Positions 1-64,000 of a stretch of 64,000 nucleotides of DNA are shown piece after piece. The DNA is from Saprospiraceae bacterium. Lineage in GTDB: Bacteria; Bacteroidota; Bacteroidia; Chitinophagales; Saprospiraceae. The notes under the pieces were generated by a model, which was not told the DNA's origin, ran no database searches, and saw only the letters and a program-made list of their open reading frames with translations. Positions within the stretch are counted from its first letter, which is position 1; every line of letters starts with the position of its first letter. Made by a program: the position numbers and the translations under genes. The DNA lies in contig JAHDGU010000015.1 of the NCBI GenBank assembly GCA_020627535.1, positions 1 to 64,000 on the forward strand. Reading direction: 5' to 3'.

Positions 1-26
1 ATCAGTTAGTAAAAGAAAGTAAGCAA

Positions 27-521
27 GTGCAAACAAGTGCTAATAAACAAACAGTAGTCAGACCGCATTTTGAAATCGTCAAAATCCTTGATGGTGATGG
101 TATGATTGTGAAAAATATTTTCACTAATCAGGAAGAAGAAGTGCGACTACTTGGAATTGATGCACCAGAGATTAAAAAGAGTACCAAGTCTAAAAAGGAC
201 GAAAGGGAAGTGCATTTGCCTGTTCAGTTCTTAATTGCATTAGGCTACAAGTCAATGAAGTTTTTAATCCGAAAAACAAGAAAGGTAAAATCAATAACAC
301 TTATTCAAGAAGCCAAGAACCTGACCGACCACTACGGCAGAACATTAGCTTATGTGTTATTGCCTAACGGCAAAACACTAAACGAAATTCTTATTCGTCA
401 GGGTTATGCAAAGCCATACAACCAAGTTTATTGCGAACGGTTACCCAAGTATCAAAAGCTAAATTTGAGAGCTAAAGTCAAAAGAAAGGTTTATATTCGC
501 TCACACAATCGTTCTGATTGA
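27..521 (+). CDS. Staphylococcal-nuclease-like (SNase) protein, possibly 5'-truncated by window edge
   Basis: Thermonuclease-fold protein expected to cleave DNA/RNA phosphodiesters with Ca2+. The fold runs from about residue 15 to 135: a DGDG turn near residue 22, RLLGIDAPE at 40-48 and DHYGRTLAY at 101-109, followed by LNEILIRQGYA. R40, D45, E48 and R105 match the active-site Arg/Asp/Glu/Arg of the family. The GTG at 27 is the first start in the window, but the frame stays open to base 3, so the true start may lie to the left. No signal peptide is visible. The gene and its flanks are clearly more AT-rich than everything after about 720, which suggests foreign origin or the edge of an accessory region. 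Confidence 0.8.
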   Translation: MQTSANKQTVVRPHFEIVKILDGDGMIVKNIFTNQEEEVRLLGIDAPEIKKSTKSKKDEREVHLPVQFLIALGYKSMKFLIRKTRKVKSITLIQEAKNLTDHYGRTLAYVLLPNGKTLNEILIRQGYAKPYNQVYCERLPKYQKLNLRAKVKRKVYIRSHNRSD

Positions 522-522
522 C

Positions 523-550
523 AACAGGGTTTTTGCCCTTGTTTTCCTTT
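523..550 (+). terminator. Possible terminator after the nuclease gene
   Basis: Just behind the stop codon, AACAGGG (523-529) can pair with CCCTTGTT (536-543) with one bulged T, followed by a T-rich tract. The stem is short. The rest of 551-759 is AT-rich at first and holds no gene I can support. Confidence 0.4.
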
Positions 551-759
551 GATTATCACGGTTTTGTTGCCTATTTGATGCCCAATCGCCATAAACTCCT
601 GATTATCAATTAAAGTTATATTCTGTATCGGGAAGTGAGCTTGTCTACACGTATGGTGTATCTGTGATTTCTGCCCGACATGTCTGTAATCGTCGACTTT
701 TCTTAACTTTCACGCCGAAATCCTAGGCGCGTCTAGATCAGATCCGAAGGAAGGCTGGT

Positions 760-1500
760 ATGAAGACTATAATCATAGAGAATGAGGCAAGATCAAGAGA
801 TCTCATGCAATCCTTGATTGAAGAGTACTGCTCTGATCTTGAGATTATCGGATATGCGCCTACAGTGCGGGAGGGCATCGAGAAGATCTCTGATCTCAAG
901 CCTAATCTTGTATTTCTTGATATAGAGTTAGATGATGGCAAGGGTTTTGAGATTTTGAAGGCATTGAGTGACCAAGAGTTCAAGGTGATCTTTACGACAG
1001 CCTATGACCAGTATGCCCTCAAGGCTTTTGAATATGCCGCTGTGGACTATGTGCTGAAACCATATGGTCCGAATGAAATTCGCAAAGCTGTGGATCGTGT
1101 CAGGTCCATTAACTATCAGCAACAGGCTTATGAAAAGCTCATCAATATGCTGCCCGGCCAAACTCCGAGTTCCAAAACGAAAATTATGTTTACGACACTT
1201 GACAGTGTCGAGCTCGTCGAGGCAGAGTCTATCGTGATGTGTATTGCAGACAGTGGTATGACACAGATCTATATGGATGATGGCGAAAGGATTTTTGCCA
1301 GTAAGCTACTTGGTGGGATTGAGGACCAATTGGCTGGACGAGACTTCTACCGATCTCATAAGAGTGCGGTGATAAACCTGAAAAAAGTCAAACGTCTTGA
1401 TATTGCACAAGGAGATGTAATCGTGATGGAAGGTGGACTGACGGCACCGCTTGCGCGACGAAGAAAGATTGAGTTTTTGGACTTGCTGTCCGCGATATGA
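760..1500 (+). CDS. LytTR-family response regulator
   Basis: Two-component response regulator of the AlgR/AgrA/LytR type. A receiver domain (about 1-120) carries the acidic pair E8/E10 region, the phosphoacceptor D54 in FLDIEL and a conserved lysine in YVLKPYG. A LytTR DNA-binding domain follows (about 140-245), with the typical FYRSHKSAVINLKKV stretch. In Bacteroidota such regulators are phosphorylated by 7TM or propeller kinases encoded next to them. The stop overlaps the start of the downstream kinase by four bases, so the pair is probably translationally coupled. This is the only regulator in the cluster and presumably serves both downstream kinases. Confidence 0.92.
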   Translation: MKTIIIENEARSRDLMQSLIEEYCSDLEIIGYAPTVREGIEKISDLKPNLVFLDIELDDGKGFEILKALSDQEFKVIFTTAYDQYALKAFEYAAVDYVLKPYGPNEIRKAVDRVRSINYQQQAYEKLINMLPGQTPSSKTKIMFTTLDSVELVEAESIVMCIADSGMTQIYMDDGERIFASKLLGGIEDQLAGRDFYRSHKSAVINLKKVKRLDIAQGDVIVMEGGLTAPLARRRKIEFLDLLSAI

Positions 1501-4382
1501 GCTTATTGAAGCACAGTCTTTATGTGATTTTATTGTGCATTTGCTATATAGGCGTCACAGCACAGAGTCCACCTGATTTTATTATAAAACAGTACACCGT
1601 AGACGACGGTCTTCCTAGTAACGAGTGTCATCGGATTTTGCAGGATAGTCTGGGTTACATTTGGATTGCGACGGACAGAGGGCTTGTGCGATATGATGGG
1701 TATGAATTTCGGACATTTGGTCCTGAGGCAGGCTTGAGGAATTCAAGTATTGTAGATATGAGTATCCACGGATCAAAAATCTACGTTATGACTCTGTATG
1801 GAGATTTGTACGTTGTTGATTATGCATCATTGACTATCTTGCCATATCCGTGGCAAAGGCAAATTGACAAGTACAAGGATCTTTCTCGGATTTATAATTT
1901 TTATTTTGATTCCATCGGGAGTGTCTTGATTGAGATTCCAGGCTATGGCGTACTTAGGATCGATGGAAATGGAAAGAGCGATTTAGTTTTGAAAAAAAGT
2001 GGTCGTGGAAACTATGCTTCAATGCGACACAGTCATTTTGAGGGCATAGTAATTGGCGGATCAGCGCATACAATAGAAAGCAATTCAGGCGATCTATGGA
2101 TGGTGGATGGTCTTGATTCATTTCGAATTAATCGAAAATTTGGTGTGCATACAAAAGGGTTAAATAGATTGTACCTCTTGCCACAAAATAGAGCTGTTTA
2201 TTCGATAAGGGGCATGAATTATTTTGTCGATGAGAATTCAGTTGTATGTGATTCTTTGCACTCGGGATTTACTGGAGTGAGTGACTATAGTTCGGGTATT
2301 CTTCATAGTCATCTGGAGGAGTTGGGCTTACTCTTCTCAGATAGTTGGACAGAATTAAAGAAGTCTGTCTCATCACATCTCATATCAAATGAAAGTGTGA
2401 CTGATTTTTGTATCGATCGAGAAGGTGCAGTATGGGCCTCAACTTTACGAGGAGGAGTGTACAAGCTGAGGCAATCAGATTTTTCATCTGAGATAGGCTA
2501 TAGAGCCAATGGTCAGTATATAAGTGCCATTGATATCAATGAAAAGGATTTGTACTATGTCGTAAACAATAGATTGGTCTTTCGACAAAACGCTGAGGGC
2601 GTCGAGAAAGTTTTTGAGAATATTGACACTGAAATTAGTGATATACAATATGTCGAGGGTGTCGGACTTGTGATTGCATCTCGGCCTCCAGTGATCTTCG
2701 GTGAAGATCGAAAAATTGTTAGTTTAAAGGATAGGGTTGACGGATTGGATTTGGAAATTTCTCCAAATACTATAAAAGAACTAGCAGGATTGTACCACTT
2801 TATTACTTCAAGAAATATTTACACCTTCGATTCCGCACTGAAACGCCATATTTCTTCAACTTACCTTGCCTCGTCAGATTTCAAGGGAAGACCATATGAT
2901 ATGGTCCAACATGGTAGTGATGATCATCTTGTTGCCACAGATTTTGGCTTAGAGTTGTATGAGAAGGGAGTGTTGGACGAAGTGACTATCCATGGATTGA
3001 GAGACTCGGTGAGAATAAATTCGGTTCTCTTATTTCGCGATAAGTGTTTCTTGGCAACTCAAGGGGAGGGTTTGATAGTATTGCGCGACGACACAGTCGA
3101 AATGCAATTGCTGGAATCGGATGGATTGGTCAGTAATAATCTTGAAGGATTGCATCTAAGCAGAAAGGGCGGTCTATATCTATTGAGTAAAAATGGATTT
3201 AGCGAAATTTCTTTTGCAGAGGATTGGAGCTATGACATAAGAAATTTTAGTGTCGCACATGGTTTGCCATCAAATGAAATTAATGATGTTGTTGAGCGAA
3301 ATGATACTCTCTACATCGCCACGAGCAATGGTATTGTGACTTTTGATCAGAATTATAGGCCGGCTGCATCAAGTGAGGTTGTGATCGAAAATATGTCAGG
3401 AAGTGGTTTTGTGTTTAAGGATAGAGATAGGCTTAAGGCGAGTACTAATAATATCAAGATTGAATTCAAAGCGCTAGATTACTCTGCAGAGGGAGATGTT
3501 AGCTATGAGTACAGGGTTAATTCTACTAATTGGGTAAAAACTAAATCCACTACAGTAGATTTCATAGATTTAAGCCCTGACAAGTATACATTTCATGTTC
3601 GATCAAAGAATCGGGACGGAATATGGGGCTCTTCGACCGTAGTGAACTGGAGCATTTTGAAACCAGTTTGGAGTCGATGGTACGCTTGGTTGGCCTATTT
3701 GATACTAGGGGGTGCCTGTGTCTATTGGCTTTATCGGAGACGAATTGCCCAAATTAAGGAGAGAGCTCATGTCGAAGAAGAGATCAGAAACCTTGAGAAA
3801 TCAGCACTACAAGCGCAGATGAGTCCACATTTCATTTTTAATAGTCTCAATTCTATCCAAAGCTTTATTACCAGCAATCAGAAGGAAGAGGCCATGAGCT
3901 ATCTTACGAATTTCGCCCAGCTGATACGAGCTTATCTCAAGGCGTCTGTAGAAAATGAGATTAGTCTGGATGAAGAGGTCAGACTCTTGGATAATTACTT
4001 GAGTCTCGAGCGGCTTCGACTTGATGGTCGCTTCGAATATTCGTTTAGCATTGATCATGATATTAATGTTTATGATACGATGATTCCATCAATGCTGATT
4101 CAGCCTTTTGTTGAGAATGCCGTGGTTCATGGAATGAAGGGTATGAGGACTCAAGGAATTATTAGAGTAAGCATTGTCAAGGAAGATAAGGGGCTATCAG
4201 TTTTAATTGAAGACAACGGGCACTATAGTCATGAGCACAAGTCGGATCATACATCATATGGTAGTGCGATCACCCAGAAACGTTTGCGTCACTTGCATAG
4301 CCAAAAGAGTGATATGGACATAGATACTCGTGTATCAGAAGCTGGCACTGCAGTCTCCTTTACAATTCCATTCGCGTCTTGA
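1497..4382 (+). CDS. Periplasmic-propeller sensor histidine kinase, first tandem copy
   Basis: Membrane sensor kinase of the Bacteroidota propeller/Y_Y_Y type. Order: signal peptide (1-22), two-component propeller repeats (about 30-620, first one reading GLPSNECHRILQDSLGYIW), Y_Y_Y domain (about 640-715), one transmembrane segment (about 728-748), a short coiled coil, His_kinase domain with the phosphoacceptor H778 in SPHFIFNSLN, and an HATPase domain with N and G boxes near the end. It starts inside the stop of the LytTR regulator gene and ends inside the start of the next kinase (TTGA overlap). The stimulus is unknown. The propeller suggests an extracytoplasmic ligand. It lacks the fused regulator of hybrid PUL systems and so probably signals to the LytTR protein. 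Confidence 0.92.
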   Translation: MSLLKHSLYVILLCICYIGVTAQSPPDFIIKQYTVDDGLPSNECHRILQDSLGYIWIATDRGLVRYDGYEFRTFGPEAGLRNSSIVDMSIHGSKIYVMTLYGDLYVVDYASLTILPYPWQRQIDKYKDLSRIYNFYFDSIGSVLIEIPGYGVLRIDGNGKSDLVLKKSGRGNYASMRHSHFEGIVIGGSAHTIESNSGDLWMVDGLDSFRINRKFGVHTKGLNRLYLLPQNRAVYSIRGMNYFVDENSVVCDSLHSGFTGVSDYSSGILHSHLEELGLLFSDSWTELKKSVSSHLISNESVTDFCIDREGAVWASTLRGGVYKLRQSDFSSEIGYRANGQYISAIDINEKDLYYVVNNRLVFRQNAEGVEKVFENIDTEISDIQYVEGVGLVIASRPPVIFGEDRKIVSLKDRVDGLDLEISPNTIKELAGLYHFITSRNIYTFDSALKRHISSTYLASSDFKGRPYDMVQHGSDDHLVATDFGLELYEKGVLDEVTIHGLRDSVRINSVLLFRDKCFLATQGEGLIVLRDDTVEMQLLESDGLVSNNLEGLHLSRKGGLYLLSKNGFSEISFAEDWSYDIRNFSVAHGLPSNEINDVVERNDTLYIATSNGIVTFDQNYRPAASSEVVIENMSGSGFVFKDRDRLKASTNNIKIEFKALDYSAEGDVSYEYRVNSTNWVKTKSTTVDFIDLSPDKYTFHVRSKNRDGIWGSSTVVNWSILKPVWSRWYAWLAYLILGGACVYWLYRRRIAQIKERAHVEEEIRNLEKSALQAQMSPHFIFNSLNSIQSFITSNQKEEAMSYLTNFAQLIRAYLKASVENEISLDEEVRLLDNYLSLERLRLDGRFEYSFSIDHDINVYDTMIPSMLIQPFVENAVVHGMKGMRTQGIIRVSIVKEDKGLSVLIEDNGHYSHEHKSDHTSYGSAITQKRLRHLHSQKSDMDIDTRVSEAGTAVSFTIPFAS

Positions 4383-7333
4383 GGCTCCCACAAAGAGATA
4401 CGAGAGTTTTTTACAACATCGGCCGACTTCCTGGACTGTGGGTCGTAATTGGTGTTATCATCGGAGTTTTGATGTCACAAGAGATTGGAGCCCAAGGAAA
4501 TACTGTTCCAAATTTTATCAAAACACAATTTACAGTTGATGAGGGTCTTCCCAGCAATGAGTGTCATCGGATTTTACAAGATAGTTTCGGATACATTTGG
4601 ATTGCTACGGACAGAGGACTAGTGCGATATGATGGGTATGAGTTTCGAACATTCGGTCCAAATGAAGGATTAGGGCACTCTAGCGTCATTGACATTGTTC
4701 TTTCTGGTGAATTACTCTATGTATTGACCTTTTCATCCATAGTTTACACTATCAATGTGAAGACATTAAGGATTGGGAGGTATACTCAGCAAGACCTTCT
4801 TGATAGTATACGGATAGGGCCGAAGTATCACAATCTAGCGGTGAGCTATGACGGAGAGATTTGCTTTGAAGGAGGTGGTGTGGGACTTGTCTGTATCAAG
4901 GATTCGGCTCGTATATATTTTAATGAGTTACATGACTATAGTGCATATCATGTTCTAGAACATCAGTCCAAGTTAAGCTTGTTTTCGGTCAGTAGATATC
5001 CGGATTTACAAACCCCACTAAGGAAGAGATGTAGTAGGTCGAAAGATGAGTTCTGTCTCGTTGTAGATGACAGATTGTATGAGTTTTCTTCAGGCATACG
5101 AAGAACCGATGCGCATACCAACGCCTTTTTGCTTGACTCAAGTAGGGTTGTTGTGTCCATGAGAGGGTGCAATTACTTCATTGACAGCGATGGTTTTATA
5201 TCTCAAAATGTCTACGATGCTCCTCTATCGTCAGTGGAGCCATATGGTCAAGGTTTTTTATGTGGAAGATTAGATCAAGAAGGATTAAAGTGGTTCCCTG
5301 GATGGGATGAACTTTTGAAAGATGAAGGAAGCATGCTCATTGACAATTCTAGTGTCACAGATGTCATGTATAGTTCAGAAGGATATATATGGATCACTAC
5401 ACTACTGGATGGAATATATAGGCTAGAATTGCCGGAGATATCTTCCTATATCTCACGTGACGTTGGGGGTAGTGCAATTACAGCCATTGAGACCTTGGAT
5501 GATGATATGTATGTGGTTCTGGATAGGCGAAGACTGATGCGAATTGGGCCTCGTGAGTCTAAAATCATCTATGAGACAGATAAGGCTGAAATACGCGACT
5601 TGGATATTGGGCCAGATGGTGAACTAGTGGTCACGGGGCATAAAATATTGACAATTGATAGTATTGGGTCGATAAACTATTTCAGGAGTACACTAGGTAG
5701 GGCAGGATTTGTAGGGGCGAAGAAATGTAGGATATACAATGGAAGAGCTTTTTTTCTTAATAAACAGAATCTCTTGATTTCAGATGACTATCGTCAAGTT
5801 TGTACCTCGGAATTATACAAGCCTCTTCACAATAGTGACACCATTCTTTATGATTTTATTGTCTGGTCAGATAGCTTGAATTTTATCGCTAGTCAGACAG
5901 GTTTTTTTCAGATTAGCGAGGGTTATCTTGAAGTTCCTTTATCCTTGGAAGCATATAAGGGGCTCCGTGTAAATTGTCTTGAGGCCTATATGGATGCTCT
6001 TTTATTGGGTACGCAGGGACAAGGGGTCATTGTATGGAGACCAGACTCTATCATATCGATCCTTGGCAAAGAACAAGGGCTCTCCACTGCTAATATTGAA
6101 GCTCTACATGTTTATGATGATCAAGTCTACATTTGCTCCAAAGCAGGTTTAAACCAGGTGGCCATATCTCCAGATTGGGACGTGGAGGTTATTAATTATG
6201 GAATCGAGCATGGATTGCCATCTAATGATGTGTCTGATATTGCTGTAGTTAATGATACTGTATATATAGCAACCAGTAAAGGGCTCGCCTTACAGAATCT
6301 TGATTACAGAAGGACGGATACAAGTAGAGTGCTCATTGAGTCTTGGTCTGTAGATAGCACTGCTAGTACAGATATGCAGCGAGTTTCGTATGACAAGAAT
6401 AGCATATCAATTGGATACAGGACTATTGACTACAGTCAAGCTGGTGATGTTGAATATCGCTATCGTGTAAATGCTGGCAAATGGACTGTAAGCACCGCAA
6501 CCACTGCGGACTTTATCGATCTTCCACCAGGCAAATACTCCTTTCAAGTCCAAGCCAAAAACAGAGATGGCATCTGGGGGCCATCTACGGAGTTAAATTG
6601 GAGGATTCTGCAGCCAATTTGGAATCGTTGGTATGCATGGTTGATATACTTGGTTGTAGTTGGTGCTTTGTTGTATTGGATTTATCAACGAAGAATCCGA
6701 CAACTCAAGGAAAGATCTTATATCGAAGAGGAAATCAGAAACCTTGAGAAATCAGCACTACAAGCGCAGATGAGTCCGCATTTCATTTTTAATAGTCTCA
6801 ATTCCATCCAAAGCTTTATCACGAGCAATCAGAAGGAAGAGGCCATGAGCTATCTCACCAGCTTTGCGCAATTGATACGAGCCTACCTTAAGGCTTCTGT
6901 GGAAAATGAGATTAGCTTGGATGAAGAGATTAGACTTTTGGAGAACTATTTGAGTCTGGAGCAACTGAGGTTGGATGGTCGATTTGAATATTCATTTGCC
7001 GTAGATTCAAGTCTTGATCTCTACAATACCATGATGCCATCTATGCTGATTCAGCCTTTTGTCGAGAATGCTGTGGTCCATGGAATGAAGGGGGTCATGG
7101 AGAATGGGCGTATTGAAGTCAGAGTCCAAAAGCTTGGCAATGATCTGGCCGTTCAAGTAGAGGATAATGGACGATATGATGAAAATAGCAGGAAAGATCA
7201 TGTGTCATACGGTAGTTCAATCACTCAGAAGCGACTGCGTCATTTGCACAATGAAGAGAGTGAAATGGAGATAAATACCCAAATCACAGAATCTGGTACT
7301 ACTGTATCCTTTCTGATTCCAATGTCCTCATGA
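4379..7333 (+). CDS. Periplasmic-propeller sensor histidine kinase, second tandem copy
   Basis: Paralogue of the preceding kinase with the same order: signal peptide (n-region to about 20, hydrophobic 21-31), propeller repeats, Y_Y_Y domain, one membrane segment (about 750-770), His_kinase with H801 in SPHFIFNSLN, and HATPase. A TTG start at 4379 overlaps the previous stop by four bases; it gives a full signal peptide, so I keep it despite the rare codon. The first 70 or so residues and the kinase core are nearly identical to copy one, whereas the middle of the propeller has drifted. Probably a second input into the same LytTR regulator. Confidence 0.9.
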   Translation: MRLPQRDTRVFYNIGRLPGLWVVIGVIIGVLMSQEIGAQGNTVPNFIKTQFTVDEGLPSNECHRILQDSFGYIWIATDRGLVRYDGYEFRTFGPNEGLGHSSVIDIVLSGELLYVLTFSSIVYTINVKTLRIGRYTQQDLLDSIRIGPKYHNLAVSYDGEICFEGGGVGLVCIKDSARIYFNELHDYSAYHVLEHQSKLSLFSVSRYPDLQTPLRKRCSRSKDEFCLVVDDRLYEFSSGIRRTDAHTNAFLLDSSRVVVSMRGCNYFIDSDGFISQNVYDAPLSSVEPYGQGFLCGRLDQEGLKWFPGWDELLKDEGSMLIDNSSVTDVMYSSEGYIWITTLLDGIYRLELPEISSYISRDVGGSAITAIETLDDDMYVVLDRRRLMRIGPRESKIIYETDKAEIRDLDIGPDGELVVTGHKILTIDSIGSINYFRSTLGRAGFVGAKKCRIYNGRAFFLNKQNLLISDDYRQVCTSELYKPLHNSDTILYDFIVWSDSLNFIASQTGFFQISEGYLEVPLSLEAYKGLRVNCLEAYMDALLLGTQGQGVIVWRPDSIISILGKEQGLSTANIEALHVYDDQVYICSKAGLNQVAISPDWDVEVINYGIEHGLPSNDVSDIAVVNDTVYIATSKGLALQNLDYRRTDTSRVLIESWSVDSTASTDMQRVSYDKNSISIGYRTIDYSQAGDVEYRYRVNAGKWTVSTATTADFIDLPPGKYSFQVQAKNRDGIWGPSTELNWRILQPIWNRWYAWLIYLVVVGALLYWIYQRRIRQLKERSYIEEEIRNLEKSALQAQMSPHFIFNSLNSIQSFITSNQKEEAMSYLTSFAQLIRAYLKASVENEISLDEEIRLLENYLSLEQLRLDGRFEYSFAVDSSLDLYNTMMPSMLIQPFVENAVVHGMKGVMENGRIEVRVQKLGNDLAVQVEDNGRYDENSRKDHVSYGSSITQKRLRHLHNEESEMEINTQITESGTTVSFLIPMSS

Positions 7334-7542
7334 GAGGCGCTACTTCATATGTGATAAGTGCCGCTGCTCCGAAACATTTCATATATGGCCTGCCAAGCAA
7401 TGAGTGTCATCGGATGTTGCAAGACAGGCTTGGCTACATTGGGATCGTCACAGATAGAGGTCTTGATTTTGCCGTTCAAAGGCTCAGACCTGCCGTTAAA
7501 CGCTTGGAGGTTACCGTTCGAGAGTTTTGCCAGTTTTTTTGA
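7330..7542 (+). pseudogene. Truncated remnant of a third propeller kinase
   Basis: The ATG overlaps the stop of the second kinase (ATGA), repeating the arrangement of the first two copies. About residues 18-44 read GLPSNECHRMLQDRLGYIG followed by TDRGL. This matches the first propeller repeat of both upstream kinases, with IW changed to IG. After TDRGL the similarity stops at once and about 25 unrelated residues run to a stop. The signal peptide and everything beyond the first repeat are missing. I read it as the decayed start of a third tandem duplicate whose body was deleted. A translated 70-residue product is possible but unlikely to act. Confidence 0.8.
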
Positions 7543-7565
7543 CATCATTTGTCTAGCTTTCTTAG

Positions 7566-7835
7566 GTGAAGGCAATACTCTGGGACGGGAACAAGCAGAT
7601 TCATGGAACGCTATCTTTCGATGAAGAAAGTCTTAAACTGGATATGCTTGACTTCCAAAATACCGCCTTGGTTTTTTGTATTGACTATGCTGATATCAAA
7701 GAGGTGAAGCGAAGTAGAGTCTATGACCTTCAGTCTCATGCGCTCAAAATCGTAACAAAAGCCGGACGCTCAAGTACGCTTGTTGTCGACGATATAGCAT
7801 ATGCAGAAAAGCTCATTCAAGGGAAAATAGCGTAG
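7566..7835 (+). CDS. Small hypothetical protein
   Basis: An 89-residue protein of alternating beta-like segments (LSFDEESLKLDML, LKIVTKAGRSSTLVVDD). It looks like a small PH- or GRAM-like beta barrel, though I cannot place it in a family with certainty. It has no signal peptide or membrane segment. The GTG start at 7566 is the only one that keeps the whole fold. It follows the kinase remnant and precedes a secreted hydrolase, with no clear functional link to either. Confidence 0.5.
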   Translation: MKAILWDGNKQIHGTLSFDEESLKLDMLDFQNTALVFCIDYADIKEVKRSRVYDLQSHALKIVTKAGRSSTLVVDDIAYAEKLIQGKIA

Positions 7836-7905
7836 TCAAGCTCTCTTCGATTTGTTTTGTCATTTGACCTGCGTTCGTATCCTGGACCTAGAGTATTTTT
7901 ACTTC

Positions 7906-8838
7906 ATGCGCCTGTGCTTTCTTGTATTGTTTCCCGTTTGTCTTGCACCTTTGGCTGCACAGTGGTCAGAGACGGTATCCATTGATCTGAAAAATGGCCA
8001 TTTGCATGGGATCTTGTACATTGCTGATACTTCGGCCACTACTCCTGTAGTCTTTATCCATGCCGGCTCAGGTCCTACAGATCGAGACGGCAATCAGATG
8101 GAAGTTGGATCCTCGTGTCTCTTGCTTTTGGCGGAAGCCCTAGCTGAGTATAATATTTCTTCATTGCGAGTCGACAAAAGAGGCATTGGCCTAAGCGCAA
8201 GCCCTCATTTTGATGAAAGTCACACGACCATAGATAGCATGATCGGTGATGCCAGGAGATGGCTAGACTTTCTCCAAGAGGATCCGCGGTTTGATGGGAT
8301 CTATGCCCTAGGTCATAGTGAGGGTGCCCTTATCACGGCAGTTGCTGCACAAGCTCAGACTCTTGATGGATTCATCAACCTCGCAGGTCCAGGTAGACCT
8401 TTCGCTCAAGTTCTTAGAGACCAGATCTACAGACAGTCACCTTTTTTAAAACCACAGGTAGAGCCTATTTTCCTTGCTTTGGAGGAAGGTGAGCGTGTGG
8501 ACAGTGTACCACCTTATTTGATGAGTCTGTTCAGGCCAAGTGTGCAGCCTTACCTCATATCATGGTTTGGATATGATCCAGCAGAGGAGCTGGCCAAAGT
8601 GGACTGCCCGGTGATCATCATCAATGGTCGCCATGACATTCAAGTGGATACCGCCGAGGCAATGATACTGCATAGAGCTCGTCCTGATGCTGAGTTTGCG
8701 CTGATCGACAGTATGAGTCATATCCTCAAGGTAGCACCGCCAGAGAGGTTTGCCAATATTGCGACCTACAATCAAGAGGATTTGCCGATAATTCCTGAGC
8801 TTGTGTCGATCTTGGTCTCTTTCATCCGAGACGAATAG
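7906..8838 (+). CDS. Secreted alpha/beta hydrolase
   Basis: Serine hydrolase of the alpha/beta fold (dienelactone-hydrolase/esterase-like). From the ATG at 7906 the protein begins with a clean signal peptide ending LAAQ; the upstream in-frame extension from 7852 adds 18 residues that spoil it, so I prefer 7906. The nucleophile elbow is GHSEG with S138. An HAGSGPTDRDG stretch forms the oxyanion side, DKRGIG comes earlier, and NGRHDIQV and SMSHILK near the end supply the acid and histidine. Likely periplasmic. The substrate cannot be told from sequence. The MATE gene follows 15 bases later. Confidence 0.85.
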   Translation: MRLCFLVLFPVCLAPLAAQWSETVSIDLKNGHLHGILYIADTSATTPVVFIHAGSGPTDRDGNQMEVGSSCLLLLAEALAEYNISSLRVDKRGIGLSASPHFDESHTTIDSMIGDARRWLDFLQEDPRFDGIYALGHSEGALITAVAAQAQTLDGFINLAGPGRPFAQVLRDQIYRQSPFLKPQVEPIFLALEEGERVDSVPPYLMSLFRPSVQPYLISWFGYDPAEELAKVDCPVIIINGRHDIQVDTAEAMILHRARPDAEFALIDSMSHILKVAPPERFANIATYNQEDLPIIPELVSILVSFIRDE

Positions 8839-8853
8839 CTACCTTCGCTATTT

Positions 8854-10227
8854 ATGGCTGTAAATCCCAAATCCCAAGCCTTTGGCTCTGAGCCATTGGG
8901 TAAGTTGCTTCGTCAGCAGGCGATACCATCGAGTATCGGGATATTGGTCATGTCCATATATTTCCTTGTCGATACATTTTTCATCGGGAGATTTATCAGT
9001 ACAGAGGGTATCGGTGCGATTACAGTGGTGATGCCAATCATCTTCCTTGTGGCTTGTATCGGAATGGGCCTGGGAGTCGGTGGTGCTTCGATAATCTCAA
9101 GAGCCATGGGCGCTGATGATTCTGTGAAGGCAAATCGAACCTTCGGGAATCAAGTCGGTATCACTCTCAGTGTAGCAGTAGGTATAGCCGTACTGGGTTT
9201 CATATTTACGGAAGAGATCCTCTGGATTTTTGGAGGGAAGGGGGACATTGCTGCTCCTGCTAAGGACTATTTTGAAATTGTTCTGATTGGATGTCCTTTT
9301 TTGGCTTGGGCCATGATGAGCAACAATGTCATTCGAGCAGAAGGCTTCCCCAAGATGGCCATGTTGACGCTGATCATTCCAGCTGTGATCAATGTGGTGC
9401 TTGATCCCATCTTTATCATCTGGCTGGATATGGGTATGAAAGGAGCAGGTTGGGCTACCGCTATTTCTTATATTGCCTGTGCTCTTTACACGGCGAGTTT
9501 TTTCATCTTTGGTCGTTCTGATCTTCAGTTGAGCTGGAAGGATCTGCTGCCAGACACCCCCATCGTCAAGGAAATGTTCTCCTTGGGATCGGTGACGCTG
9601 GCGCGCCAAGGTAGCGTCAGCTTGTTTTCGATCTTGCTGAATAATATGCTCTTTAAATATGGCGGTGAATTGGGCTTATCGATCTTCGGTATTATTAATC
9701 GATTTAATCTCTTTGCCATTTTCCCCATATTGGGGATCACTCAGGGCAGTGTACCGATCATCGGCTTCAATTATGGTGCGAGCAAGTGGCTTCGCGTCAA
9801 AAAGATGATTCGCTATTCTGTGAGATCGGCAACCATATCAGGCATTATCATATTCGCCATCATGATGCTTTGTACGCCTTACTTGGTCAAGTTGTTTACG
9901 ACGGATCAAGAATTAATCAAAGCTACTGTTCCAGCCATGAGATTTGTCTTTGTGATGACGCCAATCTTGTCCCTGAATCTCATCGGAGGAGCATATTATC
10001 AAGCAATTGGTAAAGCTACTCCTGCACTGTTTTTGACATTATCGAGACAGATATTTTTCTTGATTCCACTAGTAGTCATCATGCCTCTTTATTTTGGCAT
10101 AGATGGGATTTGGTACAGCTTTCCGATCGCGGACTTTAGTGCTTCTGCCCTTAGCTATATTTTCTTGAGTCGGCAGATCAAAACTCTCAATGGCAAGATA
10201 GATGCCTCTCCCTCAGCTGTCACGTAG
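8854..10227 (+). CDS. MATE-family multidrug/Na+ efflux transporter
   Basis: Inner-membrane antiporter of the MATE/MepA type, 457 residues with about twelve hydrophobic segments in two homologous halves. Typical signatures include the start of helix 1 (PSSIGILVMSIYFLVDTFFIG), GLGVGGASIISRAMG in the first half and NYGASKWLRVKKMIR in the second. Members extrude cationic drugs or metabolites against Na+ or H+. The substrate is not predictable here. The ATG at 8854 lies 15 bases after the hydrolase stop, so the two may share a transcript, although a TACCTTCG element (8840-8847) sits between them. Confidence 0.92.
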   Translation: MAVNPKSQAFGSEPLGKLLRQQAIPSSIGILVMSIYFLVDTFFIGRFISTEGIGAITVVMPIIFLVACIGMGLGVGGASIISRAMGADDSVKANRTFGNQVGITLSVAVGIAVLGFIFTEEILWIFGGKGDIAAPAKDYFEIVLIGCPFLAWAMMSNNVIRAEGFPKMAMLTLIIPAVINVVLDPIFIIWLDMGMKGAGWATAISYIACALYTASFFIFGRSDLQLSWKDLLPDTPIVKEMFSLGSVTLARQGSVSLFSILLNNMLFKYGGELGLSIFGIINRFNLFAIFPILGITQGSVPIIGFNYGASKWLRVKKMIRYSVRSATISGIIIFAIMMLCTPYLVKLFTTDQELIKATVPAMRFVFVMTPILSLNLIGGAYYQAIGKATPALFLTLSRQIFFLIPLVVIMPLYFGIDGIWYSFPIADFSASALSYIFLSRQIKTLNGKIDASPSAVT

Positions 10228-10245
10228 CTTGCTGGATAAATGTGC

Positions 10246-10734
10246 TCACTCTTTGATGAAAATAAAATCGACCTTGGCCTCGCCAGCAGATATTTGTGCA
10301 CGCAAAGTATCATTTGATCGCTGATAGACGATTTTCTTTGGAAATTCGTTTTCTGGATTCTCAGCAACGAAGCTCTTGTCTTGAGTCGATGTGATGGTGA
10401 AGAGAACTGTATCGAGTCCAGTGCCAACGATTCTGAGATAAGGCTTGTCGGAATCAAAAAGAAAATCCATCTCTTCACGAAATGTCGTATCGCCTCCTAT
10501 GGTGCTCACACCGATTCCGTGCAAAGAGCCATTCTTTTCGTGCCATATCTCTCGGGTCAGCTTTTCATTGCTAGTGGAGGCCCTTTGCCATGAGCCTGAT
10601 AGCCAGTCAAAACCCATGTCTGAAAAATGGGCCACTTCAATATTCTTGTTTCTATGCAACTCACCACCCTTTTTGGCGCAAGCCTGCATCAAAATCAATC
10701 CAAGCAAACAATAAAATATCCTACTCATCTCCAT
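10246..10734 (-). CDS. DUF6265-type lipoprotein
   Basis: A lipoprotein signal ends at the lipobox LMQAC, giving a mature protein of about 140 residues. The mature part carries the DUF6265 pattern: FDWLSGSWQR near the start, EIWHEKNGSLHGIG in the middle and the FPKKIVYQRSNDTLRAQIS block near the end. The family has no known biochemical role. Its start overlaps the end of creD by 14 bases, so it is probably the second gene of a creD operon. A second ATG two codons later is an equally good start. Confidence 0.8.
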   Translation of the reverse strand: MEMSRIFYCLLGLILMQACAKKGGELHRNKNIEVAHFSDMGFDWLSGSWQRASTSNEKLTREIWHEKNGSLHGIGVSTIGGDTTFREEMDFLFDSDKPYLRIVGTGLDTVLFTITSTQDKSFVAENPENEFPKKIVYQRSNDTLRAQISAGEAKVDFIFIKE

Positions 10735-12055
10735 GCAAGTTATACCAATCTATCCTTCTACTGGCCAACATGACAAATGAAAGAATAACAAATATACCGA
10801 TAGCGCCAACAAGAAGTGCATAGCTCTCGAGCTGAAGCAGGACATAGATATAGCCAAAGATGAAGATCATCAGCCCCATGAGGACGCCAACAGCCTTCAG
10901 ATTTTTGAAAAGCGGCATACTATAAAGACAGACCACAATCACGTGCGCTGACGCCGCGATCCAATAGCTCTGATTGAAGCCCATGTGCTCCGAGAGAGCA
11001 AGAAGCACAAGAAAGAACAAACTCATATTGAGACCCACAAGAATATAGCTCATAGGATGGATCGAAATGCGACGCCCGATCTCAAAGAAGAAGTAAACAA
11101 GAAATAGAAATGCGACGACCAAGAAACTATAGCGGGTGGCCCTGTGGTTTTTGAGGTAATGATCTACTGGCTTGATCAGCTCGACACCCACTGCACTGTA
11201 GTTGATATGGAAGTCTTTGTCCGACCATACTTGTGGATAGTTTCTATTGACAGATAGGACATGCCAGTCTGCCTCAAATCCTGGTGCGAGATCTGACCAG
11301 CGATCTGGGATCAGATGCCCTGAAAATTTCTTTGACGCCCACTGGCTTCTGAGATGAAAGTGATTTTCTTTACCTACGGGCTCTAGGTGGATAGACTTCG
11401 TTCCTTGTAGGATGATTTTGCCGCTGAAATCATATTGTTGAATGCCAGGATCAAGCCTGACCATACTATGCACACCTTGAGTTCCTTTGGATCCGGGAAT
11501 CCCCGCCCGGTACTCTATTTCCTCTTGATTCCAGCTCATAGTGAGACTCGTGTCTATTCCTCTGAGGTCAGATATCTCAAGATGGATTGCCGCCTGCTCC
11601 CACATGATGACGGAATTGTCTATGGTCAGGAGTTCGATTTCTTTCATGTCAAAACTGCCTTCGATATCGAGATCAGCCGTATAGAGGATGACTTCAAAAA
11701 TTCCACGTTGTCGCACTGTGTCCGCAAGTGTTCCCTCGATGCGCAGCTCGGCGGGCATCAATGTGATCTTGTGATCGGAGTAGTAGATTTCTCCTTCACT
11801 GTTGACATGCGTGGTGCGATACGGGATCTGTAGATAGGGGCCAGTGATCTGCTGTTCTGCACCCCACATTTGAGAGACTTCAGCCTCAGCACTGCTTGCA
11901 TTGTTTTGTCGCTCCCATACGAGCCTCGTTACCATGCTCTGAGGGATCATCATCAGAAGCAATATGATGAGTACGACGATCAGCTTTACAGCAAATGATC
12001 TTTTCAGCCATGCACTGAGCCTGTCGTAGGTAGAGTCTTTTGTCTTGGATTCCAT
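10721..12055 (-). CDS. creD: CreD-family inner-membrane protein
   Basis: CreD (inner-membrane cell-envelope integrity protein, PF06123-like). A cytoplasmic start leads to one membrane helix (about 22-42), then a large periplasmic beta-rich domain beginning SAEAEVSQMWG and GPYLQIPYR, then about five C-terminal helices (about 300-430) with the family IHPMSYILVGL stretch. In Proteobacteria creD is the main target of CreBC and influences envelope stress and colicin E2/beta-lactam tolerance. No creBC is visible here. Length matches the family. It is followed by an overlapping DUF6265 lipoprotein gene. Confidence 0.92.
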   Translation of the reverse strand: MESKTKDSTYDRLSAWLKRSFAVKLIVVLIILLLMMIPQSMVTRLVWERQNNASSAEAEVSQMWGAEQQITGPYLQIPYRTTHVNSEGEIYYSDHKITLMPAELRIEGTLADTVRQRGIFEVILYTADLDIEGSFDMKEIELLTIDNSVIMWEQAAIHLEISDLRGIDTSLTMSWNQEEIEYRAGIPGSKGTQGVHSMVRLDPGIQQYDFSGKIILQGTKSIHLEPVGKENHFHLRSQWASKKFSGHLIPDRWSDLAPGFEADWHVLSVNRNYPQVWSDKDFHINYSAVGVELIKPVDHYLKNHRATRYSFLVVAFLFLVYFFFEIGRRISIHPMSYILVGLNMSLFFLVLLALSEHMGFNQSYWIAASAHVIVVCLYSMPLFKNLKAVGVLMGLMIFIFGYIYVLLQLESYALLVGAIGIFVILSFVMLASRRIDWYNLHGDE

Positions 12056-12149
12056 CTTTCTTGTTTTATATCCTCGAAGCTAGGGCGAGCATCGACAAGA
12101 TAGCAGACTCCTTGATTATACGCAGGGATTCATCGATTATTTGATGAAA

Positions 12150-13148
12150 TCATGCCCTGACCTTCTTTGAAATGCTCTCGATTTCTTCGATGATTTGTGC
12201 TGTCTCATCTGGATAGTTTATCCTGACGACAGGAAGTTCGTCGATCCATCTGTCTAGGGCCTTATATGCTGAGGGGTCCCAAGCTTTCAATGATGTGACT
12301 CCCAATTGGGACAAGGCCGCGGCATTACATTGCTGTTCGTACTGACCCTTCATCGGGAACACAACCAGGCTTTTCCCAAGAAATAGCGCTTCACTTGGTC
12401 CCTCAAATCCTGCGCCCATCAGCACACCGCTACAATTTTCTAGACTCTCAAGCTAGTGCTCTTGCCCTACTGGGTTGACAATGATGTTTCTTTGACGGAC
12501 TACCTTGCTTACGGACTTATCGAAAATATGCCAGTTCAGATGGTCATATTTTCGCACTAACTGAGTAATTTTTTGCCAGTGAAGAGAAGGCAAGTATACC
12601 GTGATGTGACCACTGTTTACAGGCTTCAGACTTCGGATTGCACTCCTGATAATAGGAGTTCTTATATAGTCACGTTATCGATCAAAGTGAAAGCCTATCC
12701 TATAGTCGGATGGGGCATATGATCTTAGGAATTTTCTGAAAAGTGAGTTGTTGTTGCCCTTCATTGGGCAGTTTGGGCTGAGTAATGCACATTGATGGCT
12801 GAGGGCTATAGAGGGCACGCCTTGCTGTCTCGCTGCCCAGGCGGAGACTGGCTCAAAGTCCGAAATTACAAGGTCGTACGGACGCATATCTAATGCTCGG
12901 ACATCTTTCAAGAGCTGAAAGAACTTCATCTGCCTCCAGCTTTGCCAATAGTTGATTCCTCCATTGCGCCCTAAAACGTAGCTGGCACCGTGAAAGCGGA
13001 ATCTTATTTGTGCCTCTATCTTACATTGTGCCTGTGTGCCACTGAGAAGGCAATCGACTTCATGTTTTTTTGCAAGTTCTGGTAAAATTTCTTTAGCTCG
13101 GCATATGTGTCCATTTCCAGTAGCTTGCATCCCATAGAGAATTTTCAA
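12150..13148 (-). pseudogene. GT-B glycosyltransferase gene interrupted by two in-frame stops
   Basis: Read through, this is one 332-codon frame for a MurG/GT28-like glycosyltransferase (PF13528 type). The N-terminus has MQATGNGHICRA (nucleotide-sugar glycosyltransferase start), the middle has LVISDFEPVSAWAA, and the C-terminal part has GVLMGAGFEGPSEAL, the sugar-donor site. A TAA at 12675-12677 and a TAG at 12453-12455 interrupt it. Both lie in the same frame, no frameshift is needed, and the sequence between them reads as normal protein (for example RDYIRTPIIRSAIR and VNSGHITVYLPS). Its start overlaps the phosphoesterase stop by four bases. The N-terminal piece alone (157 residues) lacks the donor domain and should be inactive. 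Confidence 0.88.
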
Positions 13149-14002
13149 AGCAGGTCAAGTAGCGTAGAAGTGGTCATTTGATCTTCTTTACCGGCATCAC
13201 TTGGCTCTCTGCTTGGAAGATAGTGATGATGGAGTCGCCATTCTCCATAGGAATATTCGAGTGCCGTCAGGTTTTCTACCCAGTCACCACTATTCATGTA
13301 GCGTACACGACCTTTTGGGAGGACGACATCCTTGATAGTGGGTTGATGGATATGTCCGCATATGACGAAGTCATAGCCTTTATTGATCGCAAGTTCACAT
13401 GCCACCTCTTCAAAGGATTGGATATAGGAGACAGCTTTTTTGGTCTTGGCCTTGATCGCTTTTGAGAATGAGTATGGTTCTTTTCCAAATCGTTCCAGCA
13501 GCAGGTTTAGAAGTCTATTGATCCGAATGAGGAGATCATAGCTTTTACCTCCGAGCTTGGCAAGCCACTTTGCATGTTGTATGCTGGCATCAAACACGTC
13601 TCCATGAAAAATCCAATATTGCTTCCCTGAGATTCTCAGAAATAATTGATCTTGTACTTGAATATTCCCCATCTTGATATCTCCAAATTTCCTGAGCAGG
13701 TCATCGTGGTTGCCAGAGAGGTATGTGACTTTCGTTCCCTTTGATGCAAGATGTACGATCTGTTTGATCACCTTTAGGTGCTCTTCTGGAAAGTAGTTTT
13801 TCTTGAAGTTCCACATGTCAATAATATCACCATTGAGAATCAAGCTTTCTGGCTTAATGCTCTTGAGATAGTCGAGCAGTTCTCTGACATGACAGCCGTA
13901 TGTTCCTAGATGCAAATCAGATAGGATGACGACTGATACTTCTCTTCTTGTCATATGCTGTGTACTGTAGGCATGTCTCACTTCATCGCCGTATGCATAC
14001 AA
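13145..14002 (-). CDS. LpxH-like metallophosphoesterase
   Basis: Calcineurin-like phosphoesterase resembling UDP-2,3-diacylglucosamine pyrophosphatase, an early lipid A step. All metal motifs are visible in order: SDLHLG, NGDIIDMW, SGNHDD, FHGDVFD and CGHIHQP. The family's central helical region (about 130-200) is present. Bacteroidota usually encode several of these, so this may be a paralogue acting on another nucleotide-lipid rather than the housekeeping LpxH. It is the first gene of a two-gene unit with the broken glycosyltransferase. That pairing suggests a former role in glycolipid or envelope sugar metabolism. Confidence 0.85.
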   Translation of the reverse strand: MYAYGDEVRHAYSTQHMTRREVSVVILSDLHLGTYGCHVRELLDYLKSIKPESLILNGDIIDMWNFKKNYFPEEHLKVIKQIVHLASKGTKVTYLSGNHDDLLRKFGDIKMGNIQVQDQLFLRISGKQYWIFHGDVFDASIQHAKWLAKLGGKSYDLLIRINRLLNLLLERFGKEPYSFSKAIKAKTKKAVSYIQSFEEVACELAINKGYDFVICGHIHQPTIKDVVLPKGRVRYMNSGDWVENLTALEYSYGEWRLHHHYLPSREPSDAGKEDQMTTSTLLDLL

Positions 14003-14103
14003 AGCTCTGTACGGAATGTAATGTAATGGTGAACAAGTTGTTACCAGTGTGTGATTTACATATTTTATTTATTCGTATATGAAAGTGGCGATAAGGCAAA
14101 CAT

Positions 14104-14179
14104 GCGCCATTATGGCATGCATTGATCGCATTGAGCGCCATTATGGCATGTTTTTTCATGGCTTTCGCCAAAAAGGCAC
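14104..14179. repeat. Three phased direct repeats upstream of hsp20
   Basis: GCGCCATTATGGCATG occurs exactly twice (14104-14119, 14135-14150). A degenerate third copy, CGCCAAAAAGGCAC, starts at 14166, so the CGCC cores are spaced 31 and 30 bases. Each copy is nearly palindromic (GCCAT-TA-TGGC). The array lies in the 222-base gap between the divergent phosphoesterase and heat-shock genes, about 70-145 bases before the hsp20 ATG. That is a plausible operator position. Confidence 0.75.
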
Positions 14180-14248
14180 GTATACTACCGCTGGCACCAG
14201 AATTGATCTAGCTGGGGTACATTATTGATCGTAAAAACACAAAAGAAA

Positions 14249-14689
14249 ATGACACACAAGAAGACACATCACAAGGGAAGATTTAATCCTTGGAATCTGG
14301 ATCATCTCATCAATGAAGTACTTAATACCAACCTTGGTGATATCGTCACCAACAATGCTGACTTTGTCCAAAAGACACCACCCATCAATGTGGTCGAATC
14401 CGCAGAGTACTTCAAGCTAGAGATGGCAGTGCCTGGCCTATCAAAGAAAGATGTCGCCATCAAAGTCGACGGAGATACGCTGACGCTATCCGCGGATACG
14501 GCACATGAAATTTCAGAATCTGAAAAGTGGAGGCTCAAGCAATTTTCCTTTGGGAAATTCAAAAGGACGTACAAGATCCCCAAGACAGTAGATCTTAAGC
14601 AGATCAAGGCTCACATGTCTCATGGAATTCTGAGTATCACCATGCACAAAAAAGCCAAAGAAGCGCCGATCAATGTAGAAATCTCCTAA
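14249..14689 (+). CDS. Small heat-shock protein, Hsp20/alpha-crystallin, copy 1
   Basis: ATP-independent holdase chaperone. The alpha-crystallin domain spans about residues 42-140 with EMAVPGLSKKDVAIKVDGDTL near its start and the terminal strand HGILSITM. A C-terminal PINVEI resembles the I-x-I tail used for oligomer assembly. The N-terminus is short and basic (MTHKKTHHKGRF). I choose the ATG at 14249 over an upstream TTG at 14225 because it fits family length. A second hsp20 follows 34 bases later, so both are probably co-transcribed from the repeat-bearing region upstream. Confidence 0.92.
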   Translation: MTHKKTHHKGRFNPWNLDHLINEVLNTNLGDIVTNNADFVQKTPPINVVESAEYFKLEMAVPGLSKKDVAIKVDGDTLTLSADTAHEISESEKWRLKQFSFGKFKRTYKIPKTVDLKQIKAHMSHGILSITMHKKAKEAPINVEIS

Positions 14690-14723
14690 ATACTTTTATT
14701 CAACCATAAGACACAATTAAATT

Positions 14724-15164
14724 ATGAAACCAGTCAGGTATCACAGCCTCAAGCCATATGCTCCTTCTTTTAGCAGTTTTTTCGATGATTTTTTCACAAA
14801 AAACATCAGTGAATTCGTCGGACACGATTACAAGTCAAGCATACCAGCGATTAACATCCTGGAGGACGAAGATCACTACACGATTGAACTTGCAGCACCA
14901 GGCTTGCAGAAGTCAGATTTCAACATCAAGGTAGAAAACAACCATCTTGTCGTCAGTGTGGAAAAGGACTCCGATCAGGAAGCCAACTTGGCTAGCTATC
15001 GCAGACAGGAGTTTTCTTACTACAAGTTTCAGCGAAAGTTCTTTTTGCCGAAAGGCATCAAAAAAGATAAAATCAATGCGAGCTATGACGCAGGTATTCT
15101 CAGTGTGAATCTGCCCAAGTCAGAAGACATCAAGGCAATTGCGCGCACCATTGAGATCAAGTAG
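14724..15164 (+). CDS. Small heat-shock protein, Hsp20/alpha-crystallin, copy 2
   Basis: Second holdase chaperone, 146 residues. The N-terminal arm reads APSFSSFFDDFF. The alpha-crystallin domain (about 38-138) includes ELAAPGLQKSDFNIKVENN and DAGILSVNLPK. It shares the general plan of the first copy but differs in the N-terminal arm, so the pair may form mixed oligomers. A strong terminator lies directly downstream, which suggests a bicistronic heat-shock unit. Confidence 0.93.
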   Translation: MKPVRYHSLKPYAPSFSSFFDDFFTKNISEFVGHDYKSSIPAINILEDEDHYTIELAAPGLQKSDFNIKVENNHLVVSVEKDSDQEANLASYRRQEFSYYKFQRKFFLPKGIKKDKINASYDAGILSVNLPKSEDIKAIARTIEIK

Positions 15165-15190
15165 TAATTTTTGTTTTTCGTGATATTGGG

Positions 15191-15224
15191 GCCTCATCTT
15201 CCATCAGGGAGATGGGGCTTTTTT
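15191..15224 (+). terminator. Rho-independent terminator of the hsp20 pair
   Basis: A 12-base stem (15191-15202 with 15207-15218, two G-T pairs) and an ATCA loop are followed by six T residues. The right arm also encodes the last codons of the converging acetyltransferase gene, and its stop codon lies in the loop. Confidence 0.85.
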
Positions 15225-15719
15225 GATGATGAAGATATCATCCGTGACACCCGATCGATGGTATTCCCAGCCTTGAGATAAGTACCACTGATATGCAAAG
15301 TTTTCTTTGTCGACACTGAGACTTAGTTGTTGCCAGCCTCGTTTCCATCCTTGCTGGACCAGTGCTTTGAGCAGACAACTGCCAATCCCATTTCCACGAT
15401 GTGCGCGATCTACACTGATGGTGAGCTCTGGTGTCTGGTCATCGACATATGCATGTCCAGGATCATCTCCTGTCAGAAGATTGAACCACGCGGCGCCTAC
15501 GGTATTGTCGTTCACTCTTGCTACGATTCCAAAGTCTTTTTGACCCCAGCCAGCATAGTATTTCCTCCACTCTGCAGTGTCCAGTATGTCGCGAGGAAAT
15601 GGAGGGCTTCCCCTTCTCACATAGAGTGCTTGGTAGAGATATTCTTTTCTGAGCTCTTCATCAGAGACACTCATGAGACTGAGTTCAATGTTGATATGAT
15701 CTTTAGGTCGGAAATCCAT
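15204..15719 (-). CDS. GNAT-family N-acetyltransferase
   Basis: Acetyl-CoA dependent acetyltransferase, 171 residues. The core GNAT fold covers about 70-165. The acetyl-CoA pyrophosphate loop appears as RGNGIGSCLLKALVQQG, and the final beta strand as YLSQGWEYHR. The substrate is unknown. It stands alone, converging on the hsp20 pair, with its 3' end built into the hsp20 terminator. Confidence 0.88.
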   Translation of the reverse strand: MDFRPKDHINIELSLMSVSDEELRKEYLYQALYVRRGSPPFPRDILDTAEWRKYYAGWGQKDFGIVARVNDNTVGAAWFNLLTGDDPGHAYVDDQTPELTISVDRAHRGNGIGSCLLKALVQQGWKRGWQQLSLSVDKENFAYQWYLSQGWEYHRSGVTDDIFIIKKAPSP

Positions 15720-15825
15720 AGGGTGTTTTGATATTGGATCGTTATGAGAACTTAGCGAGCTTTAGGGTGTTTCCTTGACTATTCGAAAACGAAGTCTGTA
15801 CATCTAGCTAGATTGAATCTTTGAA

Positions 15826-17856
15826 TTGAATTTGAGACCTTGGTTGAGCATAGTATTACCCGTATTTCTTGTCATCTCTTCGACAAGTCTATGCGTCGCG
15901 TCTGATACTGAAGATAGGATCTTAGCCTTGTGTGCCGAAGCAGAAAAAAAGAAAAGTTCTAACCCAGCAAAGTTTCAAGAGCTTGTCCGTGAGGCACATA
16001 GCTTGCTCACTGAGGAAACTAGTCTTGAGATCCAAGCCGAGGTCTACAATCTACTGGGATTCAATGGAGTCTTGACCAAAGATCGGAGCTCTGGACTGGA
16101 ATACCTACAAAAGGCTGAGGACATCGCAATCCAATTGGATGATCAGTCTCTCTTGGCCAAGATATACCATCATCGAGGATTAAACTTTTATATGCTAGGT
16201 CTATATCCCCGAGCAGCAGACAGTTATACACAAGCCGCAAAAATCAATCTTGACCAAGGAAACACAAGGCTGCTCCTGCAACAGTACAATAATCTGGCGC
16301 TTGTTCAGCGAGAAATGGGGAACTACGACGAAGCTTTGCGCTATTTGGACAAGATGGACGCCAGCGCTCTGAAGGGAGATAGCACTGAGTTGAATTTGTA
16401 TCGGGTGAGATCTGCGGCCAATCGGGGATATATCTACATTGATCAAGGGGAGTTTGAAAAATCTCGTGAGCTGCTACACGAGGCATTGACTTTATCCAAG
16501 GAGATAAAGGACAGCTTCGCTATTACGGTCGCTTACACGATTCTTGGCGAATCTAATCTTGGTTTGGGAGAGTATGAGAAGACTACAAGCTATATCGATA
16601 GCGCTATACATCTTTCAGAGAAGATTGGCTATACCGATGGAAAGACCACCTCATTAGTCGTCAAGGCGAGGACTTATCTTGCAAAAGGGGAGTATGATCG
16701 AGCCTTAGAGCAGGTCGAGATATTCAGCAGTGAAATTGACCAAAGAGGACACAGGGATTTACCAGATATGTTGAATATCAAGTACTTATCCTACAAGGGA
16801 AAAAATGATCTTGCAAGAGCCCTTACCTCCTTGGAGGAGCTGAGCGAATTGCGCCAAGCAAATGCTTCTGACGGAGACAAACAGCGCATCCGAGATCAAC
16901 AACTAGACCTTATCGACTATGAGCGAAAGATCGAAAGTGCCGTAGCTCAGGCCAAAGCAGATGCCAATGAAAGTTTGCTTTCTGCTCAGAGAAAGCTCAC
17001 CAGTGCGGCACTGGTTGCGGTCTTATTTTTTTTCCTCACCACCGCACTCTTCTATTGGCTGCAGCGAGATCGAAAGCGATTTGGAGATGAGCTTCAGGTG
17101 GCGATTGACGCCCAGACTGCCGAGCTTAAGCAATCCAATACTGAGCTAGAGCAGTTCGCATATGTAGCATCGCACGACCTGCGGCAGCCACTCACGACGA
17201 TCAAGGGCTTTACCCATCTCATGGAGAGAAGGCTACAGCTGTCAGAGAACCAAGATGCAAAACTGAGCTCTTACTTGATGCGCATATCGGATAGCAGCGA
17301 CAGGATGATGGCCCTCATAGAGGATACCCTATCATTTACCAAGCTTGAGAATATTAAGTCCATACCAGCTGAGGATGTGAATCTGGAACTGGTATTGACA
17401 CGGACTCGACAGTCACTTCATCAATATTGCCTCGATCGAAATGCTCAGATCAACTCTCCAGAAACACTTCCTATCATCACGTCCAATGCTGCGATGATGC
17501 AGATGCTCTTTAAAAACCTGGTCGAAAATGGTCTGAAGTATAATGACAAAAAACAGCCTATTGTGACATTGGGCTATGCAGATCGTGAAGACCATCATAT
17601 TTTAAGGATTAGTGACAATGGCATAGGAATCTCGTCAGATAGTCATGAAGAGGTCTTTGGGATGTTTAAAAGACTTCATACACAGGATAAGTATGAAGGC
17701 ACTGGAATAGGTCTCGCGATATGTAAAAAAATTGTAGAGCTCCTAAATGGTAGGATAGAGCTGGACAGTGTGCCAGGTGAGGGATCGACTTTTACCATCT
17801 CTTTGCCCAAGATGACAATGAATGGAAAGAAAGAGACAGATATTATTCCTCGATGA
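15826..17856 (+). CDS. TPR-containing sensor histidine kinase
   Basis: Membrane sensor kinase. A signal peptide (1-25) leads to about seven TPR-like helical repeats (about 40-340, for example YNNLALVQREMGNYDEALRYL) that should lie in the periplasm. A coiled region and one membrane helix (about 388-410) follow, then HisKA with phosphoacceptor H450 in ASHDLRQPL, and HATPase with NLVENGLKYND (N box), DNGIGI and GTGIGLAICKKI. A TTG start at 15826 is used because it gives an intact signal peptide. The downstream receiver gene overlaps it by 35 bases. The TPR ectodomain suggests sensing through a protein partner. Confidence 0.9.
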   Translation: MNLRPWLSIVLPVFLVISSTSLCVASDTEDRILALCAEAEKKKSSNPAKFQELVREAHSLLTEETSLEIQAEVYNLLGFNGVLTKDRSSGLEYLQKAEDIAIQLDDQSLLAKIYHHRGLNFYMLGLYPRAADSYTQAAKINLDQGNTRLLLQQYNNLALVQREMGNYDEALRYLDKMDASALKGDSTELNLYRVRSAANRGYIYIDQGEFEKSRELLHEALTLSKEIKDSFAITVAYTILGESNLGLGEYEKTTSYIDSAIHLSEKIGYTDGKTTSLVVKARTYLAKGEYDRALEQVEIFSSEIDQRGHRDLPDMLNIKYLSYKGKNDLARALTSLEELSELRQANASDGDKQRIRDQQLDLIDYERKIESAVAQAKADANESLLSAQRKLTSAALVAVLFFFLTTALFYWLQRDRKRFGDELQVAIDAQTAELKQSNTELEQFAYVASHDLRQPLTTIKGFTHLMERRLQLSENQDAKLSSYLMRISDSSDRMMALIEDTLSFTKLENIKSIPAEDVNLELVLTRTRQSLHQYCLDRNAQINSPETLPIITSNAAMMQMLFKNLVENGLKYNDKKQPIVTLGYADREDHHILRISDNGIGISSDSHEEVFGMFKRLHTQDKYEGTGIGLAICKKIVELLNGRIELDSVPGEGSTFTISLPKMTMNGKKETDIIPR

Positions 17857-18193
17857 CGATGGTACGACCAATTTTTATCATCAAGAGCTGATTGAGACTC
17901 TCGATGACTGGTCAGGAGAATGCAAGTTCTGTATAGAGCCAGAAGCTGCGCTGGAGTTGATGAAGAAGGACGACTTTGACGTACTCTTTCTAGATATCAA
18001 TATGCCTCGTATCAGTGGATGGGAGTTTCTGGATATCATCGCTGATAAGTTGACACGACTTCCGCGTATTTACATGCTCTCTACTTCTATAGATCCTCGC
18101 GATCATCAGCGAGCAGAGTCACATGCTCTGGTCACGGCCTTTTGCGCCAAGCCGCTCGCTCCTTCTCAGCTTGGCGAGCTCATTGCTATTTGA
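17822..18193 (+). CDS. Single-domain response regulator
   Basis: Stand-alone receiver (CheY-like), 123 residues. The acidic pocket DDD is at 11-13, phosphoacceptor D58 sits in VLFLDINMP, a T/S switch lies in MLSTS, and the lysine is in FCAKPLAP. There is no output domain, so it acts by protein contact or within a phosphorelay. It starts inside the last 35 bases of the TPR kinase in another frame, which makes that kinase the obvious partner. The next gene is a convergent sigma factor. Confidence 0.9.
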   Translation: MERKRQILFLDDDGTTNFYHQELIETLDDWSGECKFCIEPEAALELMKKDDFDVLFLDINMPRISGWEFLDIIADKLTRLPRIYMLSTSIDPRDHQRAESHALVTAFCAKPLAPSQLGELIAI

Positions 18194-18211
18194 TCACTTC
18201 CTTCACACTTT

Positions 18212-18253
18212 GAAAAAAAGAAGCCTGAGTATAGCAATTGCTACACTCAGGCT
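18212..18253 (-). terminator. Rho-independent terminator of the sigma-factor gene
   Basis: AGCCTGAGT (18222-18230) pairs with ACTCAGGCT (18245-18253), with a further TAGC/GCTA pairing in the loop. On the minus strand it is followed by a run of seven T (18213-18219), so it ends the sigma gene. Confidence 0.85.
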
Positions 18254-18280
18254 CAGTGTCATAGGTCTAGGATTATTGAA

Positions 18281-18856
18281 CTACTGAAGAACTACGTGTT
18301 TTTCTTCGATGATTTTTCTGAGATTGATGAGAGCATATCGCATACGGCCAAGGGCAGTGTTGATGCTCACGCTAGTGAGCTGTGCGATCTCCTTGAAGCT
18401 CATGTCGGCATAGTGTCTTAGGATCACAACCTCTCTTTGCTCCGCTGGAAGCATATCGACGAGGTCCCTTACCTTGGAGTAGGTTTGCTCTTTGACCATC
18501 TGCTGTTCCATATTATCATCACCGGACTCAAGCACGTCGAAGATGTCAAACTCATCTGTCGATGAGACCTTGGTCCTGCGCTTGTTTCGGCGAAACTGGT
18601 CGACACACATATTGTACGCGATACGCATGGCCCACTGGACAAATTTGCCCTCGTGATTGTATCTTCCCTTGCGCAGGGTGTCGATAATCTTGATAAATAC
18701 TTCTTGGAAGATATCCTGAGCTACATTCGTGTCCTTGACGAATAGGTAGATCGAAGTATAAATTTTGTCCTTGTGTCTGTTGAGAAGTACCTCAAACGCT
18801 CTGTCATTTCCGCCCAAGTATGCATTGATAAGGGCCTTGTCCTCCAACTGTCTCAT
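18281..18856 (-). CDS. RNA polymerase sigma-70 factor, ECF-like
   Basis: Extracytoplasmic-function type sigma factor, 191 residues. Region 2 (about 22-100) includes AQDIFQEVFIKIIDTL and FVQWAMRIAYNMCVDQFRR, the latter covering the -10 recognition helix. Region 4 (about 125-185) includes LPAEQREVVILRHYADMSFKEIA and the helix-turn-helix with NTALGRMRYAL. No anti-sigma gene lies beside it. This matches the widely conserved constitutive SigE-like factors of Bacteroidota rather than a regulated ECF pair (inference). The 5' region of about 260 bases up to uvrA is AT-rich and non-coding. Confidence 0.92.
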   Translation of the reverse strand: MRQLEDKALINAYLGGNDRAFEVLLNRHKDKIYTSIYLFVKDTNVAQDIFQEVFIKIIDTLRKGRYNHEGKFVQWAMRIAYNMCVDQFRRNKRRTKVSSTDEFDIFDVLESGDDNMEQQMVKEQTYSKVRDLVDMLPAEQREVVILRHYADMSFKEIAQLTSVSINTALGRMRYALINLRKIIEEKHVVLQ

Positions 18857-19080
18857 AACTCTAAATCTTTAGTTTCCCGACTTTGATGAATTAAGAGTAC
18901 AGTTGTTCTATAAGCGTATGATTTTAAGTGAACTTGATCGTTACTGACCGAAAATTAGGCCATCTTCCTCTTACAAACCTAATATTTAAGTCCATTAACA
19001 CAATATTAACCGAGAACTTTTTCACATTTTGGTCGCAACTGGTATGGTAAACAATCAGGTCTTCCACGAGGTTTGATCAG

Positions 19081-19088
19081 TAATTTTG
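19081..19088 (+). promoter_or_regulatory. Candidate Bacteroidota -7 element before uvrA
   Basis: TAATTTTG matches the TAnnTTTG consensus of the primary Bacteroidota sigma factor and lies 63 bases before the preferred uvrA ATG. No clear -33 TTG stands at the right distance. The remaining 18857-19080 gap shows no gene. Confidence 0.35.
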
Positions 19089-19151
19089 CAGGCTTGTGCT
19101 ATACGAGAGTGAGACATGTCTGTCTGGTATGGCTTTCGCCAAAATGCGCTG

Positions 19152-21935
19152 ATGACAAAAGAAACAGAAATCTACATAAAGGGAGCAAGAGCCAATAATC
19201 TCAAGAATGTAGACCTCAAGATTCCCAAGGACAAGCTTGTCGTAGTGACTGGTCTATCGGGATCGGGGAAGTCCTCATTGATCATGGATACCCTCTTTGC
19301 GGAGGGTCAGCGCCGATATGTAGAGAGTCTGAGCTCATACGCCAGGCAGTTTCTCAGTCGGATGAAAAAGCCAGAGGTAGATATGATCACTGGGATCAGT
19401 CCTGCAATTGCCATCGAGCAGCGAGTCTCCACGGGATCTGCGCGTAGCACAGTGGGCAGCATGACGGAGATCTATGACTTTTTGCGCCTTCTCTTTGCAC
19501 GGATTGGAAAGACCTACTCGCCTATATCTGGAAGAGAAGTCACCAAGCACGCAGTCAGTGATGTTGTGGACGACATGATGGAAGAGCCTGATGGCACCAG
19601 GGTGCATCTGACTGTTCCGCTCAGCCGCAGATACCATGAAAGAATCTTTAGGCAAGAGCTTGACTTCCTTCTACAGAAAGGATTTACCAGGTTGTTTCAT
19701 AAACAAGCCGTAATCGATATTGAGGAGTTTCTCGATAAGGGTCTCAAGATCCTCGAGAAGCCTCTCGGCAAGGTCAAAGGCTATGAAGTTCTCATCGATC
19801 GATTTGTGGTGAGACCAGGAAGCGAAGATCTGCGTAAGCGGATGAGTCAATCTGCACTTACCGCTTTCGAAGTGGGCGAAGGTGATTGCCATATTCATAT
19901 CGATGATCGTATGATGCTCGAGTACAACAATCGCTTCGAGCTCGATGGGATGAGCTTTGTGGTGCCGAGTCCACAATTATTCAATTACAATAGCCCTGTA
20001 GGAGCTTGTCCACGCTGCGAAGGATATGGGAGGATCCTTGGTATCGATCGTGCCAAGGTGATTCCGGACCCTTCATTGAGTCTATATGAAGGGGCGGTGG
20101 TGCCCTGGAGATCTACCAAGGGCAAAGCATGGCTCAATCAATTGCTCCATACCGCCAAGCACTTTGATTTTCCAATTCACAAGCCATGGAATCAGCTCAA
20201 CAGCGCACAGCAGAGACTGGTATGGAGAGGCAACGATCACTTTGACGGCATTGATGAATACTTCAGAGATCTGCAGGAGAAGACTTATAAAATTCAGAAC
20301 CGTGTCATCCTTGCTCGCTACAGAGGGCGTACGACCTGTCCAGAGTGTGAAGGTGCTAGACTGAGTGAGCAAGCACTTTGTGTGAAGATTGCTGATATGC
20401 GGATCAGTGACCTCATCGACATTCCGATCGACGAACTCAAGGAGATCATTTCGTCTCTCGAGCTCAATGCATTTGACCGAAAGGTCGCAAAACGCCTACT
20501 GCTGGAAATCAACAATCGCATAGATACCATGATGAGTGTGGGGCTAGGATATCTGAGCCTTGATCGGCTGGCCTCCACACTCAGTGGTGGAGAGACGCAG
20601 CGTATTCATCTCACGCGTACACTTGGAAGCAATCTCACAGACTCGATCTATATCCTGGATGAGCCATCGATAGGCCTACATCCTAAGGATACCGAACGTC
20701 TTGTGACGGTGATGAAAAATTTGCGTGATCTAGGCAATACAGTGGTCGTCGTAGAGCACGAAGAGGCGGTGATTACAAATGCGGATTATATTGTAGATCT
20801 TGGACCTGGTGCCGGTATCCATGGAGGTGAGGTCTGCTTCGCGGGTCAGTACAAGTCCTTTGTCAAGGAAAAAGACAATCTCACAAGCTCCTATATCACT
20901 GGTCGGACCAACATTGAGCTACCTAGTAACAGGCGCAAACAGGTCAATAAGCTTACCATCGTAGATGCATCCAAGCACAATCTGAAAAATATCAATGTCG
21001 ACATCCCTCTCCAAAATTTTACGGTAATCACCGGAGTGTCTGGCAGTGGAAAATCCACTCTGGTCCGAGATGTCCTCCTTCCAAAGCTCAAGGTGCTTAC
21101 ACAGCATGAAGGCAACTACTCTGATCCTGCACTCAAAGGTGATACTCGCATGATCGATGAAGTTGAGTATATCGGTCAGCGGCCTCTGGGCAAGTCCTCA
21201 CGCTCCAATCCCGTGACCTACGTCAAGGCATTTGATGCCATCCGAGCGATCATGGCTGATATGCCGCAGTCACGCATACAAGGTTACAAGCCTAAGCACT
21301 TCTCCTTCAATGTGGAGGGCGGTAGATGTGAGACCTGCAAAGGCGATGGATACAATATCGTGGAAATGCAGTTTCTGGCAGATGTCAAACTCACTTGTGA
21401 AGAATGTGAAGGACGCAGATTCAAACAAGAGATCTGTGAAGTCAAGTACAATGGAAAAAGCATCGACGAGATTCTTGAGCTCAGTGTCGAAGAGGCAATG
21501 GAGTTCTTTGCAGATCGCAAAGAGATTAGACAGAAGATTCAGCCACTTTATGACGTGGGACTAGGCTATGTGAAACTAGGCCAATCATCAAGCAGCCTCT
21601 CAGGTGGCGAGGCACAGCGGCTCAAGCTCGCTTCCTTCTTGCTCAAGGATCGATCAGATAAGCGCATCTTCTTCATATTTGACGAGCCTACCACAGGTCT
21701 CCACTTCCATGATGTGGAGAAACTGCTCTATGCACTCAATGCTCTCGTCGAAAACGGACACACAGTGCTGGTCGTAGAGCACAATCTGGATATCATCAAG
21801 TCGGCAGACTGGATCGTAGATCTCGGTCCTGTAGGTGGCAAAGACGGTGGTCATTTGCTCTATCAGGGTCCTCCAGAAGGTCTGATCAAAGTCAAGAAGT
21901 CTCACACTGGTGCATTCCTGAAGGATAAGCTATAA
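19152..21935 (+). CDS. uvrA: Excinuclease ABC subunit A
   Basis: DNA damage recognition ATPase of nucleotide excision repair, which loads UvrB. Two ABC modules are visible: Walker A GLSGSGKSSL near residue 36 and GVSGSGKSTL in the second half, with two signature motifs (LSGGETQRIHL, LSGGEAQRLKL). Zinc-binding pairs occur as CPRCEGYG, CPECEGARL, CETCKGDG and CEECEGRRF. The preferred start is the ATG at 19152 (MTKETEIYIKGARANNL), which matches family starts; an upstream ATG at 19116 adds 12 residues encoded by a copy of the GGCTTTCGCCAAAAT repeat word. Length of about 927 residues is normal. Confidence 0.97.
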   Translation: MTKETEIYIKGARANNLKNVDLKIPKDKLVVVTGLSGSGKSSLIMDTLFAEGQRRYVESLSSYARQFLSRMKKPEVDMITGISPAIAIEQRVSTGSARSTVGSMTEIYDFLRLLFARIGKTYSPISGREVTKHAVSDVVDDMMEEPDGTRVHLTVPLSRRYHERIFRQELDFLLQKGFTRLFHKQAVIDIEEFLDKGLKILEKPLGKVKGYEVLIDRFVVRPGSEDLRKRMSQSALTAFEVGEGDCHIHIDDRMMLEYNNRFELDGMSFVVPSPQLFNYNSPVGACPRCEGYGRILGIDRAKVIPDPSLSLYEGAVVPWRSTKGKAWLNQLLHTAKHFDFPIHKPWNQLNSAQQRLVWRGNDHFDGIDEYFRDLQEKTYKIQNRVILARYRGRTTCPECEGARLSEQALCVKIADMRISDLIDIPIDELKEIISSLELNAFDRKVAKRLLLEINNRIDTMMSVGLGYLSLDRLASTLSGGETQRIHLTRTLGSNLTDSIYILDEPSIGLHPKDTERLVTVMKNLRDLGNTVVVVEHEEAVITNADYIVDLGPGAGIHGGEVCFAGQYKSFVKEKDNLTSSYITGRTNIELPSNRRKQVNKLTIVDASKHNLKNINVDIPLQNFTVITGVSGSGKSTLVRDVLLPKLKVLTQHEGNYSDPALKGDTRMIDEVEYIGQRPLGKSSRSNPVTYVKAFDAIRAIMADMPQSRIQGYKPKHFSFNVEGGRCETCKGDGYNIVEMQFLADVKLTCEECEGRRFKQEICEVKYNGKSIDEILELSVEEAMEFFADRKEIRQKIQPLYDVGLGYVKLGQSSSSLSGGEAQRLKLASFLLKDRSDKRIFFIFDEPTTGLHFHDVEKLLYALNALVENGHTVLVVEHNLDIIKSADWIVDLGPVGGKDGGHLLYQGPPEGLIKVKKSHTGAFLKDKL

Positions 21936-22003
21936 GTTGACGGGAAATCAACAGATTCTCGATCAATCGGAACCTCGGATGGCATAGTCTGCATTGAGGA
22001 ATG

Positions 22004-22011
22004 TAGATTTG
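22004..22011 (+). promoter_or_regulatory. Candidate -7 element before the lipoprotein/M4 protease pair
   Basis: TAGATTTG matches TAnnTTTG and lies 15 bases before the ATG at 22026, implying a very short leader. No convincing -33 element. Confidence 0.25.
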
Positions 22012-22025
22012 ACAAAAGTTCATAT

Positions 22026-22460
22026 ATGAAACATTCCTACCTCGTGGTTTGCATGTGTCTCTTGGCCTGCGGCACGACCAAGTATACACCAGAAGACTAT
22101 CCTGATTCACAAGTGCGATGGGGTAGTGGCGGAGGATTTTCTGGCCAGATGTCGAGGTATGCCCTGCTCGACAATGGAGAGATCTTCTATGCCAAATCGG
22201 CGGTAGATAGTATGGTACAAATACATACGATTGATGAAAATCTTGCAAAACAGCTGTGCTCCAATGCGACTTCACTCAATCTATCTCAGCTGCGCAAGGT
22301 GCCGACCATCGGCCAGTCTACGATGCAACATTATATGAAGGTCATGGGACCAGATGGCAATGCTGAGGTCCAATGGTCTGACCCTCGGGAAATCCCCAAT
22401 CCCAGTGTGACCAGACTCTTCAATCAGTTGATGGCTATGGCCAAAAATCCAAGCAAATGA
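22026..22460 (+). CDS. Small lipoprotein of unknown function
   Basis: 144 residues with a lipoprotein signal ending LLAC (lipid-modified Cys near residue 16). The mature part begins GTTKYTPEDYP and holds a glycine-rich turn (GSGGGFSG) and a beta-rich middle (RYALLDNGEIFYAKS). I do not recognise the family. Its stop overlaps the start of the M4 metalloprotease gene by four bases, so it is co-translated with it. It could be an inhibitor, chaperone or anchoring partner of the protease, but that is only inference from position. Confidence 0.75.
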   Translation: MKHSYLVVCMCLLACGTTKYTPEDYPDSQVRWGSGGGFSGQMSRYALLDNGEIFYAKSAVDSMVQIHTIDENLAKQLCSNATSLNLSQLRKVPTIGQSTMQHYMKVMGPDGNAEVQWSDPREIPNPSVTRLFNQLMAMAKNPSK

Positions 22461-25400
22461 AAAAAACTATCCTCACTCTCTTGTGCGTCATCATCAGCGT
22501 ACTCATGGCTCAGGCCCAGTTTAAATCCGTAGAGGGTAGTAGCTCTCATCAAGGTGGAGCTAAGACCATCAGTGATCCGCAGGCGCAGTCATCTGACCCA
22601 CACCCAGTGCAGCCATTTGCGCCAAGGATGATCGACGATGTTGATTTCGCACAGCTAGCCCAGTACTCAAATGTCCAATCTTCGCCGCGTGATTTGCCTG
22701 GTTTTTGGATCGATGGACCTCAAGGTCGGGATCCAGGTGATGAGCAGGTTTTTCTTCAGGCTGTCGCCAAAATGCTGAATCTCAATGACGCTAGTAGTGA
22801 GCTGCGAGAGCAATCACGCATCAAAGAACAGGGAGCAGAACATGTGCGCTACCAGCAATTTCATCAAGGAATTGAAGTCTATGGTGCTGAATTTCGTGCG
22901 CATCGGTACCATGGCATTTGGGCGAAAGCCAATGGGCATATCTATCCTAGTCCTCAGCTTGCATCAGTCATCCCTTCATTGAGTGATAGCGATGCTATTA
23001 ATGTGGCAACTCAAGATCTGAGATCCATGGGCATTTACCATGAGATATCATCGGATCAGCTTCAATTTGTCGGAGGATCACAAGCATCTGCGAAGCTGGT
23101 CATCTATCACGTCAATCGCAAATCCGATGCAGAAAGACTCGTCTATCATGTTCAGATCTTTCCTTCGGTGTCCCAGTCGTGGGACTATTTCATAGATGCT
23201 GCAAGTGGAGAAATCATCAGAGCCAATAAGGCGAGTTGTCAATTTCATGCAGATCACAGACAGACGACGGACTGTGCTCATGGACACAATCATGATGATC
23301 ATGAATCTGTAGCCATCAGACCTCCAGATGGTCCTGCCACGGCCGTTGCAACAGATCTGCTAGGCGTCAATCGTACGATCAATACCTATGAAGTCGGTGG
23401 AGATTTTTTCTTGATCGACGCTAGCCGTGACATGTTTAGTCCATCGAGATCCTCTATGCCCAATGAGCCGGTAGGCGTCATCTGGACGATTACAGGGAAT
23501 GGCACCTCACCTTTCACAGATAACTTTCAAGCAAGTCATGTGGTGAGCGGAAACAATATCTGGACGGATCGCTCAGCCGTATCGGCTCACTTCAATGCTG
23601 GCCAAGCCTACGAGTACTTCAAGAATACGCATGGTCGAGAAAGTCTCAATGGTAGTGGAGGAAATATTATCTCTGTGATTGATGTGGTGGACCAAAATGG
23701 CAATGAAATGGATAATGCCTTTTGGAATGGGCAAGCAATGTTTTATGGCAACGGAGACCAGGTATTTTCTGATTTGGCCGCGGCACTTGATGTGGCTGGA
23801 CATGAGATCAGTCATGGAGTAGTGCAGACCACTGCCAATCTAGAGTATATCGGCCAATCTGGAGCGATGAACGAATCTTTTGCTGATATCTTCGGTGCCA
23901 TGATCGACCGCGATGACTGGCAGATGGGAGAGGATGTGGTCATTGCAGGTTTTCCTTCAGGAGCTCTCAGAGATCTCAGCAATCCCAATCAAGGGCTCGC
24001 CGGCCCTCAAGATATTAACAGAGGATGGCAGCCTGATCACATGGATGAGTTTGTAGAACTAGATAATACGCCTGAGCAAGACAATGGAGGCGTCCATATC
24101 AATAGTGGAATTCCCAACAAGGCCTTCCATAACTACGCTGTGCTAGTAGGTAAGTCCAAAGCGGAGCGTGTATTTTATCGAGCATTGCTGGTCTACTTGA
24201 CCAAGTCTTCTCAGTTTGTAGATCTTAGACTGGCTGTGGAGGCTTCCGCCAAAGACCTATTTGGTGATGGGTCAACTGAGATGTCTGCAGCGTCCGAAGC
24301 TTTTGTGATGGTCGGTATCGGTAATACTGGAGGCAGTGATACGCAAGAAGATCTAGACACCAATCCAGGAGATGAGTATGTCATCTGTACGGACTGGAAT
24401 CAGAGCACACTCTATATATTCAATGAAACTACAGGAGAGTTTTTTCTCAATCCTGTGAGAGTGAATGGTGTCAATGTTGATGGTCCTTTTTCCAAGCCAA
24501 GTGTGACAGACGATGGTGCCACAGTCGTCTATGTGGCTAGTGATAATACAGTCAGAGCCCTTGGTATTGATTATCAGACAGGTAATGTCACGCAGCAAGT
24601 CATTGGCTCAGAGCCCATTTGGCGATCTGCCGTCATCAGTAAAGATGGCAACCGCATTGCTGCAATCACCGATGAGCTGGTCAATGAGATCTTGGTCTTT
24701 GACTTTTCTACCGGACAGACTTTGTCCGAGACATTTGAGCTCTTCAATCCCACATTTAGCAATGACCCCAATGTCTCCACTGGAGACGTCGACTATGCAG
24801 ACGCTATGGAGTTTGATCCGAGTGGTGAGTTCCTCATGTATGATGCGCAGAGCACGATCGAGAGTGATTTTGGTAGTGATATCAGCTACTGGGATATTGG
24901 ATTCTTGGAAGTTTGGGATGCGGATGCGGAGGACTTTGGGAGCGGTAGGATTGAAAAGCTTTTTTCACAGTTGCCAGAAAATACAAGCATTGGCAACCCG
25001 ACTTTCTCAAAGAACTCTCCATTCATCATCTCTTTTGACTTTTTTGATGGAAATCAGAATGCCTATGCAGTACTTGGTGCCAATATAGAGACAGGAGATG
25101 TGGGGACGATCCATGAGCAATCTGGCCTTGGATATCCAAGCTACTCAGTCACGGATGATCAGATAATCTATGATGATCCTGCCAATGACAATATCAGCAT
25201 CAAAAATGTCCAGGCTAATAAGATCCAAGGCTCTGGCTCGGATGCAGACTATATTCAAGGAGGTAGATGGGGCACATGGTATGCTGATGGTGAACGTGAT
25301 CTGACGACTAGCACCTCAGACCCTATAGCGACGATAGAGGCCAATGTATCACCCAATGCATTTACGACCGAGTTTGTCATTGACTTTGGGCGAGTGGTAG

Positions 25401-25576
25401 AGATCAGTCATCTAGAGATCAGTGATATGAACGGACGATCGGTCTGGCAAGATGGAGCGCAGAGGGATGCCACTCAGAGCTATACAGTAAGACCTAGCAA
25501 CTTGACACTGGGAGTTTACCTACTGCGAGTAGAGACATCCGAAGGTCGATACATGACGCAGCTGATCAAAAAATAA
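22457..25576 (+). CDS. Secreted M4 (thermolysin-like) metalloprotease with T9SS sorting domain
   Basis: Zinc endopeptidase exported by T9SS. Order: signal peptide (1-20), FTP/PepSY-type propeptide (about 90-265), catalytic domain with HEISH (H449, E450, H453) and the third ligand region NESFADIFG about 20 residues later, the M4 C-terminal helical domain with DNGGVHINSGIPN and the active-site histidine stretch, then about 300 residues of propeller-like repeats (about 640-940), and a type A sorting domain (about 955-1039) ending YLLRVETSEGRYMTQLIKK. The extra propeller segment is longer than in classical thermolysins. It follows a coupled lipoprotein gene and precedes a TerB-like gene by three bases. 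Confidence 0.93.
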   Translation: MKKTILTLLCVIISVLMAQAQFKSVEGSSSHQGGAKTISDPQAQSSDPHPVQPFAPRMIDDVDFAQLAQYSNVQSSPRDLPGFWIDGPQGRDPGDEQVFLQAVAKMLNLNDASSELREQSRIKEQGAEHVRYQQFHQGIEVYGAEFRAHRYHGIWAKANGHIYPSPQLASVIPSLSDSDAINVATQDLRSMGIYHEISSDQLQFVGGSQASAKLVIYHVNRKSDAERLVYHVQIFPSVSQSWDYFIDAASGEIIRANKASCQFHADHRQTTDCAHGHNHDDHESVAIRPPDGPATAVATDLLGVNRTINTYEVGGDFFLIDASRDMFSPSRSSMPNEPVGVIWTITGNGTSPFTDNFQASHVVSGNNIWTDRSAVSAHFNAGQAYEYFKNTHGRESLNGSGGNIISVIDVVDQNGNEMDNAFWNGQAMFYGNGDQVFSDLAAALDVAGHEISHGVVQTTANLEYIGQSGAMNESFADIFGAMIDRDDWQMGEDVVIAGFPSGALRDLSNPNQGLAGPQDINRGWQPDHMDEFVELDNTPEQDNGGVHINSGIPNKAFHNYAVLVGKSKAERVFYRALLVYLTKSSQFVDLRLAVEASAKDLFGDGSTEMSAASEAFVMVGIGNTGGSDTQEDLDTNPGDEYVICTDWNQSTLYIFNETTGEFFLNPVRVNGVNVDGPFSKPSVTDDGATVVYVASDNTVRALGIDYQTGNVTQQVIGSEPIWRSAVISKDGNRIAAITDELVNEILVFDFSTGQTLSETFELFNPTFSNDPNVSTGDVDYADAMEFDPSGEFLMYDAQSTIESDFGSDISYWDIGFLEVWDADAEDFGSGRIEKLFSQLPENTSIGNPTFSKNSPFIISFDFFDGNQNAYAVLGANIETGDVGTIHEQSGLGYPSYSVTDDQIIYDDPANDNISIKNVQANKIQGSGSDADYIQGGRWGTWYADGERDLTTSTSDPIATIEANVSPNAFTTEFVIDFGRVVEISHLEISDMNGRSVWQDGAQRDATQSYTVRPSNLTLGVYLLRVETSEGRYMTQLIKK

Positions 25577-25579
25577 TCA

Positions 25580-25981
25580 ATGTCTCACTTTGATCTCAAT
25601 CATAAGAATAAATTGACGCTCGTCAAAATGATGCATAGCATACTTGTCGCAGATAAGAAAGAAGATGCTAAGGAATGGCAATATTTTGATTATGTCTGTA
25701 AAGAACTTGGGTTGCGTCGAGAGGATATCATAGGAGTAGAGAAAAGTGAAATTCCGCCGATGGAAAAAGATCGGATGGCAATGTTTTACTACCTGCTATT
25801 CTTGACAAAGATTGATCAGCAGCTCGATGCAGAAGAAGAGCTGCGTATCCATGAGTTTGCCTTGAAGTTGGGATTTAATGAATTGATGGCGCAAGATTTT
25901 ATCGAACTGATGAAGGCTCATTTAGACGGGCCAGTAGCAATCGAGGATATGATCGCAGTGATCAAGAAGTATATGAATTGA
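25580..25981 (+). CDS. TerB-like helical protein
   Basis: 133-residue all-helical acidic protein resembling the TerB/DjlA-N fold: a LVKMMHSILVADKKEDAKEWQYF start, a second half with FLTKIDQQLDAEEELRIHEFALKLG, and a final amphipathic helix. No signal peptide or metal-chelating Cys is seen. TerB-like domains are linked to tellurite resistance and to membrane stress scaffolds, but single-domain copies such as this have no assigned role. It lies three bases after the metalloprotease stop and may be co-transcribed. Confidence 0.6.
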   Translation: MSHFDLNHKNKLTLVKMMHSILVADKKEDAKEWQYFDYVCKELGLRREDIIGVEKSEIPPMEKDRMAMFYYLLFLTKIDQQLDAEEELRIHEFALKLGFNELMAQDFIELMKAHLDGPVAIEDMIAVIKKYMN

Positions 25982-26038
25982 ATTGCGGTGTGAGGAGCTC
26001 TTATACCATCGAGAGAGTGCTGGCGCATTCTGGCAGGT

Positions 26039-26803
26039 GTGTTTATTCTACTTTTCCATATTGGTTGCAAGGAATACGAGCGAGACTCGCATCAGCAGAC
26101 ATCAAAAATTGATTTGGCATATCTGAATCCTAATCTGATTGACACAATTAGGGTCGACAGTAAAGATGGCACCAATTGTTTCAATCACGACCTAGATTCA
26201 TTGGTTGCGGTAGGCGAACACTATGCTCTTCGACTGGCAGATCATAGTACTCAGAAAGAGTTGATCAATTGGCACATGTTTATAGGTCCTCTCTTAGTTT
26301 CACAGCATGACTCGAATCGCTATCGTTTTATCGGTTGTTGCCTTTTGCCGGAAAACGGCAATTAGGACCTCCCATTTAAGAAACACTGCTTTGTCCAGTA
26401 TGAGTTGGTATTGAAGGATAAATTCTATACATTTTCACGAGTCAATAGGATACCAGCAATAGAATTTGATGAGGATAGATTATCTGAGTTGAGTGCTCAT
26501 ATTAAGGACAGTGTCACATGTCTAGAGGAAGATTGGAGTCTTGCTCATGACTGCATGAATATTATTGAGGAGTATGAGTATCTACTCTTCGCAAGCCTAC
26601 TGAGTGGCAGTGAGAAGTATAAGAAGGAATATCTGTCACTGCGCGAACGCATCTCTATTGTTAATGCTGGACAGTTTTCGGAGTACTATGAAGGGAATAT
26701 TTACCTACTGGCTTTGACTGGTTTGATCGACTTTCGAGACTATGATTTAGGTGGGCTCATGACGCATACACCATTGGACGAAGAGGGTAGGCACTGTTAC
26801 TGA
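26039..26803 (+). pseudogene. Orphan lipoprotein gene interrupted by an in-frame TAG
   Basis: The reading frame begins with a lipoprotein-like signal (VFILLFHIGC) and runs to a TAG at 26363-26365. It then continues in the same frame without loss of protein character (DLPFKKHCFVQYELVLKDKF) to a stop at 26801-26803. Read through, it encodes about 254 residues of no recognisable family. The frame is open upstream to 25994, so the start is uncertain; GTG at 26039 is the nearest usable codon. The single stop could be a nonsense mutation, a sequencing error, or the boundary of two genes, but the next start codon (TTG at 26405) is poor. Confidence 0.65.
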
Positions 26804-26813
26804 GCTGAGAAGA

Positions 26814-27578
26814 CTAGATCTTGATAAATTTTCCTGCAAAATATTTCTTTGGATCGATACATATTATGACATATACACCTGCACAGAGAGCTGTGATTTC
26901 GATCTTCTGACCAAATCCTTCTTGGACAATATCTCCTTTAGAGTTGAAAATAATGTATGGAGCCTCACTTGGTGTGCCAACGAGCGTGATGATACGGGTT
27001 GCTGGATTTGGTGTGATGATTATCGGATCAGGAGAAATTGTCAGGAGAGAAGTTTCTAGTCCTTCTCCGGCGAAAAGCTCTTTATTGGGTATCGTACTTC
27101 TTACCAATTGTATGGCAATAACTCTTGAATCCCAGCAGCTGGCATCCGATGGGTCTTCTTCACTAAATTCTATTTCGATGTAACTCCAGAGTGTATCATT
27201 CCCATTAATCTCGAGAACTGCTATATAGCGATTGGGCTCTCCCGTTTGGTAGTCGGTCCAAAGACAGCCTACAGCTCCTAGAGCGATGGTCACTCTGTCG
27301 TCCCACGACTCAAATTTGCTACCACATTCCACCGGAGAAGAAATCAGAAAGGATGAATTTCTGCTTTCAGCATAGTAATGGCCTACATCTGTCAGTATTT
27401 CACCACCGATGTTGACATCTTGGATTCCATCTTGATTGATATCGATAGAGTCTATGCCCCATGTATTGACGCAACAAATGGTGTCAAAGAGTTCAAAGCG
27501 CTCAACTTGAGCGTGGAGACAACCGATGGTAGCCGTCAATGAAGTAATAAAAGCAAATCGAGAGAAGGCAAATGACAT
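26814..27578 (-). CDS. Secreted protein with T9SS sorting domain
   Basis: From the ATG at 27578 the protein has a signal peptide ending LHAQ. It then has about 165 residues of unknown extracellular domain, starting RFELFDTICCVNTWGIDSIDINQDG and resembling the dockerin-like or FG-GAP-like D-rich start of many Bacteroidota secreted proteins. A type A sorting domain (about 185-254) has the usual order PNPATRIITLVG, then a beta strand, then GVYVIICIDPKKYFAGKFIKI. A longer frame from 27716 adds 46 residues and overlaps the pseudouridine synthase stop, but it lacks an N-terminal signal, so I prefer the shorter form. Function unknown. Confidence 0.75.
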   Translation of the reverse strand: MSFAFSRFAFITSLTATIGCLHAQVERFELFDTICCVNTWGIDSIDINQDGIQDVNIGGEILTDVGHYYAESRNSSFLISSPVECGSKFESWDDRVTIALGAVGCLWTDYQTGEPNRYIAVLEINGNDTLWSYIEIEFSEEDPSDASCWDSRVIAIQLVRSTIPNKELFAGEGLETSLLTISPDPIIITPNPATRIITLVGTPSEAPYIIFNSKGDIVQEGFGQKIEITALCAGVYVIICIDPKKYFAGKFIKI

Positions 27579-27712
27579 TCGTTTGTTTTTAAGGTAGTTC
27601 TCACAATGAAGTATACGTGATATCTCCCGTATTGGCTGCTTTGTACTCATTCTGAATAGCTCTTGTAATATGTTGTCTATCGATCTCTTGCCGTACATAC
27701 CCGAGATCTCAC

Positions 27713-28321
27713 TCAAAAAATCTCGCTCGACTCTATCTTCCTGACATCACCAGCCACCATTTCACCAAGTAAAATTTTTCCTACGCGCACACGGACGAGC
27801 CTGAGTGTGGGATATCCCGCAGCAGCTGTCATTTTTCGGAGTTGACGATACTTTCCCTCGCTGATAGTGATCGATATCCATGAACTTGGGCCATGTCTAT
27901 CATCTCGGATGCGATAGGGTGGTGGTGTAAAGTTTGGAACAGTGTCGAGTCTGTGGCATGAGCAGGAACGCGTGCGATAAGGACGTTTGTCTACTGTGAT
28001 TTCGACACCGGTCGACAGTTGTAGAATGGCTTCATCGCTGATTTCGCCATCGACGAGGACATAGTACTCTTTCTCGATTTTTTTGCTTCTCACTCTTTCA
28101 CTGAGGATTCCATCGGTGGTCAGTAAGAGGAGCCCTTCTGATTTTTCATCGAGTCTGCCGATGGCCATAGTTCCTTCTGGGAAGTCATGTAATTCTCCCA
28201 ACAATTTTTTCCTTCTTCGAATTTGCTGATTGCTGATGAACTGGGAGATGTATCCTGCTGGTTTGTAAAGAGCGAAGTGATTATGAGACACTTCAGTGTA
28301 ATTCCCCAATCGCCTAGTCAA
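27713..28321 (-). CDS. Pseudouridine synthase, RluE/RsuA family
   Basis: RNA-modifying enzyme converting uridine to pseudouridine. The family start HFALYKPAGYIS (substrate-loop KP) is present, as is the catalytic block GRLDEKSEGLLLLT with D58 as nucleophile; later EYYVLVDG and EGKYRQLRKMTAAAG match RluE-like members. There is no N-terminal S4 domain, which fits RluE (23S rRNA U2457 in E. coli) better than RsuA. It overlaps the upstream outer-membrane gene by eight bases. Confidence 0.92.
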   Translation of the reverse strand: MTRRLGNYTEVSHNHFALYKPAGYISQFISNQQIRRRKKLLGELHDFPEGTMAIGRLDEKSEGLLLLTTDGILSERVRSKKIEKEYYVLVDGEISDEAILQLSTGVEITVDKRPYRTRSCSCHRLDTVPNFTPPPYRIRDDRHGPSSWISITISEGKYRQLRKMTAAAGYPTLRLVRVRVGKILLGEMVAGDVRKIESSEIF

Positions 28322-29042
28322 TATAAACCACCTTCCTCAAAAATCGAATTCCCACAGAAATCTCGATCGTAAAGTTCCTCACCTGTCTGGCAGGTATCGT
28401 AATATTTGGGCCACCAGGATTTCTTGGATTGATGATGTCTTCTAGATCAAAAAACTGATTATACTGCGGGCCAATGTCAGGCTGTAAACTCACTTCTAGA
28501 AATCCACCGACAAACTCAGAAAACTGATATTCCAGTCCACCACCTCCACTCACACCATAAGTGAATTTATTCACGAAGTCAGTGAAGTAGTAATTGCTAT
28601 AGAAACTCTGTTCTGCGGCGATCTCAGGTATATTGTTGTCAATATTGTACTCTGCTCGTAAACCAATGCTATAGTATGGTGTAATCGCTGATGCGCCATA
28701 AAACTTCTGCTTCACCCCAAAGCCGAGAACAATATTATTGAAGACCAACTCTTGCACAGGAGGATTGAATCTAATACCATCCTGATTGATGACGCCATTG
28801 ACGCGGATTGCGCTCCCGCGAGCATGATAGCCCAGTTGAGCATAAAAGTCGCGATTGCCTGATTCACTATTGCTCTCAACAAATGCTGCGATGTGATAGC
28901 GGAAGAGGAGGTCCCGCTCAAAGTTGTTCCACTTTTGCGATCCGATACTCGAGCCGCCTTTGATCCCAAAATGAGCTCCTTGCGCATAACCGATACTCGC
29001 AATGAGGAAGTAAGCAAGGAAAAGAAATAGTGGTTTTTTCAT
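28314..29042 (-). CDS. PorT-like outer-membrane beta-barrel protein
   Basis: 242 residues: signal peptide (1-20, ending SIGYAQ), then alternating beta strands with GIKGGSSIGSQKW at the mature start and a final strand FTIEISVGIRFLRK, typical of the eight-strand barrel family common in Bacteroidota. It lies between the glucosaminidase gene (four bases upstream) and the pseudouridine synthase, so the three form a minus-strand operon. The family is generic, so transport or adhesion roles cannot be assigned. Confidence 0.85.
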   Translation of the reverse strand: MKKPLFLFLAYFLIASIGYAQGAHFGIKGGSSIGSQKWNNFERDLLFRYHIAAFVESNSESGNRDFYAQLGYHARGSAIRVNGVINQDGIRFNPPVQELVFNNIVLGFGVKQKFYGASAITPYYSIGLRAEYNIDNNIPEIAAEQSFYSNYYFTDFVNKFTYGVSGGGGLEYQFSEFVGGFLEVSLQPDIGPQYNQFFDLEDIINPRNPGGPNITIPARQVRNFTIEISVGIRFLRKVVYID

Positions 29043-29046
29043 AGCA

Positions 29047-30324
29047 CTAATTTATGCGGATTTCGCTACCTAGTTTGAGTTCATTGCCCTGTAGCTTGTT
29101 GAGCCGCTTGAGCTCTTCTACACTCACGCCATAGAGTCTGCTGATGCTATACAATGTTTCGCCTCGCTCCACAAGATGTGTCACTTTCTCCTCAGACACT
29201 TTGCTCTCGTTCTTCTTGGGAGATGGATCCAGAGTGATCTCAAAGAGATATTCACCTGTCGCTTTTTCGATACTATGGCTCTCAGTGCGATGCTTGCGCG
29301 GATCTGTAGTTTTAGTTGCTTGTCTCGTAGCTAAGTGAGCTGGTAAGCTTTTGAACTTGATTTTTTTACCCTTCTTGGGCCGGTCGTAGGCTCTCATCTT
29401 ATTGGCCTGCGCCAGGGCATCAGCCTTTATGCCATAGCGCTGAGCGATATCTCGGAGCGTCTCCTGACCATCAGCTTTGTGCCACTTGATGCTACCAGCA
29501 TAGCCTTGATTCTTTGCTTCTAGGAATATCAGCTCACCATTTTGTAATCTGTGATTTTTGGGCCAGTCATTATATTTTGCGAGAGTTTCAGGACTCATCC
29601 CATAGGCTCGTGCAATATCCTCTAGTGCCATAGATTGCTTGTAGCGGAAAGCCTCACTGCCATTGATCTTGCGAGTCTTGATACCTAGATCTTTGGCATT
29701 CGCTTGTCGCTCATAACCTTGATTTTCAGGGTCTTCCTTTTTCGCGACAGCGTAAACATCTTCTCCTGTTGTGCTGCGATCATACCCATGAAGGCCATAC
29801 TTCTCGATCAGAGTGATGAGTAAGTCGGCATACTTTGGATTTGTTGCGTATCCAGATTTTTTCAGGCCTCGTGCCCATGCCTTGTAGTCCATCGGATCTA
29901 GCTCAAAGAGAAAGCCATATCGATACGCCTTACGAGGATCTCTGAGAAACTCGGAGTGAAGCACGAAGGACTCCTCTGCACTTGCAAATACGCGGAAGCA
30001 GCTGGGTCTCAGACGGCCGTGAGCGTCCTTATCATCATCTTCGCGATAGTAAGTCTCTCCTGCCCAACTAGGGCCACACTTGATACCAAAGTGATTATTG
30101 GCCTCTACTGCTAGTGTGCTGCGACCAGAATTGCTTTCAAGGATCCCTTGCGCGAGCTTGATACTTGCCGGCACGCCAGTGGTGATCATCAACTCCTGCG
30201 CTATAAGGGAATATTTGGCAATGTAAGACTCTACAGCATTCTCATCAAGAGCGAAACCTTGCTCCCAGTCATCGGCTATGAGGTTGATTGGCAGTAAGAA
30301 GCTTATTAATAAGTACTTATACAT
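29047..30324 (-). CDS. Peptidoglycan glucosaminidase with three LysM repeats
   Basis: Cell-wall hydrolase, 425 residues. A signal peptide (1-17) leads to a GH73 glucosaminidase domain (about 30-180) with the family helix ASIKLAQGILESNSGRS, whose E is the likely catalytic acid, and HFGIKC and YATNPKYADLL. Three LysM peptidoglycan-binding repeats follow: about 225-270, 278-325 and a canonical one at the end (VERGETLYSISRLYGVSVEEL). It cleaves between GlcNAc and MurNAc during growth or division. It is the first gene of a minus-strand operon and is divergent from a DUF937 gene across a 283-base region rich in possible operators. Confidence 0.93.
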   Translation of the reverse strand: MYKYLLISFLLPINLIADDWEQGFALDENAVESYIAKYSLIAQELMITTGVPASIKLAQGILESNSGRSTLAVEANNHFGIKCGPSWAGETYYREDDDKDAHGRLRPSCFRVFASAEESFVLHSEFLRDPRKAYRYGFLFELDPMDYKAWARGLKKSGYATNPKYADLLITLIEKYGLHGYDRSTTGEDVYAVAKKEDPENQGYERQANAKDLGIKTRKINGSEAFRYKQSMALEDIARAYGMSPETLAKYNDWPKNHRLQNGELIFLEAKNQGYAGSIKWHKADGQETLRDIAQRYGIKADALAQANKMRAYDRPKKGKKIKFKSLPAHLATRQATKTTDPRKHRTESHSIEKATGEYLFEITLDPSPKKNESKVSEEKVTHLVERGETLYSISRLYGVSVEELKRLNKLQGNELKLGSEIRIN

Positions 30325-30413
30325 GACGATCTAGTTTGATATGTCTGTCTTTCTCTATCACAAGTTTTGTGCCGTATTTCTGAGGTCTTTGGGAGAAAAA
30401 TCCGGAGCAAGAA

Positions 30414-30531
30414 CTTAACATCTCCTTAAGTACCCAAAAGCCCACTACATTTGTCCTAATCGTGGATGATAACAACGCCCGCTATAGCCCATGCAGTCTA
30501 GATGAGATACGATCTTAAACATCTCTTTAAG
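30414..30531. repeat. Two copies of a CTTAA-catctc-TTAAG palindrome, 100 bases apart
   Basis: CTTAACATCTCCTTAAG (30414-30430) and CTTAAACATCTCTTTAAG (30514-30531) share the same CATCTC centre and the same CTTAA/TTAAG arms. Their left ends are exactly 100 bases apart in the divergent region between the glucosaminidase and DUF937 genes. Likely operator pair. Confidence 0.7.
30446..30453 (+). promoter_or_regulatory. Candidate -7 element
   Basis: TACATTTG matches TAnnTTTG. It begins 15 bases after the first CTTAA palindrome and lies 155 bases before the DUF937 start, so the leader would be long. Confidence 0.3.
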
Positions 30532-30536
30532 TCTGG

Positions 30537-30551
30537 GCGCTTTCGCGCAAA
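30537..30551 (+). promoter_or_regulatory. GCGCTTTCGCGCAAA element, copy 1
   Basis: This 15-mer is repeated exactly at 55762-55776. In both places it ends 57-59 bases before the ATG of an abundant-type envelope gene and is followed by a TACATT(T)G element. Likely promoter-linked. Confidence 0.5.
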
Positions 30552-30607
30552 TACATTGTAGGATTCCAGAACCATTTTTTACACATATATCAATCAACTA
30601 AGCACGT

Positions 30608-31219
30608 ATGGACAATTTAATCGAACTTCTACAGTCTCAGCTCGGAGGCAAAGCCATGGACCTCCTAGCATCGCAGATCGGTGGAGGTAATAAAGACGCT
30701 ACACAGGCTGCTACCAGCGGTATCGTCTCCATGCTCATGTCGGCTATGGCAAAAAACGCCGCGACGCCAGATGGCGCAAATTCTCTGATCTCAGCAATCG
30801 ACCGCGATCATGATGGGTCAATCCTGGACGATGTCGTTGGCATGCTAGGTGGCGGACGCCAAATCTCCAATCCTAGAGCCGCCAATGGTGAAGGCATACT
30901 TGGGCATCTCCTCGGAGCCGGTCAAAAGCGCAATAATGCCGTCGAGATGATCTCTAGGATGAGCGGTCTGGACAAGAGCAATGTCGGAAGTCTGATGGTC
31001 CAGCTGGCGCCAATGGTGCTCGGTGCCATGGGCAAAGCAAGAAATCAAGGCAACCTCAACTCCAACAATTTGGTGAGTCTGCTTAGCAATTCTGTCCAGT
31101 CAAAAGCCAACAACAATGCTCAGATGGGCCTCATCGGCAAATTCTTGGATAAGGACGGCGATGGATCAGTCTTGGATGACTTGGCGGGTATGGGCCTCGA
31201 TGCTTTCCTCAAGCGATAA
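30608..31219 (+). CDS. DUF937 (YidB-like) protein
   Basis: 203 residues rich in Gly, Met and Asn. The DUF937 pattern is visible: an N-terminal LIELLQSQLGG, GIVSMLMSAMAKNA in the middle and VQLAPMVLGAMGKAR later. Two calcium-loop-like motifs, DRDHDGSILDDV and DKDGDGSVLDDLAG, flank a GILGHLLGAG block, as is common in this family. There is no signal peptide. Homologues are widespread and uncharacterised. It is a single gene with a strong downstream terminator. Confidence 0.88.
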   Translation: MDNLIELLQSQLGGKAMDLLASQIGGGNKDATQAATSGIVSMLMSAMAKNAATPDGANSLISAIDRDHDGSILDDVVGMLGGGRQISNPRAANGEGILGHLLGAGQKRNNAVEMISRMSGLDKSNVGSLMVQLAPMVLGAMGKARNQGNLNSNNLVSLLSNSVQSKANNNAQMGLIGKFLDKDGDGSVLDDLAGMGLDAFLKR

Positions 31220-31252
31220 GCAGAGAATCAACAAGATCAAATATTTTTTTGG

Positions 31253-31281
31253 AAAAGGAGCGCACAATTTGCGCTCCTTTT
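31253..31281 (+). terminator. Rho-independent terminator after the DUF937 gene
   Basis: AAAAGGAGCGCA (31253-31264) pairs perfectly with TGCGCTCCTTTT (31270-31281) around a CAATT loop. The stem's own T run and a T-rich tail follow. Confidence 0.88.
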
Positions 31282-31300
31282 CGTTCTTTGGATAGATACG

Positions 31301-32272
31301 ATGATGAGATTAGTTATTCTACTTCTAGGCCTAGGACTCATGTCTTCTTGTGGAGATCCGGGTACTCAAGCCGCTAGCGATACCACGAGACCTTCACATG
31401 AGTTGGGACTGCAGGAGCTGCTTGAGCGCTCGGCCCAGTACATCAATGTCGGGAGCTACGAACTGGCGATCAAAGACCTGGAAGCGGCCATCCGCCTCGA
31501 TTCACTCAATCCGCTCATCTACCATCGACTGGCAGACGCCCAGCTGGACTACTACCAGAGCCACAATGCGCTGACGACCATGATTGAGACCAGCAAGAAG
31601 TTTCCATCTCATCTGCATACGCAGCTCAAGCTATCAGAGTTTCACTACACTCTGGAGCAGTACGACGAGTCGATGAAGGTGATCGACGCCATCTTGAAAA
31701 AAGATCCTCAGCTCGATGAGGCCTACTTCATGATGGGGATGAACTTCAAAGCCAAAGGCGATATCGACAATGCAATCAAGAGCTTTCAGCGGACCACCGA
31801 GGTTAATGGTGATCACCATGACGGCTGGCTCATGCTAGGCACATTATACAGCAGCAAGGGAGACGAGCTTGCGCTCAAATGCTTTGACAATGCCATCCTC
31901 ATCAATCCCAAGTCGGTCGAGGCGATGCATAATAAGGCATTCCATCTTCAAAATACTAATCGCATCGAAGAAGCCAAAAAGCTCTACAGGCAGATCAATG
32001 CTCAAAATCCGCAATACACGGATGCTTTCTTCAATACGGGAATTCTCTATCTGGAGCAGGATAGCCTTGCGCAAGCACTAGAGCACTTCAACATCGCCGT
32101 CAAGACAGATCCACAGTACGCTATGGGTTATTACTATCTCGGCATCACCTATGAAAAGCTCAACAACTCTAAGGCAGCCCTAGAGATGTACGATCAAGCA
32201 CTACGAATCGTGCCGGAATTTGTCCGAGCCAAGGATGCTGCGGAGTATTTGAGAGCAAAGACTGAGGGGTAG
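31301..32272 (+). CDS. TPR-repeat lipoprotein
   Basis: 323 residues with a lipoprotein signal ending LMSSC (about residue 17), then seven or so TPR repeats from about 40 to 315, for example YELAIKDLEAAIRLDSLNP and YYLGITYEKLNNSKAALEMY. It should be a periplasmic or outer-membrane-attached scaffold. BamD- or PilF-like roles are possible, but the repeats alone do not decide. It is flanked by a terminator upstream and an orphan membrane protein downstream. Confidence 0.88.
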   Translation: MMRLVILLLGLGLMSSCGDPGTQAASDTTRPSHELGLQELLERSAQYINVGSYELAIKDLEAAIRLDSLNPLIYHRLADAQLDYYQSHNALTTMIETSKKFPSHLHTQLKLSEFHYTLEQYDESMKVIDAILKKDPQLDEAYFMMGMNFKAKGDIDNAIKSFQRTTEVNGDHHDGWLMLGTLYSSKGDELALKCFDNAILINPKSVEAMHNKAFHLQNTNRIEEAKKLYRQINAQNPQYTDAFFNTGILYLEQDSLAQALEHFNIAVKTDPQYAMGYYYLGITYEKLNNSKAALEMYDQALRIVPEFVRAKDAAEYLRAKTEG

Positions 32273-32301
32273 TTTTTTTGGAGGCCTTTCGGCCAAATGA
32301 C

Positions 32302-33021
32302 ATGCCTACTCTCATCTATAGGAGTATGAGAGTTCACAAATTGTTTTTGCTAGCTGGAATATCTTTCCCATTCCTGATTGTCATCTGCCTCTATCAAGTT
32401 GATCAAAGTCTCAATGAGTCGAAATGGCAACTTAGCACTTTGCGATGGTTAGATCGAGAGATTCACGAAATACATCTCGCCTTGGAGAAGAAGGGTGATT
32501 ACTATGGTCTATGGATCAAAAATGAATCATCATTGACCAGGCATATAGTGGGACACGGTCTATTCCGAGCAGACAGAATGGATGATGACTATGATTTCAT
32601 TCAATCGGCTACACACTTCCGATTGAGCACTGATATGAGAGGTCTGGAGGATCACATGCCTCTATTTGGTTGTGCCAATGGACTAGAATTGTTTCCATGG
32701 AAACCTGGTACAAAGTATGAAGCGCCATATCTGAATCTTCATGACATCCTTGAGAACTCCAATATGAGACAGGTGTGGTACAAGGCCCTTCCAGAGCTAA
32801 GACATGCCAATACCCTTGGAGAGTGCGAAGTTCTGATCAAAGACTATCTCAATGGGCTCGAGGAATCTGATTCGCTCTACTTGTCCGCCATGACGCCTTT
32901 ACTGACGCTCAGTGCACATCGTCCAAAGGATCGTCACTATAGCAATACTGTCCGTATTTCATGGCAAGAGACGGTCACTAGTTTTCTCCAGCAACATGTG
33001 TCTTCGCTATATCCCAATTGA
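32302..33021 (+). CDS. Orphan membrane-anchored protein
   Basis: About 239 residues. One hydrophobic segment near the start (LFLLAGISFPFLIVICLYQV) is followed by a hydrophilic, tryptophan-containing domain (LRWLDREIHEIHLALEKKGDYYGLWIKN). I do not recognise it. A TTG at 32278 is in frame but lies in the GGCCTTTCGGCC hairpin after the TPR gene. The ATG at 32302, or the one at 32326 just after TAGGAGT, is the more likely start. It may be a lineage-restricted gene. Confidence 0.6.
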   Translation: MPTLIYRSMRVHKLFLLAGISFPFLIVICLYQVDQSLNESKWQLSTLRWLDREIHEIHLALEKKGDYYGLWIKNESSLTRHIVGHGLFRADRMDDDYDFIQSATHFRLSTDMRGLEDHMPLFGCANGLELFPWKPGTKYEAPYLNLHDILENSNMRQVWYKALPELRHANTLGECEVLIKDYLNGLEESDSLYLSAMTPLLTLSAHRPKDRHYSNTVRISWQETVTSFLQQHVSSLYPN

Positions 33022-33057
33022 AAGTTGAGAGATTGCTGGAGTAAATTGAATCGCTCA

Positions 33058-34533
33058 CTAGAATCTAAATCCAAGTGTCACCATGCCGAGATGCTGTACG
33101 ACTTTGCTATCAACGATCTGTCTGGGGATGGCATCGCCAAAGTAGGGCTGAGTGATTTCATCAGCATCAGTATAGGAGTAAGCGAAGTCAATGAAGAAGC
33201 TATCTCCTCTATATCCGACACCAGCACGATAGGAGAGATCGAGTTCATCCTGATTATCGTACGGTTGGGTTCTGGCATTGAGCCCTGCTCTCACTCTGAG
33301 ATGATCCAGCGCGAGCTCTCCACCGACTCTGAGATTGAGTCCATTGGTTAGTTCTCGACTTACCCTGCCGTTGAGCTCTTGCTCAAATTCGTCGATGCTT
33401 CCAGCGTTGGTATTGAGATTGAGATTGAAACTCGATGCGCTGTAGTCAAGATATTCGATATCTGCCGATAAGAAGCCCTTATTCTTGAAGAGGTAGCCGA
33501 CGCCACCACCGAAGACCCAAGGACTGCTAAAGCGATAATCAAAGGTTGCCTCCACTGAGCTACCACTAAGCTCTCTGATACCCGCACCTTCGTCAAATCT
33601 ATAGGTGACCTCTGTGTTGAAGTTGTCTGTGAGACTATATCTCGTAGGTGTATGTACATAAACTCCGATACGCAAAGCTTGAGTGACTCTGTAGTTGGCT
33701 CCGACCTTGAGATTGACGCCGACGCCGCTGGTGGTCAACGATTCTGTAAATTGCAGAAACTCAAAAAACTCGAACTCGTCTGGCTCATCATACTCACTGT
33801 ATACCTTTTCTTCCTCAAAGCTGATAAATGGAATGCCTAGTGTGGCGCCAATCATCAATTTATGATTGATATTGATCCCCGTGCTCAGGACAAATTCACT
33901 CATGGATCCAGATTGATCTACGACTTGTCCTTTGTCCACAAAAGCCACAGGTAGACCAGTAAAGTCAGATTCATAGATCAGGTCATTTTCAAAGTCATAA
34001 ATGGCTCCAGCATTGAAAGCTGGTAATCCTTCAAAATCATCCAGCTCATTCAAGCTCCGGCCATTGGAAAGTTCGATCCAGCGATCTGTGATGGAGCCTC
34101 CAGAAGTGCCTCTCCACTCGATATCACGATTGAAGCTGGACGTATTATTGAAACCGATGCCAAAATTGAGCGCTCGAATCTTCTTGCTGAGCGGTTCAGA
34201 GTGTAAGACAAGACCAATATTCCCTAAGAAAAATTGTGAACGCGTGCCATCCATGGGACCTTCTTCGGCTGCTCTCAGCTCCGTCTCAGTCTGCCTGATC
34301 GTGAATGCAGGCGTGAGCGTAAATTCAGAGCCTCTGTAAAGAGCCAGTCCAGCTGGATTGGTGCTGAGGGTGCCAAAATCACCGCCCAAAGCCGACATTG
34401 CTCCTCCGACCGCGTAGTTTCTCGCCGTACTATTATTGCTGATGTAGCTATAGCGTACTGCATCTAAGATGGTCTGTGCACTGCTTGCTCCTGCTAGCAT
34501 CAAGGCACAAACTGATATGATGATTCTCTTCAT
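33058..34533 (-). CDS. FadL/OmpP1-type outer-membrane transporter
   Basis: Outer-membrane channel for hydrophobic compounds, about 491 residues. Signal peptide MKRIIISVCALMLAGASSAQ, then the family N-terminus SNNSTARNYAVGGAMSALGGD and LSTNPAGLALYRG, then alternating barrel strands to a C-terminal aromatic (LGMVTLGFRF). I choose the ATG at 34533; the longer frame to 34578 would run through the upstream gene's terminator. Substrates of Bacteroidota members are mostly unknown. Confidence 0.9.
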   Translation of the reverse strand: MKRIIISVCALMLAGASSAQTILDAVRYSYISNNSTARNYAVGGAMSALGGDFGTLSTNPAGLALYRGSEFTLTPAFTIRQTETELRAAEEGPMDGTRSQFFLGNIGLVLHSEPLSKKIRALNFGIGFNNTSSFNRDIEWRGTSGGSITDRWIELSNGRSLNELDDFEGLPAFNAGAIYDFENDLIYESDFTGLPVAFVDKGQVVDQSGSMSEFVLSTGININHKLMIGATLGIPFISFEEEKVYSEYDEPDEFEFFEFLQFTESLTTSGVGVNLKVGANYRVTQALRIGVYVHTPTRYSLTDNFNTEVTYRFDEGAGIRELSGSSVEATFDYRFSSPWVFGGGVGYLFKNKGFLSADIEYLDYSASSFNLNLNTNAGSIDEFEQELNGRVSRELTNGLNLRVGGELALDHLRVRAGLNARTQPYDNQDELDLSYRAGVGYRGDSFFIDFAYSYTDADEITQPYFGDAIPRQIVDSKVVQHLGMVTLGFRF

Positions 34534-34549
34534 GGATATCTCTGTTGTG

Positions 34550-34580
34550 AAAAAGGGTGGACAAGTTACCTTATCCACCC
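34550..34580 (-). terminator. Terminator of the low-complexity gene
   Basis: GGGTGGACAAG (34555-34565) pairs with CTTATCCACCC (34570-34580) with one mismatch. On the minus strand it is followed by five T. It separates the low-complexity gene from the FadL-like gene. Confidence 0.75.
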
Positions 34581-34616
34581 CTCATTATATTATCAAAGTT
34601 ATTGTGCTGCTGGCTA

Positions 34617-35909
34617 TTATCGTCCACCGCGGCGGCCACTGCTTCTTGCAGAGCTTGATCTGCTAGAACTACTAGATCTTGTACCGCTGCTTCTGGAGCT
34701 GCTAGATCTACTTGGGCTGTACGATGATCTGCTAGAGCTGCTGGATCTTGTGCCGCTGCTTCTGGAGCTGCTAGATCTACTCGGGCTATATGATCTTGTC
34801 GATCTGCTAGAGCTGCTAGATCTCGTTCCTGAACTTCTGGAGCTAGATCTGCTCGGGCTGTATGAGCTACTAGAAGATCTAGAGCTGCTTCTCGTCGTAC
34901 TTGTTCGTCTGGATGAAGGTGCAGTAGACGTTCTTGTCGTCGTTCGACTTGAGCTTCTTGTGCTAGGCGCAGAAGATCTCGTAGTAGTACTCGGTGCAGA
35001 TGTGCGTGTCGTCGTGCGAGTAGTGGTAGATCTTGTGCTCGTTCTTGGAGCTGATGTCGTAGTCGATCTAGTTGTAGATCTCGGACTGGTAGTGCGTACT
35101 GCAGATCCTTTTCTACTCGTGCTTGTGCCTCGGGTGCGAGGAGAACTTGCCGCTGGTCTTGTACCAGAAGATGTGGCAGAACCTCTCGCACCATAGTTTA
35201 CAGGTGTGTTGAAGTTGTTTGTGGCGCGATTGGTAGTTCTAGATCCGACCGTATTGACACTCCTGCTTCCGCTAAATCCTGCTGGCGGGCAATAAGCGTT
35301 GCTATTGTTGAAGGCATTGAAATTTGCCACAGATCCACCTGGTCCGAAGTTGCTGAATCCACCAAAGCCGTTGTTGAATCCTCGATTCCATCCTCTGTTG
35401 TTGAATCCTCTGTTCCAACGGTCCCATCTGTTCCATCTATTGGTGTAGCCAAAGCTGTTCCATCGGTTCCAGTTATCCCAACGATTCCATCTGTTAAATC
35501 CTCTGTTCCATCTATTGCGTCTGCTCCATGGATCATTGATCGATACGTAGATCGACGTACCAGGATAGAGAGCTATAGTGCTGTATGGGTTGTAATAGTA
35601 GATGTCAGTGTAAAATGGATCGAAGTAGCTGAATGATCTGACTGGTCTACGGAATCTTCTGATTCGACTAGAGTAGCTGTAGTCATAGTCGTACTCGTAC
35701 TCATGGTCATAGTCATCAAAGGTGTACTCATCGTCATCAGAGGAGTAGTCGTATTCCGCACCTTCATAGCCATAGTCATCCTCGGTCCACTCTGTCTCTA
35801 CATCAGTGTATACCTCTTCTTCATCTGGATTGTAGTAGAGATCGTCAAACTGCGCATTCACCATACCAATGAAGGCGAAGCTGAGGAAAAGGAGTAATGA
35901 TTTCTTCAT
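34617..35909 (-). CDS. Exported low-complexity protein: acidic, Arg/Trp/Asn and Ser/Thr/Arg blocks
   Basis: About 430 residues. Signal peptide (MKKSLLLFLSFAFIGMVNAQ), then a very acidic Tyr-rich block (about 20-75), a short aromatic region with PYSTIALYPGTSIYVSINDPW, a block of RWNRW/NRGFN repeats (about 125-185), and about 210 residues of Ser/Thr/Arg that end SGRRGGR. No T9SS sorting domain is present. Only the middle segment looks foldable. Such proteins recur in Bacteroidota under names like vitellogenin-like, with no known job; surface or matrix material is a guess. ATGs at 35909 and 35918 are both possible. Confidence 0.75.
   Translation of the reverse strand: MKKSLLLFLSFAFIGMVNAQFDDLYYNPDEEEVYTDVETEWTEDDYGYEGAEYDYSSDDDEYTFDDYDHEYEYDYDYSYSSRIRRFRRPVRSFSYFDPFYTDIYYYNPYSTIALYPGTSIYVSINDPWSRRNRWNRGFNRWNRWDNWNRWNSFGYTNRWNRWDRWNRGFNNRGWNRGFNNGFGGFSNFGPGGSVANFNAFNNSNAYCPPAGFSGSRSVNTVGSRTTNRATNNFNTPVNYGARGSATSSGTRPAASSPRTRGTSTSRKGSAVRTTSPRSTTRSTTTSAPRTSTRSTTTRTTTRTSAPSTTTRSSAPSTRSSSRTTTRTSTAPSSRRTSTTRSSSRSSSSSYSPSRSSSRSSGTRSSSSSRSTRSYSPSRSSSSRSSGTRSSSSSRSSYSPSRSSSSRSSGTRSSSSSRSSSARSSGRRGGR
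34660..34870. repeat. Tandem repeats encoding a Ser/Arg tail
   Basis: Three near-identical units begin at 34675, 34744 and 34819 (spacing 69 and 75 bases) and encode SSGTRSSSSSRS followed by YSPSRSSSSR. The whole-codon spacing shows the array expands and contracts in frame. Confidence 0.85.
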
Positions 35910-36086
35910 CGATTTCATAGTTTCTTTTTTAGATGGTAGTGTAGTCTGGCACACTCATTCTATTCAAGGGTCAAATTAGTATTTTTGTTCCTGATAGCTC
36001 GTTAATAAACGCTTAAAGCAAAGGAGATCAGGACTTTATTTAACAGATCCTTCGCTCTTAAGACGTAAAAATCTCCCTTTAGATAC

Positions 36087-37553
36087 ATGGCAAAGCATAT
36101 TACACCTCGCTCTGAGGACTACTCTAGGTGGTATCAAGATATCGTGAAGAAGGCTGGTCTGGCTGATAATAGCGCTGTGCGCGGGTGCATGGTGATCAAG
36201 CCCTATGGCTATGCCATCTGGGAGAAGATGCGTGATCAGCTTGATAAGATGTTCAAGGAGACAGGCCATGTCAATGCTTACTTTCCACTCTTCATCCCCA
36301 AGAGTTTTTTGAGCAAGGAAGCGGAGCATGTCGAGGGATTTGCCAAGGAGTGTGCCGTCGTGACTCACCATCGCCTCATGAATGACCCCAATGGCAACGG
36401 AGTAGTGGTAGATCCATCCGCCAAGCTGGAAGAAGAGCTCATCGTGAGACCGACATCTGAGACGATCATCTGGAATACCTACAAAGACTGGATCCAATCT
36501 TACCGAGATCTGCCCTTGCTCATCAATCAATGGGCCAATGTCGTACGCTGGGAGATGAGGACGCGACCATTCCTCAGGACGGCAGAGTTTCTGTGGCAAG
36601 AGGGTCACACAGCACATGCCACGAGCCAAGAAGCTGAGGCAGAGGCGCGACAGATGCATGATGTATATGCAAGATTTTGTGAGGAGTTTATCGCCATGCC
36701 AGTGATCAAAGGATCCAAGACGGACAATGAGAAATTTGCCGGTGCAGAGGACACCTACACGATTGAAGCTTTGATGCAAGATGGCAAAGCGCTTCAAGCA
36801 GGTACATCACATTTCCTAGGGCAAAACTTCGCCAAGGCATTTGACGTCAAGTACCTCAATAGCGAGAACAAGGAAGAATACGTATGGGCCACCTCCTGGG
36901 GTGTCACGACGCGACTAGTGGGTGCTCTGGTCATGACACACAGCGACGATGAGGGTCTCGTGTTGCCACCGAAGCTAGCTCCGATACAGGTCGTGATCGT
37001 CCCGATTCCCAAACCTAGTCCAGAGATAGACGAGCTGGCTGAGAAGCTACTTGCAGGCCTTTCGGCCAAAGGGGTGAGTGTCAAGTATGACAAAGACGAT
37101 ACCAAGCGCCCAGGATTCAAATTTGCCGAATACGAGATGAAAGGTGTGCCCGTGAGATTAGGAATCGGCAAAAGAGACCTGGAAAAAGGCGTTGTAGAGG
37201 TCGCTAGGAGAGATGAAAAGACCAAAGAATCTGTCGCTGTAGATCAGGTAGAGAATCATGTGCTGAATCTGCTAGATGAGATCCAGGCAAATCTGCTAGA
37301 CCGTGTGAAGCGATTTCGTGACGATCATATTACTGAGGTCAATAGCTTCGATGAATTCAAAGAAGTCATCGAGGGGAAAGGAGGCTTTGTTTCGGCACAC
37401 TGGGATGGTACGACCGCCACAGAGAAAAAGATCAAGGAGCTCACCAAGGCGACGATCCGATGCATTCCATTGGATCAAGCAGATGAGTCAGGCACTTGTG
37501 TATTGACAGGAGAGCCTAGTGCGAGGCGAGTCCTTTTCGCGAAAGCGTACTAG
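36087..37553 (+). CDS. proS: Prolyl-tRNA synthetase
   Basis: Charges tRNA-Pro. Class II synthetase, 488 residues, of the short archaeal/eukaryotic type without the bacterial editing insert. Motif 1 region [16 protein letters not shown], motif 2 [21 protein letters not shown] and motif 3 [19 protein letters not shown] are present, as are an anticodon-binding domain (about 290-395) and a C-terminal zinc-like domain ending RRVLFAKAY. Length is usual. It stands alone between the low-complexity gene and a convergent lipoprotein gene. Confidence 0.97.
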
Positions 37554-37555
37554 AA

Positions 37556-38347
37556 CTACTTGTACCGGATCTCAATCACATCTGGCATTTCCTTGCCTTC
37601 CATCAGCTCTATGAGCGTGCCTTTGATCTCTACGGTGTTTCCGTCGATCTTGGCTGATCCATCATTACAGGATATGATCTTTCCAGGCGCATGAACGATA
37701 TAGTTCCACTCCATCTCAAAGATCTCCAGCAACATCATCTTGCCAAAGTCGTCATCTGGCAGTGCTCTGAGACTATCTAGGCTACCCATGATATCTTTCA
37801 TCTCGGGATCATCAGTGATCTCAGACATATCTTGTTGAGGGATACGGATCTGCTTTGTCTTAGTGTTGTGCTCAAATTCGCTGAACAGCGAGGCTTCTTC
37901 GCCCATCGCAGCACCTTGATCTTCCTGCAATCGTGAGAAGGCAGTCATGATCTCTTGATATTGAGCCTCATCATCATACTGCATGAGAAATTTGATGAAG
38001 AACTCGTCTGCCACCGAATCCATTCGCATGTGCATTTGAATATTCTTGAGAACTTCTGGATTATCAATTTGTTCCTTTATCGAGTCAGGCATGATGTCAT
38101 ACATGACCATCATAGTATCCATGGATTTCCAGTCTTTGTCAGGCATGGTCTCATCTTCCAGAGATTCCTCGTCACTTTCAAGCTCCATCTCGATCATCAT
38201 CTGCATCATGTCTTTCATGCCACTCATATCGACAGTAGAGACAGATTTGCCGCTGCCATCAGCATTGAACCACATCTCCTGATTGATGGTGGAGCAGGAG
38301 GTCAAAAGGCAAGTAACTGCCCAAAGAAAAATCAGAGTCCTTCTCAT
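37556..38347 (-). CDS. Acidic Met-rich lipoprotein of unknown function
   Basis: 263 residues with a lipoprotein signal ending LLTSC (about residue 18). The mature part opens MWFNADGSGKSVSTVDMSG and is rich in Met and acidic residues (MKDMMQMMIEMELESDEES). It ends in a beta-rich stretch (GKIISCNDGSAKIDGNTVEIKG). It resembles unnamed Bacteroidota lipoproteins and I cannot assign a family. It converges on proS with two bases between stops. Confidence 0.75.
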   Translation of the reverse strand: MRRTLIFLWAVTCLLTSCSTINQEMWFNADGSGKSVSTVDMSGMKDMMQMMIEMELESDEESLEDETMPDKDWKSMDTMMVMYDIMPDSIKEQIDNPEVLKNIQMHMRMDSVADEFFIKFLMQYDDEAQYQEIMTAFSRLQEDQGAAMGEEASLFSEFEHNTKTKQIRIPQQDMSEITDDPEMKDIMGSLDSLRALPDDDFGKMMLLEIFEMEWNYIVHAPGKIISCNDGSAKIDGNTVEIKGTLIELMEGKEMPDVIEIRYK

Positions 38348-38361
38348 ATTGCTGGTATTCT

Positions 38362-38389
38362 GTATGCCAAGATAGTGATTTTGGCATAC
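38362..38389. promoter_or_regulatory. Inverted repeat upstream of the Met-rich lipoprotein gene
   Basis: GTATGCCAA (38362-38370) and TTGGCATAC (38381-38389) form a perfect 9-base inverted repeat with a 10-base spacer, 15-42 bases before the ATG at 38347 (minus strand). It could be an operator or a leader hairpin. Confidence 0.45.
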
Positions 38390-38439
38390 GACTCACTTGG
38401 CCTTGCTGAAGTAGATGAGTTGCTATGAGATCTCCACTA

Positions 38440-38453
38440 TTGATCGGAATCAT
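38440..38453. promoter_or_regulatory. FNR/CRP-like palindrome before the first CBS gene
   Basis: TTGATcggaATCAT fits the FNR-type consensus TTGAT-N4-ATCAA with one mismatch and is centred about 91 bases before the CBS-protein ATG. Similar boxes lie at 39368, 39390, 42394 and 42416. Confidence 0.5.
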
Positions 38454-38537
38454 TGATGGCCATGAGGAGTATCATTGTCGTCAGCAGAATTAGTGCTCAT
38501 CTTCGATATGTAGAATCACAGCTTAAATAAATACAAG

Positions 38538-38966
38538 ATGATCAAGCTAAAACAACTCATGACACCATTCCCTTACTGCCTGGAGGAAAATGCGCTATTA
38601 TCAGAGGCTGCCGAGGTATTTGACAAGGGAGCTTTTCATCATTTGCCAGTGCTCTCAGGCGAAGAGTGCGTAGGCCTGCTCAGTAAGACTGACTATCATC
38701 AGTTGCAAGATCGGTTTACACGACTGGGCTATGCCGGGATCGAACTGAAGAATCAGAGATTTATGGAGACAGTGCTTGTACGTGATGTGATGTCCAAGGA
38801 GCTGGTCACTCTTGACCTAGAGGATGATATATCCAAGGCACTAGATATCTTTCTGGAAAATCGCGTACACTCTATTCTGATTTTTGATTCCAAAAGGCTG
38901 GTTGGAATTGTGACAAGTTATGACCTTGCTAGATATTGTAAGCGGCTGGGTCACACAGCTCATTGA
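38538..38966 (+). CDS. Paired CBS-domain protein 1
   Basis: 142 residues forming one Bateman module: CBS 1 (about 1-60, LMTPFPYCLEENALLSEAAEVF) and CBS 2 (about 80-140, VRDVMSKELVTLDLEDDISKAL). Such modules bind adenine nucleotides and report energy state. There is no catalytic domain, so it likely regulates another protein. The adjacent K+ channel starts 19 bases downstream and a second CBS protein follows 1.1 kb later. An FNR-like box lies upstream. Confidence 0.9.
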   Translation: MIKLKQLMTPFPYCLEENALLSEAAEVFDKGAFHHLPVLSGEECVGLLSKTDYHQLQDRFTRLGYAGIELKNQRFMETVLVRDVMSKELVTLDLEDDISKALDIFLENRVHSILIFDSKRLVGIVTSYDLARYCKRLGHTAH

Positions 38967-38985
38967 TCTGTAGTCTATCTTGTAC

Positions 38986-39333
38986 ATGCTCAACGGAATC
39001 ATATCCTTCCTGTATGACAAAGACTACAGGAATCTGCTCATATCAAGTGTCTTGATCCTCTGTGGTGGGGCAACTTTCTATCATTTCGTGGAGGGCTGGT
39101 CTTGGGTCGACTCTATTTATTTTTCCTTTATCTCATTGACGACTGTGGGCTTTGGAGATATCACTCCGGAGACTTCTCTCGGCAAGATATTTACCATTTT
39201 TTACTTGACCATCGGTATCGGATTGATATTGACCTTCCTTGACATTTTATTCAAGCACTACTCTGTGAGTGCTAGAAATATGCAAAAGGCACAACCGGCA
39301 GATCTTGGATCCACTGGAGGGAAAAACTCCTAG
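38986..39333 (+). CDS. Two-helix potassium channel
   Basis: 115 residues with the pore architecture of Ion_trans_2 proteins: helix 1 (about 17-35), pore helix, selectivity filter TVGFGD at 53-58, helix 2 (about 65-87). There is no cytoplasmic RCK domain, only a short polar tail, so gating must come from elsewhere. The flanking CBS proteins are attractive candidates (inference). Starts at 38980 (TTG) and 38986 (ATG) are possible; I use the ATG. It belongs to the oxygen/redox island. Confidence 0.9.
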   Translation: MLNGIISFLYDKDYRNLLISSVLILCGGATFYHFVEGWSWVDSIYFSFISLTTVGFGDITPETSLGKIFTIFYLTIGIGLILTFLDILFKHYSVSARNMQKAQPADLGSTGGKNS

Positions 39334-39367
39334 GCGATCCTTCTTTGCTACTACATTGGACGAGTAG

Positions 39368-39403
39368 ATGATCATAATCATTGGTCAAGATGATTAACAT
39401 CAT
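39368..39403. promoter_or_regulatory. Two tandem FNR/CRP-like palindromes
   Basis: ATGATcataATCAT (39368-39381) and ATGATtaacATCAT (39390-39403) are perfect palindromes with four-base spacers, 22 bases centre to centre (two helical turns). They lie in the 126-base gap after the K+ channel gene, 57 bases before the small membrane-protein ATG. Confidence 0.6.
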
Positions 39404-39459
39404 TGATCCGATGAAATGCTCACTTGATCTTTGGGCCATACAACAAAAACACTATCATC

Positions 39460-39702
39460 ATGAAAATTCTATCAGCTTCCCTCTACACAGTTGTTCTTCG
39501 ATTCTATTTTCTCACTTTTTACGTGATTGGCGTAGTGTTGACAGGACATATGCCCTGGGCGCTCCTAGCATTGCCAATTTTTCTTTCGGCAATCCTTGCC
39601 GTGAGAATCTTTCCAGAAAAAGTCAAGCCCGTCACCAGCACCAAAGTTCGTTCCAGTGCACCGACGGCGGTATCTATCAATATCAATAAACAGGCAGCAT
39701 GA
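39460..39702 (+). CDS. Small two-helix membrane protein
   Basis: 80 residues with two hydrophobic segments (VLRFYFLTFYVIGVVLTG and WALLALPIFLSAILAV) and a polar tail. No recognised family. The ATG at 39460 gives the best start; an upstream in-frame ATG at 39424 adds 12 polar residues. Its stop overlaps the next CBS gene start by four bases, so the two are made together. It could anchor or partner the CBS protein, which has no membrane segment of its own. Confidence 0.7.
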   Translation: MKILSASLYTVVLRFYFLTFYVIGVVLTGHMPWALLALPIFLSAILAVRIFPEKVKPVTSTKVRSSAPTAVSININKQAA

Positions 39703-40130
39703 ATTTACTAGCACCCATCAGTAGTATCATGACCACTGATCTCATGACTGTGAGTCCTGAGGACACTTTGCAGACAATCCAGGAGATTTTTGATACGACA
39801 CAGATCAATCACCTTCCCGTGGTATCCAAGCGTAAGCTCGTAGGACTTATCAGCTCCAAAGACTTTCAGCGACAGCTAGGAAAACGCAATGACAGTCGCC
39901 AATGGCATTATGAGAAAGATCACATCAGAGCGAAGGATTTTATGACAAGTAAGCTCGCTAAGCTCAATGAGTATGATCGTCTAGATCTTGCTATAGATTT
40001 ATTCAAGCGCAATCGTTTTCACAGCTTACCTGTGGTAGATAGTCAAGACAATCTCGTCGGTATCGTGACGACGCATGATGTGATCGTCTTGCTCTCCGAG
40101 GCAACGACCTTGACCAGAGAGTATGCTTGA
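39699..40130 (+). CDS. Paired CBS-domain protein 2
   Basis: 143 residues, one Bateman module: CBS 1 with SIMTTDLMTVSPEDTLQTIQEIF and LVGLISSKDF, CBS 2 with AKDFMTSKLAKLNEYDRLDLAIDLF and LVGIVTTHDVI. Probable adenine-nucleotide sensor. It is coupled to the small membrane protein by an ATGA overlap and converges on the REC-Crp regulator gene, with eight bases between the two stops. Confidence 0.9.
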   Translation: MNLLAPISSIMTTDLMTVSPEDTLQTIQEIFDTTQINHLPVVSKRKLVGLISSKDFQRQLGKRNDSRQWHYEKDHIRAKDFMTSKLAKLNEYDRLDLAIDLFKRNRFHSLPVVDSQDNLVGIVTTHDVIVLLSEATTLTREYA

Positions 40131-40138
40131 ATGAGCAA

Positions 40139-41170
40139 TTACTGAGGTATGGATTCGAGTGCCTCTTTCTGGAGGACTTGGATCCTATCTCTATCTACGC
40201 TGATGAGGCCTTGAGATTTAAACTCTGACATGGTCCTGATGAGTGTCTCTTTGGCGATCCCAGCGATCTTGGCAAGATCATCTCGGCTGATTTCGACTTC
40301 GCTTTGTGAGCCTTCTGTGATCTTCAGGATGGCATTCGCAGTTTTCCTTCTTACCGAGCTATATGCTAATTCGAGGAGTTGCTCTTCGCCATGAGAGATG
40401 CGCTCTGCCAGAATTCTCAGCAGAGCGTTGGCACTGTCCGCTTGATTGAGCATGAGATTTTCGATACGATCGATAGCGATATGGAAGACCTCTGCGTGAT
40501 CCAGGGTCTCAGCACTTTCGCGATGAGACTTCTGTGTCAGCGCATCGACATGACCAAAGAGATCTCCTTCGTCATGGATATTAAGGATCAATTCCTTACC
40601 AAATTCATTGCTCCTGTAGGATTTGATACGTCCAGACTTGACCAGGTAGACCCAGTGACATCTTGTACCTGATCGGTAGATGACTTCTGATTTATCGTAA
40701 GATCTGAGTTCTGATTCTTGACACAGCTGTAAGATCTCAGCAGTGGCACGGTCTTTTGAGAAAAAACTCCTGCTCTGATTGGTCGTCTGACTTCCACGCT
40801 CGGCGGCTTTATTGAGTCTCCTCTGGATAGTCTCGAGAAGATCTGTATCATCAAATGGCTTGGTGAGATAGTCATCTGCACCCAAATTCATCCCTTTGCG
40901 GAAATCGATTTTCTCCGATTTTGCTGTCAAGAAGATGAATGGTATATACTTCGTGCTGTCACCACTTGAGAGGATTTTGAGTACCCCATAGCCATCAAGC
41001 CTTGGCATCATCACATCACAGAGTATCAAGTCTGGAAGATGCTCCTGTACCATGGCCACTCCTTTGATTCCATCTTCAGCCTGGTAGACTTCATAGCCAG
41101 ATAGCTCTAGGATCTCCACGAGATTGTCTCTGACTTCGAAGTTGTCTTCTATGACGACAATTTTTTTCAT
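40139..41170 (-). CDS. Receiver fused to a Crp/Fnr-type transcription regulator
   Basis: 343 residues. Receiver domain (about 1-120) with E8/D9, phosphoacceptor D52 in LILCDVMMP and K in YLTKPFDD. A cyclic-nucleotide-like beta barrel (about 145-250) follows and a Crp-type winged helix (about 270-335). The recognition helix reads AKETLIRTMSEF, keeping the E and R that contact TGA half-sites in Crp and Fnr. There is no cysteine set for an FNR iron-sulphur cluster, so the signal should be phosphorylation by the PAS kinase whose gene overlaps it (ATGA). It works like FixJ and FixK in one protein. Confidence 0.92.
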   Translation of the reverse strand: MKKIVVIEDNFEVRDNLVEILELSGYEVYQAEDGIKGVAMVQEHLPDLILCDVMMPRLDGYGVLKILSSGDSTKYIPFIFLTAKSEKIDFRKGMNLGADDYLTKPFDDTDLLETIQRRLNKAAERGSQTTNQSRSFFSKDRATAEILQLCQESELRSYDKSEVIYRSGTRCHWVYLVKSGRIKSYRSNEFGKELILNIHDEGDLFGHVDALTQKSHRESAETLDHAEVFHIAIDRIENLMLNQADSANALLRILAERISHGEEQLLELAYSSVRRKTANAILKITEGSQSEVEISRDDLAKIAGIAKETLIRTMSEFKSQGLISVDRDRIQVLQKEALESIPQ

Positions 41171-42390
41171 TGGGTCTTGGGAAGTGTGACGGTGAAGGTA
41201 GTTCCTTGGCTCTCTTTACTACGAAAAGTGATGCTGCCCTCGAGCATCTCGACATAGCGCTTGACGATATGAAGTCCTAGTCCGGTCCCTTTGATATTTT
41301 CGACATTTTGTGCTCGGAAAAATCTAGAGAACAAGTGCTTTTGATCTTGAAGAGGAATCCCAAGGCCATCATCGATCACATGGATCACCACTTGATCTGC
41401 TTGATCTTCCATCTGGATCTTGACCGTGCCTTCAGACCGGCCATATTTGATGGCATTGGAGACGAGGTTGAAAAATATGTTTTTCAAGATTCGAGGATCA
41501 GAGTCTATGCGGTAGCTGTTCGGGCCATCGAGACTGATGTTGATGCCTCTAGTATCCAAGGCCTTCATCTCTTCGAGTAGCTCTAGGAGGAGTTTTGACA
41601 GGTCAATTGACTCTGTGTTTGCCGAGATCTTACCTTCTTCTAGCTTGCTGAGAGATAGAAAGTCATTGAGGATTCCTGTGAGATTGTCCACAGCACTCTT
41701 GATCCTACTGATGTGTTTTTCCCGATTGGCTTGCTGTGCCTCGGTAGGGTACTTGGATATCAGTGCTGCACTTGACAGGATGGTACTGAGCGGCGTACGA
41801 AACTCGTGCGAGGCCATCGAGACGAATCTACTTTTCAATTCGCTCAGCTCTTTTTCTTTTTGCAGACTCGCTGTCAGCTCTTTCTCACTTTTCTTGAGCG
41901 CAGCGTTAGTTGCGAGTAGTCTATTGACTACACTTTCGAGCTCATCAGTTCTCTCCTGGACCTTTTTTTCAAGCGATGCATTGACTTGCTCGAGTTTTTC
42001 TCGACCTTCTACGATCTCCGAGATATCATGGACTACACCTGTAAATATGACACGATCATTGAGGAAGACCTCACTCACTGCTAGTCGAAAAGGGAATACG
42101 GTGCCGTCTTTTCTCTTGCCCTCAACATTGCGACCGATGCCGATGATCTTGGGTACCCTGGTTGTCACATAATTATTGATGTACTGATCATGCTGGCGTG
42201 CATCATCGATCGGCATGAGCATCTTGACATTTTGCCCGATCAGTTCAGACTCATCATAGCCAAAGAGGCTTGAGGCAGCCTTATTGAGACTTTCGATTTC
42301 GCCTCTTGCATTGATGGTGATGATGCCGTCAATGGCCATCTCTATGACGGCCTGTAGCCTCGAGGCGATATCTGCGTAGTCGGTACTCAT
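41167..42390 (-). CDS. FixL-like PAS sensor histidine kinase (probable haem oxygen sensor)
   Basis: 407-residue soluble kinase. PAS domain (about 8-128) followed by a coiled coil, HisKA with H195 in ASHEFRTPL, and HATPase with N box, DDGLGIPL and GTGLGLHIVKRY. The PAS segment RQHDQYINNY through PKIIGIGR matches the haem pocket of FixL: H67 stands where the proximal haem histidine is and R87 where the oxygen-contacting arginine is. Two other pocket residues differ (N73, K81). Likely an oxygen sensor for the overlapping REC-Crp regulator. No membrane segment. Confidence 0.88.
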   Translation of the reverse strand: MSTDYADIASRLQAVIEMAIDGIITINARGEIESLNKAASSLFGYDESELIGQNVKMLMPIDDARQHDQYINNYVTTRVPKIIGIGRNVEGKRKDGTVFPFRLAVSEVFLNDRVIFTGVVHDISEIVEGREKLEQVNASLEKKVQERTDELESVVNRLLATNAALKKSEKELTASLQKEKELSELKSRFVSMASHEFRTPLSTILSSAALISKYPTEAQQANREKHISRIKSAVDNLTGILNDFLSLSKLEEGKISANTESIDLSKLLLELLEEMKALDTRGINISLDGPNSYRIDSDPRILKNIFFNLVSNAIKYGRSEGTVKIQMEDQADQVVIHVIDDGLGIPLQDQKHLFSRFFRAQNVENIKGTGLGLHIVKRYVEMLEGSITFRSKESQGTTFTVTLPKTQ

Positions 42391-42393
42391 GGA

Positions 42394-42429
42394 TTGATAG
42401 GAATCATCCTATTCGATGATTACGGTCAT
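42394..42429. promoter_or_regulatory. Two FNR/CRP-like palindromes in the divergent kinase/usp region
   Basis: TTGATaggaATCAT (42394-42407) and ATGATtacgGTCAT (42416-42429, one mismatch) are again 22 bases apart centre to centre, like the pair at 39368-39403. They lie directly upstream of the FixL-like gene and 73-108 bases before the universal-stress gene. Confidence 0.6.
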
Positions 42430-42501
42430 GTGATTCAAAGATACTGGCCTCTAGTTTTGATCCCAAGGACTGAATTTAACCACGCATAAAGATTATCCAC
42501 T

Positions 42502-43575
42502 ATGGCTTCATTGAAAGTATTTGGCATGCCATCTATCAATCATAAGATGTATATCACTGAACTCACCAAGGAGATCAATAAGACCAAGGTAGAGGTCGAT
42601 ATACAAGAGATAGATGATATAAATGAGATGATGAAGGCGCAGATCAGCTCTATCCCTTCCATCCTATTTGACAATGGGCTGGTGATGAGCAAGGACACTG
42701 GACAGGATCTAACGGATTTTTTTAGATCTGTGGGCACTACAGTGAGGGATCTTTATCCGGCTGTCGCCAAAAAGAAAGTTCTAGTCGGTGTAGACTATTC
42801 GGCCGCCTCAGACCATGTGCTTCAAGCAATTAGCCACTTTTTGGACAGAAAGTCATGCAGTTTTCACTTTTTTCACGCAGTGAGACCTTATCCGTCTGTT
42901 TATGACGCTACTGTTGTCGATATGTCGCCAGACCTCGATCAAGCCAAGTCAGTCATAGAATTCAAAGTGCAACGATATTGTGAAGGTGTGGATTCTGAGT
43001 GCGAAGTAGTAAGTGGATTTGCCACGGATGAGATCATCTCTAGGTCAAAAGACTATGACCTCATAATCCTCGGTACCACAGGTGCTGGACAGAAGGGTGA
43101 AGTTGCATTCACACTCGGCTCAGTATCGCGCAACGTCGCCATAAATGCCAAGTGCCCCGTACTCTTGATTCCGCAAGACTGGCAGATTAAGGATCTTCAG
43201 AGAGTATTGATGGCTGAGGGAATGGAGGATAAGGCATTTGAATCTACCAGCTGGATGCTAGACCAGGACAAGATTGACTTGACGCGCATTCATGTGGCTC
43301 AAGAATTTGATTACAATCTGGTTTTTGATGCAACAGTTCTAGTCACCCAGAGATCGATTCCAGATGCCCTGCTAGAAGAGGCGCGAGTCCGCCAGAGTGA
43401 TCTGGTAGTCCTCAAGAAGACCAAGAAGAACCTGATCAAGAAGTGGATCGAGGGCAGTACCACCAATCAAGTGCTGAGAGATGCAGCTGTACCGATCCTT
43501 GTACTCCATCAGATCAAGTCCTGCAGATGCGGTGGCGAATGCAAAAAGTCGCCTGAGCATAGATGTCACCACTAG
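42502..43575 (+). CDS. Universal stress protein with N-terminal thioredoxin-like domain and Cys/His tail
   Basis: 357 residues. N-terminal about 80 residues resemble a small thioredoxin-fold domain without its CxxC (SLKVFGMPSINHKMYITEL). Then come a complete UspA domain (about 90-230) with KKKVLVGVDYSAAS and the ATP-loop GTTGAGQKGEVAFTLGSVSRNV, and a second, degenerate Usp-like half. The C-terminus is a compact Cys/His cluster (CRCGGECKKSPEHRCHH), a likely metal-binding tail. It is divergent from the FixL-like kinase and 24 bases upstream of ccoI, so probably part of the cbb3 operon. Confidence 0.85.
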   Translation: MASLKVFGMPSINHKMYITELTKEINKTKVEVDIQEIDDINEMMKAQISSIPSILFDNGLVMSKDTGQDLTDFFRSVGTTVRDLYPAVAKKKVLVGVDYSAASDHVLQAISHFLDRKSCSFHFFHAVRPYPSVYDATVVDMSPDLDQAKSVIEFKVQRYCEGVDSECEVVSGFATDEIISRSKDYDLIILGTTGAGQKGEVAFTLGSVSRNVAINAKCPVLLIPQDWQIKDLQRVLMAEGMEDKAFESTSWMLDQDKIDLTRIHVAQEFDYNLVFDATVLVTQRSIPDALLEEARVRQSDLVVLKKTKKNLIKKWIEGSTTNQVLRDAAVPILVLHQIKSCRCGGECKKSPEHRCHH

Positions 43576-43599
43576 ACATCCCAGGCCAAGTGACGATCT

Positions 43600-45157
43600 A
43601 TGGCTAGTATCGATATAATCTCCCAAGACACTGCCCTGGCGAGCCAGGACCTAGCGACTTGTTCTTACTGCAAAGAGAGCTGTGTAGACACAGATATCAT
43701 TGTCGGAGAAGAGCATTTTTGCTGTCATGGCTGTCAGTCGGTATGGGAGATTCTCCATGAGAGCGATCTAGCGTCATTTTATACCTTGCTCGAGGATCGT
43801 CCAGGCTCTATGAGATGGAAAAAGTCAAGTGACTTTGACTTTTTGATGGATCCCGCCATCGAGGATCGACTGGTCAAATTTGGTACCTCAGAGCAAGCCA
43901 CACTCTTTTTGGACCTTCCGCAGATACACTGTGTAGCCTGTGTGTGGTTGCTCGAGAGACTACCCAAGCTTTTGCCAGGAGTGCAATACTGTCGTGTAGA
44001 TTTCGGCAAGAAGCGCGCGCGGATCGGCTACAGCAGACTTGAGACCAGTCTCTATGACATTGCACTGCTTCTAGACAAGATCGGCTACAAGGCAAGCTTC
44101 GCACATGAAAATATACAGGACGATCACCAAGCACAGAAACCGGTCAATCGCCGTCTCGTCTACCAAATAGGACTAGCAGGATTTTGCTTTGGGAATACCA
44201 TGTTGCTCAGTTTTCCAGATTATCTTGGATATGAGGCCAATGATGCCTTTCGATACCTTGTTCTCGGCAAAATCGCCTTGGCTGCACCTGTTGTATTTTA
44301 TTCTGCAGGGGATTTTCTCAAGGAAGCTTACAGATCTATCAGGTATAGGAATATCAGTCTGGATGTGCCGATCGCAATAGGACTCATGGCCTTGTTCACC
44401 CAGAGCTGTGTGGAGCTTATTACCGGTAGTGGTCCTGGCTATTTTGATAGCATGATCGGCTTTGTTTTTTTCTTGCTGATCGGTAGATGGTTTCAACAAA
44501 AGACCTACAGCCACATCAGATTTGATAGAGATTACAGCTCGTTTTTCCCGATCTCAGTCTTGAGACGCAGTGAGGAAGACTGGAGCAATGTGACTCTTGC
44601 AGAGCTGCGTGTGGGAGACGAGATACTCGTCAAGCAGGACCAGGTCGTTCCTTGTGATGGCTATCTGACCAGCGAGCAGACCAAGATTGATTTTAGCTTT
44701 GTCACTGGGGAGTCTGATCCGATCTATATCCGACGAGGTTAAGAGCTCAAGGCTGGTGGTAAGATCCTCTCGAGTCCTGCGACTCTCAGAGTGGCCCGTA
44801 CGGTAACGCAGAGTGATCTCACCCAGCTATGGACTAGCAATGGCAATAGTGACAAGCGATACGTCAAGTTGCTTGATGAAATCGGGAAGTACTTTACCAT
44901 CGGCATCGTATTGATTGCCTCAGGCACGCTAGCCTATTGGTGGCAGATCAGCGATCGAGCCGCACTGCAAAATTTTATCAGTGTGTTGATCATCGCTTGC
45001 CCTTGTGTGCTGGCGCTATCGATACCCTTTGTCTATGGTACCGCTATGCGTCTGCTGCAGAAAGAGAAGATCTACACGCGTGATACCAATAGCCTGCTAA
45101 AGCTGAGCGAAATAGACCATGTCGTATTTGACAAGACTGGTACGCTCACCGATCATC
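43600..45157 (+). pseudogene. ccoI: cbb3-type copper P-type ATPase gene, nonsense-interrupted and 3'-deleted
   Basis: Copper exporter that supplies the cbb3 oxidase. N-terminal Cys-rich domain (YCKESCVDTD, CCHGCQSVWE), HMA domain with HCVACVWLLERL, membrane helices and the start of the actuator domain with FVTGESDPIYI are intact. An in-frame TAA at 44740-44742 follows, after which the same frame continues (ELKAGGKILSSP). The CPC helix (IIACPCVLALS) and the phosphorylation motif DKTGTLTD are then present. Similarity ends there, at about 45157, where the sequence becomes ccoG. The nucleotide-binding domain and the last helices are absent. The frame then stops at 45201. It cannot make a working pump. 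Confidence 0.92.
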
Positions 45158-45706
45158 CAGCTAGAATGCATCAACTGTACTGCCTGTATGGATGCCTGTG
45201 ACAATGTCATGGAAAAGATCAATAGACCACTAGGTCTGATCAGAGTAGACAGCCTTGAGGGAATCACTTCAGGAACTAGATCAGTGATCAATACCAGATC
45301 GATTGCCTATCTGGCTTTGTTCTTGGCGCTGATCGGACTAGAAGGCTTTCTCTTTGCTGTGAGAGGTGATGTCGAAGCGCTTCTATTGCGTACACCAGGT
45401 ATGCTCTATCATGAGAATAGACCTGGCATCATCTCCAACCTATACAATTATCAGATCGACAACAAGACAAAAGAAGAGCTCGAAGTGAGATTTGTCATCG
45501 AAGGATTTGAGACTGCGGAGATTGAATATATCGGACAGGCTCCTACATTGATGCCCAGTCAAGAGGCTGAGGGTCTACTCTTCATACATATACCCAGAGA
45601 GGATCTCACTGAGCGCTCTCTTAAACTCAGGGTAAAAGCCATCAAGGGCGAACGAGTTCTTGATGAGCTCAGCACTACATTTTTCTCACCTGTATCAAAC
45701 GAATAA
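45158..45706 (+). pseudogene. ccoG: 3' remnant of cbb3 assembly protein gene ccoG
   Basis: In frame +2 relative to the ATPase, the sequence from about 45155 reads IQLECINCTACMDACDNVM, the second 4Fe-4S cluster motif of CcoG/FixG. GLIRVDSLEG, a membrane helix (about 45300-45360) and the C-terminal Ig-like domain (TPGMLYHE, GIISNLYNYQIDNKT) follow, ending normally at 45706. The first cluster and four of the five helices are missing. The ATG at 45119 lies inside the ATPase frame and gives a meaningless 12-residue lead. This is the other side of a deletion joint with ccoI. Confidence 0.92.
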
Positions 45707-45709
45707 GAT

Positions 45710-46147
45710 ATGAACTGGGGACATTCACTACTTGGATTTTTTATTTTATACATCAGTTTTTTGGTCTTTGTCGTATTCCAATCTCGCAAAGTGGACCACT
45801 CGCTGGTGATGGATAACTACTATGCGCACGATCTACAATATCAGCAGCGGTATGACCAGATTTATGCCAGAGGTGCACTCAAGCATGATCTTGAGTTTGT
45901 CAGTGAGCGAAGCAGTTCGCTCTTGACCCTTGACTATGGTCCTGAGCATGGAGACATCGAGATGACGCTCAGCTTTTATCGTGCTATGGACAAGTCCATG
46001 GATCGAAGCACTACTTACACTCTACAGGCGGATGAGTGCTGCGTGCAGCACAGCACTGAGAGGCTTCAAGCTGGACTATGGACCGTAGAGGTGGAGTGGA
46101 CAGAGGGCAATGTGAGCTACTACAAAAAAGATCAGATCACACTTTAG
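45710..46147 (+). CDS. ccoH: CcoH/FixH-family cbb3 oxidase assembly protein
   Basis: 145 residues: one N-terminal membrane helix (LLGFFILYISFLVFVVFQS), the family segment DNYYAHDLQYQQRYD, and a periplasmic beta-rich domain with the DECC pair later. FixH/CcoH helps assemble the cbb3 oxidase. It follows the ccoG remnant by three bases and looks intact, even though the oxidase genes that should precede it are gone. Confidence 0.85.
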   Translation: MNWGHSLLGFFILYISFLVFVVFQSRKVDHSLVMDNYYAHDLQYQQRYDQIYARGALKHDLEFVSERSSSLLTLDYGPEHGDIEMTLSFYRAMDKSMDRSTTYTLQADECCVQHSTERLQAGLWTVEVEWTEGNVSYYKKDQITL

Positions 46148-46158
46148 GTCATAGGAGG

Positions 46159-46863
46159 ATGATTGGCGTTTGTTTTTTGATGGGACTATTGGGAAGTGCG
46201 CACTGCCTAGGTATGTGCGGAGCACTTGCATTTGGTGTATCGTCACTGCCTGTATATGGCATGAGACAGCAGCTATCACGAGCAGCTATCTATAATTCTG
46301 GTCGCGTGTTGTCTTATGCTGGGCTCGGTCTGCTGGTCGGTACACTAGCAGATGCTGCGATATGGCATGAGTGGCAGACATCCCTTTCATTTGTCATGGG
46401 AGGCTTTTTGATTGTATTATCTCTACTTTCCCTTGACCTTGAAAAGCTCTTACATCGCTCTTCGTGGGTTACAAGTTACTACAAGCAAGTACAGAGCTTC
46501 ATCGGGTCGGCCCTCAAGACCAGAGCCGCGCAGTTTCCGCTGGCAGTAGGTGGTCTCAATGGGCTTCTGCCCTGCGGTATGGTATATCTGGCGCTGGCAG
46601 CAGGAGTGTCGACGGCATCTGCGATGAAGTCTGCGCTCTGTATGACAGCATTTGGCCTAGGGACTTTCCCACTCATGTTTTTGTTGATGATCATTCCTAC
46701 TCGTCATCCTATGTTTAGATCTATCAGACGGGTGACCAGTAGGATCTTGCCATTTTGCCAAGCTGGCCTAGGGATATATCTGATCTACAGAGGAATCAGT
46801 GCGTCGGCTCCGGTGACACTTAATTACTGGATTGCCATCTTGAATCCCACCATGTGTCATTGA
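46159..46863 (+). CDS. Sulfite exporter TauE/SafE-like (DsbD-related) membrane protein
   Basis: 235 residues with about six helices. The first carries GSAHCLGMCGAL, the Cys-x3-Cys signature of the cbb3-linked TauE/SafE-type proteins that follow ccoH in many Bacteroidota, where a role in copper or electron transfer to the oxidase is suspected. A later helix has GLLPCGMVY. I use the ATG at 46159, which directly follows AGGAGG; the spacing is too short for that site, so the ATG at 46180 is an alternative. Confidence 0.88.
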   Translation: MIGVCFLMGLLGSAHCLGMCGALAFGVSSLPVYGMRQQLSRAAIYNSGRVLSYAGLGLLVGTLADAAIWHEWQTSLSFVMGGFLIVLSLLSLDLEKLLHRSSWVTSYYKQVQSFIGSALKTRAAQFPLAVGGLNGLLPCGMVYLALAAGVSTASAMKSALCMTAFGLGTFPLMFLLMIIPTRHPMFRSIRRVTSRILPFCQAGLGIYLIYRGISASAPVTLNYWIAILNPTMCH

Positions 46864-46872
46864 TACGGAATA

Positions 46873-47490
46873 CTACCACTTAGGACAGTGGCAACCGCTA
46901 TCCCAATTGGGCTTGTAAAAGAGTCCGATTCCGACGAAGAAGTTATCTACACCGCCATTGGGCGTCTGGAGTCCTGCATTGGACATGTGTCGAAATCGTC
47001 CTTCAATACCCACATCTAGCTTGGACTCTGGTAGAGGGATAAAAAATCCCACACCGATATTGTCCGAAAAGATGAATCCATCAGCCTGTAGACTTGTCTC
47101 CGCACTCATATAGTGTGGTCCAGCACCGATGAAGGCATATCCCCAGAGCTTGTCTAGGGTCAGCCAGTCAAATCGAACTCCGAGATTAAGACCTGCATCA
47201 AAGGCACTTGTGGTTTGAAGCTCTGGATCTGTAGGGCTCAGACTCACCATCGCGAGCTGTGGCTCTGCATAGAAACTCAGTCTCCTCCAGAAGCTATGAT
47301 AAAACGGTGCATAGCTGCCATACAAGCGCAATAGATTTGCCCGATACTCTACATTTTCCGGAAGGACCTCGGCATAGACAGGGTAGGAATATCCAGCGCC
47401 AATCCACACAGGTTTCACTTTCCTCTGTGCTTCGAGCTCTTGGATGCCAAAGCTCATGATGATGAGGAGTGCTAGTGCTCTTAGTTTCAT
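46873..47490 (-). CDS. Outer-membrane beta-barrel protein
   Basis: From the ATG at 47490 the protein has a signal peptide (MKLRALALLIIMSFGIQELEAQ) and about 180 residues of barrel-like alternating strands ending YKPNWDSGCHCPKW, with a CHCP tail that is unusual for the class. No family can be assigned. The longer frame from 47628 overlaps the divergent gene and lacks an N-terminal signal. It converges on the TauE/SafE gene. Confidence 0.7.
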   Translation of the reverse strand: MKLRALALLIIMSFGIQELEAQRKVKPVWIGAGYSYPVYAEVLPENVEYRANLLRLYGSYAPFYHSFWRRLSFYAEPQLAMVSLSPTDPELQTTSAFDAGLNLGVRFDWLTLDKLWGYAFIGAGPHYMSAETSLQADGFIFSDNIGVGFFIPLPESKLDVGIEGRFRHMSNAGLQTPNGGVDNFFVGIGLFYKPNWDSGCHCPKW

Positions 47491-47635
47491 ATGCATTTCA
47501 ACGATTTGGTGAGGTTTTTCTTGCACCATCTGTGTGCTTGTAAGAGTCTTGATGATCTCGGATAGTTGTATATGACATGTGAGAAAATCAATCTTTGTGT
47601 TTGAAGCATTGAATCGAAAAGGCTTCATCCGCTAC

Positions 47636-49528
47636 ATGAAGATAGAGCAGTCCATCATTCGTAGAGTCCAGCAATTTTTGGCTGGTATAGAGCCCTTCAG
47701 ATATTTCTCCGAAGAGGACCTCTTGACCCTTTGCCAAAAGACCGTAGTCTCGGTATACTATAAGGATGAAATGATCTTTCGCCGAGATGAGCATGCTGCA
47801 GAGCATTTTTATCTGGTGCGCAAAGGCGCAGTAGAGATTCTGGAGCAGAGGGACAATGTTTATCGTCTTGTAGATAGATGTGGTGAGGCAGATATCTTTG
47901 GCATACGCCCTACGATGGCAAATACATCTTATCTCTATGATGCGAGATGTCAGGAAAGTACGATCATCTATGAGATCCCTGTAGAGCAATTCAAGCTCAC
48001 TTATCGAAATTATCCACGGGCAGTGGACTTTGTTGTACAGCGATTTGCTGCCGGTAGGACTTTTCGGGATGCCTATGAGCCTGTGCTAGAAGAGATTCAA
48101 GTCCTTCAGGGAAAGACAGTCATGATCAATCCTGAGCGCAAGAGTTCTCTTGTTTCTATCACGAAGGAGAGTACTGTGGCAGAAGCAGCTCGACTCATGG
48201 ATGATCATAAGGTCTCATGCGTCATCGTCGTCAATGATGATGGTCACCCTATAGGCATACTGACAGATCGAGACATGCGTCGAATGGTCGCCCTCGAGCT
48301 GAGCAGTTCTGCATCCGTACAGGATCATATGAGTTCACCTGTTTACTGTATCGAGCCACGGAGTGATCTACTCAGCGTCCAGCTCGAGATGGTGAGGCAC
48401 AGCATTAAGCAGATTTGCGTGACGGAGGATGGCACATCGAGGTCTCCAGCAATCAATGTCGTCAGTCAATACGATGTGCTATACGCCAAGGCATCTGATC
48501 CGCTCGTTACGATGCGCCGAATTATCAGAGCTAGGAACACGGTTGAACTCAAGGCGATAAGAGATCAGATTGACCGCAGTCTGGCGGAGTTTGCCAATCA
48601 CGAGGACCAGAGTCGGCTATACCTATCATTGATCAATCAACTCAATGCTCAAATCTGGGTGCGCTGTTGTGAGTTGACCCTAGAAGAGTACAATGAGAGT
48701 GCGGCAATGAAAATTGATAAGGAGCAATTTTGCTTCTTCTCCATGGGGAGCGTGGCTCGTCGAGAGCAACTTACCCGGACGGATCAGGATCATGGTATTG
48801 TCTACCTCGAGAGTCAAGAGAGCAGACAGACGCATTATATGGCTTTCGCCAAAATTCTAGTTGAGCACTTGAGTGAACTTGGCTACCTCAAGTGTAGTGC
48901 AGAAATGATGTCAAGCAATCCAGACTGGTGTCTATCAGTAAGCGAGATGAAGGAGCGGATATCTTCTTGGTTTCTGCGTCCAGAACCGCAGGCGCTCCTA
49001 GATTCCAGCACGTTCTTGGATTTTCGTGTCGAGTTTGGCAATCAAGATTTGTCTTCTGGGCTTGTGCAACATATTCGTGATTTGTATCAGCGCAATCCGC
49101 TGTATTACAATCTCTTAGCGGAGCAGACAGTCAAGACAGCACCGCCATTGTCATTTTTCCGAAAATTTATCGTCGAGAAAAATGGAGATCATGCAGAGCG
49201 ATTTGATATCAAAGGAAGGGCCATTGCGCCGCTCATTGATGCAGTGAGAGTGTTGGCCATTGATACGGGATTTTTTAAAAGTTCCAATACACTTGACCGC
49301 TTGGATCATTTGGCAACAGCCATACCAGAACAAGCTTTGCTATTCAGGGATTGCCAAGAATCCTTGCTCCATATGATGCGCCTGAGACTTGAGAGGTCAC
49401 TCCTCACAGAAAATGGAAGATGGATCGATCCCAAGGCTATTCCCAAGATTGATCGATTGAGACTTCGCCGTGCTTTCAAGTCCACACAGAGATTACAGGA
49501 GTTGTTGAGTCAGAGATATGCTTCGTGA
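47636..49528 (+). CDS. cNMP-binding/CBS/DUF294 nucleotidyltransferase
   Basis: About 630 residues, like the DUF294-family regulators linked to PII-type control. Order: cyclic-nucleotide barrel (about 20-130, FRYFSEEDLLTL and EHFYLVRKGAVEIL), two CBS domains (about 160-285, AARLMDDHKVSCVIVV and GILTDRDMRR), a nucleotidyltransferase core (about 340-450) with SMGSVARREQ and TDQDHGIVY, and a C-terminal helical domain. GS with the following Asp pair fits the catalytic signature. I choose the ATG at 47636 over a GTG at 47579. The exonuclease gene overlaps its end by 11 bases. Confidence 0.9.
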   Translation: MKIEQSIIRRVQQFLAGIEPFRYFSEEDLLTLCQKTVVSVYYKDEMIFRRDEHAAEHFYLVRKGAVEILEQRDNVYRLVDRCGEADIFGIRPTMANTSYLYDARCQESTIIYEIPVEQFKLTYRNYPRAVDFVVQRFAAGRTFRDAYEPVLEEIQVLQGKTVMINPERKSSLVSITKESTVAEAARLMDDHKVSCVIVVNDDGHPIGILTDRDMRRMVALELSSSASVQDHMSSPVYCIEPRSDLLSVQLEMVRHSIKQICVTEDGTSRSPAINVVSQYDVLYAKASDPLVTMRRIIRARNTVELKAIRDQIDRSLAEFANHEDQSRLYLSLINQLNAQIWVRCCELTLEEYNESAAMKIDKEQFCFFSMGSVARREQLTRTDQDHGIVYLESQESRQTHYMAFAKILVEHLSELGYLKCSAEMMSSNPDWCLSVSEMKERISSWFLRPEPQALLDSSTFLDFRVEFGNQDLSSGLVQHIRDLYQRNPLYYNLLAEQTVKTAPPLSFFRKFIVEKNGDHAERFDIKGRAIAPLIDAVRVLAIDTGFFKSSNTLDRLDHLATAIPEQALLFRDCQESLLHMMRLRLERSLLTENGRWIDPKAIPKIDRLRLRRAFKSTQRLQELLSQRYAS

Positions 49529-50120
49529 TATGCTAGGCTTTCGCCAAAATGTGCATCCGCCATACGTAAAAGAATATCTTGAGCGATTTGAGCAAGATGG
49601 TCATTCTGAGGAGATGATCTCTCTCGATTTGGAGACGACTGACATCAGGGTCAAGCACGCTGAGGTGCTGAGCCTGGGCATGGTTCCATTAGGGAATAGG
49701 AAGATCCTTATCGATCAAGCCTCACATGCCTTTTTTGCCGTAAGGCAGCAGGACCGAGAAAATACCAAAGTACACGAGATCATCGCCAATAGCGCTGACC
49801 TGAGCTTCCAAGACTATCTGCCTGATTTCCTAGGATCTTTGACCAATAAAGTTATCCTTGGTCACCACATCCAGTACGACATCAATGTCATCAATCGACA
49901 GCTCAAAATCGCTGGTCTGCCCAAATTGAAGAATCGCATGGTCGACACCCTTCAGATGATGATCGACTTTGATCGGTATCGCGATCTCAAGCTTACTCAA
50001 AAGGGTCAATACTCATTGTACAACTGCTGTGAGCGATTTGGCATCGAAGTGAGTCAGACGCATGATGCGCTCAATGATGCATACTTGACAGCACTGTTAT
50101 ATCTGCATCTCAATCAGTAG
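49518..50120 (+). CDS. DEDDh 3'-5' exonuclease (DNA polymerase III epsilon-like)
   Basis: 200 residues. Exonuclease motifs I (SLDLETTD), II (LGHHIQYDINV) and III (THDALNDAY) carry all the D-E-D-D-h residues. No polymerase-binding tail, so it is probably a stand-alone nuclease. It starts inside the last codons of the DUF294 gene, a pairing seen in many bacteria, and so is probably co-expressed. Its first codons hold a GGCTTTCGCCAAAAT word. Its stop overlaps the convergent SnoaL-like gene by 11 bases. Confidence 0.92.
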   Translation: MLRDMLGFRQNVHPPYVKEYLERFEQDGHSEEMISLDLETTDIRVKHAEVLSLGMVPLGNRKILIDQASHAFFAVRQQDRENTKVHEIIANSADLSFQDYLPDFLGSLTNKVILGHHIQYDINVINRQLKIAGLPKLKNRMVDTLQMMIDFDRYRDLKLTQKGQYSLYNCCERFGIEVSQTHDALNDAYLTALLYLHLNQ

Positions 50121-50604
50121 ATTTCTCAGCAGAACTCGCGTGATCTTTAATGATGTACCACTCATCGCCGTGTTTCCGTAAAACATAGCTGATATGAAGC
50201 CGATTGAAATATGGTTGGCCGTCACGATCGGCTTCTCTGTACATAGCTTCTACAGTAGCGGAGGCGAGAGTTTCCCCGACCTCTAGATGCAGTATGTCCG
50301 TTTCAAAAGTCCAACTGCTATCCTGAAACCATGATGCTTGAAACTCAGCAAAATCAGTGGCTCCTATCATCCGCTCAAGCCCGCCCATCATAAACTCCAT
50401 ATCTCCATCTGGAGACAATGTCTCACGTAGAGTTCTAATGTCTCGTTTCGATACAGCATCTAGGTGAGTCTCCAAGGTCTCCCTACAGGCAGCAGATGAG
50501 GCCTTATTTTCGGTAGTAGCAGAGTTAAGCTTCGGTTCATCTGCACACGCCAGTATCGATAGGGTGAGAAATAGAATTAGAAGGGAGGAATTCTTTCTTA
50601 TCAT
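50110..50604 (-). CDS. SnoaL/DUF4440-like lipoprotein
   Basis: 164 residues with a lipoprotein signal ending SILAC (about residue 18). The mature part is an NTF2-like fold: ETLETHLDAVSKRDIRTLRETLSPDGD, then four or five strands. Such proteins can be hydrolases or ligand binders; the active residues are not clear. I choose the ATG at 50604, which overlaps the stop of the giant adhesin gene (ATGA), over the long frame from 50721. Likely a small partner of that adhesin. Confidence 0.78.
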   Translation of the reverse strand: MIRKNSSLLILFLTLSILACADEPKLNSATTENKASSAACRETLETHLDAVSKRDIRTLRETLSPDGDMEFMMGGLERMIGATDFAEFQASWFQDSSWTFETDILHLEVGETLASATVEAMYREADRDGQPYFNRLHISYVLRKHGDEWYIIKDHASSAEKSTD

Positions 50605-53600
50605 CGGATCAAGGTCAGGTCTGCTGACTTCCAGATCTGAAGGCCATTGACCAGTGTATATACGACTCTGCAATGGTAGACGGCTGACTGTGCAGGCCGG
50701 CCCTTGAAGTTGCCATCCCACCCTTGTTGACTCTCTTGACTCGTAGCACCCATCTCCTGGTAGACCATATTACCCCATCGGTCATATATGCTGAGCTCAT
50801 CGAGTCGCACCACTTTTTCACTCCACTGTGGTACAAAGCGATCATTGGTCTCATCCCCATTGGGGCTGAATACATTGGGTAAATACAGCGTATTACCCTG
50901 TGCCACTTGTATGTAAATCTCGTCTTCTGCCGTGCATCCAAATTCGTCCCTGATGCTCAATCGATAAATTCCAGAAATAAACGGCCTGATATCAAAATCA
51001 AGGCAGTTCTCACAAGGAGTTTCTTGACCAGACCATGATATCTCAGAAAGCACAGATTGGTCCTTATTGATCTCTGCAGAGACATTGACTTCTTCACCGA
51101 GTTGGATCTCTTGATCCTCCCCAAGATCGAGCGTCAGAGGCTCAAAGTACAGCAAGCTGATTGTGTCTTCAAATTCACAGCCATTGGCGTCAATGACTAG
51201 GACTTGATAATCGCCAGCAACGATGTTTGATAAGCTCAGACGTCCAAGCTCGCCATCCAGATATATATCATAGGGTTCCACACCACCGACAATACCATTA
51301 ATGACGATAGAGCCATTGTTACCCACATCGCAGTCAGGATCAGTAGCAATCAGATCCACTGCTTGTGGTTGATTGTCTACCTCTTCTACGAGGACAGTGC
51401 TGATAGAGATACAGCCATTAGCTTGATTTCTGATGGTCAAGGTGTGTAATCCAGGTGTAGCGATCTGCGGCTCTAAACTTGTGTTATTTTCTTCATTGAT
51501 TCCTGGGCCTGACCAGCTGATGTCGTAGCCAGCACCTTGATCTGAGTCACCAAGGATCAGATTGACAGATGGTGCCAGACAAGTAATAATATCCGAGACC
51601 GAAGCTTCTGCTCTTGGCTCAATCAGGTCGTCGAGTACTGTAATGGTGGTGTCCTTGGCACAGCCATTTTCTTCATTACTCACTAGGAGAGTGTAGCGCC
51701 CAGCTTGACCAATCTCTACACTGATATTTTCAATTTCTCCATTGATGTCTGGACCAGACCAGAAGTAGCGGACCTGATCTCCGACCTCGCTACCGGTGCC
51801 ATCTAGTACGATACGCTCCACGTCACAAGTGATGACATCATAGGGAACAATAGATATCTCGGGAAAGTCTGCATCTTGATCGATCTCTAGACTCATCTGG
51901 TTGACACATCCATTGTCTTCATCACGGATGTTGACGACATAGGTTCCAGGTCGATCAATGATGACAACAGATGTGTCAGGGAGCTCGTCCGATAGAGGCC
52001 CTTGTAGGCGTTCCCATAAATACTCGAGAGCTCCTTGTCCACTGCTGCCTCCTGCATCAAGAGTGACATCAGGGTTTTGGCAGGTGATGGTAAGGAAGTC
52101 GCTCAATAGCGAGACCGATGGAGCCAAGGTATCGATTTGTACCTCGTAGAGCTGTTCAGATTGACATCCATTTTGTCCAGTCACAAGTACACCATAGAGT
52201 CCAGCTTGAGATATTTGTGGTCTTGACTGATTTTGATTTTCTGGGGTGATACTTGGCCCTGTCCAGGCGATCACTTGTGCATCAGTACTCAGCTCCAAGG
52301 TCACTTCGGTGAGGGCGCAAGTCAATGTATCGACTTGTAGATCGAGAGTGGGGCTCACTGTATCTATTGGCACATTGATAGTGGCTCTGGACTGACAGCC
52401 ATTGTCCGCTGTCAATACTAGTTCATAGTTTCCGGCTTGACTGATATCAGGCGACTGCTCATTGATATTGCTACCATCAATGCCTGGTCCATCCCATTGG
52501 TAGGATCTACCGATGGCATCATTGTCTATAGCAAGTACTGGTGCAAAACACGTCAGTGTATCTGCATCTAGAGTGATCGCCGTCCTTGCAGTATCTCCAT
52601 AAATGTCTATGGAGGTTCTTGTCGTACAGCCATTAGCTGCAGTGACAATCAGATCATACAGGCCAACCTCAGTGACCCTTGGATTGATCTCATTTTCTAT
52701 ATCCACAGTGATGCCTGGACCATCCCAGAGATAGGAAACGGCTGCATCCGATGAGGCAATGAGACTAGCGATCTGGCTATCACAGCTGATTGTGTCTAGC
52801 ATTGTCTCAAGATCAGGTGGGATGATGTCCTGGATCACTTCCAAGGTCTCTGATACCACACAGCCCTGCACAGTAGTTATAGTCAGTGTGTATGAGCCAG
52901 GCTGATCTACATTGACCTCCGCGGTAGAGTCTCGGAATGAGTCAGGACCTTCCCAATTATATGAGACTTGGGCATCAGTCTGACTGATGACATCAATGTC
53001 TGTGTTGCTGCAAGTCAGGGTATCTGCGCTCAGCACTAGTGCAGGTAGATCGTCATCGACGGTCACACGCAGCGCTTCAGCACTGCTGCAGCCATTATCA
53101 TTGAAGGCGAATAGAAGATATGTGCCTGGCAGATCTACAGTAGGATCAAGGTCATTCTGGTTGAGCACATCAATCCCTGGACCAGCCCAAAAAATACTAT
53201 CTGCTTGATCCACCTCTCCATTCAGTGTGATTCTGGGAGCTACGCAGGATATCAAAGTATCTGATACATCGATCACCGGTGATATCGTGTCGGCAGCGAC
53301 GCGGACGATGCTGGTGTTGCTACAGTCCACGCTATCCGTCACGGTGATCCTGTAGGTGCCAGCTATGGCCACGCTGGGATTTGGTAGATTTCTATTGCTG
53401 TCATCTATCCCTGGTCCAGTCCATGAAAAGTCGACCTCAACATTTGAACTAGCGACCAATGTGACGGTCGGATCATTGCAACTTATCGTATCATCATTCA
53501 CGAAGATCATGGGAATGTCCGCACTAGCGGGTATATCCAGGTCATAGATGTCTACACATCCATTGTCCTCACTGATCGTCACTTGATAAAATCCGGGCAC

Positions 53601-55598
53601 CTCAGTCTCAATGACTTCATCATTCATATTCTCCTCAGTGATGCCTGGCCCAGACCATTCTAGTTCGAGACCATCTTCATTGAGCAGAGCTTGAAGTATG
53701 ACAGTACTATCTCCGCATTCAAATTCGTCTCCGATGATGGTGACATCTGGGGGCATCGTGTCAAGGAAAACAAAGACAAAGCCGGGTACCTCACAATTGC
53801 CATTGATACTGACAAAGACTTCATAGAGTCCCCCTTGATCTACGACAGGTGTTGAGTCATTTTCATTTGTATTGTCTATGGCGGGGCCAGCCCATCTGTA
53901 TTGGAGCTCTGGTCCCATGGCGTTGACGTCTAGCGTGATCTCTCGTCGATCACATCGTATAGTATCTGTATAGCTTGTGAGCTCTGGAGGTTCTGTCTCA
54001 TCTTCCAGGAAGTATGTCGCACTCGACATACATCCATTGATGCCGGCTGTGACATTGACAGTGTAGAGTCCAGGAGTGCTGGTCAGGATAGATTCATTGA
54101 ATCTCTGTGCTGTTCCTACGCCTGGTCCACCCCAGATAAATTCGGTAAGCGCCATGTCAGACTCCACGAAAAGCTCCACTTCTAGATCGAGGCAGGTGAG
54201 AGGCGCATCTTGCATAATCTCTATGGTCGGATGCATGGTGTCAATGCTGATGGATACTGACTGCTCCGAGGTGCATCCATTGGTGCCAGTCACGGTTACC
54301 GAGTAGACACCTGCTTGATCAGTCACTTGATTCATATCCGTCTCTGTATCCGGACCTATGCCAGGTCCTTCCCACAGGAAGGTAGCTCCCTCCTCCACGT
54401 TTCCGATATTGATCGATGACTGAGGGAAGAGACAGGTGAGATCTACTGGGTCAATGATTGTAAATTCCGGTTCTTCAAAGTTTTCTACCACCTCAAACTC
54501 ATAGCTATTCCCGCATTCTTCGGGGTTTTCTATCACAACAGTGTAGGTGCCTGCAGCATCCACTTCGACAGAGCTACCGGTAGTACTCCCCACGATGTTA
54601 CCGTCATCTGTATCCCAGACATAGCTGTCATCTCCTGAGCTGACAATGACATTTGGTGTGATGACGAGTGAGGCATTGTTACAATCGATCTCGTAGGGGT
54701 CATCAAACTCTAGCTCAGGTATTGGAAATGAGCTCTCGAGTACTACCACACTACCAGTATCGCTACATAGGAGACCACTCTCTGCGTCTGGCCCCTCGAT
54801 GATGACTGTGTAGGTGCCAGGTCCTTCGATCAATATGGTCTCAGTATTGGCTCCATCAAGGATGACTCCGTCCTCCGTACTCCACTCATGTGTGAATTCG
54901 TCTGGGTCATTGCCCTCTACGATGATGGTCTGATCACCTGCGCAAAGCGTGAAATCATCCGGTAGCATTGTAGATATATTATCACATATAGGCGTTTCGC
55001 ACTCGACACCATCCGGGTCACAGAAGATGATCTCAAAGCCTTGGATATCTCCGAAACTTCCGACAAGATTGTCTAGAAAGTCAAGAGACCAAGTACCATT
55101 GACTGGACCTGTATCAAAGTCTTCTAGACAACCGCTAGCAGGGTGATAGGTCCCTGTATACTCAATATTGAAAGTGTTCTCAAATGGGCAGTTGTTCCAT
55201 ACTCCAGGCATGCCTGGATCGGGAGCAGGGGCATCAGCACAAGGAATGAAAGTAACGTCCCATGTGTTTCCGTTGGTAAAGCCGCAGAGTGTAAATGGGC
55301 CTACGAGCTGAATAGTCTGTCCGGCAGGACTTGTGAGATCGATGGTCATGTCACCGATGTCTCCATGTACAAATTGCATCCTGACTGCACAGACACCTTG
55401 ATCGGGGTGGCTAAGATCATCATTTGTGATTCCAGATACCTCGATCGGAATCGTTCCAGGTGTCAGGTCGATGGTACGCACTGGACACGCAGTACACATA
55501 CAAGACTGCGCCTGAATTCCTTGGCCTCCTAGCAATGCTAGAAGCAAGATGATCACTTGATTGGTTCTTATTCTAATCTTCACAATACCCACAGACAT
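50601..55598 (-). CDS. Giant T9SS repeat protein with gliding-motility-type C-terminal domain
   Basis: 1665-residue surface or secreted protein. Signal peptide (1-29), a proprotein-convertase P-like domain (about 45-200, HGDIGDMTIDLTSPAG and NGTWSLDFLDN), then about 15 Ig-like repeats of roughly 80 residues, most carrying WxGPGI, a Gly-x-Tyr and NGC, then one SprB-type repeat (NNGSIVINGIVGG), one more repeat, and a CHU_C type B sorting domain (about 1570-1665) with LPNVFSPNGDETNDRF and YDRWGNMVYQ. It likely mediates adhesion or gliding-type surface contact. Each repeat has a pair of cysteines about 50 residues apart that can bridge it. It is the upstream gene of a coupled lipoprotein. Confidence 0.92.
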   Translation of the reverse strand: MSVGIVKIRIRTNQVIILLLALLGGQGIQAQSCMCTACPVRTIDLTPGTIPIEVSGITNDDLSHPDQGVCAVRMQFVHGDIGDMTIDLTSPAGQTIQLVGPFTLCGFTNGNTWDVTFIPCADAPAPDPGMPGVWNNCPFENTFNIEYTGTYHPASGCLEDFDTGPVNGTWSLDFLDNLVGSFGDIQGFEIIFCDPDGVECETPICDNISTMLPDDFTLCAGDQTIIVEGNDPDEFTHEWSTEDGVILDGANTETILIEGPGTYTVIIEGPDAESGLLCSDTGSVVVLESSFPIPELEFDDPYEIDCNNASLVITPNVIVSSGDDSYVWDTDDGNIVGSTTGSSVEVDAAGTYTVVIENPEECGNSYEFEVVENFEEPEFTIIDPVDLTCLFPQSSINIGNVEEGATFLWEGPGIGPDTETDMNQVTDQAGVYSVTVTGTNGCTSEQSVSISIDTMHPTIEIMQDAPLTCLDLEVELFVESDMALTEFIWGGPGVGTAQRFNESILTSTPGLYTVNVTAGINGCMSSATYFLEDETEPPELTSYTDTIRCDRREITLDVNAMGPELQYRWAGPAIDNTNENDSTPVVDQGGLYEVFVSINGNCEVPGFVFVFLDTMPPDVTIIGDEFECGDSTVILQALLNEDGLELEWSGPGITEENMNDEVIETEVPGFYQVTISEDNGCVDIYDLDIPASADIPMIFVNDDTISCNDPTVTLVASSNVEVDFSWTGPGIDDSNRNLPNPSVAIAGTYRITVTDSVDCSNTSIVRVAADTISPVIDVSDTLISCVAPRITLNGEVDQADSIFWAGPGIDVLNQNDLDPTVDLPGTYLLFAFNDNGCSSAEALRVTVDDDLPALVLSADTLTCSNTDIDVISQTDAQVSYNWEGPDSFRDSTAEVNVDQPGSYTLTITTVQGCVVSETLEVIQDIIPPDLETMLDTISCDSQIASLIASSDAAVSYLWDGPGITVDIENEINPRVTEVGLYDLIVTAANGCTTRTSIDIYGDTARTAITLDADTLTCFAPVLAIDNDAIGRSYQWDGPGIDGSNINEQSPDISQAGNYELVLTADNGCQSRATINVPIDTVSPTLDLQVDTLTCALTEVTLELSTDAQVIAWTGPSITPENQNQSRPQISQAGLYGVLVTGQNGCQSEQLYEVQIDTLAPSVSLLSDFLTITCQNPDVTLDAGGSSGQGALEYLWERLQGPLSDELPDTSVVIIDRPGTYVVNIRDEDNGCVNQMSLEIDQDADFPEISIVPYDVITCDVERIVLDGTGSEVGDQVRYFWSGPDINGEIENISVEIGQAGRYTLLVSNEENGCAKDTTITVLDDLIEPRAEASVSDIITCLAPSVNLILGDSDQGAGYDISWSGPGINEENNTSLEPQIATPGLHTLTIRNQANGCISISTVLVEEVDNQPQAVDLIATDPDCDVGNNGSIVINGIVGGVEPYDIYLDGELGRLSLSNIVAGDYQVLVIDANGCEFEDTISLLYFEPLTLDLGEDQEIQLGEEVNVSAEINKDQSVLSEISWSGQETPCENCLDFDIRPFISGIYRLSIRDEFGCTAEDEIYIQVAQGNTLYLPNVFSPNGDETNDRFVPQWSEKVVRLDELSIYDRWGNMVYQEMGATSQESQQGWDGNFKGRPAQSAVYHCRVVYTLVNGLQIWKSADLTLIR

Positions 55599-55761
55599 CA
55601 GGAATTATTCGTCAAGATCAGTAGGGGTATCTCTATCGGCATTGCCGATTTTCTCCTTAGTCCTCGATAAATATAGACAAGCTTCGGGCCAATTTCGTTG
55701 TCTGTGTTCGACGATTATGGCCTTATCATTAGATATAGCTACGGTTTTAGGGAGAAAATGA

Positions 55762-55801
55762 GCGCTTTCGCGCAAAAAAAATTCGTGATTCGTTACATTT
55801 G
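55762..55801 (+). promoter_or_regulatory. GCGCTTTCGCGCAAA element, copy 2, with a TACATTTG -7 candidate
   Basis: GCGCTTTCGCGCAAA at 55762-55776 is identical to 30537-30551. TACATTTG (55794-55801) fits TAnnTTTG and lies 33 bases before the OmpA-like ATG. No proper -33 TTG is visible. Confidence 0.5.
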
Positions 55802-55834
55802 GGCATCCAAAAATTCAATGAACGAAATCAAGGT

Positions 55835-56755
55835 ATGAAAACAAACAAACTACTCACGCTACTCATCTTGGGTGCTATGCTTGCGAGCTGTGTAAGCAAA
55901 AAGGAGTTTACCGCTTTGCAATCTGAGCTCGACCTGGCCAAAACAGATGTGGAGACGCTCAATGCTGATCTTTCACGTCAAGTAAAAGCACTAGACGCTT
56001 GCGAACAGCAAAAGTCTCAAATGGAGGCTGAGCTTAACTCTTGCAAGAGTAACCTCGACCTAAGACAAGAGCAAATCGCAGATCTTAGATCTCAAATCGA
56101 CGATATCAAGACTCAGAGAGACAAGCAGCTCTCGACTGTAGACAATCTTACAACACTGTCTCAATCAGCGACAGAAAATATCGAAAAGACACTGGCAAAG
56201 CTAGAAGAGAAGGACCGCTATATCGGACTGCTTCAGTCAGCAAAGACGAGAGCTGATTCCATCAATCTCGTACTGGCTGTCAATCTCAAGAATCAACTTG
56301 CTGATGGTGTTGCAGATCAAGACATCGAAATCAAGGTGGATAAGACTGTTGTCATGGTCAATCTATCTGACAAGATGCTATACAGATCTGGAAGTGCATC
56401 TCTCAATACCGATGCCAAAAGAGTACTTGGTAAAATCGCTCAGATCGTCCAGTCCAGACCCAATCTAGAGGTAATGGTTGAAGGAAATACTGATGACGAT
56501 CCGATCAAGACTGCTTGTCTCGAAGACAACTGGGATTTATCGGTGAAGCGAGCGACTGCTGTGATCAGAGTATTGCAGGACGACTATGGTATTGCTGCCA
56601 ACAGGCTTGTGGCGGCTGGCCGTGGTGAGCACAATCCTATCGCTGACAATGAGACAAGCGAAGGCAAGTCGGCCAATAGAAGGACTCGTATCATCATTAT
56701 GCCTAAGCTAGACGAGTTTTATGATCTACTAGACCCTGATAAAGTTCCTGAGTAG
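55835..56755 (+). CDS. OmpA-family peptidoglycan-binding lipoprotein
   Basis: 306 residues. Lipoprotein signal ending MLASC, a coiled coil (about 25-160) and an OmpA/Pal domain (about 190-295) with SDKMLYRSGSASLN, VEGNTDDDPI and ANRRTRIIIM. It should link the outer membrane to peptidoglycan. The long frame from 55799 adds 12 residues ahead of the signal; the ATG at 55835 is clearly better. Strong terminator downstream. Confidence 0.92.
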   Translation: MKTNKLLTLLILGAMLASCVSKKEFTALQSELDLAKTDVETLNADLSRQVKALDACEQQKSQMEAELNSCKSNLDLRQEQIADLRSQIDDIKTQRDKQLSTVDNLTTLSQSATENIEKTLAKLEEKDRYIGLLQSAKTRADSINLVLAVNLKNQLADGVADQDIEIKVDKTVVMVNLSDKMLYRSGSASLNTDAKRVLGKIAQIVQSRPNLEVMVEGNTDDDPIKTACLEDNWDLSVKRATAVIRVLQDDYGIAANRLVAAGRGEHNPIADNETSEGKSANRRTRIIIMPKLDEFYDLLDPDKVPE

Positions 56756-56784
56756 AATCATTCAGTTAAACAATCAAGAAATAG

Positions 56785-56820
56785 AGACCTCGAAGCTTTG
56801 CTTTGGGGTCTTTTCATTTT
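56785..56820 (+). terminator. Rho-independent terminator of the OmpA-like gene
   Basis: AGACCTCGAAGC (56785-56796) pairs with GCTTTGGGGTCT (56800-56811), using two G-T pairs and a three-base loop, followed by a T-rich tract that runs into the end of the convergent acetyltransferase. Confidence 0.85.
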
Positions 56821-57284
56821 GCCGAAAGGCTAGATACATCTGTCAGTGTCATGTGTATATGAGGAATCCCGTCCTCTAGATAACTCTCTCCCTCTGCCAC
56901 AAATCCGAGAGACTCATAAAATGACTGGATATAGCACTGTGCCGAAAGTTCAATCTCTCGATGATCATAAGTAACACGACACTGGTCCAAGGTATAGAGC
57001 ATGAGCGCTCTTCCAATGCCTGATGCCCTGTGGGATTGCCTGACGACCACACGTCCGATCGCCAGTCTGGCCTCTCGCTCAAGTATGCGCGCATATGCGA
57101 CCAATATTCCATCTTGATGGATCATACAGTGCAAGGCATCAAGATCAAGACCATCGATATCTTGGTAGACGCAGTCTTGTTCCACTACAAAGATCTCGGA
57201 CCTCAGTCTGAGAATATCGTGCGCTGCGTAAGCATTGAGATGATTCCAGGTGGAAGTAGTATAGTGAAGGGTCTCGCCTGACAC
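56814..57284 (-). CDS. ElaA-like GNAT acetyltransferase
   Basis: 156 residues. The typical ElaA start is visible (LRLRSEIFVVEQDCVYQDIDGLD), followed by RIGRVVV-type strand (LAIGRVVV) and the acetyl-CoA loop SHRASGIGRALM. ElaA-type proteins are small and broadly distributed; the acceptor is unknown. Followed upstream by a small membrane protein on the same strand four bases away. Confidence 0.9.
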   Translation of the reverse strand: MSGETLHYTTSTWNHLNAYAAHDILRLRSEIFVVEQDCVYQDIDGLDLDALHCMIHQDGILVAYARILEREARLAIGRVVVRQSHRASGIGRALMLYTLDQCRVTYDHREIELSAQCYIQSFYESLGFVAEGESYLEDGIPHIHMTLTDVSSLSAK

Positions 57285-57288
57285 AAAC

Positions 57289-57534
57289 TTACAGTAAGAG
57301 GTACTCGATCATGGCGATCATGCCTGCAAGTCCCATGCAGCTCGTCATCAAAAGCCAATAGTCCTTAAAGTATGCCACCACTCCAGTCAGGAGTAAGACT
57401 AGACAAAATACATCCCGGCTCACAATCATTTTGCCATCCATGTCAAGCATAGATATCATCGTGAGTGACACAAAAAGGAGGATCCAAAACTGCTCAGCCC
57501 TGTCGGTATTGTGCTGAGACTGTGTTTGATTCAT
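57289..57534 (-). CDS. Small three-helix membrane protein
   Basis: 81 residues with three hydrophobic segments (FWILLFVSLTMISML, VFCLVLLLTGVVAYF, LMTSCMGLAGMIAMIEYLLL). Not recognised. It lies between the T9SS lamin-tail gene and the ElaA-like gene with gaps of fewer than ten bases, so all three are probably one transcript. Confidence 0.65.
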   Translation of the reverse strand: MNQTQSQHNTDRAEQFWILLFVSLTMISMLDMDGKMIVSRDVFCLVLLLTGVVAYFKDYWLLMTSCMGLAGMIAMIEYLLL

Positions 57535-57541
57535 AATTCGA

Positions 57542-60184
57542 TTAGTTCAGCTGTTTTGCAAGTACACATGTCTCCTTGTATTCTTGCACTTCTCCATCTT
57601 CGAAGAACACTTGTGCGAAAATCACATAAATACCTGGTCGCACCAAATTTCCTTCATGGTTTTCTCCTGACCATCTTAAGAAATCTTGCTGACCGAGAAG
57701 CTGATTACTTGCTAGAAGACGAACTTGCCTTCCTTCTGCATCATAAATGCCAACGGTCGCCAAGGCGCTTGGACGATCTGGATGTAGTCTTAAGACGAGA
57801 AAGTCTTTGTATCCGTCACCATTTGGGCTAAATACTTCATTCTCTACGAGCAGTCCGGGACTTGATTGCATGGAGCTACTCGGAGTAGACTGCGAATTGA
57901 CGGCTGTCGGTGTGGCACCGCCAGATGCATCTGAGGCCGAATGCCAATTGGAAGCAAGATTGGTGGAGCTATTTCCATCAACGCGCTCAAGAGATCTCCC
58001 TTTCGTCTCATCTATGAATGCTTGATGCAGATCTGGCGTGTAGTCAAATGAATCAATGACTGTCCGCTCCGAGCTGCCCAGCCAAATGACACTCACATTA
58101 CCGCGTGCGATGTTCATCGCAGGGATCTCTTGTTGGTAGAGTTTGTCGGGAAATGCTACAGGGTATCGAGATAGAATGTCCTGTCGATCACTGGTCCAGA
58201 CCAAAATCTCTCCAGGCGCTATTTGGCCTGGTTCTGTGATAAAATCCAGCTGGTCATTGTCGACATTGAGTAAGGCAAGACCCGCGAGGCTTAGTGTCTT
58301 GGAGCTGATGTTTTGCAATTCTATGAAATCCGCTCCACCGCTGAAAGGATCAAAGAGGATTTCATTAACGACGATGTCTCCAGGAATCGGATCAAATGGT
58401 ATGTTAACAACTACGGTCGTATCTGTCACGAGGATGTCACCTTGACAATCCACGACATTCTCCGATAGGCTGATTCGCAGGCTCTCGCCAGCAGTGACCT
58501 CACGATCAAGGACCAAGAGGATTTGATCCCCATCATGCATATAGTCCACGATCTGAGCATCTAGGGCAGAGGTATTAATGAGATTTGACCAGAGTTGCTC
58601 ATCTTTCAAGGGCATGTTAAATAGCAGTAGAATTTCACTGGCGTTGACAAATCTCCATGAGGCCAAGCTCAGCGTGACATTGAGGTCATCGAGTACACTA
58701 TTTTCTGCTCCTGGGGTAGCACCTAGGTCAGCTTGACTCGCGCGCCAGTTGGATGATGCGAGGCAAAGTTCTTGCGGATCGATAAGCTCGAGACTGTATC
58801 CACCTTGATCTCGGTCGGCATCTCGATACCAATCATCAGTCCAGTCCACACGATCAATTTCTTCGGTATCAGAGAGGAGCGCTATTGGCTCACCACCATT
58901 GGTGATGCCAGGAAATCTCACCAGTCCGAGTCCATTTTCGAGCCCGAAAGCCACCACATCTTCTTCTTCTGTGATCAATACGTAGGCCCTAGGTTCCAAG
59001 ACGTAATCTGAGAGAGACAAGTCGTCATTGCCTATTTGCAGGTTGAGAGTAGACAGCTGGATGAATTTATCTGAGCGATTGTAGAGCTCGATCCACTCGG
59101 CCTCAGGTTGAGCCACGACAGGGCTAGGATCAGCCATAATCTCAGATATACGAATGTCACCAAATGCGGCTTCTTCTATTAGCAAAAAATCAAAGCTCAT
59201 ACTCTGCTCGGCTTTCGCGATACCATTACAATCTCGAGCTTCAGTAAGGTCAAGAGTGTAGCTTGTAGCATTGGTCATATCCATCTCATACTGAAGGCTC
59301 ACCTCTTTACCAGTAGACATCACCGAGCTGAGACTACCAAGACTCGGAGTCATGACGTATCGATCGGCTTGATCCATCCAGAACTCATCTAGATCTGCGT
59401 CAAATGTGAGTCTGAGTGTATTGGAAGATAGAATTTCTATGTCTATGAGGTCCGGACCATCACCAGCAAGGAGAGAAGTACTGTCCACTATAATATTGTC
59501 AAAAAAGAAGGAGCTGCTGCGACTTGTGGTATAGTCACATTTGAGCCCAAAATAGAGTTGCTCAGCCATAGGCAGTGGACTCATCGTTCCTTGACGCTCA
59601 TCCTCGAGACATACAGCGCCATCATAGCTGGTGCTGAAATTCCAGCTGGATAAATCGGTCGTCAGTCGAGCAGTCAAGCTAGCCGAGGGATCTGCCAAAA
59701 GTCCATCCTCTCCGCGATCGACCAGCACTTCCACACCATCTGTGTATTGATAGATCTCCCAGGTATCAGACAGACCTGTCTCACCCCATTTTATCACAAG
59801 GGCATTATTGTAGGGCAATGACGCTTGGTCAGCATAGAGTATGATCTCTACTTGATTGCTCGTACTTGGGGAGAAGTCGAGATTGGCAAAAAATTCCCAA
59901 ACATGTTGCCCATCGACAGCCCAAGGATACTGAGACCATATGACAGAGTTTCCTGCCTCCGCGGCATTGAGTCTAAGGACTCCATCTTCTATGACGAAGT
60001 CTCCTGTGTCACCTTCCCAGGTGGGATTGCTCCCCAGTTCGCCATCTTCAAAGCTCTCAGACATTTGGGCGAAAGCCCCGAAAGCCAATAATGAAAATGT
60101 CAAAATGAGTATGCTCTGTCTCACTGATGATAGATTGTCAATCAAATGTCTGCTTATATCACAATATGCCTCGATATTTTGCAC
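57542..60184 (-). CDS. Secreted lamin-tail-domain protein with T9SS-type C-terminus
   Basis: 880 residues. A signal peptide (best from a GTG at 60124, ending AFGAFAQ) precedes a lectin-like domain (about 45-215), an Ig-like/bacterial domain, LTD 1 (about 330-490, ISEIMADPSPVV and EWIELYN) and LTD 2 (about 595-755, VNEILFDPFSGGADFIELQN), then a C-terminal FlgD/CHU_C-like module (about 790-880, VFSPNGDGYKDFLVLRLH). This architecture is common in secreted nucleases and adhesins of Bacteroidota; no catalytic domain is seen. It is divergent from asd. Confidence 0.85.
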   Translation of the reverse strand: MQNIEAYCDISRHLIDNLSSVRQSILILTFSLLAFGAFAQMSESFEDGELGSNPTWEGDTGDFVIEDGVLRLNAAEAGNSVIWSQYPWAVDGQHVWEFFANLDFSPSTSNQVEIILYADQASLPYNNALVIKWGETGLSDTWEIYQYTDGVEVLVDRGEDGLLADPSASLTARLTTDLSSWNFSTSYDGAVCLEDERQGTMSPLPMAEQLYFGLKCDYTTSRSSSFFFDNIIVDSTSLLAGDGPDLIDIEILSSNTLRLTFDADLDEFWMDQADRYVMTPSLGSLSSVMSTGKEVSLQYEMDMTNATSYTLDLTEARDCNGIAKAEQSMSFDFLLIEEAAFGDIRISEIMADPSPVVAQPEAEWIELYNRSDKFIQLSTLNLQIGNDDLSLSDYVLEPRAYVLITEEEDVVAFGLENGLGLVRFPGITNGGEPIALLSDTEEIDRVDWTDDWYRDADRDQGGYSLELIDPQELCLASSNWRASQADLGATPGAENSVLDDLNVTLSLASWRFVNASEILLLFNMPLKDEQLWSNLINTSALDAQIVDYMHDGDQILLVLDREVTAGESLRISLSENVVDCQGDILVTDTTVVVNIPFDPIPGDIVVNEILFDPFSGGADFIELQNISSKTLSLAGLALLNVDNDQLDFITEPGQIAPGEILVWTSDRQDILSRYPVAFPDKLYQQEIPAMNIARGNVSVIWLGSSERTVIDSFDYTPDLHQAFIDETKGRSLERVDGNSSTNLASNWHSASDASGGATPTAVNSQSTPSSSMQSSPGLLVENEVFSPNGDGYKDFLVLRLHPDRPSALATVGIYDAEGRQVRLLASNQLLGQQDFLRWSGENHEGNLVRPGIYVIFAQVFFEDGEVQEYKETCVLAKQLN

Positions 60185-60237
60185 GTTAAAAGCGCAACTT
60201 TGCGATCCTTGTCCTTAAAAATTAACTCAAAGGAACG

Positions 60238-61245
60238 ATGAAAATTGCCATCGCAGGTGTGACTGGACTTGTGGGTCAGAAGCTGCTCGAGATACTCTCA
60301 GAGCGGGGTTTTCCTTGTGATCAGCTCATACCGATTGCCTCGCCAAGATCAGAGGGGAAGCAATTGGAGTGGAGAGGGAAAAATCACACCATAGTCGGCG
60401 CAGCTCAAGGACTTTCTCAGAAGCCAGACCTCGCTTTCTTTGCCGCAGGTGGCGATTTTTCCAAGGAGTGGGCACCGCGATTTGCGGAGACTGGTGCATA
60501 TGTGATCGACAAAAGCTCAGCTTGGCGCATGGTCAAGGGTATACCGCTGGTCATCCCAGAGATCAATAGCCATGCGATGACGGATCAGACGCGGATCATC
60601 GCTAGTCCCAACTGTTCTACTTCTCAGCTCGTCTTGGCGCTCAAACCGCTCCAGGATCACTTTGGCCTAGAGCGTGTGGTCGTCTCAACCTACCAGTCTA
60701 TGTCTGGCTCAGGTGTCAAGGCAATGGAGCAATATGATCAGGAGTTGATAGATCCTGCTTCGGCGAACAAGTGCTACAGCTATCAAATACTAGATAACTG
60801 CATACCACAGTGTGATGTATTTCTCGACAATGGTTACACCAAAGAAGAAATGAAGCTCATCGAGGAGAGCCGGAAGATCTTGGGTCTGCAAGATCTCGCC
60901 ATTACTGCTACAGCTGTCAGAGTGCCCGTCAAGGTTGGACATTCTGAGTCTGTGAGCATTACTTTGTCCGAAGATTTTACCTTAGTAGATATCAGACAGT
61001 GCCTGGCAGATATGCCTGGTATCAAGCTGGTAGACGATCATAGTAAATTACAGTATCCGATGCCACTACATGCTGCAGGCGATGACCTTACGCATGTGGG
61101 ACGCATCAGAAGAGATGAATCACTGCCACGAAGCCTACACCTATGGGTCGTGTCAGATAATCTTCGCAAAGGTGCGGCGACGAATGCCGTACAAATCGCA
61201 GAGAGTCTGATACACCAAGGTCTGCTCAAGGCAGTATATGCGTAG
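60238..61245 (+). CDS. asd: Aspartate-semialdehyde dehydrogenase
   Basis: NADPH-dependent enzyme of the Lys/Met/Thr/DAP pathway. 335 residues, with the nucleotide-binding GVTGLVGQKL at the start, the active-site SPNCSTSQ with C126, and the substrate loop VSTYQSMSGSG. Length is normal. A CAACTTTG element lies about 45 bases upstream as a possible -7. Confidence 0.96.
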   Translation: MKIAIAGVTGLVGQKLLEILSERGFPCDQLIPIASPRSEGKQLEWRGKNHTIVGAAQGLSQKPDLAFFAAGGDFSKEWAPRFAETGAYVIDKSSAWRMVKGIPLVIPEINSHAMTDQTRIIASPNCSTSQLVLALKPLQDHFGLERVVVSTYQSMSGSGVKAMEQYDQELIDPASANKCYSYQILDNCIPQCDVFLDNGYTKEEMKLIEESRKILGLQDLAITATAVRVPVKVGHSESVSITLSEDFTLVDIRQCLADMPGIKLVDDHSKLQYPMPLHAAGDDLTHVGRIRRDESLPRSLHLWVVSDNLRKGAATNAVQIAESLIHQGLLKAVYA

Positions 61246-61281
61246 TACCAGGGCGCAAGCCCGATAGACAAGAACGACAGT

Positions 61282-62559
61282 ATGAAAACGAGAGTAGTCG
61301 TATGGGGAGAAAACGACAAAGCCGAAAAACTCCTCCTAGCGATAGAGCTGAAAGCAGAAGACAATGCAGTAGTCATCAAGAGCTTCCCAGAGGCCGTGGC
61401 TACAGAGGCATTTCACAAAAAACTGATGGACAGTTGGCGTAGCGGTGAGAGTATTCCATGGCCAGCGGATCATCAGGAGATCAATCGTCCACTGAGCCTC
61501 ACAGAGAGCCTATTGCCTGATGGCCTGAAGGTGATGAGATCAGATATTATCTCACGTGCACAGACTGAGTGGCACTTTGTAGTGCTGTCGCACAAATTGA
61601 GCTCCGCCTACAAGAGCGAGCTCGAAGACCTCAAAGAAAAAATTTCTCGTCTCGACGGCTATGAAGCAAAGATTTGGGAAGAGCTGAAGGGTTTTTGGGA
61701 CAAGGTGCAAGTCCAAGTCCGGGAAAAGAATCTATTCTGGGATCACTTCCGAGATCTCAAGTCAGGTACTAATGAGCTCTTTGATGCGCTCAAGGAGAAA
61801 AGGAAAAAACTCAATGATACCATCTCGGAAAAGTCTAGGGAGAATCTTGCATTTTTCGGAGAGAAGCTTGATGTCATAGAGGACAAGATCGAAAAGGGAC
61901 TCGGCCTCCAACCCATATTCCAGCAGCTCAGAGATCTTCAGGGCAAGCTCAAGGATCACGAATTTACAAGAGGCGATCAAAATAAGCTGTGGAAGCGTAT
62001 TGACAAGGCTTTTAAGGCTGTCAAAACAAAGAGATTTGGTGATGGAGCCCAGGCTGCGTCCAATGCTGTCGAGCGACTCACAAAGCGCTATGACGGGCTC
62101 CTCGGTGCTGTAGATCGCATGACAAGGTCGATCAATCGTGATCAAAAGGATCTGATGTTTGAGACCAAGAGACTCAATGCCAGTGATGGTCAACTCGAGA
62201 GTCAGATCCGGGCGGCCAAGATCACCATGATCGAGGAGCGCATCAGGTCCAAGCAGGAGAAGCTAGACGATATGAATCGGACCAAGGCAGAGCTCGAAGA
62301 CAAGATCGAAAGAGCCAAAGAAAAAGAGGCAGATCGTCAAGAAAAAACCAAGATCAGAGAAGAGCAAACTGCTCTCAAAGAGAAGGTGAAATCCGATATC
62401 GCGAGCAAGCAGATTTCCTCCGAAGACGAGGCGAAGCTCGCCAGGGCTGCCGCTGAGATCAAAGAAGCAAAAAGTAAAAAAGCGAAAAAGGCTACGGCCC
62501 AAACCAAGGTGCCAAACTTGGTGCTAGATATCGCTGCGGCGACTAAGCTCTTGAGCTAG
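61282..62559 (+). CDS. Coiled-coil protein of unknown function
   Basis: 425 residues, highly charged. An N-terminal globular region (about 1-110, MKTRVVVWGENDKAEKLLLAIELK) is followed by long helices with heptad-like Lys/Glu patterns and a DUF349-like LWKRIDKAFKAVKTKRFGD stretch. It ends in a Lys/Ala-rich tail and NLVLDIAAATKLL. No signal peptide. It is likely a structural or nucleoid/ribosome-associated cytoplasmic protein, but no function can be named. Confidence 0.78.
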   Translation: MKTRVVVWGENDKAEKLLLAIELKAEDNAVVIKSFPEAVATEAFHKKLMDSWRSGESIPWPADHQEINRPLSLTESLLPDGLKVMRSDIISRAQTEWHFVVLSHKLSSAYKSELEDLKEKISRLDGYEAKIWEELKGFWDKVQVQVREKNLFWDHFRDLKSGTNELFDALKEKRKKLNDTISEKSRENLAFFGEKLDVIEDKIEKGLGLQPIFQQLRDLQGKLKDHEFTRGDQNKLWKRIDKAFKAVKTKRFGDGAQAASNAVERLTKRYDGLLGAVDRMTRSINRDQKDLMFETKRLNASDGQLESQIRAAKITMIEERIRSKQEKLDDMNRTKAELEDKIERAKEKEADRQEKTKIREEQTALKEKVKSDIASKQISSEDEAKLARAAAEIKEAKSKKAKKATAQTKVPNLVLDIAAATKLLS

Positions 62560-62618
62560 CCTAGAGGAACTATTCTGTCCACTAGCTCATTGAATCGGCT
62601 ACCAAACCATGTAGAGAT

Positions 62619-63041
62619 ATGACGGATCATGCCGAGTTTTCTAAGCGACTCATTGCTATGCTTATAGACTATCTGATTGTCTTTGGGCTTTACTCTCTAT
62701 TTTTCGCTGGTGCAAGTCGTGCGAGTGGTCTGGCGTACAACGAACTGTCTACTGCTGCCTTAGCAGGTATATTTTCAGGTCAGGGTATGGTCTTCTTGTT
62801 ATATCATGCAGTCTTGGAGAGCTCGAGACATCAAGCGACTTGGGGCAAGCGCCTCATGAAGATCGTGGTCACCGACAGAGAAGGTGAGAGAATCATGTTT
62901 GGTAGAGCCTTTATACGTACACTGGGCAAATATCTCAGTGGTGCTATACTCTTTATAGGGTACGCTATGGCACTCTTTACACAAGAAAGGCAGGCACTGC
63001 ATGATCTACTGGCAGGTACGCTTGTACTTGAGGAAGAGTGA
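62619..63041 (+). CDS. RDD-family membrane protein
   Basis: 140 residues with the RDD pattern: FSKRLIAMLIDYLIVFGLYSLF at the start (R and D of the name), a second helix, ATWGKRLMKIVVTDREG and the C-terminal RQALHDLLAGTLVL. Function unknown. It precedes yidC by 92 bases and may be in the same transcript. Confidence 0.85.
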   Translation: MTDHAEFSKRLIAMLIDYLIVFGLYSLFFAGASRASGLAYNELSTAALAGIFSGQGMVFLLYHAVLESSRHQATWGKRLMKIVVTDREGERIMFGRAFIRTLGKYLSGAILFIGYAMALFTQERQALHDLLAGTLVLEEE

Positions 63042-63133
63042 ATTGGTAGATAATTTGGCTGTACCCATCAGAAAAAACAAGGTCTACCAGCCCATAGACA
63101 CCTACTTTTGCAGCGCTTTTTGAGAGCTAGTTT

Positions 63134-64000
63134 ATGGAAAAAAATCAACTGATAGGATTCTTGCTCATCATGGGATTGATCTTGGCCATGTCCATCGTCA
63201 ATGCCCCCTCCAAAGAAGAAATTGCAGAGCAACAAAGGATCAAGGATAGCATTGCGCAAGCTGAAGAACTTGTCGATCAGCAAGCCACTGAGACTGTAGC
63301 TCGTGCGACGATCGATACGTCTACAGTGAATCAAGATAGCTTGGATCGCGTCGACCGCCGCAATAGCTTCGGATCATTTGCGCAAGCGGCTACTGGTAAG
63401 GAACAAACGTCTAGCTTGGAATCCGATGTCCTGCGTCTCGAGTTTAGCAACAAAGGTGGGCGGATATCGCAGGTAGAACTCAAGCAATTTCATCGACTGG
63501 TAGAGAATCCTGGCGCTGATGATCTTCAAGAGCCTTTAGTACTACTTGAAAATGATAAAAACAGATGGGAATACCTGCTGCAGAATGAAGGTAGATCTAT
63601 CCGGACTGGTGATTTATACTTTACCCCGAAGATTTCTGGAAACCAAATCAGCTACACTGCCGATCTAGGTCAAGGACGTCAGATCGTGCAGACATATACG
63701 GTCAATGATGGAAGCTATGTCATCGACTACGATGTCAACTTCAAGAATATGGATGGCAATCTTGATGGTGATCAGGTCAAGTTTTACTGGGAAAATCACC
63801 TCAAACCGATCGAAAAAAACGATCGATACGAGCGTACCATGTACTCAGCCTTCTACTATCGTGATAGCAAAGAAGATGTTGACGATACAGGGATGCGACG
63901 TGGAAAGCTCAAGGACCTTGAGAACGAGCGACTAGACTGGATCAGCAGTGGTCAACAGTTTTTCAACACGACCGTAATTCCTGATGAGCCCTTCTATGGT
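63134..64000 (+). CDS. yidC: Membrane protein insertase YidC, N-terminal part (runs off window)
   Basis: The frame is open from ATG 63134 to the last base, so it continues to the right. Visible: an N-terminal membrane anchor (about 6-22, LIGFLLIMGLILAMSIVNAP), a charged linker and the periplasmic domain found in Bacteroidota and Gammaproteobacteria YidC (LRLEFSNKGGRISQVELKQF and YTVNDGSYVIDYDVNF). The catalytic five-helix core lies outside the window. It inserts inner-membrane proteins, alone or with SecYEG. Confidence 0.9.
   Translation, partial: MEKNQLIGFLLIMGLILAMSIVNAPSKEEIAEQQRIKDSIAQAEELVDQQATETVARATIDTSTVNQDSLDRVDRRNSFGSFAQAATGKEQTSSLESDVLRLEFSNKGGRISQVELKQFHRLVENPGADDLQEPLVLLENDKNRWEYLLQNEGRSIRTGDLYFTPKISGNQISYTADLGQGRQIVQTYTVNDGSYVIDYDVNFKNMDGNLDGDQVKFYWENHLKPIEKNDRYERTMYSAFYYRDSKEDVDDTGMRRGKLKDLENERLDWISSGQQFFNTTVIPDEPFYG

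Follow-up and report, generated by a model that had tools for sequence, protein, structure and literature searches.

In a 64,000-nt stretch of a Saprospiraceae genome, here called the window (genome G000, contig C23, positions 1–64000), the front of a ccoI gene runs straight into the back of a ccoG gene, two genes that in intact cbb3 oxidase operons stand several kilobases apart. Has a cbb3 operon been emptied by deletion here and, if so, what is left to the cell for reducing and sensing oxygen? We analysed the window together with its own assembly (4.09 Mb in 25 contigs, 99.67% complete), 60 genomes near the window and 298 genomes of the family; these two genome totals include the window's own genome. 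The reading that we favour, at a probability of about 0.9, is that the locus is the remnant of a cbb3 operon that underwent an internal deletion of ~5.5 kb and also acquired a nonsense codon in ccoI, with the adjacent sensor genes remaining open.

The joint and the operons of relatives

The ccoI frame (plus strand, 43600–45150), covering the 5' two thirds of a gene for a cbb3-type P-type ATPase (Pfam ATPase-cat_bd and E1-E2_ATPase) and now a pseudogene, runs from 43600 through the DKTGTLT motif and ends at 45150. Another frame starts at 45158 with QLECINCTACMDACD, which is ccoG's second cysteine motif, and continues through the FixG_C domain to 45706 (plus strand; PF11614, E = 1.1e-15; PF13746 positions 81–113 of 114), the 5' two thirds of ccoG being gone. 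Between the end of the ccoI frame and the QLECINCTAC start of the ccoG frame lie 7 nt without any filler, GATCATC (plus strand, 45151–45157), which can be assigned with certainty to neither side. Single-strand folding at the joint is ordinary (z = −0.55). A mobile origin of the joint was considered and rejected: no sequence is inserted there, and the G+C content is even across it (0.43–0.51 in 500-base steps).

For comparison we selected the 18 operons whose ccoI precedes ccoG on a single contig, drawn from the 31 relatives that match ccoI strongly (E = 2.9e-72 or better); the other 13 were left out because the pieces lie on separate contigs, stand in another order (G025) or lack FixG_C (G012). 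In all 18 operons the ccoI alignment extends to the last or last but one of the window's 517 residues (517 or 516) and the ccoG alignment begins at residue 1, and these same two points are 5,309–5,835 bp apart (median 5,543). The 5' part of ccoI and the 3' part of ccoG are collinear with these selected intact operons, and the internal part is absent. The joint, which an earlier note on this DNA had placed near 45150–45160, thereby maps to 45151–45157. In one annotated intact operon (L045), the corresponding stretch holds the hydrolase domain and 3' end of ccoI, ccoS (FixS), ccoN and ccoO fused into one ORF of 712 aa, ccoP and the 5' part of ccoG, which is the content that the same note had listed as missing: the ATPase 3' part, ccoS, the oxidase subunits and the ccoG 5' part. 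The ancestral operon would have been of the ordinary cbb3 type, ccoI-ccoS-ccoNO-ccoP-ccoG-ccoH-DsbD_2, in which a single internal deletion of ~5.5 kb would have fused mid-ccoI, in a different frame, with the final third of ccoG, removing all the catalytic subunits.

When the ccoI part was compared with named genomes, 36 loci were retrieved; the best four and 9 of the 36 overall are titled Saprospiraceae, the remainder being chiefly other Bacteroidota. All 36 are at most 44% identical over ccoI, and we rejected them as the undeleted parent on this ground, records of the genome itself possibly having been omitted from the search. Among the operons of relatives, the highest identity over the ccoG part is 52%.

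How the deletion arose is a separate matter. The earlier note had suggested a microhomology deletion at a shared GATC/GAT, and the short ambiguous GATCATC fits this suggestion, as do the two closest-fitting relatives (L111 and L113), which carry GAT or GAC two codons before ATC or ATT. In all 25 relatives compared, the residues preceding QLEC read CPTGIDIR(N/D/H)G(T/V/L/I), and the window lacks them save possibly the last isoleucine codon: the ATC at 45155–45157, directly before the ccoG frame, fits the 'GI|QLEC' found in two of the 25. A join on GAT, however, would keep the glycine codon that follows, and this codon is absent in the window; moreover, the parents are so diverged that a chance match of 3–4 nt means little. 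We therefore consider microhomology at GATC/GAT an unlikely source of the deletion.

The deletion is not the only lesion. The earlier note had credited ccoI with all its expected features up to DKTGTLTD, and while the frame does reach DKTGTLT, an in-frame TAA at 44740–44742 (plus strand), read from the assembled sequence and separate from the joint, had been missed. The ccoI frame is hence not intact up to the joint, and the gene is broken twice, by the deletion and by the nonsense codon.

Downstream of the joint follow ccoH (FixH; plus strand, 45710–46147; PF05751, E = 1.3e-16) and a TauE/SafE-like DsbD_2 membrane gene (plus strand, 46078–46863; PF13386, E = 1.2e-36), which in relatives occupies the same place after ccoH. 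Both frames are open, as the earlier note had stated; since the listed DsbD_2 frame overlaps ccoH, its true start probably lies downstream of 46078. Beyond them the window encodes a PagL-family protein (46873–47628; PF09411, E = 4.1e-11), convergent with the cco remnant, and, at 47579–49528, 3' of the remnant, a protein with cNMP-binding, CBS, DUF294 and DUF294_C domains.

How far has the remnant decayed? At 58 ccoI columns invariant in the 18 relatives the window departs twice, and the relatives, left out in turn, depart 0–5 times. All 17 invariant columns of ccoG (25 relatives) and all 21 of DsbD_2 (22 relatives) are kept; ccoH has 2 invariant columns in relatives, too few to inform. By this measure the remnants are little decayed, and it looks as if either the loss is recent or parts of the locus are still under selection, with the ccoI column test fitting either. 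The genome of the same genus (G001), which might have dated the event, has no cco or sensor matches.

Terminal oxidases in the genome and its relatives

Elsewhere in the 25-contig assembly we found no match to FixO (ccoO) and none to CydA. CcoP likewise gave no match in the genome, nor in G001 and G084; the same search was positive in three independent genomes that do bear cbb3 (G017, G029 and G053), as well as in the genome that supplied the query (G030). The ccoN/ccoO catalytic subunits and ccoP (FixP), which a functional cbb3 operon would include, are thus absent, and the only FixG_C in the genome is that of the remnant. COX1 has a single match, a 614 aa subunit I on contig C22 adjoining a COX2 gene and a gene for a UbiA-type prenyltransferase, so that ccoNOP, sought in the rest of the genome, yields no FixO or CcoP and a lone COX1 beside COX2. 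From the COX1–COX2 layout, we read this remaining oxidase as aa3-type. Its COX2 (L001, 3108–4448; contig C22) has an unusual-looking C-terminal fusion to OmpA (PF00691, E = 3.6e-23). High-affinity oxidases set the lowest oxygen level that an aerobe can use. With one oxidase of the COX1 type and none recovered by the FixO and CydA models, high-affinity oxygen reduction has probably been lost, and the earlier note's conclusion that the cell has lost a high-affinity oxidase probably holds, there being no FixO, CcoP or CydA in the assembly.

These searches also bear on whether the assembler simply skipped ~5.5 kb that the organism possesses. The joint is known from one assembly alone, and a strain mixture or an assembly error could mimic it. 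Yet the pieces keep the order and orientation of the native operon, no long stretch is shared at the joint beyond the 7 unassignable nt (an overlap-based join would presumably need spanning reads), the 25 contigs contain no FixO, CcoP or second COX1 to which the skipped genes could correspond, and ccoI has a stop apart from the joint. On these four grounds we regard an assembly artefact as highly improbable and take the joint, which is plainly there in the assembly, to be most probably present in the living genome as well.

Loss of cbb3 oxidases is common in the family, FixO being absent from 133 of the 298 genomes. FixO is found in 165 of them (164 over the cut-off), in 135 of the 217 with a completeness of 90% or more and a contamination of 5% or less, and in 32 of the 60 near genomes; FixH is found in 167 of the 298. 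The distribution is patchy even within genera (in genus g7, G139, G215 and G298 have FixO and G007 does not), which suggests repeated loss. In the same-genus genome G001 (94% complete) there is no match to FixO, FixG_C, ccoH, ccoI, CcoP or the FixL-type PAS.

Among the 60 genomes, FixO accompanies ccoH in 28 of 28 relatives, FixG_C over the cut-off in 30 of 30 and a strong ccoI match in 31 of 31, and the window's genome is the sole exception, with all three and no FixO; two FixO-less genomes (G035 and G055) have a weak FixG_C below the cut-off. In the 298 family genomes, FixH occurs without FixO in eight and FixO without FixH in six. The seven others of the former kind (G084, G181, G184, G207, G209, G235 and G243) have FixH on contigs of 3.4–11.6 kb, with 340–1,872 bp upstream of QLEC before the contig end, and they retain the ccoG stretch that is missing in the window. 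In L045, FixO ends ~2.26 kb upstream of QLEC, farther than any of these seven contigs extends, and none of the seven shows a joint. A strong ccoI match lies on another contig in G184, G207 and G235; G084, G181, G209 and G243 have weak ATPase matches only, and in these four a real oxidase loss is possible, with no joint visible. The joint is visible in one of the 298 family genomes, that of the window.

Could the remnant still be at work, with the ccoG 3' part, ccoH and DsbD_2 forming a reduced unit for copper or redox assembly that serves the remaining oxidase? The open frames of ccoH, DsbD_2 and the ccoG fragment and the fully kept invariant columns of DsbD_2 and ccoG are what such a unit would show, but a recent deletion would look alike and ccoH, with its two columns, is uninformative. 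Furthermore, the ccoG fragment is without its N-terminal part and first cysteine motif, and in no other of the 60 genomes does ccoH, or a FixG_C match that passes the cut-off, occur where FixO is lacking. We consider a working unit very unlikely, and in the preferred reading of an operon remnant, ccoH and DsbD_2 would be leftovers.

The neighbouring sensor genes

Upstream of ccoI, on the minus strand, lie a gene for a FixL-type PAS histidine kinase (41167–42390) and, overlapping it by 4 bp, one for a response regulator with REC, cNMP-binding and Crp HTH domains (40139–41170). Both frames are open, in agreement with the earlier note, which had described the oxygen-sensing regulators as retained. 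The best structural matches of the kinase PAS are FixL chains (PDB 1dp6, E = 2.4e-28), and the residues aligned to the heme-ligand histidine and the FG-loop arginine of 1dp6 are present, with the HD-YI and GIGR-V stretches conserved. Judged by these residues, the kinase is a putative oxygen sensor of the FixL type, predicted to bind heme and to respond to O2. Between the sensor pair and ccoI sits a universal stress protein gene (plus strand, 42502–43575; PF00582). Near the pair, at 38538–40130, the window also encodes two proteins with CBS domains and a small channel protein (Ion_trans_2), possible candidate members of a sensor regulon. After the deletion, the kinase and the REC-Crp regulator presumably still act on other targets, for example the nearby stress-protein and CBS genes.

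Strong matches to the kinase PAS (51–60% identity) occur in four FixO-less genomes of the 60: G004, G007, G020 (89% complete) and G045 (92% complete). In each of the four, a REC-cNMP-Crp gene adjoins the PAS kinase, so possession of the sensor without cbb3 is not special to the window's genome. A universal stress protein gene lies near the FixL-type gene in G004, G007 and G020, and a CBS gene in G020; in G045, one further neighbour of the sensor was scanned and is PdxJ. In FixO-less G004 (L128; contig C42, 78000–94000), the genes for the FixL-type kinase, the REC-Crp regulator and the universal stress protein stand beside those of another heme-copper oxidase (COX2, COX1, SCO1 and cytochrome c).

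Potential binding sites were also counted. The FNR-like pattern TTGAYNNNNRTCAA, with at most one mismatch, has 24 matches in the window against 13.4 expected. Two near-identical FNR/Crp-like boxes, TTGATNGGAATCAT, lie at 38440–38453, ~85 bp upstream of the gene for a CBS-domain protein, and at 42394–42407, between the genes for the kinase and the universal stress protein. The pattern TTGATNGGAATCA, chosen after these two boxes had been seen, occurs three times in the 4.09 Mb genome, at 38440 and 42394 here and once next to two proteins that match no Pfam family; as the pattern is post hoc, the boxes are suggestive only. Tentatively, we propose that the FixL/REC-Crp pair of this family might not be a dedicated cbb3 regulator and could instead lie at the heart of a stress regulon that responds to oxygen, comprises universal stress proteins, CBS-domain proteins and alternative oxidases, and outlasts repeated cbb3 loss; the regulon would be seen here shortly after the deletion. 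We hold this proposal somewhat less probable than its opposite.

Comparison with known systems

The surviving pieces have the same order and domains as the cbb3 operons of Saprospiraceae and other Bacteroidota, and identity to the operons of relatives is 35–44% for ccoI (over ~500 aa, 18 operons), 29–52% for the ccoG part, 21–38% for ccoH and 28–43% for DsbD_2. Unlike the intact operons, the window lacks ~5.5 kb inside, fuses its ends out of frame, carries a nonsense codon and has no catalytic subunit. The PAS domain of the sensor kinase is alike to those of the FixL kinases (1dp6, 1drm, 8js5). Rhizobial FixL has separate FixJ and FixK partners, whereas here one REC-cNMP-Crp protein is the partner.

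We read the locus as a seemingly recent case of a common gene loss and not as a new kind of system. Its interest is that the loss is seen as an intermediate, apparently caught early, with both ends recognisable and little decayed beside an open oxygen-sensor gene pair, which makes the locus suited to asking what an oxygen-sensing circuit regulates after its best-known target is gone. It also carries a warning for annotation: matches to ccoG, ccoH and ccoI need not imply a cbb3 oxidase. We found no report of a cbb3 deletion remnant in Saprospiraceae among the open-licence titles and abstract openings that our searches listed. A related case is Candidatus Azoamicus ciliaticola, for which a secondary loss of cbb3 is stated, with partner genes, those for small c4 and c5 cytochromes, being kept (PMC11549363). 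The likeness is that the oxidase is gone and accessory components persist; the difference is that Azoamicus is an endosymbiont reported to lack the oxidase, whereas the genome of the window, at 4.1 Mb, still has the two broken operon ends in position.
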